NCBI RefSeq assembly: GCF_000275865.1
Contig: NZ_CM001555.1
Coordinates: 2,320,967 to 2,384,966 of the forward strand
Length of the DNA: 64,000 bases
From: Methanofollis liminatans DSM 4140
GTDB taxonomy: Archaea > Halobacteriota > Methanomicrobia > Methanomicrobiales > Methanofollaceae
Reading direction: 5' to 3'
The translations under genes were made by a program, and so were the position numbers. Under the pieces are notes generated by a model. It ran no database searches, had not been told where the DNA came from, and saw nothing but the letters and a program-made list of their open reading frames with translations. Positions 1 to 64,000 of the stretch are shown here, piece by piece (position 1 is the stretch's first letter; every line of letters begins with the position of its first letter).

Positions 1-660
1 TACAACGGGCGTCTCCCCGACACCGCCCTCGATATGCTCGAGGTGATGCGCAGAAACGGCATCCGCGTCGTGATCCCGCACGAGCAGGTCTGCTGCGGCT
101 CGCCCCTGATCAGGACGGGCCAGACCTCATTCATCGATCACCTCAAACGCCGGAACATCGAAGCCTTCCGCTCCCGCAATCTCGACGTGGTGATGACGAT
201 GTGCGCGGGCTGCGGCTCGACCCTGAAAAACGATTATAAAACACCTTTCAGGGTGATGGACGCTACTGAAGTGCTCGACCGCTACGGGATCGAGCCCCCG
301 GCAAAACTCGGGATCACCGCCACCTATCACGACCCCTGCCATCTCCTGCGCGGGCAGGGGATCTCCGAGGAGCCAAGAAAATTCCTCAGAGAGGTGGCCG
401 GAACCTTCGTCGAGACCCCGAACCAGTGTTGCGGCTCGGGCGGCGGGGTGAGGTCGGGCGTGCCAGAGGAGGCGGCCGCCCTGGGGCGGATGCGGGGCGA
501 GGCCTTCGAAGCGAGCGGTGCAGACGTGGTCGTCTCGTGCTGCCCCTTCTGCGAGTTCCACATCGCCGAGAACACGAAGCTGCCGGTGAAGGACCTGATG
601 ACCCTGCTGCGCGAGGGGTATGAGGAGAAGGACCGGGAACAGGCCGGCAAATCCGAATAA
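1..660 (+). CDS. HdrD/TfrB-like (Fe-S)-binding protein, 3' part only
   Basis: The reading frame is open from base 1 and ends at TAA 658-660, so the N-terminus lies outside the window. The visible part carries two cysteine-rich CCG-type modules. The first has VCCGSP and MCAGCG. The second has HDPCHLLRG, QCCGSGGG and SCCPFC. This double CCG arrangement is typical of HdrD, HdrB, TfrB and related lactate or glycolate oxidase Fe-S subunits, where it holds a noncubane or 4Fe-4S cluster that handles thiols or electrons. Which enzyme this serves cannot be decided without the upstream ferredoxin part and neighbours. An ATG at 34 lies inside the domain and is unlikely to be the true start. A short T-rich stretch follows at about 674-681. 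Confidence 0.8.
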   Translation, partial: YNGRLPDTALDMLEVMRRNGIRVVIPHEQVCCGSPLIRTGQTSFIDHLKRRNIEAFRSRNLDVVMTMCAGCGSTLKNDYKTPFRVMDATEVLDRYGIEPPAKLGITATYHDPCHLLRGQGISEEPRKFLREVAGTFVETPNQCCGSGGGVRSGVPEEAAALGRMRGEAFEASGADVVVSCCPFCEFHIAENTKLPVKDLMTLLREGYEEKDREQAGKSE

Positions 661-821
661 AAAAACCCAGAGTTTATTTTTAACCGGCAGGAGAGTACAG
701 CGCTGAAGCGCCGGTTCGGTCGTGGAGAAGAAAGGGCACCGGCAGGATGCCTCCTCTGCCAGACCGGTTTTGAGAAACCTACATCTTCCCCTCTCACTGA
801 ATTTGTACCTGTCAGATACCC

Positions 822-2822
822 ATGGAAGCATCGATCCTCACCGACATCGTCGTCATCTTCGGCCTCTCCATCGCCATCCTCTTCGTCTGCTCACGCCTGC
901 GTATCCCGGCCATCGTCGGCTTTCTGATCACCGGCATGGTCGCCGGCCCCTACGCGCTCGGGCTCGTGCATGACACCGCGACGGTCGACGACTTCGCAGA
1001 GATCGGCGTGATCCTCCTCCTCTTCACCATCGGGATGGAGTTCTCGTTCAAAAGCCTCCTGCGGATCAAACGGGCGGTGCTCCTCGGCGGCTCCCTCCAG
1101 GTCGGCGGCACGATCCTGATCGTGGCGGCGGCCTCACTCCTCCTCGGTATCCCCTGGCAGGAAGCGGTGTTGTTCGGGTTTCTCCTCTCCCTCTCCAGCA
1201 CGGCGATCGTCCTCTCGGTCCTCCAGAGCCGCTCCGAGATGGAGAGCCCGCAGGGGCGGACGGCTCTGGGCATCCTGATCTTCCAGGACCTCGTGATCAT
1301 CCCGATGATGCTCCTGGTGCCGATCCTTGCCGGGGCGGACGATGGTTCGGGCATGTCGATCCCGGCCTTCCTGGCCACCTCGGTCGGGATCCTGATCTTC
1401 GTCATCGTCTCGGCGAACTGGCTCGTCCCAAAACTGCTCTTCCATGCCGCACGCCTGCGGATCCCTGAGATCTTCCTCCTCTCCATCGTCCTCATCTGCC
1501 TCTTCACCGCATGGCTCACTGCCAGCGCCGGCCTCTCCCTCGCCCTCGGGGCCTTCATCGCCGGGCTGATCATCTCGGAGTCCGAGTACTCCCACGAGGC
1601 CCTGGGCGCAATCCTCCCGTTCAAAGAGGTATTCACCAGTTTCTTCTTCGTCTCCGTCGGGATGCTCCTCAACATTGCCTTCCTCTTCGAGCATCTCGGC
1701 GTCGTCCTGCTCCTGGTGGCAGGCGTCGTCGCGGTCAAGGCGATCGTCGCGGGCGCCGCTACCCTGGCGATCGGCTACTCGATCCGCACCGCCCTCCTCG
1801 CCGGGCTTGCGATCAGCCAGATCGGAGAGTTCTCATTCGTGCTCTCCAAAACCGGGGCCGACTACGGCCTCATCGACAGCGGGGCATACCAGACCTTCCT
1901 CGCCGTCACGATCCTCACGATGATCGCCACCCCCTTCGTCATCGGGGGTGCGCCGACGGTCGCCAACCGAACAATGAGGCTCTCCCTGCCCGAACGGGTA
2001 CGGCTGGGCACGATCAGGGAGAAACCGCCCGAAGAGCCCTGCATGAAGGACCATGTGATCATCGTCGGCTTCGGCCTCGGCGGAAAGAACGTGGCGAAGG
2101 CTGCGAAGGCGGCCGACATCCCCTACGTAATCATCGAGATGAACCCCGAAACCATTCAGGAGGAGCGGGCGAAGGGCGAACCGATCCACTACGGCGACGC
2201 AACCCGCCGGGCCGTCCTCGGCCATGCCGGGATCAGGACGGCGAAGGTGCTCGTCATCGTCATCTCCGACCCTTCGGCGACCCGCCGGATCATCGCCACG
2301 GCCAGAAGGGCCAACCCCCACGTCAGGATCATCGCCCGCACGCGCTATGTCGGAGACATCGCCGACCTCTCCAGCCTGGGCGCCGACGAGGTGATCCCGG
2401 AGGAGTACATCACCTCCATCGAGATCTTCACCTGCATCCTCTCGTCGTACCTCGTCCCGCGGGACGAAATCGAGCGCTTCGCCGCCGAAGTCCGGGCCGA
2501 CGGCTACGAGCTCTTCAGGTCGGCGCACCCCCTTGAGCCCGGCCTCCAGGACCTCGGTTTCTACCGCCCGGGTGCGGAGATCGAAACCCTCAGGGTGGGG
2601 CAGGAGGCGCGGATCGCCGGCCACACCCTTGCCGAGGCAAACCTGCGGCGGCGGTTCGGCGTCACCGTCCTCGCCGTCAGGCGGGGCGACGAGGTGATCA
2701 CGGCGCCATGCGGCGAGACGACGATCCAGGGCGGCGATGTCTGCGTGGTCTTCGGCCCGGCTGAAAAGATCGCCACCCTGGACCGTTATTTCAGAGAGAA
2801 AAACGAAAATAATGGATATTAA
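822..2822 (+). CDS. KefB/CPA2-type cation:proton antiporter with TrkA domains
   Basis: A 666-aa membrane protein. Residues about 1-380 form a run of roughly 12 hydrophobic segments of the Na+/H+ exchanger (CPA2) type. A Rossmann TrkA-N domain follows, with the nucleotide-binding GFGLGG motif near residue 412, and then a TrkA-C-like domain at about 570-655. Family members exchange K+ or Na+ for protons across the cytoplasmic membrane, and NAD(H) or nucleotide binding to TrkA-N gates them. The ATG at 822 directly precedes the first hydrophobic helix. The gene stands alone and its stop overlaps the stop of the convergent thioredoxin reductase gene. Ion specificity cannot be read from the sequence. 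Confidence 0.92.
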   Translation: MEASILTDIVVIFGLSIAILFVCSRLRIPAIVGFLITGMVAGPYALGLVHDTATVDDFAEIGVILLLFTIGMEFSFKSLLRIKRAVLLGGSLQVGGTILIVAAASLLLGIPWQEAVLFGFLLSLSSTAIVLSVLQSRSEMESPQGRTALGILIFQDLVIIPMMLLVPILAGADDGSGMSIPAFLATSVGILIFVIVSANWLVPKLLFHAARLRIPEIFLLSIVLICLFTAWLTASAGLSLALGAFIAGLIISESEYSHEALGAILPFKEVFTSFFFVSVGMLLNIAFLFEHLGVVLLLVAGVVAVKAIVAGAATLAIGYSIRTALLAGLAISQIGEFSFVLSKTGADYGLIDSGAYQTFLAVTILTMIATPFVIGGAPTVANRTMRLSLPERVRLGTIREKPPEEPCMKDHVIIVGFGLGGKNVAKAAKAADIPYVIIEMNPETIQEERAKGEPIHYGDATRRAVLGHAGIRTAKVLVIVISDPSATRRIIATARRANPHVRIIARTRYVGDIADLSSLGADEVIPEEYITSIEIFTCILSSYLVPRDEIERFAAEVRADGYELFRSAHPLEPGLQDLGFYRPGAEIETLRVGQEARIAGHTLAEANLRRRFGVTVLAVRRGDEVITAPCGETTIQGGDVCVVFGPAEKIATLDRYFREKNENNGY

Positions 2823-3982
2823 GGGGCCTGAAGAGAGAGGAGATATGCCTGCGCCTCGAGGGCGGCCTTCGCCCCTTCACCGGCGGCGATGATGATCTGC
2901 TTGCCCCGGATCGAGGTGACATCGCCGGCCGCATAGATCCCGGGGACATTCGTATGGCAGTTCTCGTCCACAACGATCTCGTCCTGATCGTTGAGCGCCA
3001 CGACGCCGCGGACGGCATCAGTGTTCGGGTCATGGCCGATCTCGGCAAAAACACCGTCGACCGCCAGATCCTCCTCGTCGCCCGAGTCCTTCTCCCTGAT
3101 CCTGATCCCGGCGAGCACCTCCTCGCCGAGGAGAGCGGCGACCGTGTACGGCTGGTGGATGGTGACATTCTGCTCCATCTCCTTCAGCCGGTCGAGGTAG
3201 ACGGGATCGGCCCGGATCGTGCTCCGCACAATGAGGTGCACGCTCCGTGCGATCTTCCCCATCTCGATCGCCGTAATGACCGCCGAGTTGCCGCCGCCGA
3301 CGACCGCAACGTCCTTTCCTTTAAAGAGCGGCCCGTCACAGGTGGAGCACACCGACACACCCCTGCCCCAGAACCGCTCCTCCCCCTCGACGCCCAGGCG
3401 GCGGGAGTGGCGGCCGGTGGCGACGACGATGCTCTTTGCACGAAAAATCTGTTCCCCGTAGGTGGTGATCTTAAACAGCCCGTCTTCCTTCTCAACGCCG
3501 GTCACCCGGTCGAGTTCGAGATGGATGTTGAGGTTTCGCACCTGCTCCTCGAACTTCGTCATCAGGTCTTCCCCGGTGACCATCCGGTAGCCCATATAAT
3601 TCTCGATCGCCCAGCTCTCCATCGCCTGCCCGCCGATGTTCTCGGAGATGATCATGGTGGAGAGGAGTTTGCGGCTGGCGTAGACGCCGGCGGTCAGACC
3701 GGCCGGCCCCGCGCCCATGACGATCAGGTCGTAGACCTCGCCCGGCCGCTCTGACCCAAAGAGTTCGGTGAGGCGCGGGGCGTCGAAACCGACGATCACC
3801 TCGCCGTCGACGACGGTCACCGGAACGCCGTACTGCCCGGAGAGTTCGATCATCTCCTCCGCCGCCGCCTCGTCGGCCCCCACATCGATAGACTCGTATG
3901 CGACACCGTTCTTCTCGAGGAAGGCCTTGACCATACGGCAGTACGGGCACTGGGCCGTCGAATACACTTTAACACGCGGCAT
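2819..3982 (-). CDS. trxB: Glutaredoxin-like domain fused to thioredoxin reductase
   Basis: A 387-aa cytoplasmic flavoprotein. Residues 1-80 form a glutaredoxin/NrdH-like domain with a CPYC redox pair at residues 12-15 and a conserved GVPVTVVDGE strand. The rest is a thioredoxin reductase: FAD-binding GAGPAGL near residue 90, an active-site CSTC dithiol near residue 215, a pyridine-nucleotide GGGNSA motif, and a C-terminal GIYAAGDVT. The fusion suggests that electrons pass from NAD(P)H or F420H2 through FAD and the CSTC pair to the attached CPYC domain. The ATG at 3982 has a purine-rich GAGGTGGG site upstream; a GTG two codons earlier is less likely. It opens a redox stretch with rubrerythrin next to it. 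The electron donor is not evident. Confidence 0.92.
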   Translation of the reverse strand: MPRVKVYSTAQCPYCRMVKAFLEKNGVAYESIDVGADEAAAEEMIELSGQYGVPVTVVDGEVIVGFDAPRLTELFGSERPGEVYDLIVMGAGPAGLTAGVYASRKLLSTMIISENIGGQAMESWAIENYMGYRMVTGEDLMTKFEEQVRNLNIHLELDRVTGVEKEDGLFKITTYGEQIFRAKSIVVATGRHSRRLGVEGEERFWGRGVSVCSTCDGPLFKGKDVAVVGGGNSAVITAIEMGKIARSVHLIVRSTIRADPVYLDRLKEMEQNVTIHQPYTVAALLGEEVLAGIRIREKDSGDEEDLAVDGVFAEIGHDPNTDAVRGVVALNDQDEIVVDENCHTNVPGIYAAGDVTSIRGKQIIIAAGEGAKAALEAQAYLLSLQAP

Positions 3983-4096
3983 ACACACCCACCTCGGCGC
4001 CGGGGGAATAAAAGGGTTGTGCAGACCGTATCCGCCCCATTCTTCCGGGTGAGCGACGGAAACGATGTCTTCAGGGCACGAAAAACAGGAGAGGGG

Positions 4097-4597
4097 TCAC
4101 TCGACCCTGATGAAGTTCTTCCCGACGACGCCGCAGATCGGGCACCGTTCAGGGGCGGCGCCGATCTCGACGTTCCCGCAGACCGGACAGAGGAAAACCT
4201 CCGCGCCGTCGAAGTCTTTTCCAGCAGAAACTGCCTCCAGTGCCCGTTTGTACAGCCCGGCATGCACCTCCTCGGCCTTCATCGCATGGGTGAAGGTGAT
4301 GGCGGCCTCGCTGTTCCCTTCCTTCTTCGCCTCCTCCACGAACCGCGGGTACATCTCGGTGAACTCGTCGGTCTCTCCCTCGATGCTCTCCTTCAGGTTC
4401 TCGGCAGTGCTCCTTACCCCGCCCATCACGGCGAGTTCGCGCCGTGCATGAATCTCTTCAGCCCGGGAGGCTGCGCGGTAAATACGTGCGACGTTCTTAA
4501 AGCCCTCTTCATCGGCCTTCTGGGAGAACGATAGGTATTTTCGGTTCGCCTGTGATTCTCCGGCAAAAGCCGCCTTGAGATTCTCCAATGTTGCCAT
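4097..4597 (-). CDS. rbr: Rubrerythrin
   Basis: A 166-aa non-haem di-iron protein of usual family length. The N-terminal ferritin-like four-helix part shows the metal-ligand pattern GESQANRKYL, EEIHARRE and KAEEVHA. The C-terminus is a rubredoxin-like FeS4 domain with CPVCG and CPICG separated by 12 residues. Rubrerythrins reduce hydrogen peroxide in the cytoplasm of anaerobes. The start at 4597 (MATLENLK) matches the family N-terminus, although the frame stays open far upstream over radC. A TATA-like element (ATATGTAG on the minus strand, about 4620-4630) lies about 26 bases from the ATG, so the mRNA is probably leaderless or nearly so. It is divergent from radC. Confidence 0.95.
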   Translation of the reverse strand: MATLENLKAAFAGESQANRKYLSFSQKADEEGFKNVARIYRAASRAEEIHARRELAVMGGVRSTAENLKESIEGETDEFTEMYPRFVEEAKKEGNSEAAITFTHAMKAEEVHAGLYKRALEAVSAGKDFDGAEVFLCPVCGNVEIGAAPERCPICGVVGKNFIRVE

Positions 4598-4759
4598 ACT
4601 GATCCGATCGGCGCCCGCCCTACATATACTTTCCACCCGGAAGAGGTGCACGAACGGGCATCGAGGCTGAAAAACATCCTTTCCTGAAGAGAAGAATCCA
4701 GACAGACGGGTGAGGTGAAATTCGAAAGGTTCTATACCGGCGAGGCAGAATCTGCCCTG

Positions 4760-5416
4760 ATGAAAAAGATGCGCGATGTCCCTGACGGCGACCGGCCGCG
4801 GGAGAAGATCGCCGCAAAAGGTGCAGCCGCCCTCACCGAACGCGAGCTCATCGCCGCCATCATCGGCCGCGGCGTCCCGGGGCGGGACGTGCTCGAGATC
4901 GCGCGGGACATCGAAGGGGTGATCGCCGACTCGGGCGTCCCGGCATATGCCGATCTCGTCGACGTTCCCGGCGTCGGCGCAGCAAAGGCGTGCCAGATCG
5001 CCGCCGCCTTCGAACTCGCCCGCCGGCGCCTGACACCCAAAGAAATACGGATCTCGGCCCCCACCGACGTTCTGCCCCTGGTGCGGCATCTCGCCGACCG
5101 GAAACAGGAATACTTCATCTGCATCTCCCTCAACGGCGCCGGCGAGGTGATCGGCAACCGGGAGGTGACGAAAGGGCTGATCAACTACAGCCCGGTCCAC
5201 CCGCGGGAGGTCTTCGCCGACGTCCTCACCGACCGGGCGACCTCGGTGATCTTCGTCCACAACCACCCATCGGGCAGCCTCGAACCAAGCCGCGAGGATA
5301 TCGCCATGACCGGGCAGCTCGTCGCCGCCGCCGGGATCCTGGGGATCAGGGTGCTCGACCACATCATCGTCTCACGCAAAGGGCACGTGTCCATGCGGGA
5401 GCGGGGGCTGCTCTGA
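4760..5416 (+). CDS. radC: RadC-family JAB domain protein
   Basis: A 218-aa protein of the RadC/YicR family. The N-terminal helix-hairpin-helix region is present (GDRPREKIA, DVPGVGAAKA), followed by a JAB/MPN metalloprotease-like fold with HNHPSG and a downstream Asp (SREDIAMT) as metal ligands. The family was once named for DNA repair but its real role is unresolved. The start at ATG 4760 (MKKMRDVPDG) fits the conserved family N-terminus. A GTG at 4715 would add 15 residues. The stop lies 13 bases before the CDF exporter gene, so the two are probably co-transcribed. It is divergent from rubrerythrin across a short shared promoter region. Confidence 0.9.
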   Translation: MKKMRDVPDGDRPREKIAAKGAAALTERELIAAIIGRGVPGRDVLEIARDIEGVIADSGVPAYADLVDVPGVGAAKACQIAAAFELARRRLTPKEIRISAPTDVLPLVRHLADRKQEYFICISLNGAGEVIGNREVTKGLINYSPVHPREVFADVLTDRATSVIFVHNHPSGSLEPSREDIAMTGQLVAAAGILGIRVLDHIIVSRKGHVSMRERGLL

Positions 5417-5429
5417 GGAGAGACGAAAA

Positions 5430-6314
5430 ATGACCGAATACAGCCAGGTCCAGCGGGTGCTCTGGGTCATCCTCGGCCTCAACATCCTCGTCGCCCTTGC
5501 GAAGGCGATCTTCGGCCTCCTCGCCGGTTCGATGAGCATGGTCGCCGACGCCCTTCACTCCGCCTTCGACTCGGCCTCGAACATCATCGGGATCGCCGCC
5601 ACCCGCGTTGCCGGGCGCCCGCCAGACCAGGACCACCAGTACGGCCATGCAAAGGTCGAAAGCCTCGCCACCCTGATCGTCGGCGGGATGCTCCTCCTCA
5701 CCGCCTACTGGGTGATCAGCGAGGGGATCGTGCGCCTGACCGCGGGAGCGGTGCCCGAGATCACCGGGATCACCGTCGGGGTGATGGTGGCGACCCTTGT
5801 CATCAACATCTTCGTTGCATGGTACGAACGGCGGATGGGCGAAGAGTTGCAGAGCAGTTTTCTCATCGCCGACTCCGAGCACACGAAAAGCGACGTCTAT
5901 GTCTCCCTCTCGGTGCTGGCCGGGTTCGTCGCCGTCAGCGCCGGGTATCCGGCGGCAGACCCCGTAATCGCCCTGGCGATCGGGGTGCTGATCGGGAAGA
6001 TGGGCCTTTCCATCATCAGGGAGGCGGGCATGGTGCTCACCGATGCCGCCACTGTCAGGTGCGAGGATATCGTCAGGAAGAGCGTACCCTCGATACCCGG
6101 TGTCCGGGGCTATCATCGGTTCAGGTGCCGCGGCGGTGCGGGCGACCTTTTCGCCGACATCCACGTCACCGTCGACCCGGAGATGAGCGTGCTCCACGCC
6201 CACGAGATCGCCCGCGAGGTCGAGGCCGTACTCAAAGAGCGCGTGCCCGGCATGAAGGAGGTGATCGTCCATATCGAGCCAGGGACGGAGAGCGGATCTC
6301 AAATAAAGGGTTGA
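5430..6314 (+). CDS. Cation diffusion facilitator (CDF) metal exporter
   Basis: A 294-aa cytoplasmic-membrane protein with about six hydrophobic segments (residues 1-205) and a cytoplasmic metal-binding domain (about 210-285). Typical CDF signatures are visible: ADALHSAFDSASN in TM2, GHAKVE after it, and DSEHTKSDVYVS in TM5, which give the His/Asp ligands of the transport site. The family exports Zn2+, Fe2+, Mn2+ or Co2+ in exchange for protons; the metal is not predictable here. It lies 13 bases after radC. A GAGGAGAG site precedes the ATG. Confidence 0.93.
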   Translation: MTEYSQVQRVLWVILGLNILVALAKAIFGLLAGSMSMVADALHSAFDSASNIIGIAATRVAGRPPDQDHQYGHAKVESLATLIVGGMLLLTAYWVISEGIVRLTAGAVPEITGITVGVMVATLVINIFVAWYERRMGEELQSSFLIADSEHTKSDVYVSLSVLAGFVAVSAGYPAADPVIALAIGVLIGKMGLSIIREAGMVLTDAATVRCEDIVRKSVPSIPGVRGYHRFRCRGGAGDLFADIHVTVDPEMSVLHAHEIAREVEAVLKERVPGMKEVIVHIEPGTESGSQIKG

Positions 6315-6340
6315 ACAGTGATTCGAGAGGGAGGATGAGG

Positions 6341-6577
6341 TCACGCGAAGGCGCCAGGGATCAGATCAGAGCCTCGTTTCTTCCCGTAAATAGCAGATCG
6401 GCACGCCGGCAAATCCGTATGATGGAGACGATCGTACACAACTGGCCGCGATAGACGTGGGGGAGCGTAACTGGACAATCGCATGGGTTTTCGAGAAAAT
6501 TTCACGAGAAGCCACAAAAAAACGCGAATTCTGCGAAGGTACCGGGGAATAGATCAGGACCCTCGTTCTTCGCGTGA
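6341..6577. repeat. Intergenic element bounded by inverted TCACGCGAAG; gap 6315-6629 has no gene
   Basis: The 315-base gap between the CDF gene and the flavoprotein gene holds no convincing coding frame. It contains a perfect 10-base inverted repeat, TCACGCGAAG at 6341-6350 and CTTCGCGTGA at 6568-6577. Inside lies an imperfect direct repeat: 6345-6384 and 6533-6574 both read GCGAAGG, GGGA, AGATCAG, then a CTCGTT/CTT block. The same CGCGAAG core recurs in the gaps near 17.2 and 29.6 kb. Whether it is a mobile remnant, a structured transcript or a terminator region is unknown. Confidence 0.6.
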
Positions 6578-6629
6578 TGAGATAACTGCCGGTGCCGGGA
6601 GTTATCCCCGTGAAACAGAGAAGAACCGT

Positions 6630-7229
6630 TCATTTCTTCCCGACGATCCGGCAGAGCTCCCTCCCCTTCTCGTACGCCGCCGCCACGATCTCCGGGCGGG
6701 TCCTGATGTCGCGGACATGGTCCATGTCCCGCTGGAAGATCCCCTCCCAGTACGGGCAGTCGATGATCTCGCAGAAGGTCTTCGTCGTCTGGAGGGCGCC
6801 GTCGAAGTTGTCCGGAAGGTTCATCCCCGATATGCTGATAAAGAGCGTTTTTCGTTCCTTTCGGCGCTCTTTCGAGATGAAAGGTTCTTTTCGCATATAT
6901 TTTGCCATATAATAGACCTGAAAACGGTCCATAAACGATTTCAGTTTCCCGGGGATCCCCATCGTCATGATCGGGGTGGCGATGATCAGGCCGTCCATCT
7001 CCCGGAACTTCCGGTAAAACGGGGTGACGTCATCCTGCATCCGGCAATCCTCGTGATCCATGCAGTGGAGGATCTCCATGCAGGGCTGGAAGTTCAGGTA
7101 CGGCACCATCACCCGCTCGACCTCACAGCCCTCCTCTTCCGCCCCTTCGACCGCTTTATTGAAGAGATACGCGGTGTTGCCCCCCCTGACCGGGCTTCCG
7201 AGGAGGGCGATAATCTTCTTCTTTCCCAT
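6630..7229 (-). CDS. NADPH-dependent FMN reductase / flavodoxin-like protein
   Basis: A 199-aa flavodoxin-fold protein. The N-terminus MGKKKIIALLGSPVRGGNT is the FMN-phosphate-binding loop, and IATPIMTMGIPGKLKSFMDR is the second conserved block of the family. Cysteines CMEILHC plus a third five residues later sit where iron-sulfur flavoproteins carry their 4Fe-4S motif, but the spacing (CX5CX5C) differs from the CX2CX2CX5C of the two flavoproteins at 11.3-12.5 kb, so a cluster is doubtful. The ATG at 7229 is the start that fits the fold. It is divergent from the zinc-ribbon/peroxiredoxin genes and is probably a redox-stress or electron-transfer protein. Confidence 0.85.
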   Translation of the reverse strand: MGKKKIIALLGSPVRGGNTAYLFNKAVEGAEEEGCEVERVMVPYLNFQPCMEILHCMDHEDCRMQDDVTPFYRKFREMDGLIIATPIMTMGIPGKLKSFMDRFQVYYMAKYMRKEPFISKERRKERKTLFISISGMNLPDNFDGALQTTKTFCEIIDCPYWEGIFQRDMDHVRDIRTRPEIVAAAYEKGRELCRIVGKK

Positions 7230-7324
7230 GAAAAAGAACCTCAATGCGCTCCTATATCTAGTTATTCCTGCCTCCTGCAAAAGCCATAAATAGGGCAGCG
7301 CACTATTCTCGGTCTGGTGAAACA

Positions 7325-7549
7325 GTGACCGCAGAAGAATCAAAGAAAGTGAAAGCAGGAGAAAAAGTCGGCCCGGGAACGTACGTCTGCATCGACTGCG
7401 GGCGGGAGCTGAAGGTGACCGAGGCCGAGAAGGACCTGGTCAAGTGCCCGAGCTGCGCCTGTGAGAACTACCAGTGCTTCCCGATGACGCACATCAGGCC
7501 CGACATCAAGACGCCTGAAGACGCAGTTCACCCGCCAAAGAGAAAGTGA
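7325..7549 (+). CDS. Zinc-ribbon protein of redox cassette
   Basis: A 74-aa protein with a GTG start at 7325, preceded by GGTGA at 7316-7320 and a TATA-like CATAAATA at 7285-7292. It contains one zinc ribbon or rubredoxin-like knuckle pair, CIDCG and CPSCAC, separated by about 15 residues. No other domain is visible. It is the first of four closely spaced plus-strand genes (zinc ribbon, desulforedoxin-like peptide, AhpD-like protein, peroxiredoxin). A role in electron delivery or metal binding during oxidative stress is inferred from that context only. Confidence 0.75.
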
Positions 7550-7595
7550 GACGGGGGAGATTCCCCGGGCGCATAACCCGAAGGAGGTGGATACG

Positions 7596-7721
7596 ATGGT
7601 TAACGTGGAAGAGGTAGGGCAGGTCTTCATCTGCGAGATCTGCGGGAACGTCGTTGAAGTCAGGGAAGTCGGAGGAGGCGAGCTGATCTGTTGCGGCGAG
7701 CCGATGGTCCTCCAGGAGTGA
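7596..7721 (+). CDS. 41-aa desulforedoxin/desulfoferrodoxin N-terminal domain peptide
   Basis: A 41-residue gene: ATG 7596, TGA 7719-7721, with a strong AAGGAGG site at 7581-7587. The peptide has [12 protein letters not shown] and, later, LICCGEPM. That is the CX2C...CC iron-binding pattern of desulforedoxin and of the N-terminal domain of desulfoferrodoxin (Dx). The catalytic superoxide-reductase domain is absent. Such stand-alone domains bind a rubredoxin-like Fe(Cys)4 centre and can pass electrons. It sits 47 bases after the zinc-ribbon gene and 3 bases before the AhpD-like gene. Confidence 0.85.
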
Positions 7722-7724
7722 ATC

Positions 7725-8069
7725 ATGGATGAACAGATGAAAGAACTGGAAGGGAAGATCGGCAAGGTCCCGAAGATCTTCGCCGAACTCAAGGATCTCG
7801 AGCCCGAGGTCTACGAGAAAGTGATGGGGCTCGACCAGCTCGTCTGGGCCGACGGCGCCCTCTCAAAGCAGACAAAGAAGGTGATCGCGATCGCCATTGC
7901 AGCGGCACTCAGGGACCGCCATGCAGTGCGGGCGCAGATGGCCGGTGCGAAACATCTCGGCGTCAAGAAGGAAGAGATCGAAGAAGGGCTCCGCGTGGCG
8001 TTCCTCCTTGCCGGGATGCCCGCCTACGTGTATGGGAAGGCGGCGCTCGAAGAGATGATGGGGAAGTGA
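7725..8069 (+). CDS. Carboxymuconolactone decarboxylase/AhpD-like protein lacking CXXC
   Basis: A 114-aa all-helical protein of the CMD/AhpD family. The family core is visible (KKVIAIAIAAALRDRHAVRAQM, then GVKKEEIEEGL and a Gly/Ala-rich helix). AhpD-type members carry a CXXC dithiol in the position occupied here by RDRHAV, so both redox cysteines are missing; the second family member in this window (16084-16425) retains CPFC. The protein may therefore act through the conserved His alone or as a non-redox member. It starts 3 bases after the desulforedoxin-like peptide and overlaps the peroxiredoxin start by 4 bases. Confidence 0.85.
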   Translation: MDEQMKELEGKIGKVPKIFAELKDLEPEVYEKVMGLDQLVWADGALSKQTKKVIAIAIAAALRDRHAVRAQMAGAKHLGVKKEEIEEGLRVAFLLAGMPAYVYGKAALEEMMGK

Positions 8070-8713
8070 CCGAGATGGAAGAGATGCACGCCCTCCCCGT
8101 CATCGGAGAGAACGCACCGGAGTTCGAGTGCGTCACCACGCACGGGCCGATGAAACTCTCAGACCTGCGCGGCAAATGGGTCGTGCTCTTCTCGCACCCG
8201 GCAGACTTCACGCCAGTCTGCACGACCGAGTTCATGGCGCTTGCACGCGCGAACGAGGAACTCGAGGCCATGAACGTGCGGCTGATCGGCCTCTCCATCG
8301 ACAGCGTCCACTCCCACCTCGCCTGGGTCAGGAGCATCGAGGAGAAGATGGGCGTGAAGATCCCCTTCCCGATCATCGCCGACCTCGACATGGGGGTCGC
8401 AAAGAAGTTCGGGATGATCCACCCGGGAACAAGCAGCACATCGACGATCCGCACGGTCTTCTTCATCGATCCCGAGGGGAAGATGCGGGCGATGCTCTAT
8501 TACCCGATGACAAACGGGCGCTACATCCCGGAGATCATCAGGCTGATCAAGGCCCTGCAGGTGACCGACCAGTTCAAGGTTTCGACGCCGGCAAACTGGC
8601 AGCCCGGCGACCAGGTCGTCGTGCCTCCGCCAAAGACGGCCGAGGAGATGGAGCGGCGCAAGGGCGAGGGTTACGACTGCAAGGACTGGTACCTCTGCTT
8701 CAAGCAGATCTGA
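8066..8713 (+). CDS. Peroxiredoxin, archaeal Prx6-like with three cysteines
   Basis: A 215-aa thiol peroxidase. The active-site segment HPADFTPVCTTEF places the peroxidatic cysteine at residue 52. The C-terminal arm GYDCKDWYLCFKQI holds Cys205 and Cys211, the arrangement of archaeal Prx6-type enzymes that form intramolecular disulfides. It reduces peroxides in the cytoplasm. The GTG at 8066 overlaps the AhpD-like stop (GTGA); ATG 8075 is an alternative with better spacing from GGGGA. The thioredoxin reductase at 2819 is a plausible reductant system (inference). Confidence 0.95.
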   Translation: MTEMEEMHALPVIGENAPEFECVTTHGPMKLSDLRGKWVVLFSHPADFTPVCTTEFMALARANEELEAMNVRLIGLSIDSVHSHLAWVRSIEEKMGVKIPFPIIADLDMGVAKKFGMIHPGTSSTSTIRTVFFIDPEGKMRAMLYYPMTNGRYIPEIIRLIKALQVTDQFKVSTPANWQPGDQVVVPPPKTAEEMERRKGEGYDCKDWYLCFKQI

Positions 8714-8814
8714 TCCTCTTTTTATGGGGCGGGAGTTCCCCGCTCCCCTGCCAGTGGTACCTGAACAGGCGCGTTTAAGACGCCGGAGAGTCACAGGTAG
8801 TATATAGAAGAGTC

Positions 8815-11268
8815 ATGGCAGTGATTTCCGTGCTCTGTCTCAGCGCGTCGCGTGAGGGAGAGCCAGGACCGGCAGGAGATGAGGAAATCGTCGTTACGAC
8901 GGCAGACACCCTCGAAGATCTCCTCAACCTGGCGGCATCCCGCCCCTTCGACGTCGTGATGATCCCGGCCGATCTCGCTCTCACACCGGTTTTAAACCTC
9001 CTCGAGGCTCCCGGCGGCGCCCCACCCCTGGTGGTCGCCTCTTCGGAAAAGGGCACCTTTATTATTGATTTCAGAGCCCATGACAGAAGCGAAGGGGGCA
9101 TTGCCCCGACCGTCAGGGAAGCGTACCGGGCGCGCATGGCAGAACGAGATCTGCAGGAGCGGGAGAGGCAACTCTCGACCCTCCTGAGCAACCTGCCGGG
9201 AATGGCCTACCGCTGCGATAACGGCCCGGACTATACGATGACGTTCGTGAGCGAAGGGTGTTTCGACCTCCTGGGCTATGCCCCCGGCGATCTCGTCGGG
9301 AGCCGGACTGTGGCATACGGCGACCTGATCCACCCGGACGACCGGGCGATGGTCTGGGAGGAGATCCAGAAGGCGCTCAAGGAACGCGGGGCCTTCAGGA
9401 TCACCTACCGGATCAGGAAGGCCTCGGGAGACGAGCGCTGGGTCTGGGAACAGGGGAGAGGGATCTTCGCCCGGGACGGCAGCCTCCTTTCCCTCGAAGG
9501 CTTCATCGCCGACGTCACCTATCTGGTGCTGACGACCGAGCAGCTCAGGAGACGGGAACTCGAGGAGAAGGCGATCCTGGACAACATCCCTGACATCGCC
9601 TGGCTCAAGGACGGGGACGGCCGTTACATCGCCGTGAACAGGGCATTTGAACAGGCCGCCGGGAAAACGGCCGACGAACTCGTCGGACGGACAGACCGGG
9701 AGATCTGGCCAGGTTACATTGCAGAGCGCTATATGAGCGAGGACCGGGAGGTGATCGCCTCGGGAAAGAGGGCGTTGTTCATCGAACCATTCGTCAGGGG
9801 CGACGGCCTTGAAATCCTGGTCGAGACGGTGAAGACCCCGATCTACGACCACAACGGCAGGGCGGCCGGGACCGCCGGCATCTGCCGGGACATCACCGCA
9901 CGGCGCGCGATGGAGGAGGCGCTGAGGAAGAGCGAGGAGCGTCACCGCATATTCCTCCAGAATTTTCCAGGGATCGCCTTCAAGGCCGATCCCGGCCTTC
10001 ACCCTCTCTGGCTCTCGGGCAATGTTGAGGGGATCACCGGCTATACCGCCGACGAGATCGTCAGCGCGTGGGTGGGGGTCGACAATTACCTTCACCCGGG
10101 CGATCTAGAGTCCGGCAGGGAGTTTCTGGAGGAGATCCTCACGAGCGGAAAGGAGAGCGCCGCCGACTTCAGGATCGTCAGAAAGGACGGTGCGATCAGG
10201 TGGGGGCACATCCGCGCACAGGCGGTCAGGGACGCGGAGGGGAGGGAGACCAGCATACAGGGGGCGATCTTCGACGTCACCGAACAGAAAGAGGCGGTGG
10301 CGAAGATCCGCGATCTTGCAAAGTTCCCTGAGGAGAACCCCGGGCCGGTGATGCGGATCAGCCGGGGCGGAAGGATCCTCTACGCAAACGGGGCAAGCAG
10401 GGACCTTCTGAAGACCTGGGGAACGGAAGAAGGGGGCGTTCTTCCGGAGACCTGGCGGGAGGTGGTCGCCAGTTCGCTCTCATCGGAGCGGATAAAGAGG
10501 CGGGATGTCGCCGTGGACGGCTCGGACTTCACCATCACCTGCGTCCCGGTGGCGGGTGCGGACTATGCCAACCTCTACGGGATCGAGATCACCGAGCGGA
10601 AGGTAATGGAGATCGCCGTGCAGGACGCGAACAGGAAGCTCAACCTCCTCAACAGCATCATCCGCCACGACATGCTCAACCAGATCACCGTCCTCCAGGG
10701 ATACATCGACCTGACCAGACAGTCAGGAGAGGGAGGGCCGCATCTCGGTCGGATCGCCGATGCGACCGAGCGTATCCGGCGCCAGGTGGAGTTCACCCGG
10801 GACTACCAGGAGCTCGGCGTCAAAGGGCCGATCTGGCAGGATGCATGCGCCGCGATGAAGAAAGCCTTCGCCTCTCTCTCCCCGCCGGGGATCAGCCTCG
10901 ATTGTACAATCGGTCCCGGCCTTGAGGTGCTCGCCGACCCCCTCCTCGGGCGGGTCTTTTACAACCTGGTGGAAAACACCGTGCGCCACGGCACAGGGGC
11001 GCAGACGATCAGGTTCTCGGCCGAAGCTTCGAGTGGCGGCATCTCCCTCGTCTACGAGGACGACGGCCAGGGCATTCCCGGGGAGAAAAAAAATAGACTC
11101 TTCAAATGGCCTTCAGGAAAAAATAATGGCCTCGGCCTCGCACTCTCCGCGGAGATCCTCTCCCTGACCGGGCTCTCGATCAGGGAGGAGGGGGCGCCGG
11201 GCCAGGGCGTCCGCTTTGTGATCTCGGTCCCGCCCTCACGGTTCAGGTACCGGGAAGAACCCTCCTGA
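8815..11268 (+). CDS. Multi-PAS sensor histidine kinase with degenerate receiver
   Basis: An 817-aa protein without clear membrane helices. Residues 1-100 resemble a response-regulator fold, but the usual phosphoacceptor strand reads FDVVMIPADLA, with no Asp in the acceptor position. PAS/PAC units follow at roughly 125-245, 250-365, 380-500 and a shorter one at about 505-600. The phosphoacceptor helix reads IIRHDMLNQI (His near 620), and the ATPase domain shows LVENTVRHG, EDDGQGIP and GLGLALS. It probably senses a cytosolic signal through PAS domains. No dedicated response regulator is adjacent. Its kinase core resembles that of the receiver-PAS-kinase at 55068, so the two are paralogues. GTTTAAGA at 8773-8780 may be the TATA box. 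Confidence 0.9.
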   Translation: MAVISVLCLSASREGEPGPAGDEEIVVTTADTLEDLLNLAASRPFDVVMIPADLALTPVLNLLEAPGGAPPLVVASSEKGTFIIDFRAHDRSEGGIAPTVREAYRARMAERDLQERERQLSTLLSNLPGMAYRCDNGPDYTMTFVSEGCFDLLGYAPGDLVGSRTVAYGDLIHPDDRAMVWEEIQKALKERGAFRITYRIRKASGDERWVWEQGRGIFARDGSLLSLEGFIADVTYLVLTTEQLRRRELEEKAILDNIPDIAWLKDGDGRYIAVNRAFEQAAGKTADELVGRTDREIWPGYIAERYMSEDREVIASGKRALFIEPFVRGDGLEILVETVKTPIYDHNGRAAGTAGICRDITARRAMEEALRKSEERHRIFLQNFPGIAFKADPGLHPLWLSGNVEGITGYTADEIVSAWVGVDNYLHPGDLESGREFLEEILTSGKESAADFRIVRKDGAIRWGHIRAQAVRDAEGRETSIQGAIFDVTEQKEAVAKIRDLAKFPEENPGPVMRISRGGRILYANGASRDLLKTWGTEEGGVLPETWREVVASSLSSERIKRRDVAVDGSDFTITCVPVAGADYANLYGIEITERKVMEIAVQDANRKLNLLNSIIRHDMLNQITVLQGYIDLTRQSGEGGPHLGRIADATERIRRQVEFTRDYQELGVKGPIWQDACAAMKKAFASLSPPGISLDCTIGPGLEVLADPLLGRVFYNLVENTVRHGTGAQTIRFSAEASSGGISLVYEDDGQGIPGEKKNRLFKWPSGKNNGLGLALSAEILSLTGLSIREEGAPGQGVRFVISVPPSRFRYREEPS

Positions 11269-11277
11269 CTGCCAACC

Positions 11278-11284
11278 TTTTTTT
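11278..11284 (+). terminator. Oligo-T terminator after the PAS kinase
   Basis: A run of seven T residues begins nine bases after the kinase stop codon, the usual archaeal oligo-dT termination signal. It is followed by the ribosome-binding site of the next gene, so termination may be partial. Confidence 0.5.
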
Positions 11285-11308
11285 CCCGGCAGGGAGATAG
11301 GAGAAACG

Positions 11309-11926
11309 ATGCCACTCCATGTCCTCGCCATTGCCGGAAGCCCCCGGCGGCACGGGAACTCAGAGACGCTTCTTGACCGGGTCATCGCCTCCATACGGGA
11401 GGAAGGCGTCGAGGTCGAGAAGGTCGCCCTCACCGAGGTGACGGTCAACCCCTGCAGGGGGTGTAATGCCTGCGAAAAACTGAACAAATGCGTGCAAAGG
11501 GACGATCTCGACTGGCTTGGGCCAAAACTTCTCGACGCAGACTGCGTGATCCTTGCCGCACCGATCTACTGCATGGGGATCTGCGCACAGGCGAAGGCGC
11601 TCATCGACCGTGCGCAGGTCTTCAGGTCGAGAAAATATGTTCTCAAACTTCCGGTGGTGCCGCCGGAGCGAAAAGGAAAGCGGCTCGGCGTTTTCCTCTC
11701 GACGGCCGGGCAGACGTGGGACTACGTCTTCGACGCCGCCGTCCCGAGCGTGAAATGCTTCTACCACGTGATGGAGATCAGGAACGCCGACATCTCGTAC
11801 CTGATGGTCAACGGCGTCGATCTTGCCGGGGAGATCGAGGCGCACCCGACGGCGAAGGCGGACGCCGCGGCCCTGGGAAAAGATCTGGTGAAAACGATGC
11901 GGGAGCGTTTTGGCGATGGCAATTAA
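11309..11926 (+). CDS. Iron-sulfur flavoprotein (ISF family)
   Basis: A 205-aa flavodoxin-fold protein. The FMN loop reads IAGSPRRHGNSETLL. The compact cluster motif NPCRGCNACEKLNKC (CX2CX2CX5C) binds a 4Fe-4S cluster in Methanosarcina ISF proteins. The second conserved block is AAPIYCMGICAQAKALIDR. Family members dimerise and move electrons, some reducing O2 or H2O2. It overlaps the next, paralogous gene by 11 bases, so the pair is translationally coupled and derives from a tandem duplication that has since diverged. Confidence 0.92.
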   Translation: MPLHVLAIAGSPRRHGNSETLLDRVIASIREEGVEVEKVALTEVTVNPCRGCNACEKLNKCVQRDDLDWLGPKLLDADCVILAAPIYCMGICAQAKALIDRAQVFRSRKYVLKLPVVPPERKGKRLGVFLSTAGQTWDYVFDAAVPSVKCFYHVMEIRNADISYLMVNGVDLAGEIEAHPTAKADAAALGKDLVKTMRERFGDGN

Positions 11927-12539
11927 GGTGCTCGGCATTTCAGGAAGCCCGCACCGGCACGGGAATACAGAGACCCTCCTGGATGCATTCCTCGCCGGGG
12001 CTGAAGGGTCCGGGGGCGAGGTCGAGAAGGTGGTGCTCCGCGACCTGCACTACTCGGCATGCCGGGGCTGCAACGCCTGCCACAAGACCGGGGCCTGTGT
12101 CGTAAAGGACGATCTCACCACCCTCTTCGAGAAGATCTTCGCCACCGACGTCCTGGCACTCGCCTCGCCGATCTACTCGATGGGGATCACCGCCGACCTC
12201 AAGGGGCTCATCGACCGGGCGCAATTCCTCTGGGCGCAGAAGTTCGTCCTAAAAAGCCTGTACTTCTCGACCGAGCACATCAAACAGCACAAGGGGGTGT
12301 TCATCTCGACGGCCGGGCAGAGCTGGGACCATGTCTTCGACACGGCCTATCCGATGGTGACCGCCTTTTTCAACGGCACGGGCTTTGAATATTACGACAA
12401 TATCATAGCAAACAACATGGACGAGTACGGCGGGATCAGGGGGCACCCCACCGCACTTACCGAAGCAGAAGAAAAAGGGGAGGAGGTCGTCCGGGAAGTC
12501 GCCTCCCTCCTCTCTACAGGAACATCAGAGCGCCGATGA
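11916..12539 (+). CDS. Iron-sulfur flavoprotein (ISF family), second copy
   Basis: A 207-aa paralogue of the preceding gene. It has the FMN loop GISGSPHRHGNTETLL, cluster motif SACRGCNACHKTGAC with the same CX2CX2CX5C spacing, and the ASPIYSMGITADLKGLIDR block. ATG 11916 lies inside the end of the upstream gene; a TTG two codons earlier is a less likely start. Its 3' end overlaps the convergent metalloprotease gene by 26 bases. The role is probably electron transfer or oxygen/peroxide detoxification; the partner is unknown. Confidence 0.92.
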   Translation: MAIKVLGISGSPHRHGNTETLLDAFLAGAEGSGGEVEKVVLRDLHYSACRGCNACHKTGACVVKDDLTTLFEKIFATDVLALASPIYSMGITADLKGLIDRAQFLWAQKFVLKSLYFSTEHIKQHKGVFISTAGQSWDHVFDTAYPMVTAFFNGTGFEYYDNIIANNMDEYGGIRGHPTALTEAEEKGEEVVREVASLLSTGTSERR

Positions 12540-13116
12540 GGGCGCCGAGCGAGGCGACGAAGAGGACGGCGAAGACGGCGGGGTTCCATGCAAGGACCTT
12601 TTTACCGTCGAGCACGCTCACCGGGAGCATGTTGAAGGTGGCGATCATCGCATTGATCTGGACGCCCATCAGCCCGATCAGCAGGAGGATGTACTCCCCG
12701 AAGATCCCTCCCGCAAGGAAGAGCGCGTAGAAGACGGCGCAGAGGGCGAGGTTCGTGACCGGCCCGGCGGCCGAGATGATCCCGCTCTCGCGCTTCGTCG
12801 TGGAGCCGTAGATGACGGTGGCCCCGGGGGCGGCAAAGACGACGCCGGCGAGGGCGGCCAGGATCACCGCCACAATGAGCATCGTGTTGTCCTTCCGAAA
12901 CTCGGCCCAGTAGCCGAAGTGCATGGCGGCGAACTTGTGGGCGAGTTCGTGGAGGACGAAACCGACGCCGACCGTCAGGAGGGAGACGGCAAAGAAGAGC
13001 ACGAATGCACCCGGATTGATAGTGCCCCTGACATAGAGAAGGCTGAATGCAACGGCGATGGCGACCCATGCGATCAGCAGGTCGCGCCGTTCGCGCTGCG
13101 GGATTCTCTCAAGCAT
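12514..13116 (-). CDS. M50-type membrane metalloprotease (site-2 protease-like)
   Basis: A 200-aa protein with about five to six hydrophobic segments. The zinc-binding HELAHKFAA motif lies within a helix near residue 55, and LPVSVLDGKKVLAWN near residue 165 corresponds to the LDG motif that supplies the third zinc ligand. These are the two signatures of site-2 proteases, which cleave peptide bonds inside the membrane. No PDZ or CBS domain is attached. It is divergent from chorismate mutase and tail-to-tail with the flavoprotein gene. The substrate is unknown. Confidence 0.9.
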   Translation of the reverse strand: MLERIPQRERRDLLIAWVAIAVAFSLLYVRGTINPGAFVLFFAVSLLTVGVGFVLHELAHKFAAMHFGYWAEFRKDNTMLIVAVILAALAGVVFAAPGATVIYGSTTKRESGIISAAGPVTNLALCAVFYALFLAGGIFGEYILLLIGLMGVQINAMIATFNMLPVSVLDGKKVLAWNPAVFAVLFVASLGALIGALMFL

Positions 13117-13193
13117 ATAAAAAGATTGGCTGGCCGGGGTATTATCCTTGTTGGGGCGGCACCGTTTTTATCCAGGCGTGCCGATCTTTTCCC

Positions 13194-13478
13194 ATGACAA
13201 TCGAGGAGATCAGGAACGAGATCGACCTGCTGGACAGCAGGATCATCAGTCTCATCGCCGAGCGGCAGGCGATTGCAGGCAGGATGGCCCATGAAAAGTA
13301 TCTTGCCGGGCTGCCGGTCAGGGACGAGGGGCGGCGCGAGGCCCTCCTTGACCGGGTCTTCAACGAGGCGGTGGAGCAGAACATCGACCCGGTGATGGTC
13401 AGGCGGATCTTCGAGATCCTGATGGATATGAGCGAGGAGCGGCAGCACGAGTGCATCGGGGAGGGAAACCTCCCCTGA
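13194..13478 (+). CDS. Chorismate mutase, stand-alone AroQ type
   Basis: A 94-aa helical protein. The AroQ helix-1 pattern is clear (IEEIRNEIDLLDSRIISLIAER), followed by the catalytic-region KYLAGLPVRDEGRR and a C-terminal helix with MVRRIFEILMDMS. It converts chorismate to prephenate, the substrate for both TyrA and PheA encoded at 20.9-22.6 kb. It is not fused to either enzyme and lies about 4 kb from the operon on the other strand. A TATA-like GTTTTTATC precedes it. ATG 13194 fits the family N-terminus. Confidence 0.92.
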   Translation: MTIEEIRNEIDLLDSRIISLIAERQAIAGRMAHEKYLAGLPVRDEGRREALLDRVFNEAVEQNIDPVMVRRIFEILMDMSEERQHECIGEGNLP

Positions 13479-13482
13479 GGAT

Positions 13483-16062
13483 TCACTCTGTCCCACGCAG
13501 ATAGGACGAGGCGGTGATCCCGCCGAGCGAACGTTTTTTTGCCTCCTCTTTGAGGTGGGAGAGAAGAGCACCCTCCCCCGCCCGCCCGATTCCAGAAAGG
13601 GCCTCGCGATAGATCGCCGTCATGTCCCCGGCATAGGCGGCCCCGCGGCCGCGGGCGTCCACGGCGACGCCGCCGACACCGGCGGCGAGGATCGCCGGGA
13701 GGTGGTCGATCAGGCAGGTCTCGACGGCGTTGCCGATATGCGCCCTGCACTCCCGGTCAGTCCGCACCGGAAAGACCCGGCCGCGGCCGTCCCGCAGGGC
13801 CCATGCATCGCCGCTGCAGCCCGCAGGGCAGCCGACGGCGGTAGCCGGGGGGCAGTCCTCGGTGACCATTGCTTCGGTCGTCCCCTGCACGAGGATCTCC
13901 ATCGCGGGGGAACCGGGGGGAAGGCGGGCGATGAGGCCCAGGATATCCGCCCCTGAGACCTCGGGAGAGAGGGTGAGCGTGGCAAAGCCGGTGTGGCTGA
14001 GGGCGGCGAGGTGGTTCCAGACGTTCAGCCCGGCCCCACCGAAGATCGGCAGGGAGGGCGAACGCCCCCTGACGGCGCCGGCGCAGCCGTGACCTGAGAC
14101 CATCACCCCGGCGATGCCGGGCGTATCGAGCAGGGGCAGGGCGGCGTCGAGGAAGGAGCGACGCGCGATCCCGGGCCACACCCATACGAGGTGAATGCGA
14201 CCGGCAGTTTTTGCCGCGTGAGAGAGAACCTCTCCCGTGCATTCGACCGGCTCGAAATAGATGCGATCGGCGCCGGCGGCGCCGGCGGCCCCGACCCCTT
14301 CGACGGTGTCGGTATAGACGGAGAGTGTCGGGGTGACGGGTGACGGTCGCGCCCCTTCCGCGGCGATCTCAGGGAGCGCCCCCTCATACCGCCGCCGGGC
14401 TGCGTCGAGGGCATCGGGCGATGGGCGGGCCGCCGCCCGAAGAGCCTCTTCGGCCGCTTCGAAGAGGCCCCTCCTGAGGGCGTTCAGGTAGGACGGGGGG
14501 GCGAAGAGCCCGCCGGGATAGTGCAGGGCGAGGTCCCCGATGAAAAACTGGGTGCCGCCGCTCTTTCGCAGGTGGTCGGCGATATCGGCGGCGGCGAGCG
14601 GACGGGTGCGGGCCGGCCCCATCGGGGCAGGGGCGCGCACCTGCACCCGGACGGGGGCGCGGCGCGGCGGGGTGCAGACGGCCTCGATCACCGGCGTGCC
14701 GTCCTCTTCCCATCTCACCTCCGCGTCGATCCGCACCGCCTGCCGCCCCAGCCTGATCGTCTCCGCGGCCCGCTCTTCGAGAGAGGCGGACCTGGTGATC
14801 GAGACAACGGCGCCCACCGTCGCCGCTTCAGGAGTCCTCAAACGGATCAGGCCGTCACGGACCCTCGGGGTGCCGCGGACCACAAGCCCGAAGGATCCTT
14901 CGGGCGAGGTGACGGCAAGGCCGTCGCCGTTGCCGGGGACGAGCGGGCCGTCGAGGGCGACCGTCGCCTCCATCAGACTGTGCGAGAACGCCGTCACCTT
15001 CCCGACGGCCACCCCACGGTTGTCAGGGCGCTCCGGGCCGATCACATCGCGGTGCCTGACGCCCGAGAGGTAACCGGTGGTAAAGCCGCGGGTGAAGGCG
15101 AGGGCAAGGTCCAGTTCGTCCCGGGCCGAGGGGACGAAACGCCCCTCAGAAATCGCGTCCAGGGCCCGGCGGTAGATCCCGGTGACGGCGGCCACATAGG
15201 TCGGAGACTTCATCCGCCCCTCGATCTTCAGGGAGGCGACCGGCGCCCTGACGACCCGGTCCAGGACCGGGTAGAGGCAGAGGTCCTTTGTGGAGAGGGG
15301 GTAGGGGCCGGCGCCCCGGACCGGGCGCAGATCAGTCGGACGGCCGTAACGGTCGGCCGCACCCCGCAGCAGGACGTAGGGCTTGCGGCAGGGCTGAGCG
15401 CAGGCACCCCGGTTCCCGCTCCGTCCCCCGATCAGGGACGAGAGGAGGCACTGGCCGGAGTAGGCATAGCAGAGAGCGCCGTGGAGAAAGACTTCCAGTT
15501 CAACGCCGGTCTCCTCGACCACCGGCCGCATCCCCTCGATCTCCTCGAGGCCGAGTTCGCGGGCGAGCACCACGCGGCCGATCCCCTGCGCCGCCGCCCA
15601 CCGCACCCCCTCAGCAGAGGTGAGCGTCATCTGGGTCGAGGCGTGGACGGCAAGGTCCGGGACGATCCGGCGGGCGAGGGCGAGCACACCGGTGTCCTGG
15701 ACGAGGACGGCGTCGACACCGATCTCGTAGAGGAAGAGGAAATACGCTGCAACCGCCGGGAGTTCGGTGTCGTGGACCAGGGTGTTGAGGGTCACGTGCA
15801 CCGCCACGCCGCGGGCATGGGCGTAGTCCACCGCCTCTTTCAGTGCGGCGTCGTCAAAGTTCGCCGCGTACCGCCGCGCCGAGAAACGCGTGCCGCCGAG
15901 GTACACCGCATCGGCTCCGGCCGCCACGGCAGCGACAAGCGCCTCCATCGAGCCCGCGGGCGCGAGGAGTTCAGGGATCTCTGAGAATTTCGTGGGGAAG
16001 TATGGGGGCGGCGCGGTTATAGCCCTTTCAGGCGGCTGCGGGCAACCTATATCGGCCCCCAA
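13483..16062 (-). CDS. U32 family peptidase (RlhA/collagenase-like), start uncertain
   Basis: A protein of about 860 aa. The N-terminal U32 domain begins with IPELLAPAGSMEALVAAV and AGADAVYLGG, and holds the U32 signature around HGALCYAYSGQCLLSSLIGG with GACAQPCR. A DUF3656-like region and a further barrel-like part follow, ending about residue 860. Members of this family modify RNA (E. coli RlhA hydroxylates 23S rRNA) or act as peptidases, so the function here is not settled. The conserved IPELLAPAG strand has no ATG, GTG or TTG just before it. The nearest in-frame candidates are TTG 16062, 16068 and 16074, then ATG 16185 inside the divergent gene. ATG 15948 would cut the conserved strand. 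I used TTG 16062. Confidence 0.85.
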   Translation of the reverse strand: MGADIGCPQPPERAITAPPPYFPTKFSEIPELLAPAGSMEALVAAVAAGADAVYLGGTRFSARRYAANFDDAALKEAVDYAHARGVAVHVTLNTLVHDTELPAVAAYFLFLYEIGVDAVLVQDTGVLALARRIVPDLAVHASTQMTLTSAEGVRWAAAQGIGRVVLARELGLEEIEGMRPVVEETGVELEVFLHGALCYAYSGQCLLSSLIGGRSGNRGACAQPCRKPYVLLRGAADRYGRPTDLRPVRGAGPYPLSTKDLCLYPVLDRVVRAPVASLKIEGRMKSPTYVAAVTGIYRRALDAISEGRFVPSARDELDLALAFTRGFTTGYLSGVRHRDVIGPERPDNRGVAVGKVTAFSHSLMEATVALDGPLVPGNGDGLAVTSPEGSFGLVVRGTPRVRDGLIRLRTPEAATVGAVVSITRSASLEERAAETIRLGRQAVRIDAEVRWEEDGTPVIEAVCTPPRRAPVRVQVRAPAPMGPARTRPLAAADIADHLRKSGGTQFFIGDLALHYPGGLFAPPSYLNALRRGLFEAAEEALRAAARPSPDALDAARRRYEGALPEIAAEGARPSPVTPTLSVYTDTVEGVGAAGAAGADRIYFEPVECTGEVLSHAAKTAGRIHLVWVWPGIARRSFLDAALPLLDTPGIAGVMVSGHGCAGAVRGRSPSLPIFGGAGLNVWNHLAALSHTGFATLTLSPEVSGADILGLIARLPPGSPAMEILVQGTTEAMVTEDCPPATAVGCPAGCSGDAWALRDGRGRVFPVRTDRECRAHIGNAVETCLIDHLPAILAAGVGGVAVDARGRGAAYAGDMTAIYREALSGIGRAGEGALLSHLKEEAKKRSLGGITASSYLRGTE

Positions 16063-16083
16063 ACGCAATATCAACCAGATATC

Positions 16084-16425
16084 ATGACCGGAATCACCGA
16101 ATACCTCAGAGAGATCCAGCAAACGAATAAAGATGTGGCAGCGTTCGACCCCGCGCTCTGGAATGCCTTTGCAGGATTTGCGCATGAGGCCTCAAAAGAG
16201 GGCGCCCTGCCGGAGAAGTACAAAGAGATTCTCGGTGTCGCCCTCGCGGTCTCCGAACACTGCCCGTTTTGCATCTCCATCCACGCAAAGGCGGCGATCG
16301 AGGCCGGGGCAACGCGGCAGGAGATCATGGAAGGCGGGTTCATGGCGGTCCTGATGGGCGGCGGACCGTCGATGGCCTATCTCAGGTATGTGATCGACGC
16401 CTGCGACGAGTTCGGCGCCGAATAA
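16084..16425 (+). CDS. Carboxymuconolactone decarboxylase/AhpD-like protein with CPFC
   Basis: A 113-aa AhpD-family protein. The redox motif SEHCPFCISIHAKAA has the CXXC pair plus the downstream His of AhpD alkylhydroperoxidases, followed by GATRQEIMEGG. It probably has disulfide-reductase or peroxidase activity. A TATA-like CCTATATC at 16046-16053 lies about 30 bases before ATG 16084. It is divergent from the U32 gene and about 50 bases upstream of aroD. It differs from the family member at 7725-8069, which lacks both cysteines. Confidence 0.9.
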   Translation: MTGITEYLREIQQTNKDVAAFDPALWNAFAGFAHEASKEGALPEKYKEILGVALAVSEHCPFCISIHAKAAIEAGATRQEIMEGGFMAVLMGGGPSMAYLRYVIDACDEFGAE

Positions 16426-16477
16426 TCTGTCATGCAGGGACAGGCATATAACCCGTGAGTGTCTGATACCTGAGCAT

Positions 16478-17113
16478 ATGAAGATCGTCGTCTCACTGAC
16501 GAGTCCTGACGAGATCCAGAAAGCGGTGGCCCTCGGGGCGGATCTTATCGAGCTCAGGCTCGATCTCATGGATGAAGACCTTTCAGCGGCGATGGCCGGG
16601 TGCAGCAAGGCGTGCGCGGCCCCTCTCATCGCCACCCTGAGGAGTCGGGAGGAGGGAGGCGCCTTCACCGGCGACCCCGACCGCTGGTTCTCGATCGTTC
16701 AGCCCTTTCTCGACCTCGTGGACTACGTGGACGTGGAACGGCGGTTCAGGCGGTTCGCCCCCCTCATACGCTACCAGCACACGCAGGTCATCGCATCGGC
16801 GCATATCAACTACATGCCCCCTCCCGACGACCTGAAGGCGATCGAGCGCGACCTCAGGTCCTTCGGAGACATTCCGAAGATCGCGGTCACGCCCTCGTCG
16901 ACGCACGATCTCCTCGACCTCCTCGCCTTCACGCTCGATGCGGATAAACCGCTGATCACGAGCGTCCAGGGGGCAGAATTCAGGTATGCCCGGACCTTCC
17001 TCCCGTTCTTCGGGTCGGAGATGGTCTATTGCCACATCGGCACCCCGACGGCAAAAGGGCAGTACGACATCAGGGAGCTGCAGCAGCTGAAAGAACTGCT
17101 CACCTATCACTGA
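16478..17113 (+). CDS. aroD: 3-dehydroquinate dehydratase, type I
   Basis: A 211-aa class I (Schiff-base) enzyme that converts 3-dehydroquinate to 3-dehydroshikimate. The conserved ADLIELRLDL strand, the TLRSREEGG arginine loop, the SAHINY histidine and the lysine in GDIPKIAVTPSS that forms the imine with substrate are all visible. The length is typical of archaeal AroD. It is the only shikimate-pathway gene of this region on the plus strand and faces the 3' end of the minus-strand aro operon across a 224-base gap. Confidence 0.95.
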   Translation: MKIVVSLTSPDEIQKAVALGADLIELRLDLMDEDLSAAMAGCSKACAAPLIATLRSREEGGAFTGDPDRWFSIVQPFLDLVDYVDVERRFRRFAPLIRYQHTQVIASAHINYMPPPDDLKAIERDLRSFGDIPKIAVTPSSTHDLLDLLAFTLDADKPLITSVQGAEFRYARTFLPFFGSEMVYCHIGTPTAKGQYDIRELQQLKELLTYH

Positions 17114-17199
17114 CCCCCTCTTTCACCATTCTGCCGGGAAATTGAGGGGCGCCGGCAGACACCCGTTTTTTTACACCCTCCGTTCATCCCGCAGATACC

Positions 17200-17251
17200 C
17201 TCGCGAAGGCGCGAAAAAACGAAGCCCGGGCCTGCTCCCAGCAACTTCGCG
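17200..17251. repeat. Intergenic palindromic element with CGCGAAG core
   Basis: In the gap between aroD and aroC, CGCGAAG at 17202-17208 is matched by its complement CTTCGCG at 17245-17251. The left arm and its surroundings (TCGCGAAGGCGC) resemble the arm of the element at 6341 (TCACGCGAAGGCGC). No open frame is present. Confidence 0.45.
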
Positions 17252-17288
17252 GCTATAGCGTGAGATCGTTCTCCCAGGAAATCGCACG

Positions 17289-17316
17289 AAAAAATCCGAG
17301 GAAAATACCCAAAAAA
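17289..17316 (-). terminator. Oligo-T tracts downstream of the aro operon
   Basis: Read on the minus strand, T-tracts of 6, 4 and 6 bases (17316-17311, 17305-17302, 17294-17289) occur 20 to 50 bases after the aroC stop. This is the expected archaeal termination signal for the eight-gene operon. Confidence 0.55.
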
Positions 17317-17337
17317 GTGCCGGGAGAACAGACGGGG

Positions 17338-18348
17338 TTATCTCCCCATCTGCCCGGCAACGCTCCGGCCATACGCCCGACCCTCCAGCAGGGCGTCGAC
17401 GAGCACGAGGGCGAGCATCGCCTCCGCCACCGGGACGAGCCTGAAGGCGATGCAGGGGTCGTGCCGCCCACCGATAGAGATCTCCCGCTCCTCACCGCGG
17501 ACATCCACGGTCCTCTGCGGGAGGGCGATCGACGGCGTCGGCTTCACCGCCAGGCGGACGACGATCTCCTGACCCGTCGAGATCCCGCCGAGGATGCCGC
17601 CGGCGTGGTTGGAGAGGAAACCCGCAGCGTCCATTTCATCGTTGTTCTCCGAGCCGGAGAGGCGTGCGGCACCGAAGCCCTCCCCGATCTCGACGCCCTT
17701 CACCGCCCCGATCCCCATCATGGCGCCGGCGATGGCGGCATCGAGTTTGTCAAAGACCGGGCTGCCGAGACCGGCCGGGACGCCGGCGGCCCGCACCTCG
17801 GCAATCCCGCCGACCGAGTCACCGCGTGCCTGCGCAGCCCGCACCTCATCTTCAAAGCGTTCAGGGTCAGAGACCCCGTGCACCTCGCGGACCGAACCGG
17901 CGATCGAGATCCCTGCTCCCCCCAGCACGGCCATCGCCACCGCACCGGCCGCCACCCGTGCGGCCGTTTCCCGGCCCGAACTCCGCCCGCCGCCGCGGTG
18001 GTCGCGCCGGCCGTATTTCATCAGGTAGGAATAGTCTGCATGGCCAGGCCTGAAGATGTCCCTGAGGGCGTCATAGTCACCGCTCCGCACGTCGCGGTTC
18101 CTGATCAGGAGGGCGATCGGGGTGCCGGTCGTCAATCCTTCAAAGACGCCCGAGAGGATCTCCACCTCGTCAGCCTCGGCGCGCGGCGAAGAGAGGGGGC
18201 CGCCCGGTTTTCTGCGGTCGAGCAGGGGCTGAATATCGGCCACAGAGAGCGGGACGCCAGAGGGGCAGCCGTCGACGACGGCGCCGATCGCCGGGCCATG
18301 GCTCTCCCCGAAGGTGGTGACCCGGAAAAAACGCCCGAAGGTGTTCAT
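17338..18348 (-). CDS. aroC: Chorismate synthase
   Basis: A 336-aa enzyme making chorismate from EPSP, using reduced FMN. Diagnostic segments are [16 protein letters not shown] at the N-terminus, [33 protein letters not shown] and, later, [15 protein letters not shown]. The length is slightly shorter than bacterial homologues and usual for archaea. It is the last gene of the operon. Its ATG overlaps the stop of aroKE (ATGA). Confidence 0.97.
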
Positions 18349-19694
18349 TTTTCAAGCACCTCCCTGACAATCCCGGGCTCCACCGCAATGCCGGTCATAT
18401 GGAGGAACTGTTCGCAGGCCTGATAGACAAACATCTCGGTGCCCGGGATCGTCAGGCAGCCGCGGGCGGCGGCCGCCCGCAGGAGCGGGGTCTTTGCCGG
18501 GGTGTAGACGAGGTCGAAGACGGTCATCGAGGGGTCGAGGTCGCCGGGAGAGAGGAGCGAGCGGGGATCGCCCGCCATCCCGACCGGCGTGGCATGGACG
18601 ACGATCGCCGGCCTGATCCTTCCGAAGTCCTGGAGAGAGCCGGCGCCACAGCCGAAACGGGAGGCGAGCGCCTTTGCCGCATCCACATTCCGGGCGAGCA
18701 CCGTCACCTCGCACCCGAGGTCGAGGAGGGCGTAGACAGCGGCGGCCGCTGCACCCCCGGCGCCGAGCACGACCGCCGGGCCGGGCGGCACCCCCTCCAG
18801 CGGGCGGCGCACCCCGGTCCAGTCGGTGTTCGAGGCCGAGACCTCACCGCACCTGAGCAGGAGGGTGTTCGCGGCGCCGATCGCCTCCGCATGGGGATCG
18901 GCCAGATCGGCCGCGGCAAGGGCCGCCTCCTTGTGCGGGATCGTCACCGAAAGCCCCTGCACGCCGAGGGCCTGTGCCCCCTCCAGGATCGCCCCGAAGT
19001 CAGGGTGCCCGAGCCAGGTATAGTGCGCATCGATGGCGTAGCGCTCGAAGAGGGCGTTCCAGAGCGGCGGGCTTTGGCTGTGGAGACAGGGGTGACCGGC
19101 GATCGCATAGAGGCGGGTCGTGTCCCGGAGGGCCGCAAGCCGCCCGGCCTCACCTTCGGGCATCTCGAACCCGGCAAAACCTGCCCGGTCGCGCCGCCGC
19201 CCCTTGAGGAGGGCAAGCACGGCGAAGGCGACCTCGCCAGGCTGAGATGTGCCGGTATCGACGCAGAAATCGGCCGCCCGACGGTAGAAGGGGCGGCGTG
19301 CCGCAAGAAGCGCCCCTACCTCCTCCTCAGGCGAGAGGGCGGTGAGGGGCGGGCGGTCAGAACCGCCGATCCGCCCGCAGATCGTTTCTGCGGAGGCTTC
19401 AAGGAGGACGACGATCCCCCCCTTCCTGAAGGCGGCGACATTCGCCGGGTCGAGCACCGCCCCGCCGCCGGCGCTGATCACGCCCTCGACATCGGAGAGC
19501 CCTGCGATCACCTCGCGCTCCAGCGTCCTGAATCCTTCCTCCCCGGCCGAGGCAAAGATCGCCGGTATCGACGCCCCGGCCAGCCGTTCGATCTCGGCAT
19601 CGGTATCGATGAAGGGGAGGCCGAGACGGCGGGCGAGCAGTCTGCCGACGGTCGTCTTGCCCGTGCCCCGGTAGCCGGTCAGCACCACCTTCAT
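18345..19694 (-). CDS. aroKE: Shikimate kinase - shikimate dehydrogenase fusion
   Basis: A 449-aa bifunctional protein. Residues 1-165 are a P-loop shikimate kinase of bacterial AroK type: Walker [13 protein letters not shown], the shikimate-binding DTDAEIE, and ISAGGGAVL. Residues about 190-449 are Aro[31 protein letters not shown] with the catalytic Lys, the NADP loop [12 protein letters not shown], and a VVHATPVGM segment. Most archaea instead use an unrelated GHMP-type shikimate kinase, so this kinase was probably acquired from bacteria and fused. The two activities are consecutive (dehydroshikimate to shikimate to shikimate-3-phosphate). It overlaps aroA and aroC by 4 bases each. Confidence 0.94.
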
Positions 19695-20953
19695 AGGAGC
19701 CCGGCCTCCTGGAGGACGTTCCAGAATTGGGGGAAGGACTTGTCCACGCACCCGGCGCCTGTCACGCGCACCCCCCCGGCGCCAAGGCCGATCACGGCGG
19801 CGCTCATCGCCGTGCGGTGGTCGTTCTCCGGGTCCACCGTCGCACCGTGCAGGGGGCCGGGGGTGATGGTGACGGCGTCCTCCTCCACCACCACCCGGGC
19901 GCCGACGCTGCCAAGCACCCGCTCGATCGCCGCGATGCGGTCGCTCTCCTTATACCGCAGGTGGGCGATGCCGGTGATCCGCGTCGGCCCGCGGGCGAAG
20001 GCCGCAACGGCCGCAAGGGTCTGAACGGTATCAGGGGCGGCGGCCATATCTGCCTCGATCCCGTCGAGGTCACCATTGGACTCCAGGACGATCCCGTCCT
20101 CGCCGTACCTGACCGACGCCCCCATCATCTCCAGCGCCTCGACGAAAAGCCGGTCGCCCTGCAGGGATGCAGGATCCAGGTTCTCGACGACGACCCGGCC
20201 GCCGCAGACCGCCCCGATCGCAAAGAAATACGAGGCCGAGGACCAGTCGCCCTCGACCGCATAGATCCGGCGGCGGTAGACGCCGGGCGACACGGAAAAA
20301 TGCTCGCCCTCCCGCATAATTTCGACGCCGAACGACCTCATCACCGCCGCCGTCAGGTCGAGGTATGACACAGAAACCAGCGGGGGGATGAGGGTGAGGT
20401 CAAGCCCATCCTCCCAGCAGGGGGCGGCCATCAGGAGGGAGGAGACGAACTGGCTTGAGATATCGCCCCTGATCACGGCGGCGCCGCCCCTCGCCGGACC
20501 GCGGACGGTGATCGGCGGGTAGCCTGGACGCACCGTATAGCCGACCTCGCCCCCCAGGGCGGCGATCGCATCTCCCAGGGGTCCGACCGGGCGTTCCTGC
20601 ATCCTGGCGCTCCCGGTCAGGGTGACCGGGAAGGTGGAGAGGGTCGCAACGCCGGCAAGGAGGCGCAGGCTTGTGCCCGAGTTCCGCAGGTCGAGCGTGA
20701 CCGGGCCGCGGGTCTGGAACCGTCCGCCGCATCCCCTGACCGAGAGACCGTCGCCGTTCGCCTCAACCGCCACACCGAGGGCCCGGAGGCCCTGGCTGGT
20801 GAGGGTGGTGTCCTCGGAGGCCAGCGGGCGCAGGATTTCAGAGACACCATCGGCAAGGGCGGCGGCGACGAGGGCGCGGTGGGTGAGGCTCTTCGAGGGC
20901 GGGGCCGCAACGCGGATCTCCACGCCCGACCGCCGGGAGAGGTTCACCTCCAA
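19691..20953 (-). CDS. aroA: 3-phosphoshikimate 1-carboxyvinyltransferase (EPSP synthase)
   Basis: About 420 aa. EPSP synthase signatures: APPSKSLTHRALVAAALADG at the N-terminus, LRNSGTSLRLLAG, GDISSQFVSSLLMAAP, and the C-terminal LRYKESDRI and NDHRTAMSAAVIG. It joins phosphoenolpyruvate to shikimate-3-phosphate. The start is TTG 20953, placed five bases after GGAGGTGGGCGA-type purines, or GTG 20947, which overlaps the pheA stop as GTGA; no ATG lies near the family N-terminus. It overlaps pheA and aroKE. Confidence 0.95.
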   Translation of the reverse strand: MEVNLSRRSGVEIRVAAPPSKSLTHRALVAAALADGVSEILRPLASEDTTLTSQGLRALGVAVEANGDGLSVRGCGGRFQTRGPVTLDLRNSGTSLRLLAGVATLSTFPVTLTGSARMQERPVGPLGDAIAALGGEVGYTVRPGYPPITVRGPARGGAAVIRGDISSQFVSSLLMAAPCWEDGLDLTLIPPLVSVSYLDLTAAVMRSFGVEIMREGEHFSVSPGVYRRRIYAVEGDWSSASYFFAIGAVCGGRVVVENLDPASLQGDRLFVEALEMMGASVRYGEDGIVLESNGDLDGIEADMAAAPDTVQTLAAVAAFARGPTRITGIAHLRYKESDRIAAIERVLGSVGARVVVEEDAVTITPGPLHGATVDPENDHRTAMSAAVIGLGAGGVRVTGAGCVDKSFPQFWNVLQEAGLL

Positions 20954-21753
20954 TCGCCCACCTCCAGACGTGGGTAGCAGCCGAAGGGCTTCACCTCGGT
21001 GAGGGCTGCGAGGCCCTTCAGCGCCTCCCCCCACTGCGGCACCGCCTCGCCGTCCAGGAAGAAGACGTAGCGCCCGATCCCGCGTTTCGCCGGGCGGGAC
21101 TCGATCCTGGTGAGGTTGATCTCCAGCCGCGCGAACACCGCAAGGAGATCGGCGAGCAGGCCGGTGCGGTCGGTCCTCGGGTCGAGGAGGACCGAACACT
21201 TGACCGCATCCTCCCCCACATACGGCCGCTTTGAGATGACCACGAACCTGGTGGTGTTCTCCGCGGCGTCCTGAATGTTCTGCTCGATCACGGGGACGCC
21301 GGCGCGGAACGCCGCCTCCCGCGTCGTGATCGCCGCTGCACGACTGCCGGGCAGCACCGCCCGGGCGCTCGCCGCATTCGAGGGTGTATGGACCACCTCC
21401 ACCCCGAGGGCGTCGGTCAGACGGGAGCATTGCTCATGGGTCTGGGGATGGACATAGAGCAGATTGATCTCCTCTTTTTTCACAAACGAGGCAAGATGAT
21501 GACGGACCGGGAGATAGACCTCGCCGGTGACGAACACGGGGTGCGCCAGAAGTCCGTCGAGAGTAGGGCCGACACCTCCGGCCTCGCTGTTCTCGATCGG
21601 GACGAGGCCGTCACCCAGACCTGCGGCGACATGGGCGAAGACCGCCCCGATCGTCGGGAGGAGGATCACCTCGTCCGCGAGGCGCACGGCGAGGGTGTGG
21701 GAGAACGTCCCCTCAGGGCCGAGGGCGGCGAGTTTCAATGGTCTGCCAGGCAT
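20944..21753 (-). CDS. pheA: Prephenate dehydratase with ACT domain
   Basis: A 269-aa monofunctional enzyme making phenylpyruvate from prephenate. LGPEGTFSHTLAVRLA at the N-terminus, VPIENSEAGGV, and NTTRFVVISKR (the TRF motif) mark the catalytic domain. The C-terminal ACT domain with ESRPAKRGIGRYVFFLD binds phenylalanine in feedback-inhibited homologues. No chorismate mutase domain is attached, in agreement with the separate chorismate mutase at 13194. It overlaps tyrA by 19 bases and aroA by about 10. Confidence 0.96.
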   Translation of the reverse strand: MPGRPLKLAALGPEGTFSHTLAVRLADEVILLPTIGAVFAHVAAGLGDGLVPIENSEAGGVGPTLDGLLAHPVFVTGEVYLPVRHHLASFVKKEEINLLYVHPQTHEQCSRLTDALGVEVVHTPSNAASARAVLPGSRAAAITTREAAFRAGVPVIEQNIQDAAENTTRFVVISKRPYVGEDAVKCSVLLDPRTDRTGLLADLLAVFARLEINLTRIESRPAKRGIGRYVFFLDGEAVPQWGEALKGLAALTEVKPFGCYPRLEVGDWR

Positions 21754-22559
21754 CGCACCAGCGCCTCCGAGTCTTCTGTCGCCTGCGGGATGTACGCCCT
21801 GAAGAATGCGGCGTCCGCATCGAAGATACGCCTGAACGCCTCGCCGTCTCCCGCCTCCACCGCCTGCCTGAGTTCTCCGGCGGCCTCTTCAAAGGCAGAG
21901 AGGACCGCCGGCATCGTCGGGTTCTCCCTGAGAATCGGGCCATAGAGGTCAGGGTCCTGACCCAGGATCCGGCCGACAAGGGCGGTCTCGATCCGGTAGA
22001 CCGGGCTTGTTGCGGCGAGCAGGGCGTCGAGGTCGACGCCGAGACGGCGCATCGTCCCGGCGACGGTCAGGGTCGCAAAATGGGCGAGCCCCTGCACCAC
22101 CGCCATCAGGCGGTCGTGCTCGGCCGGGTCCATCACCGTGACCACAGCTCCGGCCGCCCTGAAGACGCCGAGCACCTCTTCCGCCCGTTCGGGAGAGATC
22201 CTGACCGGACAGGCGATGATCGTCTGCCCGTGCAGGGAGGGGACCGAGGGGCCGAACATCGGGTGCAGCCCGAGGACGGCGGCGTTCGTCTCCAGCATCG
22301 CCGCAACTGGTGCGGCCTTCAGCGAGGTGAAGTCGCAGAGCACCTGCCCCTCTCGGAGGAGGGGAGCGATCTCGCGGATCACCTCGACCGCGCTCCCGAT
22401 GGGCACGGAGACGATGACCACGTCGCATCCCCGGGCAAGGTCGGCGTTCGAGAGAGGGGTGTGCCGCCCTGAGACCGAGACCTGGTGCCCGGCCGCCGCA
22501 AAGACCCGGGCGAAGAGGGAGCCCATCCCGCCGGTGCCGCCGATAATACCGATATGCAT
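21735..22559 (-). CDS. tyrA: Prephenate dehydrogenase
   Basis: A 274-aa enzyme that oxidatively decarboxylates prephenate to 4-hydroxyphenylpyruvate. The N-terminal Rossmann motif is IGIIGGTGGMGSLFARVF. The catalytic region is LGLHPMFGPSVPSLHGQ, with the His-Pro-Met-Phe-Gly signature, and a helical dimerisation domain follows with GLAHFATLTVAGTM. ATG 22559 lies two bases after the end of the dehydroquinate synthase gene. Confidence 0.95.
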   Translation of the reverse strand: MHIGIIGGTGGMGSLFARVFAAAGHQVSVSGRHTPLSNADLARGCDVVIVSVPIGSAVEVIREIAPLLREGQVLCDFTSLKAAPVAAMLETNAAVLGLHPMFGPSVPSLHGQTIIACPVRISPERAEEVLGVFRAAGAVVTVMDPAEHDRLMAVVQGLAHFATLTVAGTMRRLGVDLDALLAATSPVYRIETALVGRILGQDPDLYGPILRENPTMPAVLSAFEEAAGELRQAVEAGDGEAFRRIFDADAAFFRAYIPQATEDSEALVRCLADH

Positions 22560-22561
22560 CC

Positions 22562-23533
22562 TCAGGTCTCCGTGATCGTCTCCTCGACCGCCATGCCGAA
22601 ATGGCGGCCCTTCGCCATGGCGCACCCCATGACGACGTCGCCCTCCTTCAGGGCGGCGACCGAGACCGGCCCGGACTTGCCCATCAGCCGCACGGTCTCG
22701 GCGTTCTGGAGGACGAGCCCGGCTTTCCCGTCCCCGGCCGCGGCCTCGACCAGGAGGAGGGGGCGGCGCTCGATCTTCACCCGCCCGACCGCCGCCTCGG
22801 CGGTGGCGCCGGTTGCATCCGCAACCATGACGGCGTCGCCCGCCCGCACCTCGGAGAGGTACGAGGTGCGCCCGTCAGGGCGGAGCAGGTAGGCGTGGAC
22901 CGCACCGGCGTTCACCCTGAAGGGCCGCGGTGCGACGTACGGGTTCTCCGCCGTCTCGGCAAGCACGAGCAGGAACCCCGACGAGGTGTTGCCGAGGAGC
23001 ATCCCCTCCCCTTCGGCGAGGAGGGAGCAGGTGTCGATGCAGGCGCGGTCTCCCATCCCGATCTGCCGAACGGCGGTGACGGTGAAGGGGACGATCGCGA
23101 GGCGCGGGCTCTCCGCCTGCACGGCGGCGGCGACGCGGCCGACCTCGAGAGGATCGCCGGTCTGGAGAAGCACGCCGGCGACGCCCTTCTCAAGGATGCC
23201 GAGGGCGAGTTTCGCCTCCTCTGCATTCCTGACGACAGCGACGACGCGGTCAGAGGCCGCCACCAGGTTTTCGAGCGGGATGATCGTCCAGTCAGACGTA
23301 GAGACGACCAGGACCGCCCGGCCCGCATCCGGGAGGGGCGACTCGGGCGTCACCTCGGCAAAGACGACGTCCGTTCCCGGCACCAGGTCGCCGTCGGGCG
23401 CGATCGTCGTGATCCGGCCGAGGCCTCTCGCATCGGCGGCCGCATCGACGACCAGCGCCTGCGCACCGGCCTCGATCGCCGCCGTGGCGATCTCCTTGTT
23501 CCAGGGGCGCACGTCCACCCAGAACAGTTTCAT
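22562..23533 (-). CDS. aroB': 3-dehydroquinate synthase II (archaeal route)
   Basis: A 323-aa protein of the archaeal dehydroquinate synthase II family (MJ1249 type). It oxidatively deaminates and cyclises 2-amino-3,7-dideoxy-D-threo-hept-6-ulosonate to 3-dehydroquinate using NAD+. The N-terminus [22 protein letters not shown] and the segments GMGDRACIDTCSLLAEGEGM and GNTSSGFLLVLAE are characteristic of the family. It follows the ADTH-synthase gene in the operon with a 4-base overlap, so entry steps 1 and 2 of the archaeal pathway are adjacent. Confidence 0.95.
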   Translation of the reverse strand: MKLFWVDVRPWNKEIATAAIEAGAQALVVDAAADARGLGRITTIAPDGDLVPGTDVVFAEVTPESPLPDAGRAVLVVSTSDWTIIPLENLVAASDRVVAVVRNAEEAKLALGILEKGVAGVLLQTGDPLEVGRVAAAVQAESPRLAIVPFTVTAVRQIGMGDRACIDTCSLLAEGEGMLLGNTSSGFLLVLAETAENPYVAPRPFRVNAGAVHAYLLRPDGRTSYLSEVRAGDAVMVADATGATAEAAVGRVKIERRPLLLVEAAAGDGKAGLVLQNAETVRLMGKSGPVSVAALKEGDVVMGCAMAKGRHFGMAVEETITET

Positions 23534-24312
23534 TGGCCCTCCAGTGCGGCGTCGGGTGCGGTCTCCTCGTGGACGACCCGGCAGAGCGCCCGCACAAAGG
23601 ATGCTGGCTCGTCACGCTGGAAGGCGTTTCTCCCGATGCACACCCCTGACGCCCCGGCCGAGACGGCGTCCCTGATTGCCGAGAGGGTGGCGAGGTCGCC
23701 GGCCTTCTCCCCGCCGGCGATGAGCACCGGCACCGAGCAGGCGGCGGTGATCTCGGCGAATGAGGCCGGGTCGCCGGTGTAGTTCGTCTTGATCAGGTCG
23801 GCGCCGAGCTCTTCGGCAACCCTGACGCAGTGGCCCACGGCCGCGGGGGAACGCGGGTCGATCCCCTTGCCCCGCGGGTAGATCATCACGAGGAGCGGCA
23901 TCCCCCAGCGGGTGCACTCCTTCGAGACCTCGCCGGCCGCCTCGATCATCCGCGACTCGTGCGGCGCCCCGAGGTTGATGTGGATCGAGACCGCGTCGGC
24001 GCCGAGGGCGACCGCCTCCTCCACGGTGCAGACGAGCACCTTGTCGTCGGGGTCGGGGTTCAGAGAGGTCGAGGCCGAGAGGTGGACGATCAGCCCGATG
24101 TCCCGGCCGTGGCCGCGGTGGCCCGCCTTCACCATGCCCTTGTGCATCACGATCGCGTTCGCGCCGCCCTCGGAGACGGCCGCAACCGCCTCGGGCATCC
24201 GCCGCAGCCCCTCGATCTGGCCGAGGGTGAAGCCGTGGTCCATCGGGACGATGACCGTCCTTCCGGTGTTCCTGTCCATAATCCGTTCGAGACGGATCGC
24301 TTTTCCGATCAT
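23530..24312 (-). CDS. ADTH synthase / archaeal class I aldolase paralogue (second in operon)
   Basis: A 260-aa DeoC/FbaB-type aldolase. The catalytic set is preserved: [11 protein letters not shown] (general-acid Asp), [10 protein letters not shown] (Tyr) and LIKTNYTGD (Schiff-base Lys), plus [14 protein letters not shown] for phosphate binding. Homologues either condense 6-deoxy-5-ketofructose 1-phosphate with aspartate semialdehyde (MJ0400, ADTH synthase) or act as fructose-bisphosphate aldolase (MJ1585 type). Its position just before dehydroquinate synthase II favours the former for at least one copy. ATGA overlaps join it to both neighbours. Confidence 0.88.
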
Positions 24313-25097
24313 TTCACCATCTCCAGCGCCTCTTCCGCACTCCGTCCTCCATGCACGATCGCCGCCGCCGCCATGATGAAGAGGTCGGGGTGCGGGTGCT
24401 GGAAGGCGTTTCTCCCGATGGAGATCCCGGCGGCGCCGCCCTCCATCGCCCCCTCGATCAACTGCAGGGTCGAGAGGTCGTCGGTCTTCGAACCCCCGGC
24501 GACGACCACCGGCACCGGACAGCCCCTCGTTACCTCCCGGAACGAGTCCGGGTCGCCGGTGTAGACGGTCTTGACGATGTCGGCGCCGAGTTCGGCACCG
24601 GCCCGCGCCGCGAGGCAGACCGCTCCGACATCCTTCTCGTCGGCGATCTTTGCGCCCCGCGGGTACATCATCGCCAGCAGGGGCATCCCCCACTCCATGC
24701 ACTCCACGCCGATCCTCCCGAGGTCTGCGAGCATCCGCGCCTCTGAAGGAGCGCCGATATTGATATGGACCGAGACGGCGTCGGCGCCCATCTTCAGGGC
24801 GTTGGTGACGGTGTTCACGATCACCTTCTCGTTCGGATCGGGCCCGAGACTCGTCGAGGCCGAGAGGTGGAGAATGAGCCCCACGTCCCTCCCGCTCTGC
24901 CGGTGGCCGTAGAGGGCGAGGCCAGGGTGGCCGAGCACGGCGTTTGCTCCGCCGGCGGCGACAAGGTCAACGGTCTTTCCCATATCGATGAGTCCGGGCA
25001 TGGGCCCGGCCGTCACACCGTGATCCATCGGTACGATGATCGTCTTTCCGGTGTTCCGGTCCATGATGCGTTCCATCCTGATCTGTTTTCCTCTCAT
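24309..25097 (-). CDS. ADTH synthase / archaeal class I aldolase paralogue (first in operon)
   Basis: A 262-aa paralogue of the next gene with the same catalytic residues: [20 protein letters not shown] and IVKTVYTGD, then [14 protein letters not shown]. It heads the eight-gene aromatic operon. The ATG at 25097 has GGAGGAG six bases upstream and is preferred over a TTG two codons earlier. One of the two copies may be the ADTH synthase and the other a fructose-bisphosphate or 6-deoxy-5-ketofructose-phosphate-forming aldolase; sequence reading alone does not separate them. Confidence 0.88.
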
Positions 25098-25352
25098 GAT
25101 CAACTCCTCCCCGGCGGCATGACATACTGCGGGGACGTTTAAAAGAGATAAAAATACCTAAAAAAGAAGCCCTCGAGCGCGGTCGCTCTGAGAACGGCGT
25201 TCAGAGAAGCAATACCTGCGTGATGTGTATGGGCCGGGCTAGTGAAGGTAAAGACATTCACTGGCGAAAAAACATTCACCACACATTATCCATCCTATTT
25301 TGCAGGAGCAGTATAATAACCTGTTGGAGGCGAAGAGGGAGGGGCGCAGACA

Positions 25353-25362
25353 CTATATATAC
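25353..25362 (+). promoter_or_regulatory. TATA box of mch
   Basis: CTATATATAC is centred about 26 bases before the mch start codon at 25383, the normal TATA-to-transcription-start distance in archaea. The transcript may therefore begin at or near the ATG. The 285-base gap (25098-25382) also holds the promoter of the aro operon, for which TTTTAAAC read on the minus strand (about 25137-25144) is a candidate TATA box. Confidence 0.6.
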
Positions 25363-25382
25363 CGGGAGGGAGAGGACTGCCC

Positions 25383-26321
25383 ATGATCAGTCTGAACGCC
25401 GGGGCCCTCCAGACGACCGCAGGGATGGTTGCCCGGGCAGATCCCCTCGGGATCAGGGCCGGAACCATGGACTGCGGCGCACGGATCGTCGACTGCGGCG
25501 CCGATGTTCCCGGGAGTTATGAGGCCGGGTGCCGCCTCGTCGAGGCGTGCTGCGGGGGATGTGCCGCGGCGCGTATCGAGATCGGGGAGTTTGGACCCTA
25601 TGCCATCCCGGTCCTCCACATGACCGTCTCGAACCCGGCGATTGCCTGCCTCGGCGCCCAGCTCCCCCTCTGGAGGGTGACGGCCGCCGGAGAGGGCGCC
25701 GACGCGGGCGGGCCTGGAAGGGCACTCGCCAGAAAGCCGGCGGCACTCTACCAGCGACTGAATCATGAAGAGAGTGCAGAAGAGGCCCTGATCACCCTTA
25801 CCGCCGACTGGCCACCGGACGAGAGCGAGGCCGGGATCATCGCCGAGGCCTGCCGGATCGATCCGGCGAACCTCACCCTCATGGTCGCCCCGGCCGGGAG
25901 CATCGCCGGAACAGTCCACCTCGCCGGGCTTGCCGCAGCGACGGCCCTTGCACGGATCATGAACACAGGCTTTGAACCCCTGCGAATCGTCCACCTCGCC
26001 CTCAGGGTGCCGGTGGCGCCGCCCGGTCCGGACGGTGAGAGTGTCAGGGCCGCTGCATCCCTGGCCGGTTCAGCCTGCGGGACGCTCCACCTGATCGCGG
26101 ACGGCTTTGAGGAGGCACTTTCCGGGGTTGTCGATGAACGAGGAACCGCGGGCGCCGGGCGGGAGGGGAGGTTCACCGCACCCATCGCCGAGGCCACCAT
26201 CTCAGACCTCAGGGACGGGAGCGTCCGCCGTTTCGGGTCCAGGGATCCCACAAAAATCCTCGAACATTTCGGGATCAGAAAACGACGGGGCCGGACAGAT
26301 CGGATCACCGACATCAGGTAA
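25383..26321 (+). CDS. mch: Methenyltetrahydromethanopterin cyclohydrolase
   Basis: A 312-aa cytoplasmic enzyme of methanogenesis that interconverts 5-formyl-H4MPT and 5,10-methenyl-H4MPT, the third step of CO2 reduction to methane. The family pattern is clear: SLNAGALQTTAGMV at the N-terminus, RIVDCGADVPGSYEAGCRL, the NPAIACLGAQ core, and a C-terminal SGVVDERG-containing part. The length matches other Mch proteins (about 310-320). It stands alone, divergent from the aromatic operon, and is the clearest methanogen marker in the window. Confidence 0.96.
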   Translation: MISLNAGALQTTAGMVARADPLGIRAGTMDCGARIVDCGADVPGSYEAGCRLVEACCGGCAAARIEIGEFGPYAIPVLHMTVSNPAIACLGAQLPLWRVTAAGEGADAGGPGRALARKPAALYQRLNHEESAEEALITLTADWPPDESEAGIIAEACRIDPANLTLMVAPAGSIAGTVHLAGLAAATALARIMNTGFEPLRIVHLALRVPVAPPGPDGESVRAAASLAGSACGTLHLIADGFEEALSGVVDERGTAGAGREGRFTAPIAEATISDLRDGSVRRFGSRDPTKILEHFGIRKRRGRTDRITDIR

Positions 26322-26421
26322 TTCTGTCCAGAGGGCGCCTGCACAGAGCAGGGGGATCGTCCTCATCCCATTGACATCATACTTTCTCTCGCGGGGAAAG
26401 CGCGTTTGAATGCCTGGATCC

Positions 26422-26793
26422 TTATCCTTTTTTCTCTTCGATCGGGCACTGTGCAACGTATTCCAGGTTGAACTTGTAGAAGTGCGTGTAGCCGCAGTTC
26501 CTGCACCTGGTCGTGAACTGGTTGCAGCCGACGATCAGGTCGTGCAGACCCTCGACACCGCAGTTCTTGCACGGTGCGACCGTCTCAAGATCCCAGATGT
26601 CGTAACAGCTGATCGGGGTATAGGTACCGGCCGCACTGACATCCTCCACCCGCGGGACAAAGATACGCGTCGCCCCGCAGTTCGCGCACGCCACCTGCGC
26701 CTGTGACGAGACCGCCTTGATCACCTGGTCGGCATCCTCGTGGCAGTGGTAACAGGAGGTACGATATTTTGTAAAAATGAACCGTTCGACCAT
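26422..26793 (-). CDS. Four-knuckle zinc-ribbon protein, unknown function
   Basis: A 123-aa protein with four CX2C knuckles forming two ribbons: CYHCHED and CANCGA in the N-terminal half, CKNCGVEG and CRNCGYTHF in the C-terminal half. No catalytic domain is visible. ATG 26793 follows GAGGGG at five bases; an ATG nine codons upstream is less likely. It lies tail-to-tail with mch and is divergent from the chemoreceptor gene. A transcription or RNA-related role is possible for such ribbons but is not shown here. The AT-rich 213-base gap upstream (26794-27006) probably holds both promoters. Confidence 0.8.
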   Translation of the reverse strand: MVERFIFTKYRTSCYHCHEDADQVIKAVSSQAQVACANCGATRIFVPRVEDVSAAGTYTPISCYDIWDLETVAPCKNCGVEGLHDLIVGCNQFTTRCRNCGYTHFYKFNLEYVAQCPIEEKKG

Positions 26794-27006
26794 GTGTTCC
26801 CCTCGTCGTTTGATCTTCATATACTTACCCCGCCGGGATTGCAGCCACCAAATAGAATAATAATCAGATATAACAGCGCCACCCGATATATTTATTAAAT
26901 AAAATAATATTATTGTCAGAATTGTCTAAATTAAGAATAGAAAGATAGATTAATTGAGTTATTAAAATAATTTAACCACACAACACAGTGCGTGAGGGAC
27001 GATACG

Positions 27007-28983
27007 ATGACAATAGAAAAACCAGAAAAAATTGAAGATACCCTGCAGCGCGCCCTGAAAGGAGACCATTCAGTGCGGATCAACATCGATCTCCTCCAGG
27101 AGGAGTTCAGACCCCTCGGAAAAATGGTCAATACCGCCATAGAGCGGATGGCAGAAGCTGAAAAGTTGAAAAGGAGGGCCGATGCCTTCGTAAAATTTAA
27201 TCCCCAGGCAATCGCCGTCCTCGCCGGCGACAAGCACCGCCTCGACCTCAACAAACAGTACGAGAAGGCCTGGCGCGGCTCGTACGACGAACTGATGGCA
27301 AAGAAACTCTACGACTTCAATATCAAGACGACCGGCGACGATTTCTACGCCTCCTTCAAGACAAAGAAGATGGCGGTCTCTGACATGGAGATCTCCTGGG
27401 AAGACCAGACAAAGACCTATCTCCGCCTCTTCCAGCTCCCGATCCTGGACGAAAACGGGGAGATCGACGTCAACTACTATATCTACCAGGACCTCACCGA
27501 GCAGATGAACGAGCTCGAGAAGATCCGCGCCCTGCAGAGGCGTGCCGACCACTTCGTCAAGTACAACCCTCAGGCGATCGCCGTCCTCGCTGCCGACAAG
27601 CACCGCCTCGACCTCAACAAACAGTACGAGAAGGCCTGGCGCGGCTCGTACGACGAACTGATGGCGAAGAAGCTCTACGACTTCAACATCAAGACGACCG
27701 GCGACGATTTCTACGCCTCATTCGAGACGAAGAAGATGGCAGTCTCTGACATGGAGATCTCCTGGGAAGACCGGACAAAGACCTATCTCCGCCTCTTCCA
27801 GCTCCCGATCCTGGATGAAAACGGGGAGATCGATGTCAACTACTACATCTACCAGGACAACACCGCACTCGTGGAAAAGGAGAGAGAGACGCAGCAGCAG
27901 GCCGCCCTTCTCGCCACAAGCGCAGAAGAACTGAAAGTTGCCATGGACGAGATGGCAAAGGGCGACCTCACCGCACTCGTGGAGATCGAGGATAACGATC
28001 CGCTCCGCGACCTCAAGCTCAACTACCGCCATTCCCGCGAAGGGATCAAGGCGGCCCTGATCAAGGCATCCGGTATCGGCGAGAAGGTGAGGGGCAGTTC
28101 GGCGGAGACGAGCCGCAGCTCGGCCGACATCTCCCGGGCGATCGAGCAGGTCGCGTCCAAGAGCCAGCAGAGCGCAGAGGACGCGAAAAGGCAGCTCGAA
28201 AATCTCGAAGAGGTGGCGCGCGCGATGTCCGACCTCTCGGCATCGATCGAGGAGATCGCCAGCACCGCACAGGGCGTGCTCGACGGGACCGCCGCGGCGG
28301 TCAGGGTCGGGAACGAGGCCGACAAACTCGGGCGTGAGGCGACCCAGAAGATGCGCCAGGTCGAAACCATTACAAAGGAAGGCGTCGAGGAGTTTTCACA
28401 GCTGAACAGGGAGATGCAGGAGATCTCCAAGATCGTCAAACTCATCAATGACATCTCCAGCCAGACCAACCTGCTTGCACTGAACGCCGCCATCGAAGCA
28501 GCGAGGGCGGGCGAGCACGGGAGGGGCTTCGCCGTGGTCGCAGGCGAGGTGCGCAACCTTGCCGGCGAGTCCAAGAACGCAACCAACCATATCGAAGACC
28601 TCATCGGCAGCATCCAGTCCAAGAGCGAGAAGACCGGCCGGGACCTTCAGGCGGCCATCGCAGAGATCGCCGCCGGGGTCGAGAGCGTCAACCAGGCGAT
28701 CGATACCCTGAACCGGATCGTCGCCGCCGTCAAAGAGGCGCATGAGAGCGTTTCCGAGATCGCACGGGCGACCGAGGACCAGGCGAGCGCCACCAACCGC
28801 GTGATGGAGCGGATGGACGTGACAAACAGGATGACGAAGGAGACGATGGCGCGGATCGAGGACATGGCCGCCCTGACCGAGGAAGTATCGGCCTCGGCCC
28901 AGGAGGTCGGCAGCGCCGCCGAGGAGGTCGCTGAAATGGCCGGAGAGATGAAGGAAAGCCTGGACTCGTTCAGATTGAAGTAA
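27007..28983 (+). CDS. Soluble methyl-accepting chemotaxis protein with duplicated PAS domain
   Basis: A 658-aa receptor with no transmembrane helix. After an N-terminal helical part, two almost identical PAS-like units occur (27177-27492 and 27543-27858, offset exactly 366 bases or 122 codons). A HAMP-like linker follows (about residue 300-350), then the MCP signalling coiled coil. The hairpin tip reads [25 protein letters not shown]-like sequence with [17 protein letters not shown], the CheW/CheA contact site. It should be a cytoplasmic sensor, perhaps of redox or a small ligand. ATG 27007 is preferred over a GTG at 26992. cheW follows 10 bases later. Confidence 0.95.
27177..27492 (+). repeat. 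PAS-encoding tandem repeat, unit 1
   Basis: First of two near-identical units inside the chemoreceptor gene. Bases 27229-27299 are identical over 71 positions to 27595-27665. The differences elsewhere are scattered and mostly at third codon positions. Confidence 0.9.
27543..27858 (+). repeat. PAS-encoding tandem repeat, unit 2
   Basis: Second unit, offset 366 bases from the first and in the same reading frame. The encoded PAS domains differ at few residues, for example Asp/Glu and Gln/Arg near TWEDxTKTYL-type segments. Confidence 0.9.
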
Positions 28984-28993
28984 GGTGAAGGGT

Positions 28994-29464
28994 GTGACAA
29001 ACGTTGATGTGGTAGAATTCGAAGTCGCGGACGAGCACTACGCCCTCGACATTTCCCTCGCACGGGAGATCGTCGAGATGGTCCCGATCACGCCGGTGCC
29101 GAGGGCCCCCCCCCATATTGCGGGGATCATCAACCTTCGCGGCGAGATCACGACGGTCATGAACCTCTCGACCCTCCTGGGCATCCCTGCAGCCGGAAAC
29201 CAGGAGCGGCGGAAGATCATCATCCTCGTCCCTGAGGCGGCCGGGGGCTCCAACGTCGGGATCATCGTCGACGATGTCCTCTCGGTGATGCAGATCTCAG
29301 AGAACGATGTCGAGAAGATGGACGACGCCCTCACGCGGGATGCCTTTGTCAAAGGGATCATCAAGGTGAACGACAAGGCGGCCGAGAGCGGCGACGCCAA
29401 GAATCTGATCATCTGGGTCGACATGCAGAAGGTGCTCGAACAGCTGATCGGGCATCCGGCCTGA
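28994..29464 (+). CDS. cheW: CheW chemotaxis coupling protein
   Basis: A 156-aa CheW-fold protein. The family segments VVEFEVADEHYALDI, EIVEMVPITPVPRAP, HIAGIINLRGEITTVMNL and VGIIVDDVLSVM are all present. It couples receptors to CheA at the signalling array. GTG 28994 has GGTGA at 28984-28988 as a well-spaced ribosome site; GTG 28985 is the alternative. It is co-transcribed with the soluble receptor, which makes a dedicated receptor-CheW pair likely. No cheA or cheY lies in the window. Confidence 0.94.
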   Translation: MTNVDVVEFEVADEHYALDISLAREIVEMVPITPVPRAPPHIAGIINLRGEITTVMNLSTLLGIPAAGNQERRKIIILVPEAAGGSNVGIIVDDVLSVMQISENDVEKMDDALTRDAFVKGIIKVNDKAAESGDAKNLIIWVDMQKVLEQLIGHPA

Positions 29465-29480
29465 AGACCCGCACCGTATC

Positions 29481-29492
29481 TTTTTTTCTTTT
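29481..29492 (+). terminator. Oligo-T terminator after cheW
   Basis: TTTTTTTCTTTT begins 17 bases after the cheW stop codon and fits an archaeal termination signal. Confidence 0.6.
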
Positions 29493-29580
29493 CGCCCTTT
29501 CACGTGGATAACCCCGCCCCGGTCCCACCGCCTATCGCAGTTTGACTGGACGGCAGACCCCGCGACACCGGCGCACTGAT

Positions 29581-29717
29581 CCGCTCACGCAAAGAAACAA
29601 AGCCCAGAAACACTCTTCCGTATCCTCGCGTCTTTTTGCGGCTTCGCGTGCGATTCATCGGTTTACTATCCACTCACGCGAAGGGAGCGATCGTGTTCAG
29701 AGCTCTTGCGTGAGCGG
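29581..29717. repeat. Nested inverted-repeat element in gene-free gap 29465-29801
   Basis: The 337-base gap between cheW and the thermosome gene has no convincing coding frame. It contains an outer perfect 12-base inverted repeat, CCGCTCACGCAA (29581-29592) and TTGCGTGAGCGG (29706-29717). An inner perfect 9-base pair, CTTCGCGTG (29642-29650) and CACGCGAAG (29675-29683), encloses a 24-base loop. The inner arm (TCACGCGAAG, 29674-29683) equals the bounding arm of the element at 6341-6577. This could be a structured RNA or a palindromic intergenic repeat. Confidence 0.65.
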
Positions 29718-29752
29718 CTGGATCTACGAAGGCAGCCAGAAGAGAGCGCTCG

Positions 29753-29759
29753 AAAAAAA
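29753..29759 (-). terminator. Oligo-T terminator of the thermosome gene
   Basis: Seven T residues on the minus strand, about 43 bases after the thermosome stop codon. Confidence 0.5.
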
Positions 29760-29801
29760 GGCTGGTGCCCTGTGTTCAGGGCATATGCAGGCGTTTGGCA
29801 C

Positions 29802-31448
29802 TTACATCGGGGGCATGCCCATGCCGCCCATGCCGCCGCCCATTGCCGCCATCTCCTCGGGTGAGGGGCCGGCAGATTTGGACGAGGCAATGACGTCGTC
29901 GATCCTGAGGATCATCACGGCCGCCTCGGCGGCGGAGCTGATCGCCTGGGTCTTCACGCGCAGGGGCTCGACAACGCCCTGGGCGAGCATGTCGCCGGCC
30001 TTGCCGGTGTTGACATCGAGACCCGCGGTCTTCTGGCCCTTCTCGTGGGCCGCACGGAGGTCCACCAGGATGTCGATCGGGTCGAGACCCGCGTTCTCTG
30101 CAAGGGTCCGCGGGATGATCTCGAGAGCGCTGGCAAAGGCTTCGATGGCAAGCTGAGCACGGCCGCCGACGGTCGCCGCATACTCGCGGAGACGGAGGGA
30201 GAGCTCGACCTCAGGGGAGCCGCCGCCGGCGACGAACTTCTTGTCGCGGAGGGCGACCTCGACGACGCGGAGGGCGTCCTCGATGGCGCGGTCAAGCTCG
30301 TCGACGACATGCTCGGTGCCGCCCTTGATGATGATCGAGACCGCCTTGGGGTTCTTGCACTGCTCGACGAAGGTCATGTCCTCGCCCGAGACCTTCCGCT
30401 CCTCGACGATCCCGGCGAAACCGAGTTCTTCGGGGGAGATGGCGTCGATGGAGGAGATCAGGGTCGCACCGGTCGCACGGGAGAGCTTCTCCATGTCGCT
30501 CTTCTTCACGCGGCGGGTGGCGAAGATGCCGGCCTTCGCAAGGTAGTGCTGGGCGATGTCGTCGATGCCCTTCTGGCAGAAGAGGACGTTCGCGCCCGAG
30601 GCGATGATCTTGTCGACGATACCTCTGATCATCCGCTCTTCCTCGTCGAGGAACATCTGGAGCTGGTCGGGGCTCGTGATGTTGATCTCGGCGTCGACCT
30701 CGGTCTTCTTGAACTCGACCGCGGCGTTGAGCAGCAGGATCTTGGCGTTGTCGACCTTCTTCGGCATCGCCGGGTGGACACGCTCCTTGTCGATGAGCAC
30801 GCCCTCGACGATCCCGGAGTCCTCGATGGACCCGCCGACCTTCTTCTCGACCTTTATGAAGTCGAGGTCAACGGTGCCGTCTTCTTCGGCAACCATGGTG
30901 ACCGCCCTGACGATGAGGTCGCAGAGTTTGTCCTTGGAGGCCTCGGCGCCCTTGCCGGTCATGGCGGTGCCCGCGATCTTCAGGAGGATGTCGGCGTCGT
31001 TCGGCTTGACGTCGATGGCAAGATCTTTGACGATCTCGATCGCCTTATCGGCGGCCATACGGTATCCGTGGGCGATCACCGTGGGGTGGACGTCCTGTTC
31101 GAGGAGGTCCTCGGCACGCTTGAGGAGTTCGCCGGCCACAACGACCGACGTTGTGGTGCCGTCGCCGACCTCGTCGTCCTGGGTCTTTGCGACCTCGACC
31201 ATCATCTTTGCGGCCGGGTGTTCGATGTCCATCTCCTTGAGGATGGTCACACCGTCATTCGTGATCACGACGTCGCCGATGGTGTCGACGAGCATCTTGT
31301 CCATCCCCTTCGGACCGAGGGTGGTCCGTACCGCTGCGGCGACGGCCTTGGCGGCGGCGATGTTGATGCTCTGTGCGTCACGCCCGCGGGTGCGGGAACT
31401 TCCTTCTTTAAGAATAAGGATTGGTTGTCCTCCCAGTTGCTGAGACAT
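29802..31448 (-). CDS. thsA: Thermosome subunit (group II chaperonin)
   Basis: A 548-aa ATP-dependent chaperonin subunit that folds proteins in a double-ring complex. Visible signatures are the ATPase segments [14 protein letters not shown] and [15 protein letters not shown] near the N-terminus, [19 protein letters not shown] in the C-terminal equatorial part, and a Gly-Met-rich tail ([13 protein letters not shown]) typical of thermosomes. GGGTGAT lies 5-6 bases before ATG 31448, and a TATA-like TTTATATAG lies at about 31495-31504 on the minus strand. It is preceded by a regulator gene on the same strand. Confidence 0.97.
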
Positions 31449-31508
31449 TACATATCACCCATGAATTTAGCGCTCAAATAGTTGGTTTGTAGTTCTATAT
31501 AAATTTTG

Positions 31509-32423
31509 TTACTGGTTGATCATCTGGATGAGGTCAGAACCATCTTCAAGGCCCTTCAGATGCTCTTCCCCGACAACAAGTGTTTTTCCAATTCTTTTTT
31601 TCTTTTTATAGTCCGAAACGATGCACATTGCGTGCGTACGTGCAACCTGCGAGATATTCCCGATGAGAGCAGCGCGCTTGACCATCCGTTGCGCCGTCCC
31701 GTAGCAGGTGAGGATTGTCTCTTTCTCCACCATAGCGAGCACCTGGAAGGGGGCGCGGCGCATCTGGTAGATTTCGACACCCATACGCCGGAAATCGGGC
31801 AGAATCTCCTGGGATGCAGATTCGTCCCTCTGGACGCCGGTAGGTGAGGTATAGGAGAGGAGGTCGATCGACTCGACGACGGCCTCGTCGAAGATCTCCT
31901 CAAGATGAATGGCTATTTCCAGAGAAGTGCTCATTCCGTCCTCGTACTTGGAGATCGTCCGCCGCGAAACACCGAGATGGCGGGCAAGGTCGCCAAGGGA
32001 TAACTGGTGCCGCTCCCTGAGACCCTTGAGCACATCGCCGTTGAGGTTCACGTACAGCCCGCCCGGATGGGCATATATGAGGGGCGGGACGCCCTCGACC
32101 AGATAGTCGTACAGGGTTGCCGGGGAGATCGCATAGATGCCATAGCGCAGATAGACCGTGCCGCGTTCGAGATCGGCGTCGCGGGCCCGCTCGCCGATGA
32201 TCAGGGGCGAGGCGCCGAGGTGGCGGGCGATGGCGTCCATGTCCCGGGATATCTCCTCTGAGACCGAGTCGATATGAGAGACCACCTTGATGACGAGGAG
32301 AACCTCGTCTTTCCCGGCGATCAGGTCAAAAGAGCGAGGGCGCAGGCTGCACCGTTCAGAGACGTCATAACCGGCGGTCAGCATCACGCTGATCACCATA
32401 TCGAGGAGGCGCTCCTGTGACAT
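31509..32423 (-). CDS. HTH transcriptional regulator of the COG1395 type
   Basis: A 304-aa archaeal regulator. Residues about 1-115 resemble a nuclease-like fold also found in this family (FDLIAGKDEVLLVIKVV, with D and K preserved). A Cro/C1-type helix-turn-helix follows at about 130-185 (RHQLSLGDLARHLGVSRRTISKYEDG), then a C-terminal domain of about 110 residues. The role is unknown; it may regulate the adjacent thermosome gene (61 bases downstream) but that gene has its own promoter. ATG 32423 matches the family start. It is divergent from tiaS with a 53-base shared promoter containing a TATA-like element at about 32440-32447. Confidence 0.85.
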   Translation of the reverse strand: MSQERLLDMVISVMLTAGYDVSERCSLRPRSFDLIAGKDEVLLVIKVVSHIDSVSEEISRDMDAIARHLGASPLIIGERARDADLERGTVYLRYGIYAISPATLYDYLVEGVPPLIYAHPGGLYVNLNGDVLKGLRERHQLSLGDLARHLGVSRRTISKYEDGMSTSLEIAIHLEEIFDEAVVESIDLLSYTSPTGVQRDESASQEILPDFRRMGVEIYQMRRAPFQVLAMVEKETILTCYGTAQRMVKRAALIGNISQVARTHAMCIVSDYKKKKRIGKTLVVGEEHLKGLEDGSDLIQMINQ

Positions 32424-32476
32424 TGGACACTCGTTAAAGGTGGATATAGTACGACACACTAATAAATAATCGCCTC

Positions 32477-33703
32477 ATGTTCATCGGAATCGACGACACC
32501 GATTCGCCCGCAGGGATGTGTACGACCTATCTCGGGGCCGTGCTGGTCAGAAGGCTAAAAAGTGCCGGTCTGACTATCAGAGAGACCCGGCTCGTCCGAC
32601 TCAACCCGAACGCCCCGTTCAAGACGAGAGGAAACGCGGCGATATGTATCGAGGCGTCTGGGCGCCCGGAGACGGCGTTCTCGATCGCAGCGGCGCTGAT
32701 CGACGACCTCGCCGACCTCTCCTGCGAGAACACCAACCCGGGCCTGGTGGTGACCGAAGAACGCCCGGACCCCGCATTCTACTGGAAAGCCGTCCGGGAC
32801 TTCTGCACGATCGAAGAGGCAAAAGAGATTCTGGAAGAGAACTGCGCCCTTTACCGGGGATGGAAAAACGGCAGGGGACTGATCGGAGCCACGGCAGCCG
32901 CGGCAAGCGTCCTGCCCGATCTGACCTCCGAGCTCCTCGCCTACCGTCGAAGGGAGGTATGGGGGACGCCGCGTTCGGTCGAAAAGGCATCGATCTTCGC
33001 TGCCGAAGCGGCGACCTATCCCCACACCTGGGACTCGGCAGACCCCCAGAACAGCGTCGTGGTCTGCGTGCCCCACACGCCCGACCCGGTCCTCTTCGGG
33101 ATCAGGGGGGAGAGCGAAGCATGGGTACGGGAGGCCCGTGCCCTCGTCCGGGCGGAGGAGAGCGAGATCGAGCAGATCTGGGTCACCAACCAGGGGACCG
33201 ACGCCCACCTGGTGGACGGGACGATCGGCCGCCTCCTCGAAGGGCGGTCGTACCGTGTCCAGGGAACGGTGGCGGAGCGTGCGACGACCGGGGCAGGAGG
33301 GCATGTGAGCCTCACCATCCTCGGCACCGACGGCGAGAGGCTTCGCTGCATGGCATACGAGCCCACGAAGGGATTCAGGGAGATCGTGCGGGCGCTCCTG
33401 CCGGGCGACGGGATCCTCGCCGTCGGGAGTTACAAGAACGAAAGCCTCAACCTTGAGAAACTGCGGGCAGACCGCCTCGTGGCGGACCGTCTCCTGCGCC
33501 CGCCCCTCTGTCCGGACTGCGGGAGGAGAATGACCTCCGCAGGCAGGGATAAGGGCTACAAATGCCGGGAGTGTGGAAGACGTGCGGGCGATCCCGAGAT
33601 CATCACCACCCCCAGAGCGATCAGGACTGGCTGGTACGAGGTGCCGCCGACGGCACGGCGGCATCTCTCGAAACCGCTGGTCAGGGATCAGGGGGAGGCC
33701 TGA
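32477..33703 (+). CDS. tiaS: tRNA(Ile2) 2-agmatinylcytidine synthetase
   Basis: A 408-aa enzyme that joins agmatine to C34 of the CAU anticodon so that the tRNA reads AUA, an archaea-specific modification. The N-terminal MFIGIDDTDSPAGMCTTYL motif and the FKTRGNAAI segment are typical. An OB-fold is visible around residues 260-320, and a C-terminal zinc ribbon (CPDCGRRM, CRECGRRAG) binds the tRNA acceptor in solved structures. ATG 32477 fits. It has the usual length and is followed 47 bases later by npdG. Confidence 0.95.
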   Translation: MFIGIDDTDSPAGMCTTYLGAVLVRRLKSAGLTIRETRLVRLNPNAPFKTRGNAAICIEASGRPETAFSIAAALIDDLADLSCENTNPGLVVTEERPDPAFYWKAVRDFCTIEEAKEILEENCALYRGWKNGRGLIGATAAAASVLPDLTSELLAYRRREVWGTPRSVEKASIFAAEAATYPHTWDSADPQNSVVVCVPHTPDPVLFGIRGESEAWVREARALVRAEESEIEQIWVTNQGTDAHLVDGTIGRLLEGRSYRVQGTVAERATTGAGGHVSLTILGTDGERLRCMAYEPTKGFREIVRALLPGDGILAVGSYKNESLNLEKLRADRLVADRLLRPPLCPDCGRRMTSAGRDKGYKCRECGRRAGDPEIITTPRAIRTGWYEVPPTARRHLSKPLVRDQGEA

Positions 33704-33750
33704 GAGAAAAAAACGGCAATCTCTATATCCAGCCCGGACAAGCATACTGT

Positions 33751-34401
33751 ATGAGAATCGGCATTGTTGGAGGAACCGGCGATATCGGGGAGGGCATGGC
33801 CCTCAGACTCTCCACCCGCTATGATGTGATCATCGGCTCCCGGGAAGAAGAGAAGGCAAAAACCGCGTCCACCACCTGCCGCCTGCGGCTCGACGAACTC
33901 GGGAAAGTCTGCAGCCTTTCCGGGGTCAGCAACCAGAGAGCGGTCGACGAAGCCGATATCGTCGTCCTCGCCCTCCCATACAAGCACCTCGTCCCGACGA
34001 TCGCCTCCCTCACCGGCTTTGAGGGAAAGATCGTGGTCAGCCCGGTCAACCCGATGGAGTTTGGCGAGACGGTCTCGTACGTCCCCCCGCCCGAGGGTTC
34101 GGCCGGCCTGCTCCTGAAAAAACTCCTCCCGGAAAGCGCCAGGATCGTCGTCGCCTTCAACAACATCGCCGCCCACCGCTGGCAGACGATCGGGGAGGAT
34201 CTCGACTACTCGGTCGCCGTCTGCAGCGACGACGACGAAGCGAAGAGGATCGTCATGGATCTCATCAACACGATCTCGCACCTTTCAGCGCTCGACGCCG
34301 GCCCCCTGAAAAACGCCGCTCTTGTCGAAAGCCTCACCCCTCTGATCCTGAACATCTCGAAGTATAACCGGATGAAAGACGTCGGGGTGTACTTCAGATA
34401 A
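33751..34401 (+). CDS. npdG: F420H2:NADP+ oxidoreductase
   Basis: A 216-aa cytoplasmic enzyme that passes hydride between reduced coenzyme F420 and NADP+, supplying NADPH for biosynthesis in methanogens. It begins MRIGIVGGTGDIGEGMALRL, the NADP-binding GGTGDIG loop, followed by the family segments IGSREEEKA, VVLALPYKH and VVSPVNPMEFG, and later VVAFNNIAAHRW. The start at 33751 is supported by this N-terminus; earlier in-frame starts overlap tiaS. Its NADPH could feed the AroE or TrxB enzymes in this window (inference). Confidence 0.95.
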   Translation: MRIGIVGGTGDIGEGMALRLSTRYDVIIGSREEEKAKTASTTCRLRLDELGKVCSLSGVSNQRAVDEADIVVLALPYKHLVPTIASLTGFEGKIVVSPVNPMEFGETVSYVPPPEGSAGLLLKKLLPESARIVVAFNNIAAHRWQTIGEDLDYSVAVCSDDDEAKRIVMDLINTISHLSALDAGPLKNAALVESLTPLILNISKYNRMKDVGVYFR

Positions 34402-34412
34402 GGATTTAACCC

Positions 34413-34419
34413 TTTTTTT
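34413..34419 (+). terminator. Oligo-T terminator after npdG
   Basis: Seven T residues start 12 bases after the npdG stop codon. Confidence 0.5.
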
Positions 34420-34538
34420 ACGGCTCTTTCCAACCCATGCACGGCCGGACGAGGAGCCGCACCCCCACGTTGATATCCCAGGACGAAGGATGCTTCGATC
34501 GCAGGGCACCGTCACGATGCCCGGGGGGAGTAAAAAAG

Positions 34539-35687
34539 ATGGTATCCACCTATCTGAACCCGCCGGTCGCCCTCATGGGCGCGGGTGCGGTAAGAGAAAT
34601 CGGAGCGTGGACGAAGATGTTCGGCGCGAAAAAAGCGTTGATCGTCTCGGGCACCGGAAAACACGGCCAGACCCTCAACAAGGAGATCGCCGCCCTCCTC
34701 AAGGAGGCCGGGATCGACTCGGCGGTATTTGCAGGTGCCGAGCCCAACCCGACCGATCTCTCGGTCCATGAGGGTGCCGGGATGTACCTGAAAGAGTCGT
34801 GCGACGCCATCGTCGCCGTCGGCGGCGGGTCCCCGATGGACTGCGCCAAGGGCATCGGGATCATCGTCGCTGGCGGCGGGGAGATCCACGCCTACGAAGG
34901 GGTCGGCAAGGTGGTCAGGCCGCTGCCGACCCTGATCGCCGTCAACACGACGGCCGGGACCGACTCGGAGATGACCAGTTTCGCCGTCATCACCGACACC
35001 CGCCGGCACGTCAAGATGGCCCTCGTAGACTGGAAGCTGACTCCGAAGGTCGCCATCAACGACCCGGAACTAATGAAGAGCATGCCGCCGGCCCTCACCG
35101 CAGCCACCGGCATGGACGCTCTGACGCACGCCGTCGAGGCTTACGTCTCCACCATCGCCACGCCGACGACCGATGCCGCCGCCATTGCCGCGATCAAACT
35201 CATCGGGATGTGGCTCCGCCCGGCGGTCGCACACGGCGACGACATGGTCGCCCGTGACATGATGGCCCATGCCGAATACCTCGCCGGCATCGCGTTCAAC
35301 AACGCCAGCCTCGGCTATGTCCACGCCATGGCCCACCAACTCGGCGGCTTCTACAACCTGCCGCACGGCGTCTGCAACGCCATCCTCCTGCCGCACGTCC
35401 AGGCGTTCAACCTCGTCGCCGTACCCGATCGCTTCGTCGACATCGCAAGAGCGCTCGGCGAGAGCGTCGAAGGACTTTCCACAAACACGGCGGCCGAGAA
35501 GGCGATCGAGGCCATCAAAAAACTCTCGACAGAGATCGGCATCCCGTCCGGGGTCAAACACCTCGGTGCACGGGAGGAGGACATCCCGGCACTTGCCGAA
35601 AATGCGATGAAGGATATCTGCGGTCTGACCAACCCGCGCAAAGCGACGATCGACGATATCATCGCTATTTACCGGGCTGCATTGTAA
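34539..35687 (+). CDS. Iron-containing (group III) alcohol dehydrogenase
   Basis: A 382-aa NAD(P)-dependent dehydrogenase. The cofactor loop is VGGGSPMDCAKG. The metal ligands are visible as TGMDALTHAVEAY (Asp and His) and HAMAHQLGGFYNLPHG (two His). Members oxidise or reduce primary alcohols and aldehydes with Fe2+ or Zn2+. ATG 34539 follows GGGGGGAG at about eight bases; the frame remains open upstream, but that extension has no family counterpart. In a methanogen it could use ethanol or other alcohols as electron donors, or detoxify aldehydes. Confidence 0.95.
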   Translation: MVSTYLNPPVALMGAGAVREIGAWTKMFGAKKALIVSGTGKHGQTLNKEIAALLKEAGIDSAVFAGAEPNPTDLSVHEGAGMYLKESCDAIVAVGGGSPMDCAKGIGIIVAGGGEIHAYEGVGKVVRPLPTLIAVNTTAGTDSEMTSFAVITDTRRHVKMALVDWKLTPKVAINDPELMKSMPPALTAATGMDALTHAVEAYVSTIATPTTDAAAIAAIKLIGMWLRPAVAHGDDMVARDMMAHAEYLAGIAFNNASLGYVHAMAHQLGGFYNLPHGVCNAILLPHVQAFNLVAVPDRFVDIARALGESVEGLSTNTAAEKAIEAIKKLSTEIGIPSGVKHLGAREEDIPALAENAMKDICGLTNPRKATIDDIIAIYRAAL

Positions 35688-35804
35688 CAGGCCAAAAAAA
35701 AACACCTGATTTCAGGCCATGACAGGGAGGGGCAGGGCGCGAAACGCCGGGGGTCAAAACAGTTAATGGATCCCGCGACAAGATCATATGAAATCTGGTG
35801 TCTT

Positions 35805-36752
35805 ATGGAATCAAACAGGGAAGAGTGCGGGGATCCGGTCAGACAGGTCCATCTGAACCCGGACATGACCGTCGACGGGCTGGTCCGCGCCATCGCCGGT
35901 GCCGGGGCATACAACGGCGGGTCGCTCGCCCGCGCCGTCGACATCTATGAGGCGATGCTCCGCGACGAGAAGGCGACGAAGTTTTTCGGGCTCGCAGGCG
36001 CCATGGTTCCTGCAGGCATGGGGAGGATCGTCAGCGATCTCATCGAACAGGGTCATATCGACATTCTGGTCTCGACCGGCGCCAACCTCACCCACGACAC
36101 CATCGAGGCGATCGGCTGCCACCACTACCACGGCACCGCCGTCTGCGACGACGTCGAACTGCGTCACGAGGAGATCAACAGGATCTACGACATCTTCCTC
36201 CCGGACGAGGCCTTCATCCACTTCGAGGAGTTCATGCAGGAGTGCCTCTCAGATATCCCGGACAGAACGACGCTCTCGATCTCAGAACTCCTCCGCCACA
36301 TCGGCTCCCACCTGAAGACTGGCATCCTGGCGGCGGCGGCAAAGAACGATATCCCGGTCTTCTGCCCGGCCGTCCAGGACTCGATGCTCGGTCTGCAGTT
36401 CTGGTTCTACAACCAGGCGCACCACATCACCATCGACGCCTTCGGAGACATGAAGACGATCATCGACCGGTGTTATGCGGCAGAGCACGCCGGGGCGTTC
36501 CTGGTCGGCGGCGGCGTGCCGAAGAATTTCATCTTCCAGAGCAAGATGATCACCCCGGACGGCTTCACCTACGCTGTCCAGCTCACCGGCGACCGCCCGG
36601 ATCTCGGCGGGCTCTCGGGCGCCACCCTTGCCGAAGCGCAGTCCTGGGGGAAGATCAACGAGGACGCCGCGGCGGTCACCGTCTACGGCGACGCCACGAT
36701 CACCCTCCCGGTGATCGCGGCGGCGGTGCTGGAGAGGCTGAAACATGACTGA
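35805..36752 (+). CDS. dys: Deoxyhypusine synthase
   Basis: A 315-aa enzyme that transfers an aminobutyl group from spermidine to a lysine of aIF5A. The family segments are DGLVRAIAGAGAYNGG, GLAGAMVPAGMGRIVSDLI, VSTGANLTHD, and the active-site region VGGGVPKNFIF with the conserved Lys, then GGLSGATLAEAQSWGKI. The start is ATG 35805 (MESNREEC) or ATG 35766, which adds 13 residues and has GGGGG 12 bases upstream. The stop overlaps pyrF by 8 bases, so the two are translationally coupled. Confidence 0.94.
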   Translation: MESNREECGDPVRQVHLNPDMTVDGLVRAIAGAGAYNGGSLARAVDIYEAMLRDEKATKFFGLAGAMVPAGMGRIVSDLIEQGHIDILVSTGANLTHDTIEAIGCHHYHGTAVCDDVELRHEEINRIYDIFLPDEAFIHFEEFMQECLSDIPDRTTLSISELLRHIGSHLKTGILAAAAKNDIPVFCPAVQDSMLGLQFWFYNQAHHITIDAFGDMKTIIDRCYAAEHAGAFLVGGGVPKNFIFQSKMITPDGFTYAVQLTGDRPDLGGLSGATLAEAQSWGKINEDAAAVTVYGDATITLPVIAAAVLERLKHD

Positions 36753-37380
36753 ACTCATCCTCTCCCTCGACGTGACCGGCCTCAAAGAGGCGCTCCGGAT
36801 CGCCGGCGCCTGTGCCCCTGAGATCGATGCGATCAAGGTCGGCTACCCCCTGGCGCTCGCCGCCGGCCTCGGGATCGCCGGAGAACTCGCCGGGTTCGGT
36901 CTCCCCCTCATCGCCGATTTCAAAGTCGCCGACATACCGAACACGAACACCCTCATCTGCGAGCAGGTGTTTGCGGCCGGGTTCTCGGCGGTGATCGCCC
37001 AGGGCTTTCCGGGTCCTGACTCGGTGGCCGCCTGCGTGGAGGCCGCTCATGCCCACGGCGGCGAGTGCTACGTGGTCGCCGAGATGAGCCATCCCGGCGC
37101 CCTCACCTTCTTCTCGGCAGGCGTGCCCGAGCGCCTCTGCGAGATCGTCGCAGAGACCGGCGCCGACGGGATCATCGCCCCGGCGACCCGGCCCGAACGG
37201 GTGCGAGCGCTGCGTGCCCTGATCGGGAAGAAGAAGATCCTCTCACCTGGCATCGGCGCACAGGGCGGGGACCCGGCAGAGATCGCTCCCCTCGTCGACG
37301 GGATGATCGTCGGGCGCTCTATCTACGGCGCCGCCGACCCCGCGGCCGCCGCCCGGACCTACGCACCCTACCGCCGATGA
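36745..37380 (+). CDS. pyrF: Orotidine 5'-phosphate decarboxylase
   Basis: A 211-aa TIM-barrel enzyme that makes UMP from OMP in pyrimidine synthesis. The catalytic network is visible as IADFKVADIPNTN (Asp, Lys, Asp), with ELILSLDVT at the N-terminus, ILSPGIGAQGG and MIVGRSIYGA for phosphate binding. The length is normal for archaea. The ATG lies inside the end of dys. The reason for coupling to deoxyhypusine synthesis is not evident beyond possible shared growth control. Confidence 0.95.
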   Translation: MTELILSLDVTGLKEALRIAGACAPEIDAIKVGYPLALAAGLGIAGELAGFGLPLIADFKVADIPNTNTLICEQVFAAGFSAVIAQGFPGPDSVAACVEAAHAHGGECYVVAEMSHPGALTFFSAGVPERLCEIVAETGADGIIAPATRPERVRALRALIGKKKILSPGIGAQGGDPAEIAPLVDGMIVGRSIYGAADPAAAARTYAPYRR

Positions 37381-37576
37381 CGAGACGACCGTTCCGAGCC
37401 CGCGGGCGGTGACGAACCCTATGAGTCCTCCGAGGCGAAGATCCCGGACCTAAGGCCCGGGACTCACTTTTTCTGGCAGATATTCATTCCAGATTTTTTC
37501 CTGCGATTTTCCGGAGTGTTTCACGGCCCACGCCGGGGAGCGGCCGCTCCGTCGAGCCGAGAAATGCACGAAGTTC

Positions 37577-37584
37577 AAAAAAAA
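37577..37584 (-). terminator. Oligo-T terminator of the secreted-protein gene
   Basis: Eight T residues on the minus strand begin immediately after the stop codon of the 37589-39169 gene. The rest of the gap 37381-37588 shows an inverted repeat TCCCGG...CCGGGA (about 37449-37474) but no gene. Confidence 0.5.
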
Positions 37585-37588
37585 GAGG

Positions 37589-39169
37589 TCAGGAAAGGTT
37601 CCAGATCTGAGTCCCGATGCCCCTGATCGAGAGCCTCAGGTAGACCCCCGCCGGGTCGACCGACTCCGGCACCTCGAAGACCAGATACCCGGACGAATAA
37701 TCCGACCGGTCGATCGAGGTCGACGCATAGACCGAGCCTATTCCTCTCATGTAGGCCGACGGCTGAGAGGGCCTGTACTCCTCTCCGCCGGCGATGAGGG
37801 TGAAGTCTGTCGGGGACGGTGTCCGATATTTCGAACTCCCACCGCCATAATAGCCGATATGGTTGACCTCCATAAGCACGAAGAGGTACTGCTTCCCATA
37901 CGGGGCCTGGTAGACCTTCACATCGGCACCGGTACCTGCCTCGAAACTCTTCCAGGTGGTGGTGGACCTGGGCCGTACCGAGATCTTGTTCACCTGCCTC
38001 GTATCCATGAAGCGGTACGGCTCCCCGATCTTCAGAGCGTCGGGATAGATCTCCGTCGTCTGCAGGGTGAGGGTCGTGTCCTCGATCGTCCTGAGGTTCA
38101 TCCCCTCGAGAGCGGCGTTGAGCGAGTCCTGCCCTTCGGCGAGATAGGTGTTGCCGAGGGCGATATGGTCGGTGTCGGCGAAGGTGGCGCCATACCAGAT
38201 CGCTGAACCCGCCCGATCATAGCTCTCAAAGGCCTCGACGAAGCGGGCCTTCACATGCTCAAGGCCGTCGGGCACGGCGTACGCCCTGAACTCTGCGGAA
38301 CAGGACTTCGCGCTGCCCGTTAGTTCCATGGCGAGTTTCGAAACGGTGGCATAGTCCTGGTCGCCCGCCCTTATGGACATCTCGCTCACCGTCGATGCGA
38401 TGCTCGACGCCGCCTCTGTTCCGGCGTTTTTGAGCGTGTCGTAGTCACAGGGGACCTGTTCTTTCGCCTCGGCCTCCTGCAGGGGCTCCATCGCCGCCTC
38501 GGGATCTTCGTACGGAACACCGCTGCCCCGGACTACAGCGTCAGACCAGTCGGCACAGCGGATATAGGACGAGCCGTCCCATCCATTCCCGAACCTGGAC
38601 GCATCTTTTGCCGTGAGGATGAACTTGGAAGTGTACGCCCCGGTGCGTTTTTCCCTGAAAAACACAGCAACAAAAGCGGTTTCCCCCTTCAGATCGCCGG
38701 AATAGAAGGCTTCGGCGATGCGGGTGGCATCAGCCTCATGGCCCCAGAGCGATCCGGCGAGGAGATCCCTGGAGGCGTTCATGACGACATCGACCTTCAC
38801 CGCCTGACTGCGGCCCATATGCGCGGGGTCGGCGAGGTCGGCATCCGTGATCACCTCGAAGGTCGAAACGGTGATACCCGATGCTCCTGCACCTGCGCCC
38901 GAGAACCGATCCCTCGTAATATCTACCAGATATTCGGCCATTGCTGCATAGTCGCCGGGGTCAGGGGGCGAAAGAGTTGTCTCAGGCGTCGCCGCGGCGG
39001 CCTCTTTACCAAGGAGAGGATTTATGTCGCCCACGCTCCCGTTCCCCACGCCGAACGGCGGGAGTTGCAGCCCTGCGGGATCAGACCATCCCGCCGCAGG
39101 CGCGGCACAGAGGAGGATCAGCACCAGCGCAAGGGCCGGGACATGCAGGCATATGGTATGGTACTGCAT
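37589..39169 (-). CDS. Secreted protein with C-terminal DUF4352-like domain
   Basis: A 526-aa protein with a signal peptide: MQYHTICLHVPALALVLILL followed by CAAPAAGW, so export and cleavage near residue 27 are likely, possibly as a lipoprotein. The first about 370 residues show no family I recognise; they contain an alpha/beta part and a helical segment rich in Ala and Glu. The last about 130 residues (from WKSFEAGTGADVKVY) are beta-rich and resemble the telokin-like/DUF4352 fold common on archaeal surface proteins. ATG 39169 is chosen because it opens the signal peptide. It is divergent from the NrdD-like module. Confidence 0.75.
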   Translation of the reverse strand: MQYHTICLHVPALALVLILLCAAPAAGWSDPAGLQLPPFGVGNGSVGDINPLLGKEAAAATPETTLSPPDPGDYAAMAEYLVDITRDRFSGAGAGASGITVSTFEVITDADLADPAHMGRSQAVKVDVVMNASRDLLAGSLWGHEADATRIAEAFYSGDLKGETAFVAVFFREKRTGAYTSKFILTAKDASRFGNGWDGSSYIRCADWSDAVVRGSGVPYEDPEAAMEPLQEAEAKEQVPCDYDTLKNAGTEAASSIASTVSEMSIRAGDQDYATVSKLAMELTGSAKSCSAEFRAYAVPDGLEHVKARFVEAFESYDRAGSAIWYGATFADTDHIALGNTYLAEGQDSLNAALEGMNLRTIEDTTLTLQTTEIYPDALKIGEPYRFMDTRQVNKISVRPRSTTTWKSFEAGTGADVKVYQAPYGKQYLFVLMEVNHIGYYGGGSSKYRTPSPTDFTLIAGGEEYRPSQPSAYMRGIGSVYASTSIDRSDYSSGYLVFEVPESVDPAGVYLRLSIRGIGTQIWNLS

Positions 39170-39368
39170 CGGACTATCATATGCAAATGGGGCAGAAATA
39201 GATTCTCCCACCAGCGACAGAGAGGGATGCCAAGGCCCGGACATAAAGAATTTAAACCTCTTTTTTGCTGTTTCATGACGAAAAAAACGACCGAACAGGT
39301 CAGGCGAACAGGGAGAGAGCCCCGACTATCCAGACAGGTTTTATAATCTGGACGGGCAAGTCTTACGC

Positions 39369-39731
39369 ATGCAGTGGAGCGAAGAGCACCTGGCCCTGGC
39401 GCGTAAATACCGGAAGCTTGAAGAGATACCAGTCGAAGAGCGGCGCTACAAGTGCCATACCTGCAACCATGTGGTGGAGACCAGCCCCTGCCCGGTTTGC
39501 GGCGAGACCCAACTCGAGATCATGTGCCCGCTCGACCACACACACTGCTCCCACGATATCGTTTCAGGCATCGAGTACTGCCCTCTCTGCGGCGAACCTG
39601 TCTGCCCCGAGTGCGGATCCCACGACGTCTCCCAGATCAGCCGGGTCACCGGCTATCTTCAAGACGTCTCCGGCTGGAATGCCGGAAAACAGCAGGAACT
39701 CAAAGACCGGATCAGGTATACCGTCGCATGA
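39369..39731 (+). CDS. Stand-alone zinc and glycyl-radical C-terminal module of class III ribonucleotide reductase
   Basis: A 120-aa protein. Four CX2C-type pairs are visible (CHTC, CPVC, CPLC, CPEC). The last about 40 residues match the C-terminus of anaerobic ribonucleotide reductase NrdD: CPECGSHDVSQISRVTGYL, where RVxGY is the loop holding the radical-bearing Gly, followed by WNAGKQQELKDRIRY. The catalytic barrel of NrdD (about 500 residues) is absent, and the gene begins with its own ATG and N-terminal helix, so it is not an obvious 3' fragment. It may be a spare glycyl-radical subunit, like GrcA/YfiD for pyruvate formate-lyase, or a zinc protein derived from NrdD. Its stop overlaps the cbiZ start (ATGA). 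Confidence 0.75.
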   Translation: MQWSEEHLALARKYRKLEEIPVEERRYKCHTCNHVVETSPCPVCGETQLEIMCPLDHTHCSHDIVSGIEYCPLCGEPVCPECGSHDVSQISRVTGYLQDVSGWNAGKQQELKDRIRYTVA

Positions 39732-40624
39732 GATATTTTTTCACGGGAGACACTATTTTTGTCCGTGGTGACTTCAGGGCGGCAAGCACCGGCGTCAATG
39801 GCGGCAGCCGCCCGGCGTCCACCATTTTCAACCATACCGTCCCCGGCAACTTCGATCACGCAGATCCATTCCGGTACCTCTGGCAGATCGCCACGGCCGC
39901 AGGATTCGGGGAGGATTTCTTCGGCCTGTTGACCGCGGTGCCGATGCGCCACCTCTGCATCCTGCAGTATGATTTTATCACGGTTTTCATCACCGCAGGC
40001 GTCACGAACCCGAACCCGGACCCGACCGCACCCCATACGATCAACATCATCGTCGTCTCGCGCGAAGGCCTCTCTGACGGAGCGCTCCTGGAGACGATCG
40101 TCACGGCAACCGGGGCAAAGGCCCACGCCCTCGGCCTGATGAAATACCCCTTCACCGGGACGACGACCGACGCCGTCGTCGTGGCGTCCGAGGGCGAAGT
40201 GCGCCACACCTATGCCGGTACCGCCACCGAGGCGGGTCGGCGGGTCTACGCCGCCGTGGCCCGCGGGGTGCAGGAGGCGCTTGACCGGCAGGAGGGGCGG
40301 ACGGTGCGGGAAAGACCGTCGTTTTTTATTTTCAGCCGCTACGGCGGCGACCACTGGGTGGAGTGGCGGCCTGAAGGCTGCCCATATTATCCCTGCCATT
40401 TCGAGGGGCAGGTCTGCGACTTCTGTTACTGCCCCTATTATCCCTGCCATGACAGCGAACTTGGAGAATGGGTGAAGAGCTCCTCGGGCGGTCAGATCTG
40501 GAGTTGCAGCACCTGCACGCTCCTCCACGAGCCCGGGGTCGCTGCCTACTTTAAAAAGAATCCGGAAGCCTCGCTTCCGGAGCTGAAAAAATACCGGGTC
40601 TCCCTGAAGGAAGACCCACAATAG
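39728..40624 (+). CDS. cbiZ: Adenosylcobinamide amidohydrolase CbiZ with C-terminal Cys-rich domain
   Basis: A 298-aa protein. Residues about 1-200 match CbiZ, which hydrolyses the aminopropanol side chain of adenosylcobinamide to give adenosylcobyric acid for cobamide salvage: ASTGVNGGSRPASTIFNHTV, then VFITAGVTNPNPD, HTINIIVV and a C-terminal GTTTDAVVVAS. Residues about 225-275 form a cysteine-rich small domain (CPYYPCHFEGQVCDFC, CPYYPCHD, CSTC) that also occurs elsewhere next to or fused to CbiZ in methanogens. Methanogens need cobamides for Mtr and corrinoid methyltransferases. It is translationally coupled to the NrdD-like module. Confidence 0.92.
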   Translation: MRYFFTGDTIFVRGDFRAASTGVNGGSRPASTIFNHTVPGNFDHADPFRYLWQIATAAGFGEDFFGLLTAVPMRHLCILQYDFITVFITAGVTNPNPDPTAPHTINIIVVSREGLSDGALLETIVTATGAKAHALGLMKYPFTGTTTDAVVVASEGEVRHTYAGTATEAGRRVYAAVARGVQEALDRQEGRTVRERPSFFIFSRYGGDHWVEWRPEGCPYYPCHFEGQVCDFCYCPYYPCHDSELGEWVKSSSGGQIWSCSTCTLLHEPGVAAYFKKNPEASLPELKKYRVSLKEDPQ

Positions 40625-40630
40625 ACCGTT

Positions 40631-40822
40631 TCACTCCGTGATGCCGAGCGCGGAAAGGAGCTCGCTCAGAGGGATGCCATGGGCTGCCGCCGCCTGGCGG
40701 ATGCTTTCCCCGCGGCCGATCGCGCAGCCGAGGCACCCCATACCAAATCGCATGAGGACATCTGCGGATTCCGGTTTTTCCTGGAGAAGCTCCAGAATGG
40801 TACTGTCAGCAGTAACTGCCAT
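40631..40822 (-). CDS. DUF1858 family protein
   Basis: A 63-aa protein. The single small helical DUF1858/ScdA-N-like domain is clear: TILELLQEKPESADVLMRFGMGCLGCAIGRGESIRQAAAAHG-type sequence with the CLGC pair, then IPLSELLSALGI. Members occur in anaerobes, alone or fused to redox proteins; the CXXC may be redox-active or metal-binding. ATG 40822 fits the family start; no strong ribosome site is seen. It ends six bases from the convergent cbiZ stop. Confidence 0.85.
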   Translation of the reverse strand: MAVTADSTILELLQEKPESADVLMRFGMGCLGCAIGRGESIRQAAAAHGIPLSELLSALGITE

Positions 40823-40944
40823 AGCAAAAGAATGGGTACCAGAAGTATTTAACATTTCAATTTTTTGGGGTGGGCGAACACTTCCGCACCGCACGCCCAA
40901 TCACTATATATCAGGCAGGCGCTGACGCTCATCTGGAGATGTAG

Positions 40945-42756
40945 ATGGATCTATCCGAAGTAGCAGAAAGAATCTCCCGGAAGTTTTCGTCCATGAACGT
41001 GGAAATCGACCCGGCCCTCGCCGAAAAGAAGCTCCGCACCCTTGTCGAGGAGTTCGGGGTGAACATCCCTGAGGCCGAGAAGACGGTCACCGAGAACCTG
41101 GCGAAGGAGCACAATCTCTCCCTCTCCCCCTCCTCTTCCCCCAGAACAACGACGGAACGGGAGATCGGCGGACTTGTGACCGGAGAATGGGTGACGATCG
41201 AGGGCCTGGTGGTCTCGCTCACCGTCCCGCCGACCGATGCAATCGCCCAGAGCGGTGTCATCGCCGACGCCTCGGGTGCGATTCAGTTTACGATGTGGTC
41301 CCGGGCCGGCCATGAGCCCCTTGTGGCCGGGCAATGGTATCGCTTCGAATCTGCAGTGGTGGACGAGTACCGCGGTGTTCCCAAGGTGAACCTCCACCAG
41401 GGCACCACGATCACGCCCATTGAGGGTAAAAAATCCTTCACTCCAAAATATACCGGTGTCGCCGATTTAAAGCCCGGAATCGCAAGCGTCAGGGTGAAGA
41501 TGCTCCAGGAGTGGGAGAACAGGCACGAGCGGATCCTCCAGACAGGGCTTGTCGGCGACGGGAGCGGCAGGATAAAGTTCACCATCTGGAAGGAGGAGGG
41601 GAAAAAGCCCCTCGCTCCAGATACCGTCTACGCAATCCATTATGCAACCGTCGAAGAGTACCAGGGGCGCCTGTCGATCACCCTCAACACCGCGGACTAT
41701 TCTGTGGCCGAGGGGGGGATCGAGGTCGTCTCCGGGCCTTCCACCCCGATGAAAAAAGAGACCGTCACCGGCAAAGTAGTTACCCTCACCACGGCGACCA
41801 GCCCATCCATCGCCCAGACCGGAATTATCGCCTACCCGGAGGGCGCCATGACCTTTGTAGCATGGGAGCGTTCCGGCGCCCCGGCCATGGAGTACGGGAA
41901 GTGGTACAGGCTTGAAAACGCCTCTATCGACCAGTTCAGGGGAGCACCCCGGGTGAACATCGGGGAGGGGACGAGCGTGATCGAGATCGAGAGCGACACC
42001 CCGATTGTTCCCGCCGTGATCCCGGTTTGCGACCTCGCCCCCGGCGTTGCAAGCGTCAGGGTGAAAATGGTGCAGGAATGGGAGGCCAGACACGAGCGGA
42101 TCCTCCAGACAGGGCTTGTCGGCGATGAGTCCGGCACCGTGAAGTTCACGATCTGGAAAGAGGAAGGTGTCGAGCCCCTCAGCCCGAACATGGTCTACAC
42201 TATCTACTATACGACCGTCGACGAGTACCAGGGGCGCCTCTCCATCACGCTGAACGGGGCGATGGTCCTCGCCGAGGAAGGCGCCACCCTTGAAGTCGGG
42301 ACCGGCGGCATGACGCTCACCGGTGCAATCGTGAATATCGGCCCGGGCTCAGGGCTGATCAAGCGCTGTCCGGTGGAGGGGTGCAACCGCGTCCTCTCGA
42401 AGCGAAATTACTGCCCGGTGCACGAGGTGCAGAACGACTTCAGATATGACCTGCGGATCAAGGCGGTGCTCGACGATGGCGTGAAGGCGCACAACATCCT
42501 CATGCAGAAGGAGGTTGTTGAGGCGGTGGCAGGCCTGACCCTGGAAGACGCCGTGAAAACCGTGCAGGAGAGCCCGCTCGGGATGGACGACATCTTCTAC
42601 CGCCTGCGCGACGCCCTCATGGGCAGGTATTACGCATGCAGGGGCGGCGACCTTGGCGACACCCTCCTGGTAAAGGAATGCACTCCCCTTGGTTTCGACG
42701 GGGAGCAGCATGCTGCTCTTCTCAACCGCCTCGGAGGTGAGATCAATGCCAGCTGA
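40945..42756 (+). CDS. rpa: Replication protein A with four OB folds and zinc finger
   Basis: A 603-aa single-stranded DNA-binding protein. After a helical N-terminus (1-70), four OB folds alternate as A-B-A'-B'. Units B and B' (about residues 178-250 and 367-439) are close copies, sharing RVKMxQEWExRHERILQT and YQGRLSITLN, offset 189 codons. A zinc finger (CPVEGCNRVLSKRNYCPVH) lies near residue 480, followed by the RPA C-terminal OB region. It protects ssDNA in replication and repair. It overlaps its partner gene by 11 bases. Confidence 0.94.
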   Translation: MDLSEVAERISRKFSSMNVEIDPALAEKKLRTLVEEFGVNIPEAEKTVTENLAKEHNLSLSPSSSPRTTTEREIGGLVTGEWVTIEGLVVSLTVPPTDAIAQSGVIADASGAIQFTMWSRAGHEPLVAGQWYRFESAVVDEYRGVPKVNLHQGTTITPIEGKKSFTPKYTGVADLKPGIASVRVKMLQEWENRHERILQTGLVGDGSGRIKFTIWKEEGKKPLAPDTVYAIHYATVEEYQGRLSITLNTADYSVAEGGIEVVSGPSTPMKKETVTGKVVTLTTATSPSIAQTGIIAYPEGAMTFVAWERSGAPAMEYGKWYRLENASIDQFRGAPRVNIGEGTSVIEIESDTPIVPAVIPVCDLAPGVASVRVKMVQEWEARHERILQTGLVGDESGTVKFTIWKEEGVEPLSPNMVYTIYYTTVDEYQGRLSITLNGAMVLAEEGATLEVGTGGMTLTGAIVNIGPGSGLIKRCPVEGCNRVLSKRNYCPVHEVQNDFRYDLRIKAVLDDGVKAHNILMQKEVVEAVAGLTLEDAVKTVQESPLGMDDIFYRLRDALMGRYYACRGGDLGDTLLVKECTPLGFDGEQHAALLNRLGGEINAS

Positions 42757-43315
42757 AACACCACGTTACGAGCGCGAACCGGCCCGGCGGGTCTTTGCCG
42801 CGGAGCTGCGCGAGGCCACCCACCACTTCAAGGACGGCGAGGACGAAAAGAGCCCGACCTACGTCCTCCTCCCCACCGGCGAGCGGTGCAACAGGGTGCT
42901 GTTCATCGGCTCCATGACCCACAAGGAGAAAAAAGGCGAGCAGAACATTTTCTACTCGGTCCGGGTCGCGGATCCGACCGGAACCTTCTTCGTCAACGCC
43001 AGCTCGTTCCAGCAGGAAGCGATGACGCAGGTCTCGAAGATCGATCCTCCGGCATTCGTGGCGGTAGTCGGGAAACCGAACGCCTACGAGGCGCCGGACG
43101 GACGGGTCTTCGTCTCGGTGCGGGCCGAGTCGGTGACCGTCGTCGATAAGGAGATGCGCAACCGCTGGGTGCTGGACGCAGCCGAGCAGACCCTCAAACG
43201 GATCGAGGCGTACGGCCAGACCCCCGACTCACAGCGTGCACAAGAACGCTACAATGCCGATATGGCCACATACAAAAGGATGGTCTACGAGGCGCTCACC
43301 CAGATCACCATCTGA
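42746..43315 (+). CDS. RPA-associated protein (COG3390 type)
   Basis: A 189-aa partner of archaeal RPA with one OB fold (about residues 45-135: RCNRVLFIGSMTHKEKKGEQN, FYSVRVADPTGTFFVNAS, FVAVVGKPNAYEAPDGR) and a helical C-terminus. Such genes follow rpa in many euryarchaea and their products bind RPA. GGAGGTGA at 42733-42740 lies inside rpa and drives ATG 42746, so the pair is made together. Confidence 0.92.
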   Translation: MPAETPRYEREPARRVFAAELREATHHFKDGEDEKSPTYVLLPTGERCNRVLFIGSMTHKEKKGEQNIFYSVRVADPTGTFFVNASSFQQEAMTQVSKIDPPAFVAVVGKPNAYEAPDGRVFVSVRAESVTVVDKEMRNRWVLDAAEQTLKRIEAYGQTPDSQRAQERYNADMATYKRMVYEALTQITI

Positions 43316-43323
43316 AAAACTCT

Positions 43324-43349
43324 TTTTTTTGAGGCGGCACTCAAAAAAA
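43324..43349. terminator. Symmetric bidirectional terminator
   Basis: TTTTTTTGAG, a six-base loop GCGGCA, then CTCAAAAAAA: a perfect inverted repeat between convergent genes. Each strand ends in seven T residues after a short hairpin, so it can stop transcription from both the RPA pair and the recombinase-like gene. Confidence 0.7.
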
Positions 43350-43407
43350 GGTCAGGAAACGGGATCTCTCAAAAAAGATGCTATAGACCCGTTTGAGGGC
43401 CGCACGA

Positions 43408-44058
43408 TCACTCGCTTTCAGCCGATTCGGCAGACTGACGTTTTCCTTTCCACTCGCCCTTAAGTTCAGGGTGATCGGTGAGGATCTTCGAGACCGTGCT
43501 CCGGCTCACGTTGAACATCCTGCAGATCTGGGAGATACTGGTCCCTGAGCGCCTGACCGTGATCAGGGCCTCGATCTGCCCCTCGTTCAGCGCCCGTGGC
43601 CTGCCGATCGTGCCCCGCGAGAGAGCCTCCTGTCTCGGATGGGGGGGCTGGACCTTCTTCACCCCTTCCATGTAGGTCTCAATATAGGTGATAAAATCGC
43701 CAATAGCCTCGGCCCGAAGGGCAGGATCATCATAATACCCTATAAAATCACTTCTGGCAAAAAATGGGACATAACCCTCACTTATCAGGAGTTTCAGTTC
43801 TTCTACACTGGCATCGGGGTTTCGGGAGAGCGCGGAGAGGCTGAGAAACAGGATAAACTTTATTTCATTTTCCTGGCAGTATTCGAGCATCTGGTTATAA
43901 CCATCACGCTTTCTCAAGGGCGTGCTGCTGATCCGGTGATCGTTGAAGAACTGATTGATGGTAAACCGATATTTACAAAATTCTTCAAGAATCTCTTTTT
44001 GATGCTCTACGTCGCCCCTTTTCCGCGTCACAAGGTAGGCTACGGCATCTTTTTTCAT
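43408..44058 (-). CDS. Serine-recombinase-like protein with HTH, probably catalytically inactive
   Basis: A 216-aa protein. Residues 1-125 resemble the resolvase/invertase catalytic fold (AYLVTRKRGDVEHQKEILEEFC, RKRDGYNQMLEYC, FILFLSLSALSRNPD). The usual YxRVS nucleophile segment reads YLVTRK, with no Ser in position, and the DRLxR segment reads SALSR, keeping only the last Arg. Residues about 150-200 are a Hin-type helix-turn-helix (GRPRALNEGQIEALI, SISQICRMFNVSRSTVSKIL). It therefore probably binds DNA without recombining it. No flanking repeats mark a mobile element. It ends near the symmetric terminator. Confidence 0.75.
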   Translation of the reverse strand: MKKDAVAYLVTRKRGDVEHQKEILEEFCKYRFTINQFFNDHRISSTPLRKRDGYNQMLEYCQENEIKFILFLSLSALSRNPDASVEELKLLISEGYVPFFARSDFIGYYDDPALRAEAIGDFITYIETYMEGVKKVQPPHPRQEALSRGTIGRPRALNEGQIEALITVRRSGTSISQICRMFNVSRSTVSKILTDHPELKGEWKGKRQSAESAESE

Positions 44059-44200
44059 ACAAATTATTCAAATTCATTATCATTTATGTTTTCCGATCTA
44101 ATACAGAGAGCGCATAGCAATTGAAAACAATTTATTTTTATTTAAAAGGAAATTTTATCATTCCAGACCGAAAAAAAGACAGAGCGGCGGGATCAGGGGA

Positions 44201-44872
44201 TCAGGCCTTTATCTGGTCCCACCGATCAAGAACTTCCTGCCCTTCGATAAACACAAGCCCGTTTTTCTGCGCATATGCCTGTGCATCCTCTTTTGAAAGA
44301 GCAAGACCATTATCATTGTCGAGCATTTCACAGACGACGACGGCCGGCGTGGTGCCGGCCATTTCGGCAAGCGCAATCGAGAGCTCGGTCTGACCGCGCC
44401 GGACATCGAGCAATCCGTCTGCGGCCCTCAGAAGAGCGACATGGCCAGGGGTCCTGAATTCGGCAGCGAAGTTGTGCCCGCCGCCGTTGAGAGATCTTTT
44501 CACCTGCTCTGCAATCGCATTGATCGTCACTGCCCGGTCCCGGTCCGGGATGCCGGTGAAGGTGCTCCGGTGGTTCACCCAGATCGAGAATGACGAATGG
44601 TTTTTACGGTCGTACGGGATGTCGCCGGTCTGTTCGGCGGCCCCAATGCCCTTCAGGAGGTCTGAGGCGAAGGGGAGGCCGAGACGCCGTGCGGCCTCAG
44701 GGTGGACGGCCGTGCAGATGAGGCCGCCGCCGTCCCGGCGCATCGTCATCACGTCATGCGGCGTGACCGCATCGGCGCGGATGATCAGATCGGTCTCGCG
44801 TTCGCGGTTGTCAAAGTCATAGAGCAGGACAAATTTGCCCGCCTTCAGGGCGGCACATGCATCTTCAATCAT
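44201..44872 (-). CDS. ribB: 3,4-dihydroxy-2-butanone 4-phosphate synthase
   Basis: A 223-aa enzyme that makes the four-carbon unit of riboflavin from ribulose 5-phosphate. The signature DFDNRERETDLIIRAD binds Mg2+ and substrate; GGGLICTAVHPEAARRLGL and, later, RAADGLLDVRRGQTELSIAL are also typical. No GTP cyclohydrolase domain is fused. Its start overlaps the end of ribK by 8 bases, making a two-gene flavin operon on the minus strand that would supply FMN and FAD and the F420-related precursor pathway. Confidence 0.95.
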   Translation of the reverse strand: MIEDACAALKAGKFVLLYDFDNRERETDLIIRADAVTPHDVMTMRRDGGGLICTAVHPEAARRLGLPFASDLLKGIGAAEQTGDIPYDRKNHSSFSIWVNHRSTFTGIPDRDRAVTINAIAEQVKRSLNGGGHNFAAEFRTPGHVALLRAADGLLDVRRGQTELSIALAEMAGTTPAVVVCEMLDNDNGLALSKEDAQAYAQKNGLVFIEGQEVLDRWDQIKA

Positions 44873-45533
44873 GGGTAACCTCTATCTGTACACTATCGTT
44901 GTCATGCAAGCCGAAGGTCTCGCGCAGGGGAGCCGGCGAGATGATCTCGACGATCTCTTCGGGATAATGGCTCCGCCCGGGCTCGATGATCGCACCCGGG
45001 CAGTCCCCGATCCGGCACGGGAGGCACCGGGCACTCCCGAACGATCGCCCGTCGGCCTCAAAACCCTCGATCCCGATCCAGACCAGCCCTTCCAGGCGGC
45101 GTTTCACCCTGACGCTTTCGGGGTCCAGACGGACGTTGAGCGTGCCGGGGTAGGCATAAAATCCGAGTTTTTCGAGGAATTGCTCCCGGTACTGGGGATG
45201 ATCGATATAGTACCGCCCCTCGCCAAGGCCGCTGATCACCGCCCCTTTGAGGACATAATATCCACCTTCCGGAGAAAATATCCGCGTATACGCCGAGAAC
45301 TCATGCCGCAGCTCTTCCTCACCGGCAGGAGCGACGGCGACGTACTGGCCGTCGGGCCTGACAGTGCGCGTGATCATTCCTGCCGCTTCGAGCGCCTTCA
45401 GGCGACGCGAGGCCGTCTGTGGGCTGATGTTCAGGGCGTTCCCCAGAGACTGGGAGGACATCCAGGCCGAGCTTCGCAGGCCGCCCATGAGCGCAACGAC
45501 CTTCAGACACTGGAGATCTCCTGCATCCATCAT
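44865..45533 (-). CDS. ribK: CTP-dependent riboflavin kinase with N-terminal HTH
   Basis: A 222-aa archaeal enzyme that makes FMN from riboflavin using CTP. Residues 1-85 are a winged helix-turn-helix (SQSLGNALNISPQTASRRLKALE, GMITRTVRPDGQYV). Residues about 90-220 are the RibK barrel with GAVISGLGEGRYYI, YPGTLNVRLDPES and the DCPGAIIEP segment. The HTH suggests it may also regulate flavin genes, as proposed for homologues. ATG 45533 or 45530 is the likely start; a TATA-like CATATATA (about 45557-45565) lies about 26 bases upstream. Confidence 0.94.
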   Translation of the reverse strand: MMDAGDLQCLKVVALMGGLRSSAWMSSQSLGNALNISPQTASRRLKALEAAGMITRTVRPDGQYVAVAPAGEEELRHEFSAYTRIFSPEGGYYVLKGAVISGLGEGRYYIDHPQYREQFLEKLGFYAYPGTLNVRLDPESVRVKRRLEGLVWIGIEGFEADGRSFGSARCLPCRIGDCPGAIIEPGRSHYPEEIVEIISPAPLRETFGLHDNDSVQIEVTHD

Positions 45534-45642
45534 ACATACCACAATTGAGATGCATCCTATATATGAGTTATCACCTGGACTTCGTAGATTGTCGATGGGG
45601 CATTCGTTAATTATTTAATGTGCCCGGTCAACATCTACATCC

Positions 45643-46356
45643 ATGAACTCCGAATTGCGTAAGCAGCTTGCTGAGAAGATGGCAGGTGAGATTACGCTCT
45701 CGGACTCGCCGGGGAAAGCGCTGAAAAAATGGCGGATGAGTTTCGGCATCCCGCAAGGAACGCTCTCAGAGAGGCTCGGCGTCTCCCCCTCGGTCATCTC
45801 AGACTACGAGGGTGGGCGGCGCAAAAGCCCCGGAACCGCCGTTGTCGGAAAAATCGTCGATACGATTCTCTCGATCGACGAGGAGAACGGCGGCAAATAC
45901 ATCCAGCGATTTTCCAGGATCCTGTACAACCAGTTCGACAACGACGACGTCATCTATGACATGCACGATTATGCAGGCCCGGTTCTTCTTCCGGCGTTTG
46001 CCGAAGCGGTGGATGCACAACCCCTCTGCGGGTCGCTCGACCTCTCGATCTTCGGCTACACCGTGGTGAACAGCCTCAATGCGATCCTGCAGCTCTCGGC
46101 AAACGAGTTCAACCGCATCTACGGGTGGAGCACCGAGCGGGCGCTCATCTTCACCAACGTCTCGACCGGGAAGTCCCCCCTCGTCGCCATCAGGGTGACA
46201 CCGTTCAAGCCCCGCTGCGTGATCCTGCAGGGGCTGACGGTCGAGAACGTCCACCCGCTGGTCAAACGTCTTGCCGAAACCGACCGGATCACGGTTCTCT
46301 GCACGTCTATGGATGTCGATTCGATTGTGAGCACTTTGAGGGAGAAAGAATGGTAG
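45643..46356 (+). CDS. HTH transcriptional regulator (COG1709 type)
   Basis: A 237-aa archaeal regulator. A Cro/C1-type HTH occupies residues about 28-70 ([37 protein letters not shown]). The C-terminal 140 residues form an effector-type domain ([33 protein letters not shown]). TTATTTAATG at about 45609-45618 may be the TATA box, giving a short leader. Its last 7 bases overlap the HMG-CoA synthase start, so it heads the mevalonate-entry operon and is a plausible regulator of it (inference from position). Confidence 0.88.
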
Positions 46357-47405
46357 GCATCATAACCTATGGGGCGTATATCCCCAGATACCGGATAAAA
46401 CTCGAGGAAATCGCCAGGGTCTGGGGCGACAACGCCGCAGACATCACCGGCGGCCTTGGCGTGCGGGAGAAGTCGCTCCCGGACATGGACGAGGACACGG
46501 CCACAATCGCCGTCGAGGCGGCGCGCAACGCCCTCCTCAGGAGAGATCTCGACCGCGACGCCATCGGGGCGATCTATGTCGGCTCCGAGTCCCACCCCTA
46601 CGCCGTCAAGCCGACGGCGGCAACCGTCGGGGCAGCGATCATGGCCACCCCGGTGATGACCGCCGCAGACTACGAGTTCGCCTGCAAGGCGGGCACGGCG
46701 GCCATGCAGACCTGCATGGGCCTGGTCGGAAGCGGCATGGTAAAATACGGCGTTGCAATCGGCGCCGACGTGGCACAGGGAGCACCCGGCGACGCCCTGG
46801 AGTACACGGCCGCCGCAGGAGGGGCCGCGATGATCATCGGCAACGACGATCCCATAGCCGAGATCAACCGGACCTGTTCGTTTACAACCGACACCCCGGA
46901 CTTCTGGCGCCGCGAAGGGCAGGCATACCCACGTCACGGCGGACGGTTCACCGGCGACCCGGGCTACTTCAAGCATGTGCAGGGAGCGGCCAGGATGATG
47001 CTCGAACAGGCCGGCACGAAACCTTCAGACTACGACTACGCCATCTTCCACCAGCCCAACGCCAAGTTCCCGCAGCGGGTCGCCGGGATGCTCGGCTTTA
47101 CGAAGGAGCAGATCACGCCGGGCCTGGTCGTGCCGCGCCTTGGCAACACCTATTCGGGCGCCTCGATGGTCGGGCTCGCCGCAACCCTCGATATTGCGAA
47201 GCCGGGCGACCGGATCTTCGTCACCTCCTTCGGCTCGGGCGCCGGTTCCGACGCCTTCGACATCACGGTCACCGACCGTATCCTCGACGAAGCGGTCTTC
47301 AACCGCGGGGCAGCCCCCTCGGTGGAAGGGCTGCTCGCAAACCCGATCTATGTCGATTATGCCAGGTACGCCAAACACAAAGGTAAGATCATGGTGCAAA
47401 AATGA
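46350..47405 (+). CDS. hmgB: Hydroxymethylglutaryl-CoA synthase
   Basis: A 351-aa archaeal HMG-CoA synthase, which condenses acetyl-CoA and acetoacetyl-CoA for isoprenoid lipids. The catalytic residues sit in [13 protein letters not shown] (Glu), [12 protein letters not shown] (Cys) and FHQPNAKFP (His). [13 protein letters not shown] and [11 protein letters not shown] complete the thiolase-fold signatures. ATG 46350 overlaps the regulator stop. The stop overlaps the thiolase start (ATGA). In a related methanogen the synthase, thiolase and DUF35 protein form one channelling complex. Confidence 0.95.
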
Positions 47406-48568
47406 GAGACGTCGCAGTCATAGGAGTGGGCTGTACCAACTTCGGTGAATGGTGGGACCGCTCCTTCAGGAACCTCTTTGTTGAGGCAGGCGTCATGGCG
47501 ATCGAGGACGCAAACCTTGCGGGCGAACAGATCGACGCCATGTACGTCGGGAACATGAGCGCAGGGCGCTTTATCGAGCAGGAGCACATCGGCGCCCTCA
47601 TCGCCGATTACTCCGGGCTTGCAACCGAGAACATTCCGTCCACCCGCGTCGAGGCCGCATGCGCATCGGGCGGTCTCGCCTTCCGCGAGGCCGTGATCGC
47701 CGTCGCCAGCGGGATGGCGAACATCGCCGTCGCCGCCGGCGTCGAGAAGATGACCGACGTGGACACGAGCCTCTCCACCGACGCCCTCGCAGCGGCGGCC
47801 GACCGTGAGTGGGAAGGCTTTGTCGGAGCGACCTTCCCCGGCCTGTATGCGATGATCGCAACAGATTACATGCACCGCTACCCCCTCACCCGGGAGCAGC
47901 TCGCCCAGGTAGCGATAAAGAACCACTACAACGGGGCTAGAAACCCGATCGCACAGTTCCAGAAGGAGATAACCCTGGACACCGTGCTGAACTCCACGAT
48001 GGTCGCCGACCCCCTGCGGCTCTTCGACTGTTCGCCGATCACCGATGGGGCCGCCGCCGTGGTCGTCGCACCCCTCGAAATGGCGAAAAAGTTCACCGAC
48101 ACCCCGATCAAGGTGCTCGCCACCGCACAGGCGAGCGACACGATCGCCCTCCATGACCGCCGGGACATCTCGACCCTCGACGCCACCGTCGCCGCCGGGA
48201 ACCGGGCGTTCAAGATGGCCGGGCTCGAGCGCAAAGACATCGACTTCGTGGAGGTCCACGACTGCTTCACGATCGCCGAGATCTGTGCCATCGAAGACCT
48301 CGGGTTCTGTAAGAAGGGTGAAGCAGGCCGGCTCACCGCCGAGGGTTACACCGCCCTCGACGGCAACCTGCCGGTGAACACCTCGGGCGGGCTGAAGGCC
48401 TGCGGCCACCCGGTCGGGGCCACCGGGATCAAGCAGGTCTATGAGGCCGTGCTTCAGCTCCGCGGCGATGCCGGGAAGCGGCAGGTCGCCGGGGCCGAGA
48501 TCGGCATGACGCAGAACGTCGGCGGCACCGGTGCTACCGTCGCCGCCCATATCTTCGGGAGGACCTGA
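47402..48568 (+). CDS. Acetyl-CoA acetyltransferase (archaeal thiolase)
   Basis: A 388-aa thiolase that makes acetoacetyl-CoA from two acetyl-CoA. The nucleophilic Cys is in [12 protein letters not shown], the His and second Cys in [14 protein letters not shown], and [17 protein letters not shown] is the typical archaeal segment. It delivers its product to HMG-CoA synthase encoded directly upstream. Tight overlaps on both sides fit stoichiometric expression of the three-protein complex. Confidence 0.95.
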
Positions 48569-48569
48569 A

Positions 48570-48962
48570 ATGTCGGTACCACGTTTCTGGAGAAAGATCC
48601 CCCAGCGCTACAACCTGGAAGGGACGCACTGCGAGGTCTGCGGCAGGTATTTCTTCCCGCCGCGGAACCTCTGCCCTGACTGCCGGCGCGACGGTAAGAT
48701 TGTCGGGCACACCTTCAAGGGCACCGGAAAGATCGTGACCTACTCGGTGATCAGGACGGCAAGCGATCAGTTCGCCGATCTCACCCCGTACGTCCTCGCC
48801 ATCGTGGAACTTGAGGAGGGTGCGAGAATGACCGCACAGGTGGTCGTCGAAAACCCGGAGGACGTCTATATCGGTATGCCGGTGAAGTCAGTCTTCAGAC
48901 GTCTCGGCACCGACGGAGAGAGCGGCGTCATCTCCTACGGCACGAAATTTGTGCCGGCGTGA
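48570..48962 (+). CDS. DUF35 OB-fold/zinc-ribbon scaffold protein
   Basis: A 130-aa protein with a zinc ribbon (CEVCGRYFFPPRNLCPDC) followed by an OB fold (GTGKIVTYSVIRTAS, YVLAIVELEEGARMTAQV). In the archaeal thiolase/HMG-CoA synthase complex the DUF35 protein bridges both enzymes and binds CoA. It starts one base after the thiolase stop. The 216-base gap after it (48963-49178) has no gene; ATAATTA near 49142 may be the TATA box of the RNase gene. Confidence 0.93.
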   Translation: MSVPRFWRKIPQRYNLEGTHCEVCGRYFFPPRNLCPDCRRDGKIVGHTFKGTGKIVTYSVIRTASDQFADLTPYVLAIVELEEGARMTAQVVVENPEDVYIGMPVKSVFRRLGTDGESGVISYGTKFVPA

Positions 48963-49178
48963 GGTACGCCCCCTCCTCCTTTCAAGAATACCCGATTGCC
49001 CGTCAGCAAAATACCCCCACCGCCCTGATACCGCCCGGGGCGGCAGAATCTCTCTTTTTGATGAGGTGCACCCTGTCCAGGGCAGACTCTCGCTTTTTCG
49101 CCTTCGTTCCTGATCTGTCCGGCCGGATACATTCCAGAAGATAATTATGCCCCCGGGCCGATCTTCCTTCGACCGTCA

Positions 49179-50639
49179 ATGAAGGACCACGCACCCATCG
49201 ACTTAAAGGCGATCGCATGGGACGCCATGCGGCGATACGGCTTCGAGCCCGGCTTCCCCGATGCCGTCGAGCAGGAGATCGGCGCAATCGAGGCCCCTGC
49301 AATCCCCGACGGCGTTCCTGACCTCTGTTCCCTCCTCTGGTCGTCCATCGACAACTTCGACTCCCAGGACCTCGACCAGATCGAATACTGCGAACGCACC
49401 CCCCGCGGCGGGATCCAGGTCAGGGTGGCGATCGCCGACGTGGACGTCTGCGTCCCGAAAGAGTCGGCGACCGACCGGCATGCCGCCCACAACGGCACCT
49501 CGGTCTACACCGGCGTCGAGACCTTCCCCATGCTTCCCGACCATCTCTCGAAAGGGCTCACCTCACTCCTGCCCGGCCCGGGCCGTCCGGCGATCGTCGT
49601 CGAATACACCGTGCTTCCGGACGGGAGCACCAGGCCGGGAAAGGTGTACCGGGCGGTCGTCTGCAACCGGGCGAAGCTTGTCTACGAGGAAGTCGGGGAC
49701 TGGCTGGAAGGCGTTGGAGACCCGCCCGCGATCTTCCGCGACCTCCCCGGCCTGGAGGAGCAGGTCCTTCTCCAGCACGAGGCCGCCTGCCGCCTGAAGA
49801 GATACCGGGCAGAAGAGGGGGCGCTCGACCTCGAAACCATCGAGGCCGGACCGGTCATGGAGGGGGGAGCCGTGAAGGACCTCGTCGTCCAGCGGCAGAA
49901 CGCGGCGCGGTGCCTGATCGAGGAGTTCATGATCGGGGCGAACGGCGCCACGGTGGCATACCTGGACGGGGCCGGCCTCCCGATGATCCAGAGGGTCGTC
50001 CTGACGCCGAGAAACTGGGACGGGATCGTGGCGACCGCCGCAGAATACGGCGAGCGCCTGCCGGCGAAACCCGACTCGAAAGCCCTCTCGAAATTTCTTG
50101 CCCGGAGAAAAGAGGCCGATCCGGACCGCTTCCCCGACCTCTCCCTGACGATCGTGAAACTGATCGGGCCGGGGATCTATCTTCCCCTCGAGCCCGGCGA
50201 GCCGCCGTACGGCCATTTCGGCCTCGCGATCACCGACTACACCCATGGCACCGCCCCGAACCGGCGCTACGTCGACCTCATCATACAGCGGCTCTTAAAA
50301 TCGTCCCTCTCCGGAGAGGACAGCCCATATAGCCGCGAAGACCTTGAGGACCTCGCCGCATGGCTGAACGATCGGGAAAAGGCGTCGCAGAAGGTGGAGC
50401 GCTTCATGCGAAAGGCGGCGGCCGCGGTGCTGCTCCAGGACCGGATCGGCGAGACCTTCGAGGCACTGGTCACCGGCGCCTCAGAGAAAGGGACGTATGT
50501 CAGGCTCACCGCTCCCCCGGTCGAAGGGAGGGTCATGGAAGGGGAGGGCGGCCTCTTCGTCGGGCAGCGGGTCCGCGTCCGCCTGATTAAGACAGACCCG
50601 TACAACGGCTACATCGACTTCGCGTGCATCGGGCGGTGA
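49179..50639 (+). CDS. RNase II/R (RNB) family exoribonuclease
   Basis: A 486-aa protein. The RNB catalytic domain fills residues about 45-400. Its acidic cluster reads SIDNFDSQDLDQIEYCE, aligning to three of the four catalytic Asp of E. coli RNase II, with Gln in the fourth place. The typical RNVHIADV-type strand appears as VRVAIADVDVCVP, and the C-terminal basic part as HFGLAITDYTHGTAPNRRYVDL. An S1-like domain ends the protein (about 420-486). It probably degrades RNA 3' to 5'. Most euryarchaea lack this enzyme class, so its presence beside core genes is of note. It is tail-to-tail with a small membrane protein. Confidence 0.9.
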   Translation: MKDHAPIDLKAIAWDAMRRYGFEPGFPDAVEQEIGAIEAPAIPDGVPDLCSLLWSSIDNFDSQDLDQIEYCERTPRGGIQVRVAIADVDVCVPKESATDRHAAHNGTSVYTGVETFPMLPDHLSKGLTSLLPGPGRPAIVVEYTVLPDGSTRPGKVYRAVVCNRAKLVYEEVGDWLEGVGDPPAIFRDLPGLEEQVLLQHEAACRLKRYRAEEGALDLETIEAGPVMEGGAVKDLVVQRQNAARCLIEEFMIGANGATVAYLDGAGLPMIQRVVLTPRNWDGIVATAAEYGERLPAKPDSKALSKFLARRKEADPDRFPDLSLTIVKLIGPGIYLPLEPGEPPYGHFGLAITDYTHGTAPNRRYVDLIIQRLLKSSLSGEDSPYSREDLEDLAAWLNDREKASQKVERFMRKAAAAVLLQDRIGETFEALVTGASEKGTYVRLTAPPVEGRVMEGEGGLFVGQRVRVRLIKTDPYNGYIDFACIGR

Positions 50640-50646
50640 AAACCCG

Positions 50647-50913
50647 TCAGCCCATCACGCACAGGACGCAGATCGCGATTTCCAGCACCGTGAACCCCGC
50701 GATCTCCCCCCAGACAAAACTGTCGGGGAGACCGTCGATCCGCAGCCAGATCATGATGATCCCCGCCGTCATCAGAAAGATAAGGGCGTTCAGGACGGCA
50801 AGAAGGGGCGCCGCCGCCGTGAAAAGGAGAGCGAGCGTTCCGGCAAGCCCGAGCAGCAGCCCGGTGGAGATGCCCATGACGGCGAGACCTTTCTTCGGGG
50901 AGGCGTCTATCAT
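50647..50913 (-). CDS. Small membrane protein, unknown
   Basis: An 88-aa protein with three hydrophobic segments and MIDASPKKGLAVMGISTG at its N-terminus. The frame is open 46 codons upstream, but that part is cysteine-containing, non-hydrophobic and lacks a ribosome site, so ATG 50913 is preferred. I do not recognise the family. It ends seven bases from the convergent RNase gene stop. Confidence 0.6.
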   Translation of the reverse strand: MIDASPKKGLAVMGISTGLLLGLAGTLALLFTAAAPLLAVLNALIFLMTAGIIMIWLRIDGLPDSFVWGEIAGFTVLEIAICVLCVMG

Positions 50914-51135
50914 CCTGTGCCATCTTTGGCCCTTCCGGAGATTAAGGTTGTGAAAGGTGTTTCGAACCTCTCCCGGCAGGATGCAGACCTGCGGGCCCCA
51001 TACCTCCGAATGCTCGTCGCATTGCCCCGGGGCACGGTGGCCCCGCGGCATATCGACATAATGCCAGAAGAACGTCGCCGGACAAAATAAACAGACATAT
51101 ATAATACGTCGATTTTACCCTCTGCCGGGAAGCGT

Positions 51136-52875
51136 GTGAACGGCGCAGAGTATTGCAGCATCCGGGACAATCATCGCGATTACGGAGATTCAAACCATAT
51201 TTTCCGGGATGAGGGGCCGTACCCTCGAAAAATTTATTTTTTTCAGAAGGCGGCGAACCGGCCGGATCATGAGGGGGATGACTGCCTGATACGGGACGAA
51301 ATAGCAGTAGATCCTAAAATACACACCCTGATAGAATTTTTTGAGTCGAGAGCGCTCGGAGAGCGGCGCGCCTTCGACGAGGTGCGGCCAAGGATCGCCG
51401 GCGTCAAAAAATGGATCCTGGAGATCCTGAGCGATCCCGGCTACCACAGGGAGTCCCGCATAGAGGACCTGATCGACGCCTTCCGCTCCCACCTCTCCAC
51501 CACATCCAGAGCGAAGGACAGAAACATCGTCGGGGTTCTCCTCCTGAACAACACCATATTGCTGGTCCACTGCAAAAAAGCCCCATCCCTCGTCGAAACG
51601 CCCGAAGGGATCATCACCGCGCAGCAGATCCTCTCCTCGGAGAATGTGCTGAGGGCAGTGATCATCAAAAATATAGACGCAAAACTCTTTTTTTCTGCCT
51701 ACGAAAAATCGGCCAGATGGAGCATGGGCCACGCCCGGTTCTGGGGGATCGACCCGCACCAGGTGACCTGGGATCAGATCGGCGAGATCAGCCTGACCGT
51801 CGAGATCGAAGGGTTCGCCGTCCCGGTGCAGGTGCCGCTGGAACCCCGGGATCTCGACGAACTTATCCGGACAGGGCGGATCGCGGCCGGCGGCGAGATC
51901 GTCATGGGAGAGACGCGGGGCACGATCACAAAAGGAAGGATATTCAGAACAGAAATGGGCTTCCGGGAATTTTATGACGATTACATCGCCCGGAAGGAGG
52001 ATCTGCAGGAGCACCGGAGAACATTCGGGGAACTGATACAGACGCACTATGCCCCCAAGCTGTCTGAACGGTTCGACCTGATACCGAGGACATACAAATA
52101 TGAGGACGACCGCGAGGCTCTTTTTGAAAATACCCCTGAAGGAAAGAGAGCGATCATACACAAAAACCATCCCGGATGCAGAATCTGCTATGTCACCGAG
52201 AGGCTACCCAGGATCAGGCCCTCGCCCGGCATGACTGACGAGATATATCAGAGCATATTCGAGAGCAAACCGCTTGCACTCTGGCATGCCGGCGAAGAGA
52301 CCGCCGGGGATCCGATCGTCATCGGATCGCTGAGCGTCAAAAACCACCTGACGATGCCGGACGGGGCCGGGGCCTACGGTGCCACCCTGCTCGACCTCTG
52401 CAGGGCTTCCCGGAACCGGAACACCCGGTCCATCCTGCAGATGCTCCTCTGCGAGTACTGGCGATACCACCTCGAGTGCGGGCATTTCGGATCGGTCTTC
52501 GGCCACCTGATCGATCAGATCAAGCACCGGGGAATCGAGGGGCGGTTTGAGCAGGAAGATGCACTGGAGTTCAGGTCGAAGGGGTTTATGATCCAGAAAC
52601 CGTCAACCTATGCGATCGAAGAGATCGTTCCTGCAATCACGCGGCAGATCAGAGGGGGCGTTCTTCGAAGATACGGCATTATCTACGGCGTGGAGAACGA
52701 CGGCTGCATTGCACCGTTGCGGGCGGTGAACGGCGATCAGATCACCCTGATAGAGGAGATCGTCAACGATCGGATCCGGAGAGAGCGCCTGCATGCCGCC
52801 GTGCACCGGGTGCCGGTACAGGGCGGAGCGCTGGTGGCGGTCCTTGTCTTCCCTGATCTAAAAAAGGTGAATTAA
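51136..52875 (+). CDS. 579-aa protein of unknown function
   Basis: A large soluble protein with no signal peptide or membrane helix and no family I recognise. It is mixed alpha/beta. Distinct segments are NIVGVLLLNNTILLVHCKK (about residue 130, a likely core strand pair), a middle region with GHARFWGIDPHQVTW, a cysteine pair in GCRICYVTE near residue 350, and a His/Cys-bearing YWRYHLECGHFGSVFGHL near residue 445. The start is GTG 51136. TATATAAT at about 51096-51103 lies about 35 bases upstream, so the leader is very short. Codon use is similar to its neighbours. Confidence 0.7.
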   Translation: MNGAEYCSIRDNHRDYGDSNHIFRDEGPYPRKIYFFQKAANRPDHEGDDCLIRDEIAVDPKIHTLIEFFESRALGERRAFDEVRPRIAGVKKWILEILSDPGYHRESRIEDLIDAFRSHLSTTSRAKDRNIVGVLLLNNTILLVHCKKAPSLVETPEGIITAQQILSSENVLRAVIIKNIDAKLFFSAYEKSARWSMGHARFWGIDPHQVTWDQIGEISLTVEIEGFAVPVQVPLEPRDLDELIRTGRIAAGGEIVMGETRGTITKGRIFRTEMGFREFYDDYIARKEDLQEHRRTFGELIQTHYAPKLSERFDLIPRTYKYEDDREALFENTPEGKRAIIHKNHPGCRICYVTERLPRIRPSPGMTDEIYQSIFESKPLALWHAGEETAGDPIVIGSLSVKNHLTMPDGAGAYGATLLDLCRASRNRNTRSILQMLLCEYWRYHLECGHFGSVFGHLIDQIKHRGIEGRFEQEDALEFRSKGFMIQKPSTYAIEEIVPAITRQIRGGVLRRYGIIYGVENDGCIAPLRAVNGDQITLIEEIVNDRIRRERLHAAVHRVPVQGGALVAVLVFPDLKKVN

Positions 52876-52955
52876 ACCCATGTCTGCACCGGTCAGGGGC
52901 TGGACGGGAACGTGCGGTGCAAACCCTCATACCCATCACCGGAGAGATCCAGCAT

Positions 52956-53357
52956 ATGGATAACAGGCTGAAAAAATCAGTCAGGCTCCTGGCATATGGC
53001 GGCCTGACCTGGCTGATCCCATTCTTCGCGGCGGTCCCCTTCTATAACCCGGAGGGCGTCCTCCTCGTCGACGTGTTCCTCTTCAAAAGCGTCATGATCG
53101 TCATCGGCGGCATCATTGGGGCAGCGCTCCTGGTCCTCTGGTTTGCAGGGGTGCAGTCGGGCCACCTCAGGGAGGGCGTGGTCACCGGCGGGGTCTGGCT
53201 CGCCATGAACTGGGCGCTCGACCTCCTGTTCCTCATCCCGATCTCAGGGATGGATCTACCGACGTATTTCGGACAGATCGGCCTTCGCTACCTGCTGATC
53301 CCGACGATGGCGATCGCAATCGGCTACAGCACCGGGCGGGCCGCGGCCGAAAAATAG
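52956..53357 (+). CDS. Four-helix membrane protein, unknown
   Basis: A 133-aa protein with four hydrophobic segments, no charged residues inside them except near loops, and short tails. GGAGAG lies about nine bases before ATG 52956. I do not recognise the family; it may belong to the small DUF-type membrane proteins common in methanogens. It lies 80 bases after the 579-aa orphan gene and tail-to-tail with a Cache-domain lipoprotein gene. Confidence 0.7.
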   Translation: MDNRLKKSVRLLAYGGLTWLIPFFAAVPFYNPEGVLLVDVFLFKSVMIVIGGIIGAALLVLWFAGVQSGHLREGVVTGGVWLAMNWALDLLFLIPISGMDLPTYFGQIGLRYLLIPTMAIAIGYSTGRAAAEK

Positions 53358-53377
53358 AGGGGAGGGGACCGGCGGGT

Positions 53378-53938
53378 TCAGACCGTCGCCGGCGCTTCGA
53401 CGCCGTAGATGCCCGAGCCGAGCCACCAGGTCTCGTCCACCCGCTCGACATAGCCGAGCTTCGGCTGCACGGTCATGTTCTGCGCCGGGTCGATGTAATA
53501 GAAGTACACGAAACCGCTGCCGTTTTCGGCAACGTCCCGCAGATCCTTGATGTAGAGGTTGCCCGAAACGTCGGTCTCGTTCAGGCGGTTCACGCCGATC
53601 TTCTCCGGGTTGAACGGGTGGGCGAGGGTCGTCCCGTTGAAGTCATAGGCGTAGATGTAGAGGTCTCCCCGTGTGAACGAGCCGTTCGGATCGGAGAAGA
53701 CCTCGAGGGCGGCCTCTTTCCCCTGCTCGTTTGCAAACGCCACCGCATCCCGGACAAAGGCCACCATCTCGTCCACGCTGTGCGACGGTGTCACCGTCGG
53801 CTTTACGGTCGGCGTCTCAGGGACGGTCGTCTCCGAGGGCGTCATGGTGTCGCTCGGCTGGACACCCGTACACCCCGATGCAGCAAGGGTCACCGAGATC
53901 AGGAAGGAGAGTAAAATCGCCAGAGTCGAATGTTTCAT
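53378..53938 (-). CDS. Lipoprotein with single Cache-type sensor domain
   Basis: A 186-aa extracellular lipoprotein. The signal peptide ends in a lipobox-like LAASGC near residue 23. A Thr/Pro-rich stalk follows (TMTPSETTVPETPTVKPTV), then a Cache-like domain: VDEMVAFVRDAVAFANEQG helix, LYIYAYDFNGTTLAHPF, and GFVYFYYIDPAQNMT with GYVERVDETWWLGSGIYG. Cache domains bind small ligands such as amino or organic acids. Without a signalling domain it could act as a binding partner of a receptor. ATG 53938 begins the signal peptide. Confidence 0.85.
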   Translation of the reverse strand: MKHSTLAILLSFLISVTLAASGCTGVQPSDTMTPSETTVPETPTVKPTVTPSHSVDEMVAFVRDAVAFANEQGKEAALEVFSDPNGSFTRGDLYIYAYDFNGTTLAHPFNPEKIGVNRLNETDVSGNLYIKDLRDVAENGSGFVYFYYIDPAQNMTVQPKLGYVERVDETWWLGSGIYGVEAPATV

Positions 53939-54092
53939 AACAGAATTTTCAGGCGCCAAAATTATAAATACGTTATTAAAATCGCCATTACTCTTGAACC
54001 GCCTGTGTTTATCGGCCTTTACGAACAGGTGCCCTGGGGGGTGCGACCGCACCTGCACAGGGTTTTATACCCATGCCACGACAGGGAAGAGC

Positions 54093-54362
54093 ATGGTCGA
54101 CAGAGACTATCAGATCGGCATGATGAAGACGGCCGAATCGATCCTCGATGCCGCCGAAGGGAGAGCGCTGGAGAGCATCGAGCGGGACCTGGCCGGCCTC
54201 GGCTTCGCGGAGATCGGGGCCGATCCGGCCGCCGTGGCGATGGAGCAGAGGGAGCAGGAACTCTACCTGGAGATCGAGCTCGATCCCGATGGGAGGGTGC
54301 ACGGTTACGTGCTTATCCCGTTCGAGGAAAAGGCACAGAAGCAGGAGCCGTTCAGGTGGTAA
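54093..54362 (+). CDS. Small hypothetical protein (89 aa)
   Basis: An 89-aa acidic helical protein with Met/Glu-rich content (MMKTAESILDAAEGRALESI, then AVAMEQREQELYLEIELDPDG). AGGGA lies five bases before ATG 54093. No family is recognised. It is followed by the DUF2115 gene after 66 bases on the same strand. Confidence 0.6.
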   Translation: MVDRDYQIGMMKTAESILDAAEGRALESIERDLAGLGFAEIGADPAAVAMEQREQELYLEIELDPDGRVHGYVLIPFEEKAQKQEPFRW

Positions 54363-54428
54363 ACCGGCGGCGGCCCTGAACCGTCCCCAAAGCCTTGAAA
54401 CGTTTACACCGACGACACTCTTCACAGG

Positions 54429-55013
54429 ATGCCCCAACCAGACGCCGGGCAGATTGCCGGGGCCGCCAGCCGCCTATCCCAATGCCGGACCAGAGGAGAA
54501 CTCGGGAGAGCGATTGCAGAAGAGGCAGGGCGTTTCTCCCTGTACGACCTCCAGCGGATCGGCGGGGGGATCAGGCGCGAGGTCGAGGCCCTCCCCGAAC
54601 CCTACCGGAGCCGGGTGAGGCCGTACTTCGAGGAGCAGATCTTCGGAGCATACCATAGACTGATGTGCAGCCACCGATCAGGGGCCTTCGCCCGGATGGA
54701 CGATCCCATACCCGACCCCGAACATTTCTCCGCTTTCGTTGCCCTGATCCCGCGCGGGTGCCTCGACAGGAAGGGCTCGCAGACCGACATCGGTTTTTCA
54801 AAACCTCTTCACACCCTCTTTTACTATCTCGTCACCGGCTATACGATCTTCGTCGAGGGCGGCCCCGGTCACCCGGTCGGCACCCCATTTCCCGGCGGCT
54901 TTGCAGTCGAAAGACGTGGGAACGAATATTACTGCCCGATCCGGGACAAAGAAGAGGACGTGCCCTTCTCCATCTGCAACGTCTGTCCGGCACGGCAGAT
55001 GGAGGGAGTGTGA
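54429..55013 (+). CDS. DUF2115/UPF0305 family protein
   Basis: A 194-aa methanogen-typical protein. The C-terminal part shows the conserved cysteine-rich block of DUF2115, RGNEYYCPIRDKEEDVP with FSICNVCPARQ, preceded by FPGGFAVER. The N-terminal 90 residues are helical. Four cysteines could bind metal. No function has been assigned to the family as far as I know. It is followed by the receiver-PAS-kinase gene after 54 bases. Confidence 0.85.
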   Translation: MPQPDAGQIAGAASRLSQCRTRGELGRAIAEEAGRFSLYDLQRIGGGIRREVEALPEPYRSRVRPYFEEQIFGAYHRLMCSHRSGAFARMDDPIPDPEHFSAFVALIPRGCLDRKGSQTDIGFSKPLHTLFYYLVTGYTIFVEGGPGHPVGTPFPGGFAVERRGNEYYCPIRDKEEDVPFSICNVCPARQMEGV

Positions 55014-55067
55014 GCGCCGGGACCACACGTTAAATTGCCCGGGACACCACCTATAAGGAGGACAGCC

Positions 55068-57668
55068 ATGATCTCAGTGTTGCTCGTCGACGACGATCCC
55101 ATGATTCTCGATGTCACCAGCCTTTATTTGCAGAGGGGAGGTGAATTTTCGGTGAAGACATGCGAGGACGCATCAGACGCCCTCGGCGTACTTGAGGGCA
55201 GGTCCTTCGACGCTATCATCTCAGATTACGAGATGCCGGAGATGGACGGGATCGCGTTCTTAAAGGTCGTCAGGGCACGCGGCGAGACCGCCCCGTTCAT
55301 CATCTTCACCGGCCGCGGGCGGGAGGACGTGGTCATCGAGGCCCTCAACAACGGGGCGAACTTCTACCTCCAGAAGGGCGGCGACCCGAAGAGCCAGTTC
55401 GCCGAACTGAAGAACATGATCAGGCAGGCGGTCCAGAACACCCGCGCAGAGGCGGCGCTGAGGATGAGCGAGGCGCGCTACCGGGCCGTCGTCGAGAGCC
55501 AGACCGAACTGATCAGCCGGTTCCGCCCCGACGGGACACAGGTTTTTGCGAACGAGGCGTTCTGCCGGTATTACGGTATGACCCCCGAAAAAATCGTTGG
55601 AAAACCATTTTTTTCAAGGGTGCCGGAAGAAGAGATACCCATTATTCAGGAACATTTCAAGAGCCTCACGCCGCAAAACCCCGTCGGCAGCATCGAGCAC
55701 CGGGTGGTGCTGGAAAACGGCGAGGTCAGGTGGCAGCAATGGGTCGACCGGGCAATTTTTAACGAAGGTTCCGCTCCGATTGAGTACCAGTCTGTCGGCA
55801 GGGATACCACCGACAGGAAGCGGGCCGAAGAAGCCCTGCGGGACTCCGAGAAGAAGTTCAAGGTGCTCTCAGAGCAGTCTCCGGCCGGGATCTATATCCT
55901 GCTCGACGGCCGGTTCACCTACGTCAACCCCAGGTTCGCCGCAATCTTCGGCTATACCGTCGAGGAACTCGCGGCAGGCATGCCCCTTCTCAGGATCGTC
56001 CACCCCGACGACCAGGACACGGTCAGAGAGAGACTCCGCGAGCAGGAGAGGGACAGCAACGAGGTCTACGAGTTTACGGGGGTGCGCAAAGACGGAGCGA
56101 CCATTACCGTCGAGGTCCGCGGCTCGGCCACCACGATCGGCGGGGTCAGGGTGCTCGTCGGCACCGTCCTGGACATCTCGGAGAGAAAAGGGATGGAGAT
56201 CGCCCTCACCGAGAAGGTGAACTATGTCCAGGCGCTGATGGACGCAATCCCGGCGCCCGTGTTCTACCGGGACACCCGCGGCGTCTACCGCGACTGCAAC
56301 CGCGCCTTCGAGGACCTCACGGGAAGGTCCAGGGACGAGATCGTCGGCAGGGAGATCCACGATTTTTTCCCCGCGGAGTACGCCGACGTTTACCGGGACA
56401 AGGACAGGCTCATCGTCGAACGCCCCCATGTCCAGCGCTATGAATTCGCCATCACGGAAAGGGACGGGAAGCGGCGGGACGTCCTCTTCTCAAAGACCGC
56501 ACTCTTCGACTCAGGCGGGGCGGTCGCAGGGATCGTCGGCGTCATCGTCGATATCGGCGAGAGAAAACGGATGGAACAGGCCCTCAGGGAGAGCGAGATG
56601 AAATACCGGACGATCGCCGATTTCACCTACGACTGGGAGGCGTGGCTCGGGCCTGGCGGGAGGTATTTCTACGTATCGCCGTCCTGCGAACGGATCACCG
56701 GATACTCTGCCGGGGAATTCATGGACGATCCCACCCTGCAAGTGCGGATCGCCCACCCCGAAGACCGGGAGGCGGTCGAGCGGCACTACAGCGACGGCCT
56801 CCACGACAACGAAGGTGTCGGCCACATCGAGTACAGGATCGTCACGAAACAGGGCGAGGTCAGGTGGATCAGCCACTACTGCCAGCCGGTCTTCAGGGAG
56901 GACGGCACCTATATGGGCAGGAGAGAGAACAAGCGGGACGTCACCGAGAGAAAACACGCCGAGGAGACGCTGAAGCGGGCAAACGAGAAGCTCAACCTGC
57001 TCTCGAACATCACCCGCCACGACGTCCTGAACCGGCTCACGGCCCTGCTCGGGTATCTCGAATTCGTCAGGGACTTTGGCCTTGAGCCGGAGGCGGTCGC
57101 CCTTGTCGAGAAGGCGGAAGAGTCGGCAAACGTGATCCGCCACCAGATCTCCTTCACCAGGGACTACCAGGACATCGGCGTCCACAACCCTGCCTGGCAG
57201 GACGTCCGCCGCCTGGTCAGGGACGCCTCGATGACGCTGTATCGCTCAGAGATCGCCGTTGAAAACGGGATCGGCGGCGTGCTTGTCTATGCCGACCCCC
57301 TCCTTGAAAAGGTCTTCACCAACCTCATCGACAACGCCGTCAGGCACGGCGGCACCGTGAACAGGATCGGGTTCTCCGTGAGAGAAGAGGGCGACAGCCT
57401 GATCATCGTCTGCGAGGACGACGGGGCCGGGGTCGAAGAGGAGGAGAAGAGAAAAATATTCAGGCGGGGTGTCGGGAAGAACACCGGCTACGGGCTCTTC
57501 CTCGCACGGGAGATCCTTGCGATCACCGGGCTTTCGATCAGGGAGGTCGGGACGCCGGGCCAGGGGGCGCGCTTTGAGATCGTGGCCCCTTGCGGGACCT
57601 ACAGGCTGGAAAAAGCGCCCGGGGGCAGCAGAGAGAAAGGGGGCGGAGCCGCCTCATCCACAATGTGA
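55068..57668 (+). CDS. Receiver-PAS-histidine kinase hybrid
   Basis: An 866-aa hybrid. Residues 1-120 are an intact receiver domain with DDDP, phosphoacceptor IISDYEMPEMDG and a conserved Lys in FYLQKGGDP. Four PAS/PAC units follow (about 135-255, 260-380, 385-510, 515-640), several ending in DITDRK/DISERK-like sequence. The kinase core has ITRHDVLNRLTALLGYLEF (His near 650) and the ATPase boxes LIDNAVRHGG, EDDGAGVEE and GYGLFLAREIL. AAGGAGG lies seven bases before ATG 55068. Its kinase domain is paralogous to that of the 8815-11268 protein. Confidence 0.94.
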   Translation: MISVLLVDDDPMILDVTSLYLQRGGEFSVKTCEDASDALGVLEGRSFDAIISDYEMPEMDGIAFLKVVRARGETAPFIIFTGRGREDVVIEALNNGANFYLQKGGDPKSQFAELKNMIRQAVQNTRAEAALRMSEARYRAVVESQTELISRFRPDGTQVFANEAFCRYYGMTPEKIVGKPFFSRVPEEEIPIIQEHFKSLTPQNPVGSIEHRVVLENGEVRWQQWVDRAIFNEGSAPIEYQSVGRDTTDRKRAEEALRDSEKKFKVLSEQSPAGIYILLDGRFTYVNPRFAAIFGYTVEELAAGMPLLRIVHPDDQDTVRERLREQERDSNEVYEFTGVRKDGATITVEVRGSATTIGGVRVLVGTVLDISERKGMEIALTEKVNYVQALMDAIPAPVFYRDTRGVYRDCNRAFEDLTGRSRDEIVGREIHDFFPAEYADVYRDKDRLIVERPHVQRYEFAITERDGKRRDVLFSKTALFDSGGAVAGIVGVIVDIGERKRMEQALRESEMKYRTIADFTYDWEAWLGPGGRYFYVSPSCERITGYSAGEFMDDPTLQVRIAHPEDREAVERHYSDGLHDNEGVGHIEYRIVTKQGEVRWISHYCQPVFREDGTYMGRRENKRDVTERKHAEETLKRANEKLNLLSNITRHDVLNRLTALLGYLEFVRDFGLEPEAVALVEKAEESANVIRHQISFTRDYQDIGVHNPAWQDVRRLVRDASMTLYRSEIAVENGIGGVLVYADPLLEKVFTNLIDNAVRHGGTVNRIGFSVREEGDSLIIVCEDDGAGVEEEEKRKIFRRGVGKNTGYGLFLAREILAITGLSIREVGTPGQGARFEIVAPCGTYRLEKAPGGSREKGGGAASSTM

Positions 57669-57738
57669 CCGGAAAGAAAGGAGACGGGGTCCAGAAGATG
57701 ACGATCCGCATCCTGCTGATAAGGGGCAGCCGGGCCAG

Positions 57739-57746
57739 AAAAAAAA
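57739..57746 (-). terminator. Oligo-T terminator of the DUF3566-like gene
   Basis: Eight T residues on the minus strand directly after the stop codon of the 57747-58067 gene. Confidence 0.5.
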
Positions 57747-58067
57747 TCAGTCCGAAATTTCCATCTCGATCCCGCCGAACCAGCCGGCCGCCACATTGTA
57801 GAGCAGCGCCACCAGGGCACCGGCGACGAAGCCGACGATCGCATAGACGATCGTGACGAAGATGATCACGACGAGGCCGCCCGCCCCGTTCATCGCCGCG
57901 CTGCCGATGGCGGCACTGTTTATACCTCTGGCGACCCCGGTAACGCCGGTGAAGACGATCCAGAGGACGCTCAGGATGAGCCCTATCACGAGGCTGATCG
58001 CCGCATTGATCCTGGCGACCGATAAAATACCAAAGCGCTTTATTACTGCCACACTTTTAGATTTCAA
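57747..58067 (-). CDS. Small membrane protein, DUF3566-like
   Basis: A 106-aa protein with two long hydrophobic segments (about 20-45 and 63-95) separated by a Gly/Ala/Asn-rich loop. The N-terminus VIKRFGILSVARINAAIS resembles DUF3566-type proteins. The start is TTG 58067 or GTG 58052. A TATA-like CTTATAGG at about 58074-58081 lies about 26 bases before GTG 58052, which favours a leaderless start there. It is divergent from the DUF2178 cassette across a 125-base region with palindromes. Confidence 0.7.
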   Translation of the reverse strand: MKSKSVAVIKRFGILSVARINAAISLVIGLILSVLWIVFTGVTGVARGINSAAIGSAAMNGAGGLVVIIFVTIVYAIVGFVAGALVALLYNVAAGWFGGIEMEISD

Positions 58068-58140
58068 CGCCTATAAGAATGAACCTGTCGATTTCTCCGA
58101 TCCGGATGTTAGAAATACACCACAACAGTAAAATACCCGA

Positions 58141-58158
58141 TGTTAGTAATATCTAACA
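58141..58158. promoter_or_regulatory. Inverted repeat TGTTAG-N6-CTAACA, probable operator
   Basis: TGTTAGTAATATCTAACA forms 6-base arms around TAATAT. A half site, ATGTTAGAAAT, lies 34 bases upstream (58106-58116). It sits 35 bases upstream of the first DUF2178 start. A regulator such as the XRE protein encoded at 61778 could bind here (inference). Confidence 0.5.
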
Positions 58159-58162
58159 TAAC

Positions 58163-58178
58163 GTGAGATATATCTCAC
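58163..58178. promoter_or_regulatory. Perfect 16-base palindrome enclosing TATA, probable operator
   Basis: GTGAGATATATCTCAC reads the same on both strands. Its centre is a TATA-like element 22-23 bases before ATG 58193, close to the spacing expected for a leaderless transcript starting at that ATG. A dimeric repressor on this site would block TBP. Confidence 0.6.
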
Positions 58179-58192
58179 AATACGTGATACAC

Positions 58193-58582
58193 ATGAAGAG
58201 GCGTTATATCCTCCAGATCGGCGCCGGCTTCCTCCTGGCGGCGGCCGGCATCCTCCTCCCTATCACCGGCACCCTCACCGACACCGCCGCGTCCTCGGCC
58301 CTCATCTCCGTCGGGACGGTGATGGTCACCTTCGGCGTCCTCAACCACCGCCGCTTCGGCGACGAGATCGAAACCGACGAGCGGACGCGGAAGATCGGCG
58401 GGGAGGCGGCATCGTGGTCGTGGTTCGCCACCCTGATCCTCCTCTGCATCATCTTCTGGGCGAACAAACTCGGGGGGTTCACCCCCGACATAGAGGGTGT
58501 GATCCTCGGCACCATCCTCTTCATGGCGCTCACCGGAGCGGCGTTCTCGTGGTACTTCGCCAGGCGGGAGGCAAGGGAATGA
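58193..58582 (+). CDS. DUF2178-like membrane protein 1
   Basis: A 129-aa protein with four hydrophobic segments. Between the second and third lies a short acidic and basic loop with the motif ETDERTRKIGG, which recurs in the following genes. ATG 58193 (MKRRYILQIG) has CGTGAT five bases upstream and is preferred over earlier starts. It overlaps the next gene by 4 bases. The family's function is unknown; genes are often beside HTH regulators. Confidence 0.85.
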   Translation: MKRRYILQIGAGFLLAAAGILLPITGTLTDTAASSALISVGTVMVTFGVLNHRRFGDEIETDERTRKIGGEAASWSWFATLILLCIIFWANKLGGFTPDIEGVILGTILFMALTGAAFSWYFARREARE

Positions 58583-58965
58583 GACGGCGCATCAGACTCT
58601 GGGTGATCTTCGGCTTTGTCTTCCTGGCCATCGGACTCATCCAGCACCTCACCGGGATCGGTTCTGATGCCACCACCGGGATGTTCGTCACCTCGGGCGT
58701 CGTCGTCCTGGTCTTCGCCGGGGCGCGGGCGATGCGGGAGGACGAGGGCCCGGAGCAGGACGAGCGGACGCGGAGGATCGGGGCCTACGGGATTACCTAC
58801 TCCTGGTTCATCACCCTCGTCTATCTCTTCGTCCTCTTCTGGGCGGAGAATATGGGGCTCCTCGCCCTCGCCTCGACCGATGTGATACTCTCCTCGATCC
58901 TGCTGATGGCGATCTCGGCGAAGGTCTCCCAGTGGTGGTTCTTCAGGCAGGGGGATGTGGAATGA
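58579..58965 (+). CDS. DUF2178-like membrane protein 2
   Basis: A 128-aa paralogue with four hydrophobic segments and the loop motif GPEQDERTRRIGAYG, followed by ITYSWFITLVYLF. The C-terminal helix ends in WWFFRQGDVE, the same ending style as the next gene. ATGA overlaps join it to both neighbours. No catalytic residues are evident. Confidence 0.85.
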   Translation: MRRRIRLWVIFGFVFLAIGLIQHLTGIGSDATTGMFVTSGVVVLVFAGARAMREDEGPEQDERTRRIGAYGITYSWFITLVYLFVLFWAENMGLLALASTDVILSSILLMAISAKVSQWWFFRQGDVE

Positions 58966-59369
58966 AACAAAAAAAGAGAGAGAACTACTGGTTCGGCCTT
59001 GTCGCCGGACTTCTCCTCATCACTGCTGGGATACCGGCACGGACCATCTTAACGGACCGACCGCAGATCGCTCTCCTCGTCATCGTGGCGGGTGCGGCCC
59101 TGATTGTCATGAGTATGACCGGCATCTATCTCCGGTCACAGAAAGAAGAGGCAGAAGACCCGGACGAGCGCGACAAAAAGATCCAGAGAGCTGCATTTTC
59201 CGACTCATGGATCGTCACGTTCTGGCTTGCGATGGTCCTCCTCTGTATCAACTTCACCGGGATCATCGAGTTGCAGGCCACAGAAGTGCTCATGGCCATT
59301 TTCTATAGCATGGGTATCAGTGCGGCATTTTTCAGGTGGAAATACAGGGAGAAGGGGGACGTGGAATGA
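58962..59369 (+). CDS. DUF2178-like membrane protein 3
   Basis: A 135-aa paralogue. The conserved loop reads EDPDERDKKIQRAAFSDSW, the Thr of DERT being replaced by Asp. Four hydrophobic segments and the terminal KYREKGDVE are present. Overlaps of 4 bases link it to genes on both sides. It is slightly more diverged from the first two copies. Confidence 0.85.
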   Translation: MKQKKRENYWFGLVAGLLLITAGIPARTILTDRPQIALLVIVAGAALIVMSMTGIYLRSQKEEAEDPDERDKKIQRAAFSDSWIVTFWLAMVLLCINFTGIIELQATEVLMAIFYSMGISAAFFRWKYREKGDVE

Positions 59370-59749
59370 AAAAATCCGATCTCCTCCTCCTTTCAGGCGC
59401 CCTCCTGCTGGCTGCCGGGTTCCTGATCGCCGCCACATGGCCGATCACGGAAAAATCGCTCCCGTCCATGCTGCTGATCTCCGGCACTGGCGCGCTGTTC
59501 ATGGCACTGGGACTCTACCAAGGGAGAAACGAGGGCAAAGGGCCAGAACAGGACGAGCGAACGATGCGGATCGTTGACCGGGGGTTCAGGCACTCCTGGT
59601 ACTGCACGTTTGCCGGAATGATCGCCCTCATAGCCATCGGCCCGTTCGTCCACCTCGGCGCACACGCCGACCTCTTCATCGCCCTGTGCTGGATGACGGC
59701 GACCGCCGTCGTATTCCAGGGATATTATTCCCTGCGGGGGGACGTCTGA
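59366..59749 (+). CDS. DUF2178-like membrane protein 4
   Basis: A 127-aa paralogue with GPEQDERTMRIVDRGFRHSW as the loop motif and four hydrophobic segments, ending YYSLRGDV. Its stop shares a base with the next start (TGATG). The near-identical GPEQDERT string in copies 2 and 4 indicates serial duplication of the gene. Confidence 0.85.
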   Translation: MKKSDLLLLSGALLLAAGFLIAATWPITEKSLPSMLLISGTGALFMALGLYQGRNEGKGPEQDERTMRIVDRGFRHSWYCTFAGMIALIAIGPFVHLGAHADLFIALCWMTATAVVFQGYYSLRGDV

Positions 59750-60162
59750 TGATCTCAACCAGAAAAAGCATCGTTGTCAGCCTCGCCGGGCTTCTCCTCG
59801 CCTGGATCGGCCTCACCCTGGCGTGGACCGGAGCGGTCGGCAGAACCGACCCGGCATCCCTGGCACCGGTCATCGCAGGGACCGTGCTGATCTTCCTCCC
59901 GGCAATCCTCAGGATGTGGGCGGAAGACCGGGAGCGCCTGAGCGGGCGCACCGCCCTGATCGTCCGGGGCGTCGGAATCGCCGCCGGGGCCCTCGTCGGC
60001 GGGTATATCCTGTACCTCTGGGCGGTTGGGGCAGGAGACGCAAAACTCCATCTCCTCCTTTCTCCCGGTCTTGCGGCGGTTGCGGGGATAGCCACCCTGT
60101 TCATCCTGGAAAAAGCGGCAATAACCCTCCTCAATATCGGAAAGGAGAAACCATGGATATAA
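59749..60162 (+). CDS. Membrane protein 5 of the cassette, divergent
   Basis: A 137-aa protein with four hydrophobic segments. The loop between helices 2 and 3 reads MWAEDRERLSGRTALIVRG, which keeps the acidic-Arg character but not the DERT motif, so its relation to the DUF2178 copies is probable but weaker. It overlaps the ABC ATPase start by 10 bases. Confidence 0.75.
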   Translation: MISTRKSIVVSLAGLLLAWIGLTLAWTGAVGRTDPASLAPVIAGTVLIFLPAILRMWAEDRERLSGRTALIVRGVGIAAGALVGGYILYLWAVGAGDAKLHLLLSPGLAAVAGIATLFILEKAAITLLNIGKEKPWI

Positions 60163-61079
60163 TTACGGTAGAAAATCTTCAAAAAGCATTCAAAGGAAGA
60201 GCAGTGCTCAAAGACATCACCTTCTCGGTGAAAAAAGGCGAGGTCTTCGGTTTCCTCGGGCCGAACGGCGCCGGAAAGACCACGACGATGCGCTGCATGC
60301 TCGGCCTCCTGCGACCGGACGCCGGGGAGGCGCTCGTCTTCGGTGAGAACATGGCCGTATCCGACCGTCTCCGCGGGCGGATCGGGGTGCTCCTGGAAAA
60401 GGATGGGCTTTCCGACCGCCTCACGGCTTGCGAGAACCTTGACTACTACGCCCGTCTCTACGGGGTCTCTGGCAGGGATGAAAGGGTGCGGGAGATCCTG
60501 GAGTTTGTCGGACTTACAGAGAGAAAGGACAGCCTCGTCGGCACCTTCTCGACCGGCATGCGCAGAAAACTCGGGATCGGGCGGGCGATCCTCCACAATC
60601 CCGAGGCGCTCTTCCTTGACGAACCATCGGCCGGCCTCGACCCCGAGGCGCAGAGAATGGTGCGCGACCTGATCGCCGACCTCTCCCGCGAGGAGGAGAT
60701 GACCGTCGTCGTCAACTCCCACAACCTCGACGAGGTCCAGCGCGTCTGCTCGACCGTCGCCATCCTGCACGACGGTCGGATCCGGGCCTTCGACACGGTC
60801 GAGCGGTTGCGGAGCGGCGGCGGGGCAGAAGTCAGGATCGTCCTCTCGGACAGGTCCTCGGCCGAGCGGGCGCTCGCCGTCCTTTCAGCGGCCACGGGGG
60901 TCGCCGCGGTCTCCCGGGAGGGGGAGGAGGTTTCTGCACGCCTCGACGGCGCCGACGTCCCCACCCTGGTGCGGGCGATGGCGGAGGCCGGCTGCGCCAT
61001 CGAAGAGGTCAGAAAAGACCACCGCTCCCTGGAGGAGATCTATCTCTCGGTCGTCAGGCAGGCGGAGGGATCGGCATGA
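60153..61079 (+). CDS. ABC transporter ATP-binding protein (ABC-2 exporter type)
   Basis: A 308-aa ATPase. Walker A GPNGAGKTTTM, the signature FSTGMRRKLGIGRA, Walker B ALFLDEPSAGLDP and the switch VVNSHNLDEV are complete. The C-terminal about 80 residues form the extra domain seen in CcmA/NatA-type exporters. It should energise export through the permease encoded next. AAGGAG lies six bases before ATG 60153. Substrates of this class include drugs, Na+ and lipids; none is predictable here. Confidence 0.95.
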   Translation: MDIITVENLQKAFKGRAVLKDITFSVKKGEVFGFLGPNGAGKTTTMRCMLGLLRPDAGEALVFGENMAVSDRLRGRIGVLLEKDGLSDRLTACENLDYYARLYGVSGRDERVREILEFVGLTERKDSLVGTFSTGMRRKLGIGRAILHNPEALFLDEPSAGLDPEAQRMVRDLIADLSREEEMTVVVNSHNLDEVQRVCSTVAILHDGRIRAFDTVERLRSGGGAEVRIVLSDRSSAERALAVLSAATGVAAVSREGEEVSARLDGADVPTLVRAMAEAGCAIEEVRKDHRSLEEIYLSVVRQAEGSA

Positions 61080-61768
61080 ACACTATCCTCACCGTGGCGC
61101 GCAAAGAGGCCGGGCTGATCATCCGCTCCCGCCAGCTCATGGTATCGGCGCTCTTCGTCACGGTCATTTTTTCCGGGACGGCGACCATCGGGTCAGGGGC
61201 GGAAGGCGGAGCCTCCATCGGTGCACTGATCTTCATGGTGATCACCGTGACCGGGATCTTCATGAGCTACATCTTCTCGGGACAGGTCTTCCTGCGGGAG
61301 AAGACCGAGGGGACGATCGAGACCCTCCTCTGCACCCCCCTCTCGCTCAGGGAGATCTGGGCCGGAAAGGTCGTCGGCATCACCCTCCCGGCGTATCTTC
61401 TCGCACTCGCCGGGACCGGCATCATCGCCGGCATCGCTTCGGTCGTCGACCGGGGGATCGTCCTCCCCCCGGCGCCGGTCGTGCTCCACGTCCTCGTCGT
61501 GGTCCCGGCCTTCATCGCCGTCGCCGCCGGGCTGCTCGGTTTTGTCCAGCTCCTCCTTGGCATGCGCGAGAACCAGATCATCAACATGGCGATCATCTTC
61601 GGCGTGATCTTCTCGTTCTCGCTCTCGGCCGGTCTGGCCGGAGAGGGGGTCGTCGTCGGCTGGGGAACCGAAGGGGCGCTGGTCGCCGTCGCCGCCGCCC
61701 TGCTCGCCCTCGTCGGATGGGCGACGCGGTTTTTAAACCGCGAGCGGATCGTGACCACCATCCCATAA
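61076..61768 (+). CDS. ABC-2 type transporter permease
   Basis: A 230-aa protein with six hydrophobic segments, typical of ABC-2 permeases. It starts MNTILTVARKEAGLIIRSRQ, a cytoplasmic amphipathic start common in the family, and contains FLREKTEGTIETLLCTPLSLREIW, the conserved coupling-loop segment. It pairs with the ATPase encoded upstream (4-base overlap). It is short compared with NatB-like permeases, so the transporter probably works as a dimer of half-size permeases. Confidence 0.93.
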   Translation: MNTILTVARKEAGLIIRSRQLMVSALFVTVIFSGTATIGSGAEGGASIGALIFMVITVTGIFMSYIFSGQVFLREKTEGTIETLLCTPLSLREIWAGKVVGITLPAYLLALAGTGIIAGIASVVDRGIVLPPAPVVLHVLVVVPAFIAVAAGLLGFVQLLLGMRENQIINMAIIFGVIFSFSLSAGLAGEGVVVGWGTEGALVAVAAALLALVGWATRFLNRERIVTTIP

Positions 61769-61777
61769 CGGTGCCGT

Positions 61778-61987
61778 ATGCAGACGAAGATCAGGGAATA
61801 CCGCGCAAAAATCGGGATTACGCAGGAGGAACTCGCCGCACGCGTCGGGGTGCGCCGGGAGACCGTCGTCTTCCTGGAGAAGGGGAAGTACAACCCCTCC
61901 CTCAAACTCGCCTGGCGGGTCGCACAGGAACTCGGGGCCTCGATCGAAGAGATCTTCATCTTCGGCGAGGAGGACCTGGAGGGCTGA
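61778..61987 (+). CDS. XRE-family HTH regulator
   Basis: A 69-aa regulator made almost entirely of one Cro/C1 helix-turn-helix: [36 protein letters not shown], and a C-terminal helix-strand ([12 protein letters not shown]). Small regulators of this kind are often encoded with DUF2178-type membrane proteins. It follows the permease after nine bases and is probably an autoregulator of the cassette acting on the palindromes at 58141-58178 (inference). Its last 32 bases overlap the convergent ROK gene. Confidence 0.92.
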
Positions 61988-62912
61988 GCCCCCCTGCCCC
62001 GAGGGCGTATGCCGCCGCTCCAAAGAGCGGCGCCCGCCCGCCAAGGGGGCTGACGCAGATTGCAGGGAGGGGAAGGTAGCGGTCGATATGCGGGAGCATG
62101 TGCCGCAGGATCAGGCCGCCGTGGGCCTGTGCGATCGGGCCGTCGATAACGATCATTTCGGGATCGTAGGCGACAATAAGGTCTGAAACCGCCCGGCCGT
62201 TCACCTCGCCCAGGGCATCCATGAAGGCGAGGGCGACCCTGTCGCCCGCCACCGCCGCCTCCAGAATCCCGCGGCTCGTGGAGGCGTCGAAGGCGGGTCG
62301 CTCACCCCGCCGGGCAGACCACGCCGCAAAGAACCGCGGCATCCCGGTTCCTGAGGCATAGCCCTCCCAGTGGCCGGTACGCCCGCAGCCGCACGGGAGA
62401 GAGTATGCAAAATCCACATGGAGGTGGCCGACCTCACCGGCGTTCCCGCCCCTCCCGAGGAGCAGGCGGCCGTCGACGACCGCACCCCCGCCGATCCCGG
62501 TGGAAAAGGTGATATAGACCAGATTATCCACACCCGTCCCGGCCCCGCGCCAGCGCTCCCCAAGGGCGCCGGCCCGGCAATCGTTGATCAGCCTGACAGG
62601 GAGGCCGAAACGGTCGGTGAGCGGGCTGACGAGCGGGACTTCATCAAAGGCCATGTTCGGGGAGCGGACGACCGAGCCCACCGCAGCATCGATGGGGCCG
62701 GCCGAGGCGATCCCGACCGCCCGGGCAGCGCTGCCTTCGAGCACCCGGGCAACGGCCGAGGCGACGGCTTCGGTCACGGCCATGCCTGAGCGGCCCTGCC
62801 GCGGCGTATCGGCGACGACGCTATCCCCGGCCTGGCCCTCCCGCGTGACCAGGGCAGCCCTCAGGTGGGTCGCCCCGAGATCGACGGCGACAACGGCATC
62901 CTCTGCAACCAT
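61956..62912 (-). CDS. ROK family sugar kinase
   Basis: A 318-aa protein. The ATP-binding [14 protein letters not shown] motif begins the protein, with the catalytic [14 protein letters not shown] and the ROK segments [25 protein letters not shown] and [15 protein letters not shown], which includes the zinc-binding cysteines (the last Cys position is His, as in several archaeal members). It is probably a hexokinase acting on glucose or N-acetyl-sugars; the substrate cannot be predicted. ATG 62912 starts the ATPase domain. It is the last of three co-directional minus-strand genes. Confidence 0.92.
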
Positions 62913-62937
62913 ATCCCCACGCCCGATAAAGAGAGGG

Positions 62938-63447
62938 TTATTCCCCCTCCTCCCTCTTTCGGATGACCATCTCGCACTGAGCATCGCCCATGCACCGCGC
63001 CCGCACGAACCTGAGGGTGAACGCTCCGTTCAGGTGCTCGACCGCCGAGATGGCAAAAGGCATGCACCAGGAAGCGCCCGCAAAGAGATCGCACCCGGCC
63101 TCCCGCAGCGTCCCGGTAAACGGGCATCCTTTCATCACCACCGTCGCCGCTTCTCCTGACGCCGGAAGAACGGTGATCCTGAACGCCGGGCCAAAGAGCA
63201 CCACGGCGCCGACCCTCAGCGCCCCGGCGATCTCCTCCGCGTTATCGGTCGAAATGCCGAAGGTATCGACGATCTCCTTCACCTCGCGGCCGATCGCGTA
63301 CCAGATCATTTGCTCCCGCTCTTCGACCGCCCCGGTTCCTTCACCGCGCAGGGCGCAGGAGTAGAGCGCCGGAATGAGGGCGGCCGCACGTGCCGCAAAC
63401 CGCCACCGGGCCATCGGGGGGATCTCCTCGATCAGGTCCTTTGCCAT
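62938..63447 (-). CDS. Cysteine-containing protein of unknown function, paralogue A
   Basis: A 169-aa protein. The N-terminal half is helical (ARWRFAARAAALIPALYSC). The C-terminal half has GCPFTGTLREAGC, a middle FAGASWCMPFAISAVEHLNG, and the ending RARCMGDAQCEMVIRK. This layout resembles the L-2-amino-thiazoline-4-carboxylic acid hydrolase-like family, but I am not certain. ATG 63447 follows GGTGGTG. It is 25 bases before the ROK gene, and its paralogue lies upstream. Confidence 0.7.
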   Translation of the reverse strand: MAKDLIEEIPPMARWRFAARAAALIPALYSCALRGEGTGAVEEREQMIWYAIGREVKEIVDTFGISTDNAEEIAGALRVGAVVLFGPAFRITVLPASGEAATVVMKGCPFTGTLREAGCDLFAGASWCMPFAISAVEHLNGAFTLRFVRARCMGDAQCEMVIRKREEGE

Positions 63448-63501
63448 CACCACCACTCTCGCCCACAGACACTAAAAAAGATGGGATCGAACCACGGGCA
63501 T

Positions 63502-63999
63502 TCAGGCTTTCGGCTCGATCCTCATCCTGCACTCGGCATCGCCGACGCAGATCCCGCTCCGGTGCGCAATCCCGTAGGATGGGTTCAGGCTCTCAACCGC
63601 AGACTCACCATACGCCCTGCAGTCGGCACAGCAGGCGCGCGGGTCCATCCCCATCTCAGATGCACGGGAGCACATGGGACAGGAGGTCACGACAATATCG
63701 GCGCAGTCCCGGTCTTTCGCCACCTTCACCTCGCCCTGCAGTTCAGGGCCGAGCAGGAGGGTCGAGATGGTGCTGTACGCCTCCGCCACGTCCGGCGCAT
63801 TCTTCAACGGCATGGCGAAACCGCGGGCGAGCGCACCCTGCCCCTTTCCGGCCTCTCGCCAGATCGCCTGAACTGACTCTTCAAAGCCTTCGCCGTACCG
63901 CTCCATGACCGCACGATGATAGGCGAACGGCATCGCCGTCGCCGCCCGCGTCGCAATGTTCCACCTCAGCTCGGCAGGTATCTGCTCTATTTTAGTCAT
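63502..63999 (-). CDS. Cysteine-containing protein of unknown function, paralogue B
   Basis: A 165-aa paralogue of the next gene. Shared features are the N-terminal ELRWNIATRAATAMPFAY helix and the ending SGICVGDAECRMRIE (GDA-x-C-x-M). Paralogue B has more cysteines in the middle: SCPMCSRASEMG and RACCADCRAYGE, which could bind a metal or cluster. Its ATG at 63999 is one base from the window end, so upstream context is unseen. The pair with the ROK kinase probably forms one transcription unit. Confidence 0.7.
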   Translation of the reverse strand: MTKIEQIPAELRWNIATRAATAMPFAYHRAVMERYGEGFEESVQAIWREAGKGQGALARGFAMPLKNAPDVAEAYSTISTLLLGPELQGEVKVAKDRDCADIVVTSCPMCSRASEMGMDPRACCADCRAYGESAVESLNPSYGIAHRSGICVGDAECRMRIEPKA

Positions 64000-64000
64000 C

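Follow-up and report, generated by a model that had tools for sequence, protein, structure and literature searches.

A stand-alone glycyl-radical module as the probable missing subunit of a split class III ribonucleotide reductase in Methanofollis liminatans and related methanogens

In class III (anaerobic) ribonucleotide reductase (RNR), the glycine that carries the radical has so far been regarded as built into NrdD itself. In Methanofollis liminatans DSM 4140 it appears instead on a separate small protein, raising the question of what this protein does and with which partner. To address this we analysed a 64,000-nucleotide stretch of the genome (the window) and followed its 120-aa product into the rest of the genome, the order Methanomicrobiales, the phylum and viruses. 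The original prediction, made from the window sequence, described the protein as the radical module of NrdD without its barrel, possessing its own start and N-terminal zinc knuckles, proposed it as a spare part for RNR, and linked it through the adjacent cbiZ gene to cobalamin and the class II enzyme.

The radical module and its partner in the genome

The module gene is an ATG-initiated open reading frame on the plus strand (Table 1). A Pfam search matched PF13597 (NRDD) to module residues 68-117 (E=6e-15, profile positions 508-562 of 562) and TIGR02487 matched over model positions 542-581, the NrdD glycyl-radical domain making up the final ~50 residues of the 120-aa chain. Only these class III models were matched, and not the pyruvate formate-lyase (PFL) radical domain PF01228. 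Residues 77-117 were aligned by phmmer with Prevotella copri NrdD, whose radical domain comprises residues 676-739, and the module's RVTGYL fell on the radical Gly711/Tyr712. Gly95 corresponded to chain position 715 of the 743-residue construct, which equals Gly711 of the 739-residue protein assuming a four-residue N-terminal tag (the tag is inferred). The profile match and this alignment bore out the identification as a detached NrdD radical module.

Conservation was evaluated in 30 module orthologues spanning the order. Among 120 columns 51 were invariant, including ten cysteines: six in the N-terminal zinc-ribbon part (C29, C32, C41, C44, C53, C60) and four in the zinc site of the radical domain (C71, C74, C79, C82). 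The N-terminal part was absent from full-length NrdDs when compared with their C-termini, and the predicted own start and additional zinc ribbons were supported, together with the invariance of the radical glycine and the cysteines. The most conserved regions were the RVTGY radical loop and the WNxGKxxELxDR tail, and the radical glycine was invariant in every host and viral module aligned. Orthologues across the order shared 66-95% identity, and dN/dS within genus was 0.07-0.11, indicating strong purifying selection. The AF2 model of the module alone was of medium confidence (pLDDT 72.6), and a fold search with it gave no informative match. Judging from its order-wide presence, invariant columns, low dN/dS and TATA-like box, the module is neither a chance open reading frame nor a decaying gene.

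Table 1. Coordinates of the module gene, its elements and neighbours in the window, and of the corresponding viral gene rows
Feature	Position	Strand	Evidence or remark
Deoxyhypusine synthase	35766..36752	+	PF01916; conserved block member
pyrF (orotidine 5'-phosphate decarboxylase)	36745..37380	+	PF00215; conserved upstream neighbour of module
TATA-like box TTTATAA	39340..39346	+	~29 nt 5' of module ATG
Predicted stand-alone glycyl-radical subunit of class III RNR (split NrdD)	39369..39731	+	PF13597, TIGR02487, 30-orthologue core
N-terminal zinc-ribbon part (C29, C32, C41, C44, C53, C60)	39453..39554	+	invariant Cys; not in full-length NrdDs
Zn site CPLC-x4-CPEC (C71, C74, C79, C82) of NrdD radical domain	39579..39614	+	
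RVTGYL loop (R92-L97)	39642..39659	+	radical-site Gly95 codon 39651-39653
C-terminal tail of NrdD radical domain, WNAGKQQELKDRIRY	39675..39719	+	
cbiZ (adenosylcobinamide amidohydrolase)	39728..40624	+	PF01955 E=1.2e-37, PF04071 E=1e-27
RPA-type single-strand DNA-binding protein	40945..42756	+	OB-fold Pfam matches; conserved downstream neighbour
Viral module-redoxin-body rows	L270:3490-6260; L268:3324-6073		

The M. liminatans genome (2,475,100 bp, one contig) was searched for full nrdD, nrdG and nrdJ genes as the original prediction had suggested; NrdG2 and NrdJ were present and nrdD was found in truncated form only. PF13597 matched exactly two complementary pieces, the window module (508-562) and a body (profile positions 1-510) at C1:2009982-2011697 (E=2e-134). 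This body, the only NrdD of the genome, is a 727-aa open reading frame located 348 kb from the module and unlinked to it, and scored 472 bits against TIGR02487 (cut-off 326). It ends in ...TQIGYFAFTRDLTVSLKRYKEYHGSRKVPGQLEVDAPTEA and has no zinc site and no radical glycine. Up to ...GYFAFTRDLTVCL it was 66-70% identical to 761-839-aa full-length NrdDs from other families of the phylum. Beyond that point the full-length proteins continue with CxNCGS..(V/I)..SR(V/I)TGY..V.GWN..K.QEL.DR.RY, whereas the bodies of the order carry an unconserved tail of ~30 residues; the AF2 model of the M. liminatans body has a disordered tail. Residues C185, C411, C414 and C415, the finger-loop and beta-A cysteines, were invariant over split and full-length NrdDs and the NxN flap was kept. 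The finger-loop QCCA matched the published QCCR/A motif of subtype NrdD3 (PMC9669993), and the best PDB fold matches of the body were class III RNRs.

The other expected components were also located. An 89-aa CPNC redoxin is encoded just upstream of the body gene and the activase NrdG2 was found at C1:855457-856263 (TIGR02495 144 bits, over the cut-off, with a CxxxCxxC motif). Directly downstream of the body lies a DUF1786 protein gene (G000:C1:2008866-2009897; L001:385-1416, minus strand) that Pfam labels a putative pyruvate formate-lyase activating enzyme. NrdJ is encoded by a separate single-frame gene (C1:2135663-2138395), and its 1100-aa frame with a gap between model pieces probably contains an intein. 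PF01228 had no match in the genome and we rejected a role for the module in another glycyl radical enzyme on this basis. As the radical domain lies off the barrel chain and the body ends near model position 510, we consider this a split variant rather than an ordinary NrdD. Module and body very probably form one naturally split class III RNR, with the module as the radical-bearing subunit.

Distribution and gene neighbourhood in Methanomicrobiales

We sampled 199 genomes of the order, 132 of which were near-complete (at least 90% complete). In this near-complete subset 118 genomes had both pieces, one had the body only (G085, 93% complete), one had the module only (G194, 90% complete, 810 contigs) and 12 had neither, meaning that both occurred in about 118 of the 120 genomes having either. 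The body ended near model position 510 wherever its C-terminal end was listed among the 199 genomes, the exception being G001, in which the split NrdD is accompanied by another NrdD that is divergent and full-length (L094, G001:C1:590703-592373; a 569-aa frame with RVSGYL and a YFTTGKK tail). For many nrdD bodies of the order the open frame extends to 1200-1700 aa and the Pfam match is broken, probably by inteins. With both pieces found order-wide, the module did not turn out to be the 3' remnant of a frameshifted nrdD in a few strains.

All 12 genomes with neither piece belonged to a single genus (g16), which we take to be Methanocorpusculum, one member being presumably Methanocorpusculum labreanum. 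PF02867/NrdJ was kept in these genomes, and NrdG2 was detected in 0 of 10 genomes of the genus compared to 12 of 12 genomes with the split enzyme. Body, module and NrdG were thus lost together in this genus. Ten near-complete genomes with both pieces (G155, G112, G124, G158, G059, G151, G047, G076, G096, G148) had no match to PF02867 or TIGR02504. One of them, G155, is a single contig that we assume to be Methanospirillum hungatei JF-1, and G112 matches CP121470.1, Methanoregula sp. SKADARSKE-2. As no class I or II RNR was detectable in these ten, the split enzyme is their presumed RNR and, within the limits of the search, should make their deoxynucleotides, with a divergent enzyme or salvage being possible. 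The apparently sole RNR of some methanogens would then bear its radical glycine on a separate chain.

The gene neighbourhood was compared across the order. A TATA-like word was present at 28 of 55 orthologous loci compared to 4.1 in shuffles, and the box in the window points to a leaderless module transcript from its own promoter. The cbiZ ATG overlaps the module TGA stop (ATGA), an arrangement of translational coupling, and an xTGA overlap at the module stop was seen at 45 of 55 loci. Module and cbiZ belong to an order-wide block (deoxyhypusine synthase - pyrF - module - cbiZ - (DUF1858) - RPA - RPA) in which cbiZ lies next to the module at 112 and pyrF at 110 of 124 compared loci. CbiZ of the window additionally ends in a Cys-rich zf-like domain (PF04071). 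Between pyrF and the module a 551-aa protein is encoded on the minus strand (37589-39244), possibly secreted and with no Pfam match, and among the related loci it was seen at only three, from Methanofollis or the genus of the window.

The predicted link through cbiZ held in part. Coupling and synteny were conserved order-wide, but the proposed tie to class II RNR was rejected as the presence of NrdJ does not track the module: the module-cbiZ pair was kept in genomes without class II RNR (L093, L102), the genus retaining NrdJ has lost its module, and the stand-alone modules detected beyond the order or at the viral loci inspected lay elsewhere than in the cbiZ block. The coupling therefore appears to be conserved synteny that does not track the B12-dependent reductase, and a tie to NrdJ is not supported.

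Stand-alone modules outside the order and in viruses

Among the NrdD matches listed by a search of the phylum, nearly all full-size ones from beyond the order reached model position 560-562, the few shorter ones listed were in draft contigs, and the module-like matches mostly corresponded to C-termini of full-length NrdDs. Eleven sampled genomes outside the order combined a stand-alone module of ~88-130 aa with a full-length NrdD and had no truncated body: seven in genus g63 of family f8 (G247, G481, G443, G373, G235, G227, G284), and G365, G471, G298 and G321, comprising one of f8 genus g48, one of family f36 and two of family f24. Eight of the eleven were Methanosarcinaceae-like. We take G373 to be Methanococcoides burtonii; G481 is fragmented and its full-length NrdD was seen in pieces. 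The class III RNR of Methanosarcina barkeri has been studied before. Sitting beside a full-length NrdD, the modules of these eleven genomes are real spare-part candidates.

The surroundings of several modules outside the order were also noted. In G443 a gene for a ferredoxin-thioredoxin reductase beta chain is found on the other strand, ~540 bp away from the module (L236:3902-4186 and L236:4726-5082). In G321 (f24) genes for an MvhD/FlpD-type subunit and a molybdopterin oxidoreductase come after the module in the same orientation (L242:2521-4970). A module copy in G252 (L243:4926-5255) departs from the family in the tail after WL and is probably decaying, beside an intact NrdD.

These eleven genomes bear on the proposal made for M. 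liminatans itself, that the module replaces the oxygen-damaged radical domain of a complete NrdD as YfiD/GrcA does for pyruvate formate-lyase. Spare parts have been validated only for PFL and speculated for other glycyl radical enzymes (PMC8683613), and the arrangement found outside the order is the one such a role calls for. M. liminatans, however, has no NrdD with its own radical domain to repair, the module is universal in the order except where it was lost with body and NrdG, and no oxygen-stress genes stand out beside it. With its sole NrdD truncated, we rejected a spare-part role in M. liminatans as very unlikely. Since the only NrdD of the genome is without a radical domain, the module would be an obligate part of the split enzyme.

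Viral sequences were searched for the same components. At least seven IMG/VR virus contigs (L248-L254), the records possibly being fragments, carried a stand-alone module (51-63% identity) with no barrel in the record; that of L249 was flanked by phage recombination, exonuclease, helicase and ParB genes. These barrel-less modules are a possible virus-borne subunit for the host RNR, which could boost host dNTP supply. Two further contigs, L268 (127.7 kb) and L270 (135 kb), encoded a module, a small CP(N/K)C redoxin and a truncated body consecutively and in the same orientation. The 97-aa module of L270 ends in an overlap with the start of the redoxin (ATGA), and in this contig the body is followed by a ferredoxin-thioredoxin reductase beta chain. 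That exactly the missing parts are neighbours here is the strongest indication of a single enzyme. The other viral NrdDs found, five in all, bear their own radical domain. Among the annotated records shown, a phage tblastn search returned only the C-termini of ordinary phage or bacterial NrdDs. Two short PHROG families, phrog_29160 (158 positions) and phrog_4218 (333 positions), each closing with an NrdD C-terminus, match the viral module and may hold more detached radical domains or split phage nrdD genes.

The origin of the pieces was assessed using trees. Host and viral split bodies grouped together in a quick tree (98). The free search of a careful barrel-only tree did not recover this group, and a barrel tree holding the split bodies together was 2.97 lnL better than the free tree (p-AU 0.66); the barrel tree is thus compatible with one origin of host and viral split bodies, and is no proof of it. 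For the modules, a 44-column radical-domain tree is compatible with a single origin as well as with more than one (p-AU 0.36), while a longer radical-domain tree separated the stand-alone modules (97) using extra columns that are not homologous to the full-length rows.

Taken together, the three settings could be states of one exchangeable radical protein: a repair part beside an intact NrdD in Methanosarcinaceae-like and other genomes outside the order, an obligate subunit in Methanomicrobiales, and a virus-borne subunit that activates or takes over the host barrel. We offer this series tentatively, giving it slightly less than an even chance. If true, the series would make visible how a spare part became an obligate subunit, and it would speak to the open question of spare parts for glycyl radical enzymes besides PFL.

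Proposed mechanism, remaining alternatives and known systems

Strong sequence evidence points to a single split enzyme: complementary pieces, their conservation, co-occurrence and co-loss, the viral operons, and the lack of another detectable RNR in some genomes. In the proposed mechanism the 120-aa module would supply the missing zinc-bound glycyl-radical domain in trans, associating with the body without a peptide bond, and the extra N-terminal zinc ribbons probably bind the body in place of the lost covalent tether. The radical-SAM activase NrdG would abstract a hydrogen from Gly95 of the docked module, the radical would pass from Gly95 to the finger-loop cysteine in the barrel and on to the ribonucleotide, and the CPNC redoxin encoded directly upstream of the body would re-reduce the active site. 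A possible benefit is that O2 cleavage at Gly95 would destroy only a 13-kDa, easily replaced subunit.

Two other functional explanations for a separate module were considered. Inteins appear common in the 1200-1700-aa nrdD body frames of the order, and a split intein could join body and module post-translationally into one conventional NrdD chain. The body tail, though, is merely ~30 unconserved residues, the module begins directly with its zinc ribbons (97 aa in total in L270), and inspection of both chains, done by eye rather than by profile, found no intein fragment or conserved splice junction, making trans-splicing highly improbable. The conserved cbiZ coupling in most of the order and the extra zinc ribbons could also fit a zinc-ribbon protein merely descended from an NrdD C-terminus and serving another role, such as regulating cobamide salvage with cbiZ. 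We regard this as equally improbable, as the best-conserved elements, RVTGY and WNxGKxxELxDR, matter only inside an NrdD barrel, the cbiZ block does not house the modules found beyond the order, and two viruses encode the module next to redoxin and barrel. That the module, lacking a barrel, is a non-functional remnant of a broken nrdD has a negligible likelihood given its order-wide conservation, strong purifying selection, promoter-like element and a distribution unlike that of a remnant.

A split class III RNR made of two separable proteins would make loading, activation and exchange of the radical domain directly testable. Domain-based annotation may give each half the name 'anaerobic ribonucleoside-triphosphate reductase' or overlook the smaller. 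In a search of the openly accessible literature we found no description of a class III RNR whose radical domain is encoded by a different gene.

Compared to the known class III NrdDs (structures from P. copri, T. maritima, T4 and S. thermophilus; subtype NrdD3), the split enzyme shares the barrel, the finger-loop Cys pair, the beta-A Cys, the NxN flap, the Zn/Gly radical domain, an NrdG-type activase and a redoxin adjoining nrdD, but it carries the radical domain on a chain of its own, extended by an N-terminal zinc-ribbon part. The PFL spare parts GrcA/YfiD and phage T4 Y06I are likewise small stand-alone glycyl-radical proteins expected to dock into a barrel lacking one, and Y06I is virus-borne as well (PMC8683613). 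The module differs from GrcA/YfiD in belonging to another enzyme family (PF13597, not PF01228) and in its partner: PFL keeps its own radical domain whereas the NrdD of M. liminatans has permanently lost it, which points to an obligate subunit and not to one used for repair. Split class II RNRs have been described (PMC9669993), and NrdJa/NrdJb of Pseudomonas aeruginosa similarly pairs a barrel chain with a C-terminal zinc-binding chain (PMC4520616); class II, however, uses adenosylcobalamin and no glycyl radical, and the module's partner is not a class II barrel. Phage nrdD genes split by introns and homing endonucleases also hold the NrdD coding sequence in more than one piece (PMC3653736), but these are interrupted at one place, while here the split lies at the domain border and is order-wide, with pieces hundreds of kb apart in M. 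liminatans.
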